DNA of 25,503 nt from a virus: positions 1-25,503 of IMG/VR virus record IMGVR_UViG_3300028364_000132; one strand, 5' to 3'. Both the position numbers and the translations under genes were made by a program. This document shows positions 1 through 25,503 of the stretch, one piece after another (the first letter of the stretch is position 1; each line of letters opens with the position of its first letter). Under the pieces are notes generated by a model. That model saw only the letters and a list, made by a program, of their open reading frames with translations. It had not been told where the DNA came from and did no database searches.

Positions 1-44
1 TTGATGACTTCGCGGCGGCAATGCTCGCGCCAGATAACGGTTAA
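1..44 (+). CDS. C-terminal end of an upstream head gene (partial)
   Basis: Only the last 13 codons are present, reading DDFAAAMLAPDNG then TAA in the frame starting at base 3. The tail ends 21 bases before the major capsid gene and has no competing stop in that frame. By position it is probably the scaffold, protease or another head-assembly gene that usually precedes the capsid gene, but too little is visible to identify it. Confidence 0.45.
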   Translation, partial: DDFAAAMLAPDNG

Positions 45-65
45 GCCCCCAAATAGGATTATATC

Positions 66-1025
66 ATGGCACAGCCAACCAACACACTCGACAGCTACGA
101 CGTAAAGGGTATCCGCGAGGATCTTTCAGATTCGATTTATGACATCTCGCCGGAGGAAACCCCGTTTTACTCCAGCATGGCGAAGGTAAAAGCCACCAAC
201 ACCTACCACGAGTGGCAAACTGACGCCCTCCGCGCGTCTGCCGCAAATGCGCACATTGAGGGCGACGATACTGTCGCCGAAGCTCGCAGTGCGACAAGCC
301 GCCTCGGTGATTACACGCAGATTTTCAAAAACTCTGTTGTTATCCCCGGCACTGATGACGGCTTGAACAAAGCGGGCCGCGCTAAAGAAATGGCCTATCA
401 AGTCCTGAAGATTGCCAAGGAGCAAAAGCTTGATATTGAAAAGGCCATGTTTGCAAACAACGCTCGCGTTGCTGGCAGTTCGACCGCTGCCCGCGAGCTT
501 GCTGGCGCTCCGGCATGGCTGACAACCAACGTGCTTTTTGGTGCAAACGAAGGCGCAAGCCCAACCGGCGACGGCACTGACGCTCGGACTGACGAAACCT
601 CGACTTTGATTGCGTTTTCCCAAGCGCGGTTTGATAGCGTGATGCAGTCAATCTGGACCGCAGGTGGCAAGCCCGATACTGTTTATCTGTCCAGCTACCA
701 GATGAACAAGGCGCTTGCATTCACGGGTGCCAACAACCAGCGCGCCAATATAGAGGCCACAAAGGACGAAGTTCGCAACGCAATGGTGGTCTATGTGACG
801 CCGTGGGGCGCTGTGACGTTCAAGCCGACACGCGAAAACCGCAGCCGCGACATCTTTATCATGCAGAATGATATGTGGTGCGCTGGCGTTCTGCGCGCGA
901 CGAAAAACGAAATGCTTGCGAAGACTGGCGATAACGAAAAGCGCCAAGTCGTGACCGAGCTGACGCTTGTGTGCAAGAACGAGGCCGCTTCCGGCGGCTT
1001 GTTCGACAACACGATCACAGGCTAA
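66..1025 (+). CDS. Major capsid protein, SU10-like family
   Basis: This 319-residue protein is recognised as the major head subunit of the SU10 major-capsid family, which is an HK97-fold lineage. The N-terminus (residues about 8-50) has the typical run of a short acidic start followed by a 'D(I/L)SPEETPFYSS' type segment, then a W near residue 50 and an alternating polar stretch. The length fits the family, roughly 300-350 residues. The ATG at 66 is preceded by AGGA at 55-58, a modest ribosome site. The next gene follows after a hairpin at 1032-1053 that could limit read-through, as expected for the most abundant virion protein. The protein would form the icosahedral shell, with assembly driven by the gene that ends just upstream. 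Confidence 0.9.
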   Translation: MAQPTNTLDSYDVKGIREDLSDSIYDISPEETPFYSSMAKVKATNTYHEWQTDALRASAANAHIEGDDTVAEARSATSRLGDYTQIFKNSVVIPGTDDGLNKAGRAKEMAYQVLKIAKEQKLDIEKAMFANNARVAGSSTAARELAGAPAWLTTNVLFGANEGASPTGDGTDARTDETSTLIAFSQARFDSVMQSIWTAGGKPDTVYLSSYQMNKALAFTGANNQRANIEATKDEVRNAMVVYVTPWGAVTFKPTRENRSRDIFIMQNDMWCAGVLRATKNEMLAKTGDNEKRQVVTELTLVCKNEAASGGLFDNTITG

Positions 1026-1031
1026 CCTATC

Positions 1032-1057
1032 GGGGCGGTGTAACAGCCGCCCCTTTA
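1032..1057 (+). terminator. Hairpin after the capsid gene (weak terminator or attenuator)
   Basis: GGGGCGG (1032-1038) pairs with CCGCCCC (1047-1053) over an 8-base loop and is followed by only three T residues. The stem is strong but the T tract is short, so partial termination or mRNA 3'-end protection is more likely than a full stop. Confidence 0.5.
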
Positions 1058-1074
1058 GCTTTCAGGAGAACCCC

Positions 1075-1344
1075 ATGAAATACAAAGTCACGGTTAATGG
1101 CATGTTTGTCGCTGGTACGCTTTACCGCAAGGGTGAGACGTTTGAGCTTGATGAAGAAAACGTCGATAAGCTGCGCAACATTTCCCCCCATTTGAAGTTT
1201 GAGGCCGAGCATGAGCAAATTAAGCGAAACGATGACACTGGACGAAAAGACGGGGCGGCTGTCGATTCATCAAACGCACGACTTCAACCCCGTGATGGAA
1301 AAAGCGAAGGCGTTAAAAAGCGCGGGGATCGACGGGGGCGGTGA
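1075..1344 (+). CDS. Small unknown protein after the capsid gene
   Basis: An 89-residue protein starting at the ATG with AGGAGA seven bases upstream; an earlier in-frame ATG at 967 lies inside the capsid gene and has no such site. Residues 1-45 look folded, with alternating hydrophobic residues and a 'GTLYRKGE' turn. Residues 45-89 are very polar, rich in K, R, D and G, and look disordered. That tail is exactly the part that overlaps the next gene by 134 bases in another frame. Small proteins at this position often accompany the capsid (decoration or head completion), but no family is recognised. A sequencing frameshift that split one protein is possible, though both reading frames have their own ribosome sites. 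Confidence 0.7.
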   Translation: MKYKVTVNGMFVAGTLYRKGETFELDEENVDKLRNISPHLKFEAEHEQIKRNDDTGRKDGAAVDSSNARLQPRDGKSEGVKKRGDRRGR

Positions 1345-1504
1345 CAATAAGATCGTAGGCCTTATCCCGATGAAGATGTTTTACGAATGGGCGAAGAAGT
1401 GGGGCGTGGATCACAAGGACGGCCCCGCCATGGAAGAGGTTGTGGCCCGCGAAATGATGGATAGCGACAATGCGCATTTGCGCGTATGGGATGGCAAGTT
1501 TTAG
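1211..1504 (+). CDS. Conserved-looking small virion-region protein
   Basis: A 97-residue protein. The ATG at 1211 follows GAGG by six bases and is preferred over an in-frame ATG at 1199 that has no ribosome site. Residues 30-97 look like a compact domain: a hydrophobic 'IVGLIPMKMFYEWAKKWGV' helix pair, an acidic stretch, and a closing 'RVWDGKF'. This pattern recalls unnamed phage proteins encoded beside capsid genes, but no function is known to me. The start lies well inside the previous gene (134-base overlap), and the stop is 11 bases before the endolysin start, so it is part of the capsid-lysis transcript. Confidence 0.7.
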   Translation: MSKLSETMTLDEKTGRLSIHQTHDFNPVMEKAKALKSAGIDGGGDNKIVGLIPMKMFYEWAKKWGVDHKDGPAMEEVVAREMMDSDNAHLRVWDGKF

Positions 1505-1515
1505 GGGGGCTAAGC

Positions 1516-2193
1516 ATGAAAGTATCTGATAAAGGCATAGCGGCGCTTGTCGCGCACGAGGGCGTTGTACCAGCGCCATATCTGGACAGCGTAGGCGTCT
1601 GGACCGTTGGCGTCGGCCACACAGCCGCCGCTGGCGCGCCTATCCCCGCCAATATGAAGCGAGGGGTGCCGGATGATCTGGACGCAGCCCTACGGGACGT
1701 GTTTGAGGTCTTTTCCCGCGACTTAGAACGATACGCCGCTGATGTTCGCCGCGCGGTGAAGGTTCCAATGGCGCAACACGAATTTGACGCGGCTGTATCA
1801 TTCCATTTCAACACAGGCGCAATCGGGCGGGCATCATGGGTTCGCAGCTGGAACGCTGGCAATAAGACCGCCGCGACCAAAGCATTTATGAACTGGTCAA
1901 AGCCCGTCGAGATTATCCCGCGCCGCCGTGACGAACGGGATCTGTTTGCGCATGGGCGATACCCCAAAGGCCGGGCCACCGTTTGGAATGTGACGGAGGC
2001 TGGCCGTGTGATCTGGAAGCCGTTGCGCACGCTATCGCCGGATGATGTTTTGCGCCTTATGCAGCGTGCGCCAATCATGCCAGCGCCTGTTGACGTGCCA
2101 GAACCCGTTATCGACACACGGCCCGCGCCGGACAAGCCTGCTCTCGGCTTCTGGGCATCCCTTTTCGCCGCAATTTTCGGAGGACGCAAATGA
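1516..2193 (+). CDS. Endolysin: T4-type lysozyme (GH24)
   Basis: The 225-residue protein cuts the glycan strands of peptidoglycan. The GH24 catalytic signature is clear: E15 in 'HEG', D24 in 'YLDS' and T30 in 'WTVGVGHT', giving the usual E-8-D-5-T spacing. The lysozyme domain spans about residues 1-185 and is followed by a proline-rich linker (185-208) and a hydrophobic amphipathic C-terminal stretch (209-223, with FW, LF and IF pairs). There is no N-terminal signal or signal-anchor segment. Release therefore probably depends on a holin, and the C-terminal stretch may bind the membrane. The start at 1516 has a GGGGGG tract upstream; an in-frame ATG at 1486 is inside the preceding gene. The stop overlaps the next start in ATGA, opening a coupled lysis cassette. 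Confidence 0.92.
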   Translation: MKVSDKGIAALVAHEGVVPAPYLDSVGVWTVGVGHTAAAGAPIPANMKRGVPDDLDAALRDVFEVFSRDLERYAADVRRAVKVPMAQHEFDAAVSFHFNTGAIGRASWVRSWNAGNKTAATKAFMNWSKPVEIIPRRRDERDLFAHGRYPKGRATVWNVTEAGRVIWKPLRTLSPDDVLRLMQRAPIMPAPVDVPEPVIDTRPAPDKPALGFWASLFAAIFGGRK

Positions 2194-2381
2194 ACTATGC
2201 ACTTATCGCCCGCACTGTCCTACGCCTCGGCGCGCTTGCCGCTGTATCGGCGGGGCTGGCCACCGAAGGCACAGCCGCTGTGTTTTACGAAAACGCAGAT
2301 ATCGTCGCGGTGACTGCTCTTGTGATGTCTGAGGCGTGGCTGGCGTTTGACAAATGGCGCGACCGGAAGGCCGCGAAATGA
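2190..2381 (+). CDS. Candidate holin, small membrane protein
   Basis: A 63-residue protein with a hydrophobic stretch at about residues 10-30, a second weaker one at 36-53, and a charged C-terminus (KWRDRKAAK). It starts in the ATGA overlap with the endolysin stop and ends in another ATGA overlap with the inner-spanin gene. Its size, membrane segments, basic tail and place directly after the endolysin fit a holin, the protein that makes timed holes in the inner membrane. Holins are not conserved enough to be sure from sequence alone, and the genes at 2726 and 3163 are alternative candidates. Confidence 0.6.
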   Translation: MNYALIARTVLRLGALAAVSAGLATEGTAAVFYENADIVAVTALVMSEAWLAFDKWRDRKAAK

Positions 2382-2608
2382 TCGGCGTGCTGCTAGGCGG
2401 CGTCTGGCCCTATATCCTCGCCGCTGGTGCGTTATCCGCTGGCGTGGTGGGCGCTTACGTGCGAGGGCGTAAGGATGCGTCTGACAAGGCTGATCACAAG
2501 GCCGCAATCACATATCTTGAAACCATGAAGAGGGCGCGTGATGAAGACTACATTGATCCTAATCTTAACATTATTCGTGACAGGCTGCGCGACCGTGGCA
2601 AGCGATAG
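2378..2608 (+). CDS. Inner-membrane spanin (Rz-like)
   Basis: A 76-residue protein with one N-terminal membrane segment (about residues 5-27), a short basic junction 'RGRKDA', and a charged helical periplasmic part to the end. This is the layout of an i-spanin, which links the inner membrane to an outer-membrane lipoprotein and fuses the two membranes at lysis. It is short for an i-spanin. The partner lipoprotein begins inside this gene in another frame, the classic nested Rz/Rz1 arrangement. The start at 2378 overlaps the preceding stop (ATGA); an in-frame ATG at 2354 would lie inside the previous gene. Confidence 0.7.
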   Translation: MIGVLLGGVWPYILAAGALSAGVVGAYVRGRKDASDKADHKAAITYLETMKRARDEDYIDPNLNIIRDRLRDRGKR

Positions 2609-2738
2609 CGCGATCTGCGACGGTGTCAACCGGGCGATGACAGATCACGCGGCGGCGCTGGCGTCTGATGGCGGTGCAACATCACTGCAAACGGGCGACA
2701 GGCTTATCCGCATGATCGACGCGGGATGCGCGATGTGA
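2541..2738 (+). CDS. Outer-membrane lipoprotein spanin (Rz1-like)
   Basis: A 65-residue lipoprotein. Residues 1-15 form a signal peptide ending in the lipobox F-V-T-G-C with the lipidated cysteine at C16. The mature part is about 50 residues with two further cysteines. The first 68 bases overlap the inner-spanin gene in another frame. AGAGGG at 2529-2534 lies six bases before the ATG; a GTG one codon earlier is possible but less well placed. Together with the Rz-like gene it would complete lysis by breaching the outer membrane, which implies a Gram-negative host. Confidence 0.78.
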   Translation: MKTTLILILTLFVTGCATVASDSAICDGVNRAMTDHAAALASDGGATSLQTGDRLIRMIDAGCAM

Positions 2739-3166
2739 TTATGCGCATCATCCTTGCAGAGCTATCGCGCGCGGACGCCTACCCGTCCGACTGGTACGGC
2801 TATGCAAAAAACCAGCTTGCACATTTCGCCCTAGGGATAACCACGGCGTCACTTCTGGCACAGGCACATTTCGCGGTGTTCAATGAGTTTGCGCAAAAGG
2901 GGGCAACGTGGGCCGTTGTCGCGGTGGGTTATGCGGCGTTTGAAATCCTACGCCAAGGATGGAACGGGCGAGACACGGTTGAGGATTGGCTGTTTTTCGC
3001 GCTGTATGGCGGTGGATTGCCGATTTTCCTGTTTAACGAGGTCGAGATTGGTTCACCGATGTTGAGTATAAATTCCCAGCTGGTAATCCCGTGGTTCGCA
3101 GTTGTGATGTGCCACCTTGCGGGCGGCATTGTTGCGCGCGTCGTCACGACACAGAGCAACAAATGA
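2726..3166 (+). CDS. Multi-span membrane protein of the lysis region
   Basis: A 146-residue protein with about three membrane segments, roughly at residues 28-50, 60-76 and 118-140. The loop near 80-95 is charged, and there is a hydrophobic 'WLFFALYGGGLPIFLF' stretch at about 87-103. It starts inside the end of the spanin gene and its stop overlaps the next start (ATGA), so it is in the lysis operon. A second in-frame ATG at 2741 is possible. No family is recognised. It could be a lysis helper, antiholin or exclusion protein; the sequence does not choose between these. Confidence 0.65.
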   Translation: MRDVIMRIILAELSRADAYPSDWYGYAKNQLAHFALGITTASLLAQAHFAVFNEFAQKGATWAVVAVGYAAFEILRQGWNGRDTVEDWLFFALYGGGLPIFLFNEVEIGSPMLSINSQLVIPWFAVVMCHLAGGIVARVVTTQSNK

Positions 3167-3429
3167 AGGACGATGGCGCAATGGATGCTTTTTTGAATTA
3201 CTGGCCGATGATCGGCGCGGCTGTTGCTTTTATCGCGGGTTATACTGAGCTTAAAGTAAATCACAAATCACTGCGTTCTGATTTTGACGGTGAAAAAACC
3301 CGCCGTGATCGAGAGCGCGCCATGGATGTTGAGCTGACGCGGGATATGTTCCGCGAGATCCGCGCAGATATTAAAGAGGGCCGTGATGATGTTAAGCTAC
3401 TCTTGCAGCGTGACCGGGGATCAAACTGA
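3163..3429 (+). CDS. Single-span membrane protein, possible holin or antiholin
   Basis: An 88-residue protein with one membrane segment at about residues 12-30 followed by a highly charged helical domain rich in D, E, R and K. The start at 3163 overlaps the previous stop in ATGA; an in-frame ATG at 3181 with AAGGA ten bases upstream is a real alternative and would leave 82 residues. One N-terminal membrane helix plus a long charged tail resembles XhlA-type or other accessory holins. It is the last gene of the rightward lysis operon. Confidence 0.65.
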   Translation: MKDDGAMDAFLNYWPMIGAAVAFIAGYTELKVNHKSLRSDFDGEKTRRDRERAMDVELTRDMFREIRADIKEGRDDVKLLLQRDRGSN

Positions 3430-3439
3430 AAAGCAATCC

Positions 3440-3467
3440 TTGACGACTGCGCGCGGTGCGTTACACT
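3440..3467 (+). promoter_or_regulatory. Sigma-70-like promoter in the gap after the lysis operon
   Basis: TTGACG (3440-3445) and TACACT (3462-3467) are separated by 16 bases. No gene starts downstream on this strand; a terminator follows about 100 bases later, so the expected product is a short RNA. Confidence 0.5.
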
Positions 3468-3473
3468 ACAATC

Positions 3474-3604
3474 ACCCACGGCGGGGCCAGCCGATAACAC
3501 GAACTATGAAAGGTCCATGATTTAGCGTTACTATAACTGTGCTACGTTTGCCTGTACGCACAAGACCTTGCCCGCCCCTGTTAATCAGGCGGCGGGCCTT
3601 TTTG
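3474..3604 (+). ncRNA. Candidate small RNA between promoter and terminator
   Basis: If the promoter at 3440-3467 is active and the terminator at 3570-3604 works, a transcript of about 130 nucleotides is made. It contains no good reading frame (the only visible start, near 3507, is followed by a stop after four codons). It also holds one copy of a 16-base motif seen again before the gene at 19618. Nothing else supports a function. Confidence 0.3.
3570..3604 (+). terminator. Rho-independent terminator of the lysis operon
   Basis: GCCCGCC (3570-3576) pairs with GGCGGGC (3591-3597). An inner CCTG/CAGG helix with a small bulge closes on a TTAAT loop, and a run of five T follows at 3599-3603. It separates the rightward lysis genes from the convergent leftward cluster that ends at 3625. 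Confidence 0.85.
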
Positions 3605-3624
3605 TGTTTGAATGGCGTTGCGGC

Positions 3625-3978
3625 CTATGGCGTGGGGGAGTGCTGGGGTTTGGCAGGCACAAGAGCGTCAAATGAAACGTAAGTTGTATCCCTGTATGCT
3701 GTACCGTCATTTTTAACCTTGGCGAGATTGATTGACGCTGCGAAGCTCCACTTGCCAACAGATATGGAGTGCAAATAGTATGTGCCTTTTCGTTTTCCAC
3801 ACCAAATGGCGTCAACCATTGCTCCAACAAAAATACCATCTTTGGCTAATTCTGCTTCTTTGTCACGGATGATCCCCGCATTATATGCCTCTCGCGCAAG
3901 ACGTGCAGCCAGCGCGGCATTCTCTTGCTTGCTTTTGGCTGCTTCGTATTGGCGCTTTAGTTCTGACGTATTGTGCAT
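3625..3978 (-). CDS. Unknown 117-residue protein, last gene of the leftward cluster
   Basis: The first 45 residues are a charged helix rich in A, K, E and R that could form a coiled coil. The rest is a small mixed domain with 'GAMVDAIWCGKRKGTYYLHSI', then a beta-rich tail. The ATG at 3978 has GGAG six bases upstream. In-frame ATGs at 3990 and 4002 are possible, and the one at 4002 overlaps the stop of an 18-codon frame (ATGA), so a 125-residue form cannot be excluded. No family is recognised. Confidence 0.65.
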   Translation of the reverse strand: MHNTSELKRQYEAAKSKQENAALAARLAREAYNAGIIRDKEAELAKDGIFVGAMVDAIWCGKRKGTYYLHSISVGKWSFAASINLAKVKNDGTAYRDTTYVSFDALVPAKPQHSPTP

Positions 3979-3998
3979 CTTCGTCTCCATTGTTTCAA

Positions 3999-4055
3999 TC
4001 ATTTAGCAGGGCGGTCTGTGTCATATACGGGCGGGGTTTCTGATTTAGCGGTCAT
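3999..4055 (-). CDS. Possible 18-residue peptide gene
   Basis: The frame reads MTAKSETPPVYDTDRPAK and stops. AGGA lies nine bases before the ATG, the start overlaps the end of the gene at 4045, and the stop overlaps a start of the next gene. It may encode a peptide or simply couple translation between neighbours. Confidence 0.35.
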   Translation of the reverse strand: MTAKSETPPVYDTDRPAK

Positions 4056-4227
4056 GGTGTGCGTTCCTATCTAGGCCAGCCTGCAACGCACCGATATAGT
4101 CTATTGGCCCTGTGGTGCGCTCGACTTCCTCACGAAAACACACCAGCGCGTGGGCGCTACATTCGGGATATTGCATCGCCAAGTCAGACGGCTCAAAAAT
4201 AAATACCAAGGCAATGAGACGCACCAT
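4045..4227 (-). CDS. Small unknown protein with hydrophobic N-terminus
   Basis: A 60-residue protein. Residues 2-12 are hydrophobic (VRLIALVFIFE), too short for a sure membrane helix but compatible with a signal or a buried strand; two cysteines follow near residues 23 and 30. The start overlaps the preceding stop as TAATG and has a GGGGGTGGAG tract just upstream. No family is recognised. Confidence 0.55.
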   Translation of the reverse strand: MVRLIALVFIFEPSDLAMQYPECSAHALVCFREEVERTTGPIDYIGALQAGLDRNAHHDR

Positions 4228-4757
4228 TACTCCACCCCCTGCATCATAGCGCGGAGAGTGCGGCCCACAGCCGTGGCCATGGAAACGCCTTTTATGTACT
4301 CGTCCTCAATGCCTTCAACGAGTTTATTTTGTGCGGTCTGATCGTCACCAAGCACCTTCGCCGCCTGCGCAACGCTGGTCTGCATGGCGGCTATCGCGGT
4401 GCGGGCCTCTCTGCGGGTTTCTTCTTTTTCAGCGTCAGCGCCTTGCCATAATGACGCATTGTCGTAGGTTCCTGCGCCCAAGCGATGATCCATTATGGCC
4501 CGCGCAACCCGCTCTACGTCTATCTGTGCGGTGTGGTTGGTCCTGACTGTGTGAGTGAAGTCCATTTCGGAAAGATCATAATCTTTCCAAATCTGCGCGG
4601 GATGGTCTAAATCAAAAGCACTGATAAGGTATGTTGGCTTTGGGTGCCATTTTGAAGTGCCATAGCGAACCTCCCCGATCAAAAGCCTGCGGGTCGCCGT
4701 ATCACCGCGCCAGTTTGTGTAGGTTGCGGTAATCCAGTCTGTCTGTGCGGGGGTCAT
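4227..4757 (-). CDS. Unknown protein with WYL-like N-terminal part
   Basis: A 176-residue protein. Residues about 8-65 contain a beta-rich stretch with 'YTNWRGDTATRR', 'WHPKPTYLISAFD' and a closing acidic-aromatic segment. This pattern recalls small WYL-like ligand-sensing domains found in unannotated phage genes; the resemblance is by eye only. The C-terminal half is helical and charged. I chose the ATG at 4757 because it overlaps the stop of an upstream 25-codon frame in ATGA; an in-frame ATG at 4790 has no ribosome site. Confidence 0.65.
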   Translation of the reverse strand: MTPAQTDWITATYTNWRGDTATRRLLIGEVRYGTSKWHPKPTYLISAFDLDHPAQIWKDYDLSEMDFTHTVRTNHTAQIDVERVARAIMDHRLGAGTYDNASLWQGADAEKEETRREARTAIAAMQTSVAQAAKVLGDDQTAQNKLVEGIEDEYIKGVSMATAVGRTLRAMMQGVE

Positions 4758-4831
4758 TGGGTGGTGTCTTTCGGCTTGGCTGGTATGCAAATGACCAGTT
4801 TGAAATATCGTTGTGGTTCGTCCGGTTTCAT
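4754..4831 (-). CDS. Possible 25-residue peptide gene
   Basis: A frame of 25 codons, starting MKPDEPQRYF and ending in TGA that overlaps the next start. AAGGA lies nine bases before its ATG and inside the end of the preceding gene. The good ribosome site and both-sided tight spacing support translation. The peptide is short, with a hydrophobic centre (KLVICI), and its function is unknown. Confidence 0.5.
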   Translation of the reverse strand: MKPDEPQRYFKLVICIPAKPKDTTQ

Positions 4832-4835
4832 CGTC

Positions 4836-5081
4836 TCAATCCTTCATTTCCGCGTCAGTGCGGGGTGTTGTGGGGGTGGGCTGGATCAGGGCAGAACGGG
4901 CTATCTGCTGCATTATGCTGGCGCGTCTACGGGACCATTCTGCGTCTGATAACTCAAGCGTAGCAGGCATATCAAATCCAACTCCCGTTATATCATCCAG
5001 CGCATCCCGCGCCGCCTTCACCTGTGCCTCAAGTTCGATGATGCGGGCCTGCGCGGCGGCTAGGCTTGTTGTCTGGGTCAT
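4836..5081 (-). CDS. Small coiled-coil protein
   Basis: An 81-residue protein. Residues 5-32 form a clear heptad-type helix (AAAQARIIELEAQVKAARDA), followed by a short loop and a second charged helix near 45-65. The ATG at 5081 has AAGGGA about eight bases upstream and lies directly after the stop of the 49-residue gene. It probably dimerises through its N-terminal helix; no family is recognised. Confidence 0.65.
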   Translation of the reverse strand: MTQTTSLAAAQARIIELEAQVKAARDALDDITGVGFDMPATLELSDAEWSRRRASIMQQIARSALIQPTPTTPRTDAEMKD

Positions 5082-5082
5082 A

Positions 5083-5232
5083 TCAGTGTCCCTTCGGCAG
5101 TTCGGTTAAATCAATAACGCCCGCTGCGTACCATGCGCCCGCGAGGATAGCGCTAATCCACACAGCGGCAATTGCAAGGTCACACAGCAGGTCGCGCCGG
5201 GCTTGGCGGGTGACTTCATTGGTCGGCTGCAT
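5083..5232 (-). CDS. 49-residue single-span membrane protein
   Basis: The frame starts MQPTNEVTRQARRDL, has one membrane segment at about residues 18-40 (AIAAVWISAILAGAWYAAGVI), and ends LPKGH. GGGAG lies about eight bases before the ATG. It overlaps the preceding gene by 17 bases and stops just before the next start. The positive N-terminal side suggests that end stays in the cytoplasm. Small membrane proteins in accessory phage clusters are often host-interaction factors, but nothing specific is visible. Confidence 0.65.
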   Translation of the reverse strand: MQPTNEVTRQARRDLLCDLAIAAVWISAILAGAWYAAGVIDLTELPKGH

Positions 5233-5428
5233 TATTCGTCTCCCTCAATTCGCGGCGCATCTGTGCCAACCGCTCTAAATGTGTGTCGTTTTGCAGGTCA
5301 GCTATCTCGTCGCGGTGCCTGCGGGTGTAGATCGGGGCCTCGCTCAAGTGCTCAATGCAGTTGTCGATTTTCCGGCGCGGCGGCTTCGGGCGGCGGATGA
5401 TGCGCCATAGGGCTAGGATGATGCTCAC
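5216..5428 (-). CDS. Small protein with hydrophobic start and charged helix
   Basis: A 70-residue protein using a GTG start that overlaps the previous stop (GTGA). Residues 2-11 are hydrophobic (SIILALWRII) followed by a strongly basic 'RRPKPPRRK' and a charged helical C-terminal half. Longer in-frame starts at 5440 and 5488 lie within the upstream 33-codon gene and lack ribosome sites. The short hydrophobic stretch plus basic flank could be a membrane anchor. Function unknown. Confidence 0.55.
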   Translation of the reverse strand: MSIILALWRIIRRPKPPRRKIDNCIEHLSEAPIYTRRHRDEIADLQNDTHLERLAQMRRELRETNNAADQ

Positions 5429-5526
5429 TGCACACCCCATAACCCGTAGACAATCCACGGCAGGGCCACGAAAATAACGGCCAGGCATGTGACGCCGATA
5501 ACGTCACCGATAAATGCGCGGATCAT
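5425..5526 (-). CDS. 33-residue membrane peptide
   Basis: The frame reads MIRAFIGDVIGVT and continues as one hydrophobic segment (about residues 9-30) to a TGA. Both ends are in four-base overlaps (ATGA with the upstream gene, GTGA with the downstream gene), which argues that it is translated. It would be a very small single-span membrane protein of unknown role. Confidence 0.55.
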   Translation of the reverse strand: MIRAFIGDVIGVTCLAVIFVALPWIVYGLWGVQ

Positions 5527-5726
5527 AGCTTCATGTCCATTTTGGCAAGGGTGTTCGCAATCTCTGCGTGCCTTGATGCTTGCTCAATAAGACGTGCGGC
5601 GCGGTGTCGGTGGCCAGATATTGAGGACTTTGCATCAACCCCGAAAACGTGACGCTCTGGGGTGTGCAGTCCAGCGCGAACTTTGTCCCAATGCGCTTTA
5701 CACGCTTCCTTTTGTGCGTCCGTCAT
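5523..5726 (-). CDS. Small unknown helical protein
   Basis: A 67-residue mostly helical and basic protein with several histidines (HRHRAARLIEQASRHAE). The start overlaps the previous stop in ATGA with GGTGG just upstream, and the end overlaps the next start. No family is recognised. Confidence 0.6.
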   Translation of the reverse strand: MTDAQKEACKAHWDKVRAGLHTPERHVFGVDAKSSISGHRHRAARLIEQASRHAEIANTLAKMDMKL

Positions 5727-5941
5727 GCTACCACCCGTTCGCTGTCGCCCGTGTTGATTGCAGTCGCCAGCCTGTGTGCGTCCGTCATCATATTGAAGGC
5801 GCGGGCGGTGGCTTCTGCTACCTGCAACGGCATGAAAACAGTGACGTGGCCGTGATCTGAATTGATCGTGAGCCAGCTTGTGCCGTCCTGTGATCCAGCT
5901 TCCATGCTTGTCGCGCCGTGGATGTTTGAACTCATTCTCAT
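5723..5941 (-). CDS. Small unknown protein
   Basis: A 72-residue protein with a beta-like middle (TSWLTINSDHGHVTVFMP) and a helical end. The ATG at 5941 has AAGGAG seven bases upstream, one of the best ribosome sites of this cluster. Just before it, GGGGC (5957-5961) and GCCCC (5966-5970) can form a hairpin that might affect translation. No family is recognised. Confidence 0.6.
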   Translation of the reverse strand: MRMSSNIHGATSMEAGSQDGTSWLTINSDHGHVTVFMPLQVAEATARAFNMMTDAHRLATAINTGDSERVVA

Positions 5942-5981
5942 TGTCAGTCTCCTTGCGGGGCGCTGGCCCCTGTTGTTGGGG

Positions 5982-6221
5982 CTAATCTTGCGCGCCCGAA
6001 ATGGCTTCCAGTTTAATATCGTCGGTCACGTCAACACACGGACCGTCAACAGTGACGTGCAGCACCATCATGTGCGCAAGTGTCGGCATCCAGTCCGCGT
6101 AGAGATTAACAGCGTCCGCGCGGTCAAACATGTCGTCAGAGATCAATTCCCATTTGCCAGTGCGCTCAAGCATGGCTGCAATCATGTAAAAATCGGCGGG
6201 GGCGGTGAATCGTTGGGTCAT
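5982..6221 (-). CDS. First gene of the leftward small-gene cluster, unknown
   Basis: A 79-residue acidic protein with many aromatic and methionine residues, starting MTQRFTAPADFYMIAAMLE. AAGGAA lies nine bases before the ATG. It is the first gene after the promoter at 6255-6283, so it should be the most strongly expressed of this cluster. The helical N-terminal half and beta-rich C-terminal half suggest a small folded protein; no family is recognised. Confidence 0.62.
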   Translation of the reverse strand: MTQRFTAPADFYMIAAMLERTGKWELISDDMFDRADAVNLYADWMPTLAHMMVLHVTVDGPCVDVTDDIKLEAISGAQD

Positions 6222-6254
6222 TGTGTTGTTCCTTTTGTTTCCGTTCCTGCAATC

Positions 6255-6283
6255 AACCTACGCCGTGCGAATGGCCGCGTCAA
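6255..6283 (-). promoter_or_regulatory. Leftward promoter of the small-gene cluster
   Basis: On the minus strand TTGACG (from 6283 to 6278) and TAGGTT (from 6260 to 6255) are 17 bases apart. The -35 element overlaps a GTATTGAC sequence that resembles the repeats at 6301-6321, so the same protein could block this promoter. Confidence 0.5.
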
Positions 6284-6300
6284 TACACAATATCGCCTTG

Positions 6301-6321
6301 CGTATTGATTGACGTATTGAT
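6301..6321 (+). promoter_or_regulatory. Direct-repeat operator candidate, CGTATTGAT x2
   Basis: CGTATTGAT occurs at 6301-6309 and again at 6313-6321, a 12-base period that places both on the same DNA face region. A related GTATTGAC lies on the other strand at 6280-6287. Ribbon-helix-helix repressors bind such tandem short repeats, and a ribbon-helix-helix gene starts 11 bases downstream. Confidence 0.5.
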
Positions 6322-6331
6322 AAGGTAGGGC

Positions 6332-6487
6332 ATGACAAAAACATACTGGCTCCAAATCAGAGTGACGGAAGAAGAACACCGCCACTACCACGCCCTAGCT
6401 AAACAGCAGGGCGTGACAATCACACAAGTAGTGCGCAAGGCGATGCAACGCTGGGCCGCGCGAATAGCAAAGAAAGATAAGGTATGA
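6332..6487 (+). CDS. Ribbon-helix-helix (Arc/MetJ-like) regulator, 51 residues
   Basis: A short protein that is easy to miss. Residues 5-12 (YWLQIRVT) form the DNA-contacting strand, 13-26 the first helix (EEEHRHYHALAKQQ), then a G-V-T-I turn, and 29-42 the second helix (ITQVVRKAMQRWA). This is the complete ribbon-helix-helix layout, which works as a dimer on short tandem repeats. The ATG follows an AAGG/TAGGG tract, and the stop overlaps the next start in ATGA. The repeats at 6301-6321 lie directly upstream and the leftward promoter faces away, so it probably represses itself and the small-gene cluster. Confidence 0.75.
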   Translation: MTKTYWLQIRVTEEEHRHYHALAKQQGVTITQVVRKAMQRWAARIAKKDKV

Positions 6488-6681
6488 CCCCCAAACAACG
6501 CACCACGCTCGCGCGCATGTCAGACGGTGACTGGCACACATGCCGCGACACGACAGGCGGCGTGCTATCTAAGCTGTATCGCGCCGGGTATATCCGTTGC
6601 GCATGTGAGCGCCCGCAAATGATCGAACGGCTCTGGACAATAACTCCTGACGGGCTTGCGGCGCTGGAGGCTACGGAATGA
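6484..6681 (+). CDS. Small winged-helix-like protein
   Basis: A 65-residue protein with three predicted helices and a wing: a start helix (PKQRTTLARMSDG), a 'W-H-T-C-R-D' turn, 'GVLSKLYRAGYI' as the probable recognition helix, then 'RLWTITPDGLAAL'. The 'W.IT..G..AL' ending is common in small phage winged-helix proteins. It overlaps both neighbours by four bases and shares their transcript with the ribbon-helix-helix gene. DNA binding is likely but the target is unknown. Confidence 0.6.
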   Translation: MTPKQRTTLARMSDGDWHTCRDTTGGVLSKLYRAGYIRCACERPQMIERLWTITPDGLAALEATE

Positions 6682-6917
6682 AGCCGCTAACAAGCTACGA
6701 CATGCTGGACGGGCCAGAATGGATTCAAGATGAATGTGCCGAAGGCTACCGAGACGGTCGCAGGCCGGATAGCCCGTACCCAACATCAAACCTTTCACCC
6801 GCATACATACACGGGTTTAACAATGCGAGACGTGATGCCGGAACAATGCCACCAGTTGGTATGCACGAAATCGCTTCAACTTGGAATATGATCGTTTGTA
6901 GTGAGATTATAGAATGA
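6678..6917 (+). CDS. Small unknown protein
   Basis: A 79-residue protein, polar and rich in aromatic residues, with 'EGYRDGRRPD' and 'AYIHGFNNARRD', a pattern seen in small uncharacterised phage proteins. Both ends are in ATGA overlaps with neighbouring genes. No function can be assigned. Confidence 0.6.
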   Translation: MKPLTSYDMLDGPEWIQDECAEGYRDGRRPDSPYPTSNLSPAYIHGFNNARRDAGTMPPVGMHEIASTWNMIVCSEIIE

Positions 6918-7177
6918 ACCGCGCAGAAATCCTAGCGGCAGCATCGCAAGCCGTCACCGTAGACCGTGATGCAACGCACGGCAATCCAGAGGACACGTTT
7001 GCATCCATTGCAAACCTTTGGTCCTCATATCTCGGCGAGGAGATCGGGTGCGCAGATGTTTCGGCAATGATGATCCTACTGAAGCTGGCGCGCATGAAAG
7101 GCAACCCGTCTTATGCAGACAACTGGGTAGACATTGCAGGCTATGCGGCTTGCGGTGGCGAAATAGCGGGGGATTAA
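6914..7177 (+). CDS. DUF6378-family phage protein
   Basis: An 87-residue protein recognised by the N-terminal 'DRDATHGNPEDTFASIANLW', the middle 'DVSAMMILLKLARMKGNP' and the closing 'DNWVDIAGYAACGGEIAG'. These match the widespread phage family DUF6378, whose function is not established; the mostly helical fold with conserved D, H, N and E residues is compatible with nucleotide or metal binding. Last gene of the rightward cluster; its stop overlaps that of the convergent gene at 7174. Confidence 0.82.
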   Translation: MNRAEILAAASQAVTVDRDATHGNPEDTFASIANLWSSYLGEEIGCADVSAMMILLKLARMKGNPSYADNWVDIAGYAACGGEIAGD

Positions 7178-7413
7178 CCCCGCCAAAGCCTTATGACCTC
7201 GGCCTCAATATATGGGCGGATATTGGCAGGCACCCGCGCAAGCGCTGCCCGCCTTTTTTCTTTGCCGTGAATTGCCAGCACCTCCTTGGCACCTTGATAA
7301 ATTGCCAGCCGCGCCCAGCTTCTTATTGCTTCGGGCGCGTCTTTCATATCTATCTCGCCGGACAGCACGCGCCGAAGCCACACAGACGGGCGCACGGCTT
7401 CACTCCATGGCAT
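7174..7413 (-). CDS. Small unknown protein, last gene of the recombination operon
   Basis: A 79-residue protein, largely helical, with 'VSW/RPSVWLRRVLSGE' type start and 'RRAALARVPANIRPYIEAEVIRLW' at the end. The ATG at 7413 follows GGGGAG by eight bases and overlaps the VRR-NUC gene by 14 bases; an upstream in-frame start at 7470 lies deeper in that gene. Similar small proteins often travel with phage recombination nucleases, but the role is unknown. Confidence 0.62.
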   Translation of the reverse strand: MPWSEAVRPSVWLRRVLSGEIDMKDAPEAIRSWARLAIYQGAKEVLAIHGKEKRRAALARVPANIRPYIEAEVIRLWRG

Positions 7414-7816
7414 AGAGCCACTCCCCAAACGCTTCCCATGCAGCATCGCATCCCAGCGCCACGCAGGCAAACGCGCCGCTATCTGCGGCTGCGGTTAGGT
7501 ATGGCAATTGACCGGGCTGGAATTTGCATTTCGTGTGGTCGCGGCGCTTCATCTCACAAACAAACGTGACCCGCGCCGGAATGATGATATCAGACGCCCC
7601 CGGCGTCATGCCCTCAGCCTTATCCATCGCCATTTGCCCACGGCTCCGCTTGCCTTCGTTTTTTACGTGGATGGCAAGCGCGCCCCATGTTTCGGGGTAT
7701 TCCCGCCGGATGCGGTTGAAGAACGTCACTTGCTCAATGCTTTCCGGCGCGCACTTGCCGCGAAACCCGGGGTTGCCAAACAGGAGGACGTTGTGGGGGA
7801 TGTCAGATAGCTTCAT
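7400..7816 (-). CDS. VRR-NUC family nuclease
   Basis: A 138-residue single-domain nuclease of the PD-(D/E)XK superfamily. Visible are E28-Q29 in the first helix, D76 in 'GASDIIIP' and E88-x-K90 in 'VCEMKRRD', with 'HVKNEGKR' and 'QPGQLPYL' as family signs. VRR-NUC enzymes cut structured DNA such as junctions and flaps (known for the family). I chose the ATG at 7816, which overlaps the helicase end; an upstream ATG at 7843 adds nine residues inside the helicase. In this operon it would resolve branched recombination or replication intermediates. Confidence 0.85.
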   Translation of the reverse strand: MKLSDIPHNVLLFGNPGFRGKCAPESIEQVTFFNRIRREYPETWGALAIHVKNEGKRSRGQMAMDKAEGMTPGASDIIIPARVTFVCEMKRRDHTKCKFQPGQLPYLTAAADSGAFACVALGCDAAWEAFGEWLYAME

Positions 7817-9611
7817 CTTGGTCCGCCTCTTTGTTATATGCAAACACGTTGTAGAATTTAGTTTCCGCGTCTTTTTTATAGGTCACGGTTTTGGGCGTGC
7901 CATCCTCTATTGCCCGCTGGAATGTTGCCCAGTCGGCTTGCTGGCGCGGGTATTGTGAGTTCGGATTGAACCACACCGAAAAAGACCGCCATGGCGTTAC
8001 AAAATCAGCGCGCACGGTAGGGTTTCCACGTTGCGAAACCCCATCCCGCACGTCTAGAGAAATCACTTCATCCGTTTGCTTTTCTGTGGGCGTGCGCTTG
8101 ATCCGTGCGAATTCCTCACGCAGCCTTGTGTTCGGGTCAACTATCTCTCCCTTGCACTCAATGCAGTATCGCGCCGCAATATCGTTAGGCGCATCACACT
8201 GCGGGCACTCCTTGAACGTCCAGCGATAGCCGCACCGATCATACTGGCCCTTACGTCCGACCTGCACCATGCCACAGCAACGCCTGCCATGGTGGGCGGA
8301 TAGCGGGCCGAAGTCCGTCTGCACTTGCTGGCCGTCCAGATCGAGGCAATATCCCGCCTCGTCACGCTCATAATCCAGATGTTTGACGTTGGCTGAAAAC
8401 GTGTTTTCATATGCGCACTCAGGGCACACAGCGGCCATGCCTGTGCCTTCGGTGCCAAGTCCGGCTTTCACCACTGGCGAAAACAAATCCCCATCGGGGA
8501 AGTGGGTTTTTATATTGTCAGCGAAATCCAGCCATAATGACCTTAGTTTTTGACTATCCAGACGCCAAGCACGTCCTAAAATTTGCTGTATTAGCGCAAC
8601 GCTTTCTGACCTTCTAAGGGTGGCGATTAGCGATGTATGCTCTACGTCAAAGCCTGTGGTTAGCGCTCCAACTGAAACTAAAAACTTGAATTTCTGTGCG
8701 CGGTATGATGCAATGACCGCCTTTCGGCCTGTTAACGCGCCGCCCATTGCAGATGATTCATTCCCCGTAACAAACCCCGAGTTACTCGGAGGCAGGCTTT
8801 CCATTATCTCCATGGCGTGCTGAATAGTGGCCGCAAAGATCATGCACCCGCCATACATGTTCCGCGCCACGTCGACCACAGACGAAACAATGTTTGATGT
8901 CAGACGGCTTTGCCCCTCAAATGTTTGGTACAGGCTTTCATCTGTGAACCTCCCGCCCTTGGATACAAGCGCAGAAGTGTCATAGCTCTGATCTGCCGCG
9001 CCAATGTCCATGGGCGTGATGTAACCCTGACTAAGCATTTCTTGCCCAGAAACCTGTATGACGCACTTTGTAAAATACGGGTTACGGCAAACGCCAGCAT
9101 CATTCACCTTTCCGTTGGGCTGGATTTTAAATATGTATCCATCGCCAAGCCGGTAGGGAGTGCCAGACAGGCCCACCACGCGCAAGTTGGGGTTGCCCTC
9201 CCGCATTGCATCTATAATGCCCCGTATGGTCGGGGTTGTGCCGTGGCACTCATCAATTATGACTGCTCCATATCCATCTTGGAATCGGCTAATGCGGTTT
9301 TTTACAGTGCCGGGAGTGCCGAAAACAACTTTGTGCCTCAAATCCTTTCGGCCCGCACTGGCGCTAAACATTGAAAATGGCTGGCCAGTCATGGCAAACT
9401 TTTCCGAGTTCTGCAAAACCAATTCAGCGCTTGGCGCGAGGCAAAGTATTTTCTTTCCACCGCTCATTTTGTGAATCGTCTCGGCAAGCATTGCAATGAT
9501 AAACGATTTACCCGCAGCAGGTGCAGCGTCAATCAAGCACGGGTCAATGCTATTTTTTATTTCAGTTATAACTGCATCGTGGGCTGACTGTTGATATGGG
9601 CGCGGTATCAT
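7803..9611 (-). CDS. Superfamily 2 DNA helicase with C-terminal zinc ribbons
   Basis: A 602-residue DEAD/DEAH-type helicase. Motifs in order: the Q-like 'RPYQQ' (residues 4-8), Walker A 'APAAGKS' (30-36), 'DECH' (120-123), 'SGTPYR' (149-154), motif V around 'TTGFD' (318-322) and motif VI 'QQILGRAWR' (342-350). The C-terminal part has cysteine pairs CPEC (396-399), CC (445-446), CPQC (469-472) and CIEC (483-486), which should bind zinc. The start at 9611 is in an ATGA overlap with the RNase H stop; an ATG at 9650 is longer but inside that gene. It resembles phage helicases acting in recombination or fork restart. The last 115 residues are of unclear fold. Confidence 0.9.
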   Translation of the reverse strand: MIPRPYQQSAHDAVITEIKNSIDPCLIDAAPAAGKSFIIAMLAETIHKMSGGKKILCLAPSAELVLQNSEKFAMTGQPFSMFSASAGRKDLRHKVVFGTPGTVKNRISRFQDGYGAVIIDECHGTTPTIRGIIDAMREGNPNLRVVGLSGTPYRLGDGYIFKIQPNGKVNDAGVCRNPYFTKCVIQVSGQEMLSQGYITPMDIGAADQSYDTSALVSKGGRFTDESLYQTFEGQSRLTSNIVSSVVDVARNMYGGCMIFAATIQHAMEIMESLPPSNSGFVTGNESSAMGGALTGRKAVIASYRAQKFKFLVSVGALTTGFDVEHTSLIATLRRSESVALIQQILGRAWRLDSQKLRSLWLDFADNIKTHFPDGDLFSPVVKAGLGTEGTGMAAVCPECAYENTFSANVKHLDYERDEAGYCLDLDGQQVQTDFGPLSAHHGRRCCGMVQVGRKGQYDRCGYRWTFKECPQCDAPNDIAARYCIECKGEIVDPNTRLREEFARIKRTPTEKQTDEVISLDVRDGVSQRGNPTVRADFVTPWRSFSVWFNPNSQYPRQQADWATFQRAIEDGTPKTVTYKKDAETKFYNVFAYNKEADQDEAI

Positions 9612-10039
9612 GGCGCGCGCCTCGCTTTGTTTGCGTGGGTATCGCACCACCTGTTGACATAGCTTCGCGCGTCTTTTGTCTGTGTGTGGCCCTTGACGTG
9701 CTTGGCGCGTATCGGGACACCTAGAAGGCCAGCCGCTTCAATCTTGCAATTCCAGTCGGACACCCGCTTAGGCTTTTTTGTAAGCCCTGCAATTAAATGA
9801 ACGACCGCCATGCAGTCAGTTTGCAAAAGTATCGCGTCGGCCCCGTATTTTCGCGCTATCCACATTCCGTTAAGGGCCGCTTTTATTTCGGCATCTGTGC
9901 TAGTGTTTACGCCGCTAGAAAAAGAGCCGTATTTTTTAATAGGATAGGATAGGCCGTCGATGTTTATCCATGCGGCCCACCCCGCTTTGTTGTCTTGGTC
10001 CGAATAGCTGGCATCGGTTATGACTGTTGCCCAAATCAT
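9608..10039 (-). CDS. Ribonuclease H
   Basis: A 143-residue RNase H that removes RNA from RNA-DNA hybrids, such as primers. Catalytic residues are all visible: D9 in 'ITDAS', E51 in 'DAEIKAAL', D75 in 'LQTDC' and D133 in 'CDTHANKA', with H118 in 'VKGH'. The length is normal for a single-domain enzyme. The ATG at 10039 overlaps the YqaJ stop in ATGA; the ATG at 10051 lies inside that gene. Its place between the exonuclease and helicase fits primer or R-loop removal during replication. Confidence 0.92.
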   Translation of the reverse strand: MIWATVITDASYSDQDNKAGWAAWINIDGLSYPIKKYGSFSSGVNTSTDAEIKAALNGMWIARKYGADAILLQTDCMAVVHLIAGLTKKPKRVSDWNCKIEAAGLLGVPIRAKHVKGHTQTKDARSYVNRWCDTHANKARRAP

Positions 10040-10908
10040 GTGAACTTCCACCCATTGCTATCCTTGCCCCGATACGGCTCCAAATCAAAATCAGGCGCGG
10101 CAACGGCAAGAGCTTTTGCATAGGCCACAGACCCGGCCCGCTTGACCAGCGTTAGTTTGCGCCCCGCGATTGTCGCGCTTTTGCCGCCACCGATACGCAC
10201 CATTTCGGCCAGAACCTCGGCGCGCCTTTCCTTGGCGGCATCCATCGCGTCCGACAGTTCGTCGTATTCACGTACCAGACGCACGGCTTCCGGCGTGTCA
10301 ATCTCCGTGCGCTTTGGCCCTTCGTGTTCGGCAGGATCGGCAGCGCGGGCGGTTTCCCATGCGGCGCGCAGGATAGGCATGTTTTCCGCAATCCACTCTG
10401 CGTCTGCCGTGACTAATTCTAGATTTGTCCCGTGTGGCGACCACTGGAAAAAGTGGCACCACTCTCGCCCAGTGCAAAATAGCTGCACCTGAATTTGCGC
10501 ATAATATTGCGGCTGGTCTTTGATGCTTTTGAACTCAGGCGGTCTTTTCTTGCGCTGGCCGAACGGGCATTTTATTTCTAAAAGCCCATCGTGTTCGATC
10601 AGCCCGTCCGGTGAAGCGCCAAGCCAATCACCATGAGGCGCAAACGCCAGCGGCGTGACCGTGTTACCCGTCTCCATCTGATACTCGACCAGCGCGCCTT
10701 CCTCGTGGAATGTGCCATACTCAGTCGCCACGTTGGAAAAATAATCGTTCCCAATGCCATGTATATCACGCACCAATTGCCTAAACGCTTCCTCCGGTTT
10801 CATAAACGGCGAAACTCCAAGAAACGCCCCTGCTCGACTTGCGGTTATTCTACCACGCCTCGCCTCAAACCACGATTCCGACCTTTGCTCAAGAATTGAA
10901 GTATTCAA
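10036..10908 (-). CDS. YqaJ-family recombination exonuclease
   Basis: A 290-residue protein. The YqaJ/lambda-exonuclease-like nuclease covers residues 1-190: 'RSESWFEARRGRITAS' near the start, 'YGTFHEEG' (64-71), 'GASPDG' with D101, and 'LLEIKCPFG' with E111 and K113. Such enzymes resect DNA ends to make 3' single strands for annealing. Residues 200-250 form a charged helix, and the last 45 a small extra domain. The start is a TTG at 10908, because motifs begin immediately after it and the next ATG is at residue 36. GGAG seven bases upstream supports it. That ribosome site lies inside the end of the endonuclease gene, which overlaps by 20 bases. Confidence 0.88.
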   Translation of the reverse strand: MNTSILEQRSESWFEARRGRITASRAGAFLGVSPFMKPEEAFRQLVRDIHGIGNDYFSNVATEYGTFHEEGALVEYQMETGNTVTPLAFAPHGDWLGASPDGLIEHDGLLEIKCPFGQRKKRPPEFKSIKDQPQYYAQIQVQLFCTGREWCHFFQWSPHGTNLELVTADAEWIAENMPILRAAWETARAADPAEHEGPKRTEIDTPEAVRLVREYDELSDAMDAAKERRAEVLAEMVRIGGGKSATIAGRKLTLVKRAGSVAYAKALAVAAPDFDLEPYRGKDSNGWKFT

Positions 10909-11662
10909 TTTTTATCTCCATCATTTGTGTTTTTGAAAAAACTCTAAATTCTGTGCTTCCGTCAAAGTTGCCTACGTTTACCGGAGACCCAATTGACAAT
11001 ATTTTTTGCTCTACTTTTCTTGCGTTTTTATCGTTTCTAAAGTATGAAAACTCGCAGGATATTGGAGATTTATTATTGACGTATCCAATGCGCCAATCAC
11101 CAAGCCTCTTTGACGTTATTCCCACCTTGCAAACAAAATTTTCAAGAAACTCTTGCCCCCAAATATACACAACGTCTGCATCTGTTAGGGGCCTGTTCAT
11201 GTGGGCGCATACGCATTCTAGAATCCCAAGCCTTGCCGCAGCTTCATACGCTCCAGAAGATGATTCACAAAAAAGTGATCTGGTTTTGTATTTTAACGCC
11301 TCATTCTTGCATGTGTCTTTTGACCATATGCCTCTGGTTTTAGGCGGAGGCATCTTTAGGGTAATACGGTTCAAAATACCTTTTTTTGAGGCAGCCATAT
11401 ACTCAGACGGAAAATTATTTTTAAATTCACTTCGTGTATTAGATGACATTGCAGCGCGGGCAATTTCACAAAAGTGAAGGTGGTGACGCTTTTTAGGGCC
11501 ACCATGCTTAAAGACTGTAAAAGCAGAATTTTCAGCACAGCAATCAACGCACGCAAAAGCTGATGTATACCTATTGCAAACATGCCCGCGCGGACACGGC
11601 TTGCCCGTAAAATAATGCTTCAAGCCTAAATCTAAAGCTGATTTTCTGGTGATAATTTTCAT
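10889..11662 (-). CDS. GIY-YIG-type endonuclease with zinc finger and tandem repeats (homing-type)
   Basis: A 257-residue protein. Residues 5-45 hold a zinc-binding motif (C23-P-R-G-H27 ... C38-V-D-C41) typical of phage HNH/GIY-YIG proteins. Residues 65-104 and 118-155 are two related helical repeats ('TRSEF...YMAASKKGIL' and 'TRSLF...YEAAARLGIL'), probable DNA-binding modules. Residues 163-257 resemble the T5orf172/Mug113 branch of GIY-YIG nucleases, with 'VYIWG', 'KVGITSKRL' and a candidate catalytic E218 in 'ARKVEQKIL'. The gene is markedly AT-rich (about 36% GC in 10921-11100 by hand count) against its neighbours, has a strong GGAGG site, and splits the recombination operon. These are the signs of a free-standing homing endonuclease that arrived recently. 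Confidence 0.82.
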   Translation of the reverse strand: MKIITRKSALDLGLKHYFTGKPCPRGHVCNRYTSAFACVDCCAENSAFTVFKHGGPKKRHHLHFCEIARAAMSSNTRSEFKNNFPSEYMAASKKGILNRITLKMPPPKTRGIWSKDTCKNEALKYKTRSLFCESSSGAYEAAARLGILECVCAHMNRPLTDADVVYIWGQEFLENFVCKVGITSKRLGDWRIGYVNNKSPISCEFSYFRNDKNARKVEQKILSIGSPVNVGNFDGSTEFRVFSKTQMMEIKIEYFNS

Positions 11663-11692
11663 TATAAAACCTCCGTCAAAGGGCGTCTATTT

Positions 11693-11746
11693 AAGCGAGG
11701 CAGGCAGTGACGAACTGCTTTTCAACTGGCCAGTCTAGCCTCGCTT
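11693..11746 (-). other. Structured RNA/DNA leader before the endonuclease gene
   Basis: AAGCGAGGC (11693-11701) pairs perfectly with GCCTCGCTT (11738-11746). Inside lie a second hairpin GCAGT/ACTGC (11704-11708 with 11714-11718, five-base loop) and a 10-base palindrome ACTGGCCAGT (11725-11734). No T tract follows on either strand, so it is not a simple terminator. It fills nearly all of the only sizeable gap in this operon, 30 bases before the endonuclease ribosome site. Confidence 0.6.
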
Positions 11747-11753
11747 GATTATC

Positions 11754-12353
11754 CTAGAACGGAATGTCTGAATCGTCAAGCTTTCCGCCGTGGCCACTTC
11801 CACCCTCATTCTGCGGCTTTGCTTTAGCAGTAGCCTCGCCAACATGCAGCGGCTTATCAGATGGTGACACGGCCGAGACCCAGTTCCCTTCCATCATTTC
11901 GCCCGCGTTGCCCTTCATGCTCCACACCATGCATTTGATCACCATCGGTTTGTCGCGCAGGTGCATCGCCAGCATGTCGCTGGTCGGCGTGTCACCACTC
12001 TTCGTCAGCCTCCCGCCAGCATTGGCATCAATAGCGGCTAGCATCTTCCGATTCTTGTCGCGCTTCAAGTTTGCCGCAGCTTCGTCCTTGGCGTTTGGGT
12101 CAAAGTCCGTAACCCAAATTTTATGGAACACCTTGCGGTTTTTGAATTGTTCTGGGGCCATAATAGACCATCGGGCGCTGATGTATTCGCGCGGGTCGCT
12201 TTCATTCCCGTTCGTGGTCCATTTAATTTCATCAATCACCGCCAGCACGTCCGAGTTATTCGGGATTGGCTCCATGTTGCCGCCGGGAACCTCATATTCC
12301 TTTGGCGTGTCTGCTGCGGTTTCGCCGTCGCTCAAGTCCCAAAAGCTACTCAT
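11754..12353 (-). CDS. Single-stranded DNA-binding protein, DUF669-like
   Basis: A 199-residue protein with an OB-like beta-rich core (about residues 35-160, including 'YISARWSIMAPEQFKNRKVFHKIWV') that resembles the DUF669 family found next to phage recombinases. The extreme C-terminus is acidic and ends D-D-S-D-I-P-F, the hallmark tail by which bacterial SSB recruits partners. It starts in an ATGA overlap with the Sak4-type gene and has AAGGAAA upstream. It would coat single strands made by YqaJ or the fork and load the recombinase. The family assignment is by pattern; the SSB-like tail is seen directly. Confidence 0.8.
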   Translation of the reverse strand: MSSFWDLSDGETAADTPKEYEVPGGNMEPIPNNSDVLAVIDEIKWTTNGNESDPREYISARWSIMAPEQFKNRKVFHKIWVTDFDPNAKDEAAANLKRDKNRKMLAAIDANAGGRLTKSGDTPTSDMLAMHLRDKPMVIKCMVWSMKGNAGEMMEGNWVSAVSPSDKPLHVGEATAKAKPQNEGGSGHGGKLDDSDIPF

Positions 12354-13141
12354 TGTGCTGTTTCCTTTTTCTTCGGTGCATTATGCCCATTTAGGGCGGG
12401 GATGAAGTCGGCCAGCGGGTTTTCGCCCATTTTTACGGCCATCGGTTCGGTGATGTTGTAGCGGTTTTTGGATACGTTGGCGGGCGATACGTTGCAGACC
12501 AACTCCCGCGCGCCCGTGCCGCGTGCCTTTTTGCGCTCATCGTCGCCACCGGAAACAAACATTTGCTGGCGCAAGAACGCCACCACGTCCACATCATCAA
12601 CGTAGGGCGGCAAGCTCTTGTCAGGCAAGCGCAGAGAATAGCGCATGTAATCATCCTGATCCGGCAGCTTCATGGTTTGCACATCTGCGTGCGCCACAAA
12701 TACAGCGTGCATCCCCTTGCGCTCATTTAGCAAGCCACAAGCCTTGCGCACCCGTCCGTGCATTGCAGCAACAGCCGATGTGCCTGCACCATACCCGCCC
12801 AAACATTGGTTGATAGACTTGGCCTTGGGATCACTGGCCAGAACGTCCGCAAGGAAAAGGCGTTCCAGCGCGGTCACGCTGTCAATCACAACTGTTTCGT
12901 AGTCGTGATCCTCTTGCAGTAAGGCCGTTATCTGCTCCCATAATACCGCGCCGGATGTGACCAGTGGCAAGGCTTTAGGTCGATTTTCCGCAGGGATTGC
13001 CTGCAATCCGTCCTCGGCGCGAATGAAAATTGGCTTGGGGAATGTCGCGGCAAGGCTGGTTTTGCCCATCCCGCTGTCTCCGCAAATCGTCACCATAACG
13101 GCGCGGTCTGCGGGTTTGCTTGCAGTCGCAAGGATACTCAT
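12350..13141 (-). CDS. Sak4-type RecA/Rad51-like ATPase (single-strand annealing/exchange)
   Basis: A 263-residue ATPase with Walker A 'GDSGMGKTS' (residues 21-29) and Walker B 'ETVVIDS' (82-88, D87). Length, the very N-terminal Walker A, and its neighbours fit the Sak4 family of phage recombinases, which keep only the RecA/Rad51 core and work with an SSB (established for the family). First gene of the leftward operon, with AAGGA nine bases before the ATG. It would pair the single strands made by the YqaJ exonuclease. Some related AAA_24 proteins have other roles, so the annealing function is inferred. Confidence 0.85.
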   Translation of the reverse strand: MSILATASKPADRAVMVTICGDSGMGKTSLAATFPKPIFIRAEDGLQAIPAENRPKALPLVTSGAVLWEQITALLQEDHDYETVVIDSVTALERLFLADVLASDPKAKSINQCLGGYGAGTSAVAAMHGRVRKACGLLNERKGMHAVFVAHADVQTMKLPDQDDYMRYSLRLPDKSLPPYVDDVDVVAFLRQQMFVSGGDDERKKARGTGARELVCNVSPANVSKNRYNITEPMAVKMGENPLADFIPALNGHNAPKKKETAQ

Positions 13142-13211
13142 ACTCTAGTCCTTTGGTTTGGCGCATTGGCCCGTGCGGCGGGTCGCACTCTCTAATCCCG
13201 CTTAAATGTTG

Positions 13212-13236
13212 TTGCATGACTAGCGGGGCTGTGCAA
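13212..13236. promoter_or_regulatory. Inverted repeat in the divergent control region
   Basis: TTGCA (13212-13216) and TGCAA (13232-13236) face each other across 15 bases in the 132-base gap between the leftward recombination operon and the rightward replication operon. It could be an operator for the HTH protein encoded at 13274. No convincing -35/-10 pair was found on either strand in this gap. Confidence 0.3.
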
Positions 13237-13273
13237 GAACAAATATGCAGTAACGCATAAAAGGATTGCACCA

Positions 13274-13456
13274 GTGCTAGATATAGATGAAATTCGCAAA
13301 TCTCTACAAGATAGGGTAATCACCGCAGTCTCTACGCAGACGGGGGTTGACCGAAACACCATTGCAGCGATCAAAAGCGGGCAGGCGGTCAACCCGTCAC
13401 ATCGCACAATCAAGGCGCTGTCAGATTATTTGGCCCCGGCACAGCGCCATGACTGA
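13274..13456 (+). CDS. Cro-like helix-turn-helix regulator
   Basis: A 60-residue protein starting at a GTG with AAGGA eight bases upstream. Residues about 15-50 give an XRE-type helix-turn-helix ('VITAVSTQTGVDRNTIAAIKSGQ' followed by 'SHRTIKALSDYL'). Such minimal proteins act as Cro-like regulators of early promoters. It is the first gene of the rightward replication operon and faces the divergent recombination operon across the control region, so it may balance the two. Confidence 0.68.
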   Translation: MLDIDEIRKSLQDRVITAVSTQTGVDRNTIAAIKSGQAVNPSHRTIKALSDYLAPAQRHD

Positions 13457-13787
13457 CATCGCCCAACAGACCTACTACGGCCTATGCGACATATACCGCC
13501 ATGACGCGGAGTTGTGCATCGGCACGGTATCGGCGTTTCTGGAGCAGCACAGTGCAGGCGTGCCTGACGTGCCGTTGTTTTCCGAGCAGGTCAGGCAAGA
13601 CGCTTTGTTCTGGGCTTCTATCGCAGCGCCGCACGAGCTGGAAGCATATGCCGTTGCATCGCTCGACGCCTTGGAAAACAGCATCGTGGCGCACAAGCAA
13701 ACGAAGCGCCTTGCCGCTGCCGCATTTAGGCGCATGGCACCCGATGACAGGATCAAATTTTTAAGGTGGGCAGAAAATGAGCGCTAA
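13449..13787 (+). CDS. Unknown helical protein before the primase/helicase
   Basis: A 112-residue protein, predicted mostly helical, with 'ALFWASIAAPHELEAYAVASLDAL' in the middle and a basic C-terminal third. The ATG overlaps the Cro-like gene by eight bases and the stop lies inside the next gene by 11 bases. Its place beside a DUF3987-type gene suggests a replication accessory such as a loader, but no sequence motif supports that. Confidence 0.6.
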   Translation: MTDIAQQTYYGLCDIYRHDAELCIGTVSAFLEQHSAGVPDVPLFSEQVRQDALFWASIAAPHELEAYAVASLDALENSIVAHKQTKRLAAAAFRRMAPDDRIKFLRWAENER

Positions 13788-15300
13788 AACATTCAATCTC
13801 GCAGACTATGCAACGGGGAAGAGCTACGACGAAACGCAAGACGATCTTGCCCAAGCCCGCGTCTCTGCCGTTGCATCGCTAAAAGATGACGACTTTTCAG
13901 ACTTCAATGAGGAATTTTTTCCACAGAAGTTTGCGCCGGAGCCGGAGCATTTAGAAGATGACGGCTTTGCCCTGCCTATCGACGTGACAGGCGTAGACCT
14001 CACCCGCCCGCCGGGGTTCGTGGGCAGGGTAGCGGATTGGATTGACGGTCAGTGCCGATATCCTCGACGCAGGCTTGCGGTTGCCAGCGCGATCACGGCC
14101 ATAGGCAACATCGGCGGAATGTCACACTATGACACGCACGACGGCGTGACGGCGAACATGCTGTCTTTTTGCGTAGCGGCATCCAGCACGGGCAAAGAAG
14201 CCGTTATGCAGGCTTTTACAGAACTGCACATCGCGGCGGGAATGCAGGGCGCGATACAGGGCGGGATCAAAAGCGAACAAGAGATCGTGCGGAACCTGAT
14301 CGAGAACCAAGCGTCATTCTACAACATTGACGAGATCGGTATTTTCCTGAGCAAGGTGCGCAACGCTCAACAGCGCGGCGGTGCATCATACCTAGAGGGC
14401 GTGTTCGGCACAATTATGAACGCCTATTCAAAAGCAAACAGCCGCTTTTTGCTTGGCGGCGATATCAAGCGGGATCTGCGCAAGGCGTATTTCGGCCAGC
14501 TATCCAAGGCCCAAGACAGCGGGGACGTAGAGCGGGAAGAATATGCGGCTCGGATGCTGGGCATGGTAGACAACGGGCTGGAGCGGCCATTCTTGTCAAT
14601 CATCGGTTTTACGACGCCATCGACGTTCGAGGGTGTAATGGATGGTGAAACCGCGACGCAGGGCTTTGTCGGGCGCGCTATTATTGTAGCGGAGCGAGAC
14701 ATAAACCCGCGCCCGCGCAAGAGCTTCAAAAAGATCGACATGCCGATAATGATGGGCGGCAAGCTGGGCGTGATCTACGGCAACGAAGCGGGCCGTGTGG
14801 AGCATGTAGGGCCACGCAAGGACGTTACCACCACGCCAGAGGCGGCAGAGGCGCTGGACGCCATCATAGAGTGGCTGATCGACTATGCCGGACACATGGA
14901 TGAAAAGACGGGCGAGGCCAGCGTGGCGATGATCAGGCGCGCCTATGAATTGATTGCGAAGGTAAGTTTCATTCTGGCAATCCCGGACGGCATCCGCACG
15001 ATGGATCATGTCCGATGGGCGTTTGCATTTATCAAGGACGAGATTGATTTCAAGGTTCAGCTTGTCTTTGCCAACGACAACAAAAAGGCGCGCCCTGAGG
15101 ACGCGCTGGCGGCTCGATTGATGAACTACATCGACACGGAAAACGGGGCATCTACGGCGGTGCTGGCGAGCAGGTCAAAGATTGATAAGCCGACGATTGA
15201 AACCACGATGGGGCACTTGGAAGGGCGCGGTGAAGTGGTGTCGAGGGCCGGAAAGCGACGGCGAAAAGGCGAGATTGTGGTTCAGTGGTTCCGAACATAG
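13777..15300 (+). CDS. DUF3987-type primase/helicase ATPase
   Basis: A 507-residue protein. Residues 1-75 are acidic and probably flexible. A DUF3987-like RecA-fold ATPase follows: 'RPPGFVGRVADWIDG' near 77, Walker A variant 'ASSTGKE' with K140, and Walker B 'FYNIDEIG' with D185-E186. Residues about 430-507 look like a winged helix ('LASRSKIDKPTIETTMGHLEGRGEV'). Proteins of this family occur in phage and plasmid replication modules as helicases, often with a primase half that is not obvious here. The gene overlaps the one before it and is followed by a strong terminator and the AT-rich region, so it may act on an origin there. Confidence 0.78.
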   Translation: MSAKTFNLADYATGKSYDETQDDLAQARVSAVASLKDDDFSDFNEEFFPQKFAPEPEHLEDDGFALPIDVTGVDLTRPPGFVGRVADWIDGQCRYPRRRLAVASAITAIGNIGGMSHYDTHDGVTANMLSFCVAASSTGKEAVMQAFTELHIAAGMQGAIQGGIKSEQEIVRNLIENQASFYNIDEIGIFLSKVRNAQQRGGASYLEGVFGTIMNAYSKANSRFLLGGDIKRDLRKAYFGQLSKAQDSGDVEREEYAARMLGMVDNGLERPFLSIIGFTTPSTFEGVMDGETATQGFVGRAIIVAERDINPRPRKSFKKIDMPIMMGGKLGVIYGNEAGRVEHVGPRKDVTTTPEAAEALDAIIEWLIDYAGHMDEKTGEASVAMIRRAYELIAKVSFILAIPDGIRTMDHVRWAFAFIKDEIDFKVQLVFANDNKKARPEDALAARLMNYIDTENGASTAVLASRSKIDKPTIETTMGHLEGRGEVVSRAGKRRRKGEIVVQWFRT

Positions 15301-15313
15301 CCGAAGCAGAAAG

Positions 15314-15338
15314 ACCCGCCCGAAATGGCGGGTTTTTT
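15314..15338 (+). terminator. Rho-independent terminator of the replication operon
   Basis: ACCCGCC (15314-15320) pairs with GGCGGGT (15327-15333) over a CGAAAT loop, followed by T residues to 15338. It isolates the replication genes from the AT-rich region. Confidence 0.9.
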
Positions 15339-15747
15339 GTTTTTTGGGCCAAAACCCCTAAAGTAGAACCATAAGTAGAAGGAAATTCTACTTTTAAGCC
15401 TATGAGGTTAAAGGGTAAATGGGCTTAGTTAAGAAGTTTTAGTTAGAACCCTTAGATACATTTATAAAAAGCCCCTGAGCCTCTCTGAACCTCTTGAAAA
15501 ACAGTATATAGATGTCTCTACATATCTATCTATAGTGTATTAACCAATGATTTCAGGGATTTAAAAGTAGAATTTGATTCTAACTACGTCTTAAGTTTCT
15601 ACTTAGCGTTTAAGTCGTAATGACGCTTGCACCATCGCAAATCTAATGCCAGTATTCAGGAGCGCGGCTAGGTTATGCAGACCAAACATCGGAACCTCCC
15701 CCGACCGCCGCGCGCATTCTCAGGGAGCCGTGATAGGAGATCACACA
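15339..15747. other. Gene-free AT-rich region, candidate replication origin
   Basis: No convincing gene lies in these 409 bases. Bases 15361-15600 are about 32% GC by hand count, far below the flanking genes. The stretch holds the AAGTAGAA repeats, a TAAGCC/GGCTTA inverted pair near 15395-15427, and a TATAGAT/ATCTATA-rich segment around 15505-15535. From about 15660 the composition returns to normal and leads to a TAGGAGA ribosome site for the next gene. Confidence 0.5.
15361..15604. repeat. AAGTAGAA iteron-like repeats, five perfect copies
   Basis: AAGTAGAA occurs on the plus strand at 15361-15368, 15373-15380 and 15565-15572, and inverted (TTCTACTT) at 15386-15393 and 15597-15604. Near matches lie at 15441-15448 (AGTTAGAA) and 15578-15587 (TTCTAACTAC). 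The copies form two clusters flanking about 170 bases of AT-rich DNA. Confidence 0.65.
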
Positions 15748-16278
15748 ATGCAACTCGAAGCAGGTAAATTCTACACGAACGGCGACGGCCAAAAGGTTGG
15801 ACCGATGCGGCTTACACAATGCAACGACGGGTTCCACTGGTCCGATCCTAATAGCGTGAATTACTTTACTGACGCAGGCCAGTGCGACGATGGTCAGATA
15901 TACGGCCTAATCGCAGAATGGACCGACACCCCCACAATATGGGAAAACATGACGCCGGAGCAAAAGGGCGCGCTGTTGCTGGCGGAGTTTGAGGGTGAGG
16001 CGATTGAGGTAATTGACCCGAAAGAACCGGGTGACAAGTGGTGTGTTATTTTGGACGTTAGATTTGATTCCCCCAACATGGCATACCGCATCAAGCCAGA
16101 ACCAAAGCGCGAGACAATGACGCTGCATGGCCGCATGCATATCTCAAATGCCTACCCCGAGGGCGTTTTTAATGCCAATCGCAACCCACTGCGCGCAGGC
16201 GACACCCACCGCATCACATTTGACACAATCGACGGCGAACCTGACTGCGCCACGATCCGCATGGAGCGCCTGACATGA
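15748..16278 (+). CDS. Unknown two-part protein
   Basis: A 176-residue protein. Residues 1-60 contain 'GKFYTNGDGQKVGPMR' and a dip of aromatic and acidic residues, a pattern of small phage domains of unknown role. The middle is helical (MTPEQKGALLLAEFEGEAIEVI), and residues 120-176 form a beta-rich end. TAGGAGA eight bases before the ATG is one of the strongest ribosome sites here; the longer frame from 15646 lacks one. It opens the second rightward early/middle operon. Confidence 0.65.
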   Translation: MQLEAGKFYTNGDGQKVGPMRLTQCNDGFHWSDPNSVNYFTDAGQCDDGQIYGLIAEWTDTPTIWENMTPEQKGALLLAEFEGEAIEVIDPKEPGDKWCVILDVRFDSPNMAYRIKPEPKRETMTLHGRMHISNAYPEGVFNANRNPLRAGDTHRITFDTIDGEPDCATIRMERLT

Positions 16279-16580
16279 GAGACCGCATCGAAGATATTAT
16301 TTGGGACAACTGCCACGACGGTGGAAACGGACAAAAGATTCACGAAGCCGTCGAAGAAATCATCGCCGCCCTGCCCGATATGATTGCGCCGTTGGTGTTC
16401 TCTAGGCACCCTATAGGCTGGAACACTGACGGTTTCATGATCGATACACGGGGAACGGACATTTACGTCATGCGTGGCCTATATCAAAAACCGCGTTTTG
16501 ACACGGTAGAGGAAGCAATCAAAGCATGTAACGCCCACCACCGAGCCGCAATCATGGCAGCGTTCGGGGGTGATCTATGA
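16275..16580 (+). CDS. Unknown 101-residue protein
   Basis: The N-terminal third is an acidic helix (RDRIEDIIWDNC ... HEAVEEIIAAL), then a beta-like section with 'GWNTDGFMIDTRG' and a final helix with 'EEAIKACNAHHRAAI'. Both ends are in ATGA overlaps. It could be a small structured adaptor; no family is recognised. Confidence 0.6.
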   Translation: MRDRIEDIIWDNCHDGGNGQKIHEAVEEIIAALPDMIAPLVFSRHPIGWNTDGFMIDTRGTDIYVMRGLYQKPRFDTVEEAIKACNAHHRAAIMAAFGGDL

Positions 16581-17059
16581 CTTATGAAAATTCAACAGTA
16601 AACCGCTGGCACGCAAACCCTGATCCCCGCCTGCGCAATGGCGGTGACACCATCGACGCGCACCAACCGCGCGTTGCCACCCTGTGCCACTCACTCGCCG
16701 CGCACATGGGACACCCGCTTACCGAAAGCGACCTGCTACTTGCAGCCCGCAACCACGACGAGGCCGAGCGGGTTCTTGGCGATATGCCAGCACCAGCCAA
16801 GGCGCGGTTTCCAGAGCTTGCAGAGGCGTATGCAATCGCAGAGCGGGAAGTCCTGCGGGGCATGGGTCTGGATTGGAAGCTGACCCCCAAGGAAGAACAA
16901 ATGCTGCACCTGTGTGATAAGCTGGATGCATATATTTTCGCCGTGTCGTGCGGCGTCACCGGGCAGGAATGGGATGAAGATCGCGCGCTGATTAACGTGA
17001 TGTCGGACAAGTTCAAGGCACGTGAATGGGTCGCGGCGCAGATGGGGGCCGGGGTATGA
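16577..17059 (+). CDS. HD-domain 5'-deoxynucleotidase, YfbR-like
   Basis: A 160-residue HD-superfamily hydrolase. It has R10-W11 near the N-terminus, H29, and the run H60-D61-x-x-E64-x4-D69 in 'NHDEAERVLGDMPAPAK', plus D114 in 'LCDKLD'. This spacing matches YfbR-type deoxynucleoside monophosphate phosphatases (known family chemistry). In phages such enzymes can change nucleotide pools, for example to favour modified or self-made nucleotides, but no nucleotide-modifying gene is in this window. The start overlaps the preceding stop in ATGA. Confidence 0.82.
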   Translation: MTYENSTVNRWHANPDPRLRNGGDTIDAHQPRVATLCHSLAAHMGHPLTESDLLLAARNHDEAERVLGDMPAPAKARFPELAEAYAIAEREVLRGMGLDWKLTPKEEQMLHLCDKLDAYIFAVSCGVTGQEWDEDRALINVMSDKFKAREWVAAQMGAGV

Positions 17060-17472
17060 ACCTTTCACACCGTCACGAAATCAGGGAATCCCGTATGCGC
17101 AGCTCACATGTCCCTGTCCCCGATCGGTTTGCGGGTATCGCCAATGACCCAACATCAGACGAAGCGTGGCAACCTTCGGAGGCATACCTTGCGATGATAC
17201 GCAAATCGGTTTCCCGCAAGTGCACTGCAAACACGCAGCAGAAGGTAAAATATGTCGCTGGCGATTTAACCGCGTGCCACCTTAACGCGCTAAAGGCGAT
17301 CACCAAGGACGGTATGACCGCAAGTGAAATCGCGGCAGGGGCTGGCGTTGAGGCGGCGAACGTCAGAACGGCCATCTCAGCGCTGCGGGTTAAGGGCTAC
17401 GTCAACTCGGTGTGCGTGAAGGGTATCAACCTTTGGACGCGCACGGGAAAGGCGGTGAAGTATAACCCTTGA
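17056..17472 (+). CDS. HTH protein, possible late regulator
   Basis: A 138-residue basic protein. Residues about 70-125 form a winged-helix-like domain with 'MTASEIAAGAGVEAANVRTAISALRVKGYV' as helix-turn-helix and a following 'CVKGINLWTRTG' wing. The first 60 residues are polar and unassigned. The start overlaps the HD gene stop in ATGA. Its stop overlaps the -35 element of the promoter at 17469, which precedes a short transcript and terminator and then all terminase and structural genes. That is where lambda-type phages encode their late antiterminator (Q position), so a role in late expression is suggested by position only. Confidence 0.62.
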   Translation: MNLSHRHEIRESRMRSSHVPVPDRFAGIANDPTSDEAWQPSEAYLAMIRKSVSRKCTANTQQKVKYVAGDLTACHLNALKAITKDGMTASEIAAGAGVEAANVRTAISALRVKGYVNSVCVKGINLWTRTGKAVKYNP

Positions 17473-17498
17473 CACCACAGCCAATACTGTGGCACAAT
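17469..17498 (+). promoter_or_regulatory. Candidate late promoter with internal inverted repeat
   Basis: A perfect -35 TTGACA (17469-17474) and -10-like CACAAT (17493-17498) are 18 bases apart. The whole spacer is an inverted repeat, CCACAG-CCAATA-CTGTGG (17475-17492), a likely operator that a bound protein would use to block or remodel the promoter. Confidence 0.55.
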
Positions 17499-17504
17499 GA
17501 TCGT

Positions 17505-17564
17505 GTTGTTTCTCATTGTTGTCTCCCAACTTAGCCCCGCGCCGTAAAAAGCGCGGGCTTTTTT
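17505..17564 (+). ncRNA. Candidate short leader RNA from the late promoter
   Basis: Transcription from the promoter above would meet the terminator after about 60 nucleotides. The leader is T-rich with no reading frame. The arrangement resembles lambda 6S RNA from PR' ending at tR'. Existence is inferred from the flanking signals only. Confidence 0.3.
17534..17564 (+). terminator. Rho-independent terminator ahead of the late genes
   Basis: CCCGCGC (17536-17542) pairs with GCGCGGG (17551-17557) over an eight-base loop, followed by six T (17559-17564). It could end the upstream operon, the short leader, or both. Confidence 0.85.
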
Positions 17565-17633
17565 GTTTGCGTTGCAAGCATTGGCGTAATGTGGTACTTA
17601 CGGGCCGGACACAGGAGATGAATGGGAGATGTT

Positions 17634-17834
17634 ATGACTAAGACAGAAATCAGAGCGGCTAAGGCCACCGCGTGCATAATGGGACTAATCGTGGTTTATT
17701 TCTGCGGGGCCGCATTTATCTGGGGCTTGGCTGGGTTTTTAGGTGCGTGGATGCTGCTTCTTGCTTCATTCCTTACTTATGTTTGCACGGCAATTGTGTT
17801 CTTTTGGACCCTTGACGCAATGGGGGGAGGTTGA
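17634..17834 (+). CDS. Small two-span membrane protein before the terminase
   Basis: A 66-residue protein with two membrane segments (about residues 12-32 and 36-58) and a glycine-rich tail. The ATG at 17634 follows GGGAG by five bases; an in-frame ATG at 17622 with AGGAG four bases upstream gives a 70-residue form and cannot be ruled out. It is the first gene of the late operon, ending two bases before the terminase start region. Unexpected for a packaging operon; it might be an extra holin, an exclusion protein or a virion membrane protein. Confidence 0.62.
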   Translation: MTKTEIRAAKATACIMGLIVVYFCGAAFIWGLAGFLGAWMLLLASFLTYVCTAIVFFWTLDAMGGG

Positions 17835-17835
17835 C

Positions 17836-18282
17836 ATGAAAAGCAAAAAGACGCCAGAAACAATAGACCACATCCTCGATAGAATTTCAGAGGGTGAAAG
17901 CATTGTGAAGATTTGCGGGCTGGATCGTGATGATTCCATGCCGTCCGCAGTGCTTTGGTATCGGTGGCTTGATGAAGATACTGAACTCGTTAAGAGATAC
18001 ACGCGCGCGTGCGAAGCAAGAGCCGAGCAAATCTTTGAGGAGATCCTCAACATTTCAGACGATGGCGCGCTGGACTTGGTTGCGAATGAGGACGGCAGTG
18101 AACGGCTGAACTCAGAGCATATCCAGCGCTCGCGTCTCCGGGTTGATAGCCGCAAATGGATGCTGTCCAAGCTCCAGCCAAAGAAGTACGGCGAGAAGCT
18201 GGACCTGAACCACGAGAGTGCAGGCGGCACTATGACGCCTCATGTGATCGAGCGCGTGATTGTAATGCCTGATAAGAAATGA
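17836..18282 (+). CDS. Terminase small subunit
   Basis: A 148-residue protein with an N-terminal helix-turn-helix-like part (residues about 5-50, 'IDHILDRISEGESIVKICGLDRDDSMPSAVLWYRWL'), a helical middle and a basic region with 'RSRLRVDSRKWMLSKLQPKKYGEK', the pattern of phage small terminases that recognise viral DNA. GGAGG lies six bases before the ATG; the long frame from 17743 lies inside the membrane-protein gene. It overlaps the large subunit by four bases, as is usual. Confidence 0.86.
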   Translation: MKSKKTPETIDHILDRISEGESIVKICGLDRDDSMPSAVLWYRWLDEDTELVKRYTRACEARAEQIFEEILNISDDGALDLVANEDGSERLNSEHIQRSRLRVDSRKWMLSKLQPKKYGEKLDLNHESAGGTMTPHVIERVIVMPDKK

Positions 18283-19577
18283 GCGCAAAGCTTAAACTCC
18301 GCATTCCAACGGCGGGTGTGTTTGCGCCCCTGCTAGAGCCGTCGCGGTACAAAGCCGCATGGGGCGGGCGGGGGTCAGGTAAATCGCACTTCTTTGGCGG
18401 TCTGATGATTGAGGACCACCTACGCAATCCCGGCATGAGGTCTGTTTGCATTCGTGAGGTGCAGAAGTCGCTAAAGCAATCTGCAAAGCGACTGGTGGAG
18501 GATAAGATTGAGGCGTTCGGGCTTGGCGAACGTGAGGGGTTTAAGGTTTACCGCGAGGTGATCGAGACGCCCGGTGATGGCCTTATCACATTTACAGGGA
18601 TGCAAGACCACACGGCGGACAGCGTGAAGTCGCTTGAAGGCTTTGACCGTGCCTGGGTGGAAGAGGCGCAGGCCTTGTCTGACAGGTCTATGACGCTACT
18701 GCGCCCGACAATCCGTAAGGACGGCAGCGAGCTTTGGTTTAGTTGGAACCCACAGCGTGCCAAAGACCCCGTTGATATGCTTCTTCGCGGGCTTAACCTA
18801 CCGACGGGCGCAACCGTGGTGCGGGCGAACTGGTCTGACAATCCGTGGCTGCCCAAGGTGCTGGAACACGAGCGCACAGACTGTCTTAACGCCACGCCGG
18901 AGCGTTACGGGCATATCTGGGAGGGCGAGTATGCCACGGTTCTGGAAGGCGCTTATTTCTCGCGGCACCTGACCGATGCGCAGCTTCAGGGCCGCATTGG
19001 CTTTGTCACCGCTGATCCATTGCTAAAGAAATATGCAATCTTTGACATTGGCGGCACATCTCGCAAATCAGACGCCACGGCAATCTGGATCGTGCAGTTC
19101 GTCGGCACGGAGGTCAGGTGCTTGGATTACTACGAGGCTGTAGGCCAGCCGTTTGACGCTCATGTGAATTGGCTACGGGCTAACGGATGCGCTGAGGCTG
19201 TCTGTGTGCTGCCTCACGATGGCAGGAAGCACGACACGGTGCACGCGGTTACGCCAGACGGTTATCTGCGGCAGGCGGGCTTCACCTGCGATGTGGTCAA
19301 GAACCAAGGCGCGGGCGCGGCGTTGCTCCGCATTGAAGCCGTGCGCCAGATGTTTCCGGCGGTTCGGTTTAACGAGGATACAACGACGGGCGGACGCGAG
19401 GCGCTGGGCTGGTATCACGAAAAGCGCGACGAGGTGCGGGGCATTGGCTTGGGGCCGGATCACGACTGGTCAAGTCACTGCGCAGATGCGTTCGGGCTAG
19501 TGGCTGTGTATCGCAACATGGTGCAGGTATCATCGGGCCGAAAGCCACTGCGCCGGAACATCCAAGGTATAGCATAA
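18279..19577 (+). CDS. Terminase large subunit (packaging ATPase/nuclease)
   Basis: A 432-residue motor protein of the PBSX/Terminase_3 type. Walker A 'GGRGSGKS' is at residues 29-36, followed by the Walker B region 'DRAWVEEAQ' and a 'FSWNPQ' coupling motif. The C-terminal RNase H-like nuclease shows D256 in 'FDIGG', an acidic 'LPHDGRKHD' loop and D403 in 'HCADAFGL'. The enzyme cuts concatemers and pumps DNA into the prohead through the portal. Length is normal. The packaging strategy (cos, headful or repeats) cannot be read from this window. Confidence 0.95.
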   Translation: MSAKLKLRIPTAGVFAPLLEPSRYKAAWGGRGSGKSHFFGGLMIEDHLRNPGMRSVCIREVQKSLKQSAKRLVEDKIEAFGLGEREGFKVYREVIETPGDGLITFTGMQDHTADSVKSLEGFDRAWVEEAQALSDRSMTLLRPTIRKDGSELWFSWNPQRAKDPVDMLLRGLNLPTGATVVRANWSDNPWLPKVLEHERTDCLNATPERYGHIWEGEYATVLEGAYFSRHLTDAQLQGRIGFVTADPLLKKYAIFDIGGTSRKSDATAIWIVQFVGTEVRCLDYYEAVGQPFDAHVNWLRANGCAEAVCVLPHDGRKHDTVHAVTPDGYLRQAGFTCDVVKNQGAGAALLRIEAVRQMFPAVRFNEDTTTGGREALGWYHEKRDEVRGIGLGPDHDWSSHCADAFGLVAVYRNMVQVSSGRKPLRRNIQGIA

Positions 19578-19586
19578 GCCTCGCGC

Positions 19587-19602
19587 CTGTGCTATGTTTG
19601 CC
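19587..19602 (+). promoter_or_regulatory. Extended -10-like motif before the gene at 19618
   Basis: CTGTGCTATGTTTGCC contains TGC-TATGTT, an extended -10 element without a matching -35. The same 16 bases with one change (CTGTGCTACGTTTGCC) occur at 3537-3552. A start near 19605 would suit the ATG at 19618. Confidence 0.4.
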
Positions 19603-19617
19603 ACAAAAGGGGTATTT

Positions 19618-19986
19618 ATGGCACAGTTTCTCGACTTCATGGATATGATTAACGGCGGCGGCGCAGGTGCTGGCGGTAACAAGTTCGAGGGCGGCGGGAT
19701 ATTGTCCAGCATTGCCAACTCGCTGTTTTCGCCGCGCGGCTCTCTCAATCGCATATCTCCGCAAGCTAGGCCGCAAGGCATGGGCCATCCGATGATGCAG
19801 CCGATGATGCAGCCACAGCAGCGCCAGACCATGGAAACGCCAGTCGCAATGACAGGTGCAGCCCCGCAGGTCACGACCTCGCCGCTCAACGATTATCAGG
19901 CCATGTATGAAGAAATGGTTGCGTTAGGCATCCTGCCACCAAATATGGGTGCGCAACAAATGTATCCGAGGATAGGGCCGCAGTAA
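19618..19986 (+). CDS. Low-complexity virion-region protein
   Basis: A 122-residue protein rich in G, Q, M and P, with a glycine run near residues 13-20 and 'HPMMQPMMQPQQ' near 57-68. The last 40 residues are more ordered. The ATG has AAAGGGG about six bases upstream; the long frame from 19594 lacks a site. Such disordered proteins between terminase and portal-adaptor genes may be internal virion or assembly proteins. Function unknown. Confidence 0.66.
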   Translation: MAQFLDFMDMINGGGAGAGGNKFEGGGILSSIANSLFSPRGSLNRISPQARPQGMGHPMMQPMMQPQQRQTMETPVAMTGAAPQVTTSPLNDYQAMYEEMVALGILPPNMGAQQMYPRIGPQ

Positions 19987-20609
19987 TGAGCATCGCAACA
20001 TACGCAGAGCTAAAAACGGCGGTGGCAGACTTTCTCAACCGCCAAGACCTGACATCAACAGTGCCGACATTCATTTCATTGGCCGAGGCGTCAATCGGGC
20101 GGGATCTGCGTCACTGGCGTATGGAAGAGCGCAGCGTTGCGGAGATTGACAGCCAATACAGCGCGGTTCCGAGTGATTGGCTTGAAACGCTGCGCTTCTC
20201 GACCACGGACGGCGCAACGTCACCAATGGATCTTATCAGCCAAGCCGAGCTAATCGAGCGCCGCGCGTCAACCGATAACATCGGCGGGCGTCCTCGCTTC
20301 TATGCACATTCAGCGGGCCAGTTTGAGTTCTTCCCAACGCCGGATGAAATTTATAACGCTGACCTGATCTACGTCGCGCGCATTGCTGCTCTATCTGACA
20401 GCAACACGGTCAACTGGCTTCTGACAGAGGCACCAGACGTGTATCTCTACGGCGCGCTGGTACACAGCGCCCCGTACCTCAAAGAAGACCCGCGCGCACA
20501 AACATGGGCCGCGTTCTACAAGTCTGCAATCGACAGCCTACAGCGCACGTCGGATCGTGCGAAACATAGCGGCACCGGGCTGCGTTTGAAAATCAGAGGA
20601 CTGAGCTAA
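19986..20609 (+). CDS. Head-tail adaptor (SU10-type phage adaptor protein)
   Basis: A 207-residue helical protein. The start 'YAELKTAVADFLNRQDLTSTVPTFISLAEASIGRDLRHWRME' and the later 'PSDWLETLRF', 'PRFYAHSAGQFEFFPTPD' and 'YLYGALVHSAPYLKEDPR' match the adaptor family seen in SU10-like and other short-tailed phages. It would ring the portal and join it to the tail hub. Its ATG overlaps the previous stop by one base. Confidence 0.84.
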   Translation: MSIATYAELKTAVADFLNRQDLTSTVPTFISLAEASIGRDLRHWRMEERSVAEIDSQYSAVPSDWLETLRFSTTDGATSPMDLISQAELIERRASTDNIGGRPRFYAHSAGQFEFFPTPDEIYNADLIYVARIAALSDSNTVNWLLTEAPDVYLYGALVHSAPYLKEDPRAQTWAAFYKSAIDSLQRTSDRAKHSGTGLRLKIRGLS

Positions 20610-20610
20610 C

Positions 20611-22389
20611 ATGTCGAAGATCAATGATACGACAGACTATCCGGTAACGGTTCCCGCCGCTGGCGACATGCTGATCGGCACTGATGTTTCAAACACGTCT
20701 ACGGACGCGGGCGGCGAGACTGCAAACTTCACCGTGGCGGGGCTGACAACGCACGTCGAAAGCAACATGGACGCGCTGCGGAACGTGGCGCTAGTCAACG
20801 CCCTTGCCACATACGCGCCAACGCGGGCCGAGGCGCTGTTGCTAAATGTGCCAGCGGCTCAGGTGGTTTTGTTTGTTCGCAGTGATGTGGGATTGCTGGC
20901 TTACAAATCCGACCCCGCAGGCACCGCGCTTACCACGGCAGGCGGGCGCAAGTGGTCGCCTGATGGGAAGGCTTATGCAAACCACTGGGGCGTTGACACA
21001 ACGGGTGCGGCAGACTGCATCACCGCGATTACCGCCGGATTGCTTTACGTTTCAACGCAAGGTGACAAGACGCTCAATTTTTTAGCTGGAACATACTATC
21101 ACTCAACGCCTATCGTTTATCCGTTCGTCACTGGCGTCCAGATCATCGGTACAAGTGTTCCGGCCTCGTCTAGCATGAATATGCCAGTTCGGTTCACTTG
21201 CGATCAAGCGACAGGCGCGCAAGTCCGGTTGACACATAGCAATCAAACACTGAAAGGCGTTGAAGTTCATGCATCCGGCACTCGTCAGAGACAAGACTTT
21301 ACAGCGGGTGCGTTCGGAGTGCTTATTGAGCGGGATGAAGACCTATCAATTGCATCAATCGCTCAAGTGCACATTGAGGAGGTATATATAACCAAGCAGT
21401 CCGGCCACGCTCTGGTTTCGTCTGGTGCGGGATTTATGCACAAATATATCGGCGTTGTTACGCGTGAGAATAAAGGCCACGCAATCACGGTTTCAGATGG
21501 CACGCTTACTGGTCGGACAAACATAGGCCGAAGCGGTGGCTACATCATTGAACACCAGCGTGCGTTTAACGATCAAGGGTATTTAATCAAGCTGGGCGAC
21601 CGTGGGACTTATGGTGTTTATCGCTTTACCCTGATAGACTGCGATAGTTCAGCATCATTTAATCGAAACGATGCCATTTCCCCGAACGCGGCTGTGATGG
21701 ATATTCATGGCGAGAACATCACAATATCAAACTATGCACTGGGCGGCGGCAATGACGCGGGTTCGTCATATGCCGGCGCATATGTTTCTGGACGAAACAT
21801 CTCTTTTAATGCGTGCAGATATATTGACGTGACATCCTACGCCATTCTTTTTGATGAAGCGACAATTGGCGTTGGCGAGGTTGAGATTAATTTACCATAC
21901 GCCACAAATAGCAGCACGCTAAACCCCGGCGTGGTCGCAACCGCAGGCGCAAGAACCTCATTTATAAACCTTCCGTCCGAGGGCACTGGGGGCAAAAAGC
22001 CAGTGACGCCTTTTTCCGCAGCATACACTAAGGGCATCTATCTTGATAACAGCGAGATAGCATACGGCGCGCACCAAGTAAAAAGCCGGGGATTGTTTCA
22101 TGGATCGGCTGACGGGACTGTTCAATTCAGGGCTGAAAGAGCGAACGCCGTAAGTGGTTTTGAAGTGGTCAGGACGGGTTCTGGCGCTGTGACCGGGGGG
22201 GTCTTCTCAGAAGCGAACACTCTAAGATTCAAAACGTCAACAGAAAATGACCTGCAATTTTCAAGAAATAATGTTACTAGAATGTCTGTGAAAGCCACTA
22301 CAATAAACATTGTGTCGCTCCCCACAAGCACCGCCGGTTTGACGGTAGGCGACCTTTGGAATAATTCTGGCGTAGTGAGTGTGGTTTAA
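20611..22389 (+). CDS. Tail spike/fibre with pectate-lyase-like beta-helix
   Basis: A 592-residue receptor-binding protein. Residues 1-125 are a head-binding part ('ATYAPTRAEALLL' region). From about 125 ('WGVDTTGAADCITAITAGL', 'LNFLAGTYYHSTPI') a pectate-lyase-type right-handed beta-helix runs to about 470. Residues 490-592 form an end domain that closes with 'GLTVGDLWNNSGVVSVV', a common tail-protein ending. Beta-helix spikes can cleave host polysaccharide, but active-site residues cannot be assigned by eye. The GAGGA site is 11 bases upstream. The beta-helix section is more AT-rich than its neighbours, fitting exchange between phages. Confidence 0.85.
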   Translation: MSKINDTTDYPVTVPAAGDMLIGTDVSNTSTDAGGETANFTVAGLTTHVESNMDALRNVALVNALATYAPTRAEALLLNVPAAQVVLFVRSDVGLLAYKSDPAGTALTTAGGRKWSPDGKAYANHWGVDTTGAADCITAITAGLLYVSTQGDKTLNFLAGTYYHSTPIVYPFVTGVQIIGTSVPASSSMNMPVRFTCDQATGAQVRLTHSNQTLKGVEVHASGTRQRQDFTAGAFGVLIERDEDLSIASIAQVHIEEVYITKQSGHALVSSGAGFMHKYIGVVTRENKGHAITVSDGTLTGRTNIGRSGGYIIEHQRAFNDQGYLIKLGDRGTYGVYRFTLIDCDSSASFNRNDAISPNAAVMDIHGENITISNYALGGGNDAGSSYAGAYVSGRNISFNACRYIDVTSYAILFDEATIGVGEVEINLPYATNSSTLNPGVVATAGARTSFINLPSEGTGGKKPVTPFSAAYTKGIYLDNSEIAYGAHQVKSRGLFHGSADGTVQFRAERANAVSGFEVVRTGSGAVTGGVFSEANTLRFKTSTENDLQFSRNNVTRMSVKATTINIVSLPTSTAGLTVGDLWNNSGVVSVV

Positions 22390-22460
22390 TGATAATCGAC
22401 GTAATCGGCACAGCCCGCCCTGACCTTGTGCGCCGCTACCTGCTGGGATGGTGGCGCTGA
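22389..22460 (+). CDS. Possible 23-residue peptide gene
   Basis: A frame of 23 codons starting MIIDVIGTARPDLV and ending WWR. Its ATG shares the last base of the spike stop and its stop overlaps the next start (TGATG). No good ribosome site of its own, so translation would rely on coupling. Basic and aromatic at the end. Confidence 0.4.
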   Translation: MIIDVIGTARPDLVRRYLLGWWR

Positions 22461-22618
22461 TGGCCTCTATTCTTCTCGACGAAAGCGGCGCGCGGTTGTT
22501 TGACGAAATAGGCCGCAGGCTGTTTGACGAGGTAGGGCTTTGGGTTGAGCAGGCAGACACACCCGAGACCTGGACCGAGCAGGCAGACACGTCAGAGACT
22601 TGGACGCGGCAACCGTAA
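22460..22618 (+). CDS. 52-residue repeat protein between spike and fibre genes
   Basis: The frame starts MASILLDESG and carries two internal duplications: 'RLFDEIG'/'RLFDEVG' and 'EQADTPETWT'/'EQADTSETWT'. It is acidic, with regular tryptophans. Similar small W-T repeat proteins occur in tail regions of other phages. The start is in a TGATG overlap. It may be a small tail-associated or chaperone-like protein; no test of that is possible here. Confidence 0.6.
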   Translation: MASILLDESGARLFDEIGRRLFDEVGLWVEQADTPETWTEQADTSETWTRQP

Positions 22619-22628
22619 AGGGTATACT

Positions 22629-22694
22629 ATGAAATACGGACCAATGAAGCCGGTTAAGCGCAAGCCAAAACCCACCACGAAGAAAGGCAAGTAA
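22629..22694 (+). CDS. 21-residue lysine-rich peptide gene
   Basis: The frame encodes MKYGPMKPVKRKPKPTTKKG followed by K, with 9 basic residues in 21. AAAGGG lies seven bases before the ATG and the stop directly touches the next gene's ATG. The very basic, proline-rich make-up suggests a nucleic-acid- or membrane-binding peptide or a virion micro-protein. Confidence 0.55.
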   Translation: MKYGPMKPVKRKPKPTTKKGK

Positions 22695-23522
22695 ATGGCC
22701 GATGCGGTAACGACGAGTTTTTCCCTTGTGAAGCCGGAAGTCGGCGCATCCGAGGATACTTGGGGAACAAAGGTCAACGCCAACTTCGACAGCGTTGACG
22801 ATCTGCTTGACGGTACAACGGGCATTACGCCCAACCTGCTGACGGGCTGGGAGGTCGCGGGCGTCGCGGTTACATCTACTGCGGCAGAGCTGAACCTCCT
22901 CGATGGCGTTACTGCAACTGTTGCGGAACTGAACAAGCTGGACGGCGTTACGTCTACGACGGCTGAGCTGAATATTCTCGATGGGGTGACTGTGACGGCC
23001 TTGGAGATCAACGCTCTTGATGGTATTCTTGGCAATGTGCAAAGCGATATCACTGCGCTTCAAGACTTCAAGGCACCGCTCAACGGCCCCGTATTTACAG
23101 GTACGCCGCGAGCACCGACACAAGCGGCAGGCAATAACACAACGCAGATTGCTACAACGGCTTACACTCGCGCCGCAATTCCTGACGTTTTGAACGCATC
23201 GGGGTCCGCCCCGCTGTACGGTTGCCGGGCGTGGGTGAATTTCAATGGTGCCAATGGTACCATTCGGGCGGGTGGCAACGTGTCCAGCGTTACTCGCAAC
23301 GGTGTCGGGGATTATACTGTCAGTTTTACAACTGCAATGCAGGATGCTAACTATACTGCAAACATAAGCCACGGGTTTAATGGATTGCCGAGCGGCGCGC
23401 AAAACAACACGGGCGCGTTCCAGCATACAACCGCGACTGGTTCGTTCAGGCTTGTGGTCATCGATGCTAATACTGACGTGGCTACGGACGCCGCCGTGGT
23501 GATGGTTTCAATCTTCAGATAG
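22695..23522 (+). CDS. Tail fibre with tandem AELN-LDGVT repeats
   Basis: A 275-residue protein. Residues about 1-50 are the attachment start ('[28 protein letters not shown]', a common fibre N-terminus). Residues 58-110 carry four tandem copies of a 13-14 residue unit of the form V-T-x-T-x-A-E-L-N-x-L-D-G, a trimeric coiled or beta-roll shaft. A '[14 protein letters not shown]' segment leads to a C-terminal head (about 170-275). It directly follows the spike and micro-genes, so the phage has two receptor-binding candidates. Confidence 0.82.
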
Positions 23523-23539
23523 GAGCGACAGGATACCCA

Positions 23540-25018
23540 ATGCCCTTATTGCCCCTTGATATTCCGCCGGGTGTTTACCGCAACGGCACCGAGTTTGACC
23601 AGTCTGGCCGCTGGCGTGACGCTAACCTAGTGCGCTGGCGTGACGGGTCACTGCGCCCCGTTGGCGGCTGGCGCACGCGGATCGCGACGGCATATGACCA
23701 GCCCCCGCGCGGGATGCTTGCTTGGGAGGACCTGAGTGGGGATCGGCGCATTGCTGCGGGGACTTTTAACAAGCTGTTCTCCACGTCGGCATCCAACGTC
23801 ACGACTGACATCACGCCAGCGGGGTTCACGGCTGGTCTTGTTCGGTCGGCGGCGTTTACGGGATACGGTGGCAGCTTTTACGGCGCGGATACATTCGGGA
23901 CAGAGCGATCCGACACGGGTAACTTTTCAGAGGCTACTACATGGGCGCTGGACAATTTCGGGGAAAACCTTGTGGCCTGCTCTAGCAAGGACGGCAAGCT
24001 GTACGAGTGGGCGCTTGATACAGGCACGCCCGCTGCGGCTATCAGCAACGCCCCTACGGGCAACCTATCATTGTTGGTCACGGCAGAGCGGTTCTTGTTC
24101 GCCTTGGGCGCTGGTGGCAATCCCCGCAAGGTGCAGTGGTGCGACCGCGAGGCCAATACTGTATGGACTGCCGCAGCAACAAACGAGGCGGGCGATATCG
24201 AATTGCAAACGTCTGGGCAAATCATGTGCGGCGTTCAGGTGCGCGGGCAGTCGCTAATCCTCACAGATCAAGACGCACATACGGCCACCTATCAGGGGCC
24301 ACCATTCGTCTATGGGTTTGAGCGCGTCGGGCAATCGTGCGGCATCACATCGCGCAAGGCTTTGGCGTCTGTTGATGCGGGCGCGTTCTGGATGGGGCAA
24401 AACGCATTCTTTACGTTTGCGGGCGGCGCCGTGCAAGAGTTGCCGTGCGATGTTGCGGATTATGTGTTTGGCGACCTAAACCGATCACAGGCCAGCCTAA
24501 TTCACGCGGTATCGCTGGCCCAACACGGGGAAGTCTGGTGGTTTTATCCATCGGGTGGATCCAATGAGTGTAACAGATATGTCGCGCTTGACTACGCAGA
24601 GGGTCATTGGACCATCGGCACGATTGAGCGCACAGCAGCGGTTGCGCGCGGCGTGTTCAAATATCCGCTTTGGGTGGATGCAAGCGGCAATCTCTATGAG
24701 CATGAAGTCGGGCTGCAACACGGTGATGATGCGGTGTTTGCGGAAAGCGGGCCAATCACGATCGGCACGGGAGAGAATGTCATGGCGGTGACTAGCTTGA
24801 TACCCGACGAAGGCACGCAGGGCGATGTCAGCGCGACATTTAAGACACGCTTTCACCCCAACGGCGACGAACAGTCATTCGGGCCTTACACGATGGGAAC
24901 GCCTACGGACGTGCGGTTTACAGGGCGACAGGTGCGGATGAGGATCGAGGCTGAACGGCTTGCAGATTGGCGGGTGGGCGTGATGCGTGTCGAAGCGTTC
25001 GGGGGTGGCAGGCGATGA
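23540..25018 (+). CDS. Tail hub/needle-base protein, P22 gp10-like (phage stabilisation)
   Basis: A 492-residue protein, rich in beta structure, that starts 'LPLDIPPGVYRNGTEFDQSGRWRDANLVRWRDGSLRPVGGW' and shows repeated W-D and G-G turns across the length, the pattern of P22 gp10-type tail nozzle proteins of short-tailed phages. It would sit below the adaptor and close the DNA channel. The ATG at 23540 follows a GGAGCGACAGGA tract. Its stop overlaps the next start in ATGA. Confidence 0.85.
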   Translation: MPLLPLDIPPGVYRNGTEFDQSGRWRDANLVRWRDGSLRPVGGWRTRIATAYDQPPRGMLAWEDLSGDRRIAAGTFNKLFSTSASNVTTDITPAGFTAGLVRSAAFTGYGGSFYGADTFGTERSDTGNFSEATTWALDNFGENLVACSSKDGKLYEWALDTGTPAAAISNAPTGNLSLLVTAERFLFALGAGGNPRKVQWCDREANTVWTAAATNEAGDIELQTSGQIMCGVQVRGQSLILTDQDAHTATYQGPPFVYGFERVGQSCGITSRKALASVDAGAFWMGQNAFFTFAGGAVQELPCDVADYVFGDLNRSQASLIHAVSLAQHGEVWWFYPSGGSNECNRYVALDYAEGHWTIGTIERTAAVARGVFKYPLWVDASGNLYEHEVGLQHGDDAVFAESGPITIGTGENVMAVTSLIPDEGTQGDVSATFKTRFHPNGDEQSFGPYTMGTPTDVRFTGRQVRMRIEAERLADWRVGVMRVEAFGGGRR

Positions 25019-25338
25019 ACGGCTTGCCACCAGTAGGACCTGACGTTCGCGTATGGGCGCAAGACTTTCGCCGCACTATCGCAGCTTCGTGGTCGCGGCT
25101 GACATACCGCAGGAACGGCGCAACGGCGGCAGAGGATGGGACAATCCTTTGGGACAACGAGCAGGGATATCCCGTGGTGTCCAAGTCCGGAGCATATGCG
25201 CAGGTGGGGCTATTCGTGGGCGTACCCGCAAGCGCAACAGCATCGGGTCAGGCGGGCGAATTGGCACAGGATGCAGCATACATCTACGTTTGCACGGCAG
25301 CAGATACATGGAAACGGGTGGCGATATCGACATGGTAA
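25015..25338 (+). CDS. Small tail-associated protein
   Basis: A 107-residue protein. The first 40 residues include a charged helix ('DVRVWAQDFRRTIAASWSRLTYRRNG'). The rest is beta-like and ends 'YVCTAADTWKRVAISTW', a closing motif common in phage tail and fibre proteins. It starts in an ATGA overlap with the tail-hub gene. Probably a virion protein of the tail tip. Confidence 0.65.
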   Translation: MNGLPPVGPDVRVWAQDFRRTIAASWSRLTYRRNGATAAEDGTILWDNEQGYPVVSKSGAYAQVGLFVGVPASATASGQAGELAQDAAYIYVCTAADTWKRVAISTW

Positions 25339-25503
25339 ACCTTGAAGACTACCGCGATCAGATCGACAGCGCCCTAGCGTATAGCGGCGGCACGCATGAT
25401 TTTGATGATGTTGCGCGCGGCGTTATATCGGCTAAAATGCAACTGTGGCCAGCCCGCAACAGTTGTGCTATAACAGAAATCATATGCTACCCGAAAAAGA
25501 AGG
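25332..25503 (+). CDS. Conserved small phage protein, partial at window end
   Basis: The frame opens at ATG 25332, seven bases inside the previous gene, and is still open at the window edge (57 codons). It reads MVNLEDYRDQIDSALAYSGG, then has 'VARGVISAKMQLWPARNSCAITEII'. The 'G-x-x-Q-L-W-P' segment is familiar from small conserved proteins next to tail genes in podovirus-like phages, sometimes loosely linked to acetyltransferases. Function is not established. Confidence 0.62.
   Translation, partial: MVNLEDYRDQIDSALAYSGGTHDFDDVARGVISAKMQLWPARNSCAITEIICYPKKK

Follow-up and report, generated by a model that had tools for sequence, protein, structure and literature searches.

The window analysed here comes from a tailed phage; this 25.5-kb fragment, taken from a linear virus record, carries the genes of a major capsid protein and a large terminase together with a replication block. 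The minus-strand genes of this block code for a Sak4-like annealing protein, a single-strand binding protein, a YqaJ nuclease, a ResIII helicase and an RNase H, and those on the plus strand for an HTH protein (13274-13456), a 112-aa protein and a 507-aa helicase, behind which lies an AT-rich region with short repeats (Table 1). The 112-aa hypothetical protein (13449-13784) overlaps the start of the helicase gene and is kept in nearly all relatives; it is a candidate partner, for example a helicase loader or a primase recruiter.

Table 1. Features of the helicase gene and of the region on its 3' side (window coordinates).
Feature	Position	Strand	Remarks
Putative initiator-helicase gene, 507 aa	13777-15300	+	phrog_3022, E 8e-88; MCM-like AAA+ fold (predicted)
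C-terminal winged-helix domain, residues 440-507	15094-15297	+	proposed repeat reader; AF2 model and winged-helix matches in the PDB
Terminator-like hairpin	15309-15338	+	12-pair stem, then T run; closes the helicase transcript
Left dyad arm	15353-15418		AAGTAGAA sites at 15361-15368(+), 15373-15380(+), 15386-15393(-)
AT-rich core, proposed melting region	15419-15539		34% GC; holds the near copy AGTTAGAA
Right dyad arm	15540-15611		AAGTAGAA at 15565-15572(+), TTCTACTT at 15597-15604 (site on -), near copy TTCTAACT
int-alpA RNA match	15661-15725	+	RF02996; 37.8 bits, above the gathering score of 35.8; lies in the leader of the following gene

Five exact copies of AAGTAGAA/TTCTACTT are present in the region, and no further exact copy was found elsewhere in the 25.5-kb window. 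Dinucleotide shuffles of 15353-15612 held on average 0.06 copies of AAGTAGAA (maximum 2, 2000 shuffles), against the five counted. Near copies lie at 15441-15448 (AGTTAGAA) and 15578-15585 (TTCTAACT), and the stretch 15359-15598 has the lowest GC content of any 240 nt in the window (31.7% vs 54.5%); within or at the edge of the AT-rich core, 15505-15543 falls to 23% GC, with TATATAG/ATCTATCTATAG. The original prediction had described five perfect repeats in both orientations with two near copies, about 240 bases of roughly 32% GC and a terminator after the replication gene, and exact counts and positions confirmed each of these. It had also placed the repeats in two clusters around an AT-rich core, which is correct, and the arrangement turned out to be more ordered than that: the arms, of 66 and 72 nt, form an imperfect dyad, with an alignment score of 22 (shuffle mean 10.2) that none of 200 shuffles reached. 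Folded as a single DNA strand, the whole stretch gave a z of -4.3. An iteron plasmid origin, with direct repeats and a Rep initiator, was ruled out by the sites themselves, which are mixed direct and inverted and show dyad symmetry.

On the right side, the predicted interval extended to 15747. The feature in fact ends at about 15611, so that the right third is not part of it, and 15612-15748 is not empty: an int-alpA RNA match lies there, as does the leader of the gene that begins at 15748. This segment has 55% GC, normal for the window. Sequence matching between the window and the relative L003 stops just past the right arm and its last site, and at the int-alpA position L003 and L006 have other sequence. 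Considering the normal GC, the RNA match and the replacement in repeat-keeping relatives such as L003, the region from 15612 on is a separate module, which adjoins the proposed origin and lies outside it.

The 507-aa protein matched only the C-terminal 60% of phrog_3022 (positions 309-785 of 788 in the profile), and Pfam DUF3987 (PF13148) with 19.7 bits, under the gathering cut-off of 27. The structure matches of its model to DUF3987 proteins were strong and, together with the fit to phrog_3022, they relate the protein to DUF3987 in spite of the low Pfam score. The families of SaPI Rep (DUF927 or Primase_Cterm/D5) were ruled out, as Pfam gave the weak DUF3987 match alone. The AF2 model was built from 38 sequences (pLDDT 83) and used in place of an earlier, poor fold from 21 sequences (pLDDT 64); its N-terminal 60 residues are poorly ordered. 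The best PDB matches of the model were MCM helicases (E 3e-5 to 1e-3, prob 1.0, TM-score 0.3-0.4), and no significant sequence match to solved structures was found. By its predicted fold, the protein resembles a hexameric-type replicative helicase ATPase; its Walker A motif ends in GKE instead of GK[ST], which leaves some doubt about helicase activity. At the C-terminus, the model shows helices at 440-449, 460-467 and 471-483 and strands at 487-496 and 499-506, and this end matches winged-helix regulators in the PDB.

The gene had originally been called a DUF3987-type primase/helicase. The helicase part of this description is borne out by phrog_3022 and by the MCM resemblance; the primase part is not, and the protein is probably not a primase, because the N-terminal primase part of the family is absent and the fold resembles MCM. 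A search of the window and of four near-complete relatives for two primase families, Prim-Pol and Toprim_3, found neither, so that priming by the host is likely. An extra N-terminal part is present in the homologues of cultured phages and in the long frames of L030 and L104, and the homologue of phage DDSR119 is annotated as primase/polymerase and Mcm7. The fusion of an N-terminal primase part in cultured-phage homologues (L119, L030 and L104 were also noted) and its absence from the window helicase allow, as a side reading, that a prim-pol domain was lost or gained within one helicase family.

Scanning with the helicase yielded 33 viral loci; a second scan, based on an alignment, found 316 candidate relatives, of which 80 were kept. 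One bacterial MAG contig was also found. In nearly all of those with enough flank, an AT-rich stretch (below, for brevity, the origin) lies 3' of the helicase gene, often behind a terminator-like hairpin, and its repeat word is specific to the clade and, in many relatives, set in two inverted clusters. A comparison with relatives had been suggested as a check, with loss of the repeats from close relatives as counter-evidence; what we found is a conserved layout with clade-specific repeats that track the winged-helix end of the protein (see below), and all five copies of AAGTAGAA are kept in L002, L003, L032 and L033, with degenerate copies in L004-L007. More distant clades have a different word at the same place, such as TGTGTAAA, six times, in L017 and L019-L021, ATCTTAGC in L062, CTTAGTTAC in L056 and CAGAAACAC in L097, and seven of the eight words tested were absent elsewhere in their own locus. 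In each of four near-complete relatives, of which three have terminal repeats, the 300 nt poorest in GC across the whole genome fall within the origin. L010 carries an insert of about 570 nt (7689-8265), which looks like a gene on the minus strand, between its helicase gene and the origin; the latter is retained. GC skew, another suggested check, was computed and proved uninformative: the turning point was 2-3 kb off in three relatives and elsewhere in the fourth, and in those three it falls at divergent promoters, the skew following gene direction.

Of 30 origins, 12 have a dyad that outscored every one of 200 shuffles, among them L014 (99-nt arms), L058, L097 and L100, and the dyad was not significant in L009, L042, L063, L078 and L079; by these simple measures, a significant dyad is missing from more than half of the origins, and a significant repeat from several. 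These figures bear on whether a large cruciform or stem-loop could drive the origin with the words mattering little, as proposed for pRN1, where the origin is a 100-bp stem-loop downstream of the replication gene (PMC4234260). The inverted arms and the fold z of the window would suit such a structure; however, words within an arm are also repeated in the same direction, repeats are present in several origins that have no significant dyad, and the words change together with the winged helix, which makes this explanation improbable.

The layout is also found among cultured phages. In Pseudoalteromonas phage H103, whose protein is 45% identical, the 300 nt after the gene contain a TACTATCAA/GATAGTAG dyad with a score of 38.5 (shuffled 9.9), and in Pseudomonas phage Torfinnsbu ACAAAGCAA repeats follow the homologous gene. 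No such region was found directly 3' of the gene in pYD21-A, DDSR119 and CASP1 (35-45% identical). The layout thus reaches beyond the close family and is not universal. A nucleotide search of the named phages matched terminase DNA and nothing else.

To relate word to protein, two groups of phages with near-identical helicases were compared, each divided by its repeat word. The first consists of type A (L013-L016, L018; word AAGTTAGAA) and type B (L017, L019-L021; word TGTGTAAA). In the helicase core, the DNA distance was 0.060 within and 0.058 between word types; in the last 140 nt it was 0.058 within and 0.246 between, about fourfold, and all 11 fixed residues fall at 470-513 of 513, the C-terminal 44. 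The second group, from a clade whose cores share about 66% identity with the window's, consists of type C (L079, L080, L081, L088, L091, L098; ATGTAGCAA) and type D (L078, L083-L102; TGTTTACAC/TGTGTAAA). Here, the distances were 0.085 within and 0.093 between for the core, and 0.073 within and 0.26 between for the end, and again all 11 fixed residues lie at the C-terminus, at window positions 468-507. According to the model, the fixed residues of both swaps occupy the turn before and the start of the recognition helix, and the wing. We propose from these comparisons that winged helix and origin are a matched pair, which changes as one unit between phages.

The winged helix adjoins the origin, and linkage could carry the two together. 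In that case, blocks of DNA crossing the gene end would have been exchanged, and the region would have another role or none; in agreement with this, the region adjoins the gene, and a continuous block of divergent DNA begins at about nt 1350 of the helicase gene. Three observations favour function over linkage. The left border of the divergence lies at the same residues in two independent clades; within D, the GTGTAAA word is retained although the origins of L084 and L102 have diverged to 41-70%; and at the right border there is no such coupling, the same origin being followed by different genes in different phages, as in the window and L003. We therefore give linkage little probability.

A Mantel-type test over 39 origins, relating word similarity to winged-helix similarity and controlling for the core, gave a weak result (partial r 0.08, p 0.06); the scores of some core windows equalled that of the winged helix. 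The weakness is probably due to word vectors from unrelated clades all lying at much the same distance from one another, and the correlation is not supportive in itself. A KR[RK]R wing was associated with GTAG words in 4 of 7 origins and in 0 of 32 others, a post hoc count that is not independent.

The same phages speak to the reading of the sites as operators of a phage regulator, such as the HTH protein, for the genes to the right. Short inverted sites before a gene are typical of operators, and the HTH gene is 2 kb off. On the other hand, L014 and L018 (type A) have the same HTH protein as L019 (type B) although the repeats of A and B are unrelated, and the HTH matches in L079 and in L087/L089 score equally; being identical across word types, it is probably not the reader. 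Moreover, the window and L003 share the sites but have different genes to their right, and no promoter enrichment was found. Operators of this kind are, in our opinion, very improbable.

From the sites, the dyad, the AT-rich core, the conserved layout and the co-change of winged helix and word we infer that 15353-15611 is likely a replication origin, with the helicase encoded just upstream as its own initiator and the winged helix as the reader of AAGTAGAA; the comparison with relatives gives good, if indirect, support to the origin originally predicted. In the mechanism that we suggest, the MCM-like, DUF3987-type helicase would act on 15353-15611 as initiator, binding the short AAGTAGAA sites through its C-terminal winged helix, a role to which the co-change in two clades points. 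As the arms are nearly mirror images, two helicase rings could face each other over the AT-rich core, melt it, load and start bidirectional replication, with primase and polymerase presumably supplied by the host.

The winged helix might also bind the sites for a different purpose, namely autoregulation, transcription to the right, partition or packaging, and indeed co-change points to recognition and not to purpose. We consider this unlikely, given that the reader is, by its fold, a hexamer-type replicative helicase and that an AT-rich dyad with repeats is a classic form of origin; in particular, the sites lie behind the helicase terminator, which makes autoregulation unlikely, and the terminase genes are 2-3 kb off.

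Among the systems to which the proposed origin can be compared, that of P4, with its repeats and a second element, crr, is of another kind. The P4 alpha protein itself is a closer parallel, since the winged helix of this helicase binds the origin repeats, but it has a Toprim primase (PMC4234260). In SaPI Rep (Ubeda 2007, as described in PMC7581432), a C-terminal domain recognises iterons directly downstream of the protein's own gene, and the protein appears to bind as two hexamers, SCCmec Cch2 being alike (PMC7581432). The likeness consists of a replicative helicase, a C-terminal reader, putative in our case, and short iterons directly downstream of the gene; by contrast, the SaPI and SCC helicases belong to DUF927 or to D5/Primase_Cterm, whereas that of the window is MCM-like, of DUF3987 type and from a tailed phage, lacks the two primase kinds tested, and has sites forming a long dyad. 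By analogy, we propose that the window system works like SaPI Rep and P4 alpha, not that it is a member of the SaPI Rep family. In pRN1, the origin is 3' of the replication gene (PMC4234260); ORF904 shares with our protein a C-terminal winged helix, and the locus a terminator and an inverted-repeat origin directly 3', but pRN1 has an SF3 helicase with a prim-pol, and a single stem-loop with no iterons. The DUF3987/PrimQH helicases of mobile elements have the same ATPase type and a C-terminal winged helix, for which a role in origin recognition was suggested with no origins at hand (Kazlauskas 2018, PMC5862659); what was speculation there is extended here by proposed cognate sites, tied to the winged helix by natural swaps. 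New in the present system are the type of helicase, the long dyad and the evidence from natural swaps.

These results bear on how DUF3987-type phage helicases find their origin, for which a role of the winged helix had previously only been suggested. The swaps point to a domain and to residues, and provide matched and mismatched pairs; in addition, the layout could serve as a straightforward guide to the origins of many phages not yet cultured and of some in culture (H103). It is conceivable, though we advance it tentatively, that origin 'alleles' are interchangeable in wild phages, winged helix and dyad being replaced together while the rest of the replication gene is shared, because with different addresses co-infecting relatives or parasites could not use each other's initiator. 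If so, the natural pairs would give a readable recognition code, such as KR[RK]R wing and GTAG words, and the exchange of origins would matter more widely, as a unit of phage evolution.

Some minor observations concern the core and the right-hand neighbours of the origin. A clade-invariant second word was searched for, and only AAGCCTTTG and the AT-rich words TAGATACAT and TATCTATAT were slightly above shuffles. Irrespective of the repeat word, origins of different clades have a similar string in their centre (CCCTTAGACACATAAAAAGAGCC in L011; also L017, L046, L062 and others, and 15449-15475 in the window); words from it are only slightly above shuffles, and it may serve them all as a melting or primer site. 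The int-alpA RNA (RF02996) occurs a second time in the window, at 11683-11745(-), and in relatives (L002 2231-2295; L026 10529-10596). Both window matches lie in leaders of variable genes, at module borders and with neither int nor alpA next to them, and the RNA may be a mobile leader or promoter element of cargo genes; the gene behind the second match (10889-11662, minus strand), with a low GC of about 42%, looks like recently acquired cargo. In L003, L006, L012-L016 and L018, the first gene past the origin codes for a small protein (M.IEKNIP..GR.NKYQW..ME.GDSVFF), which is present in many phages and exchanges with int-alpA-led genes.
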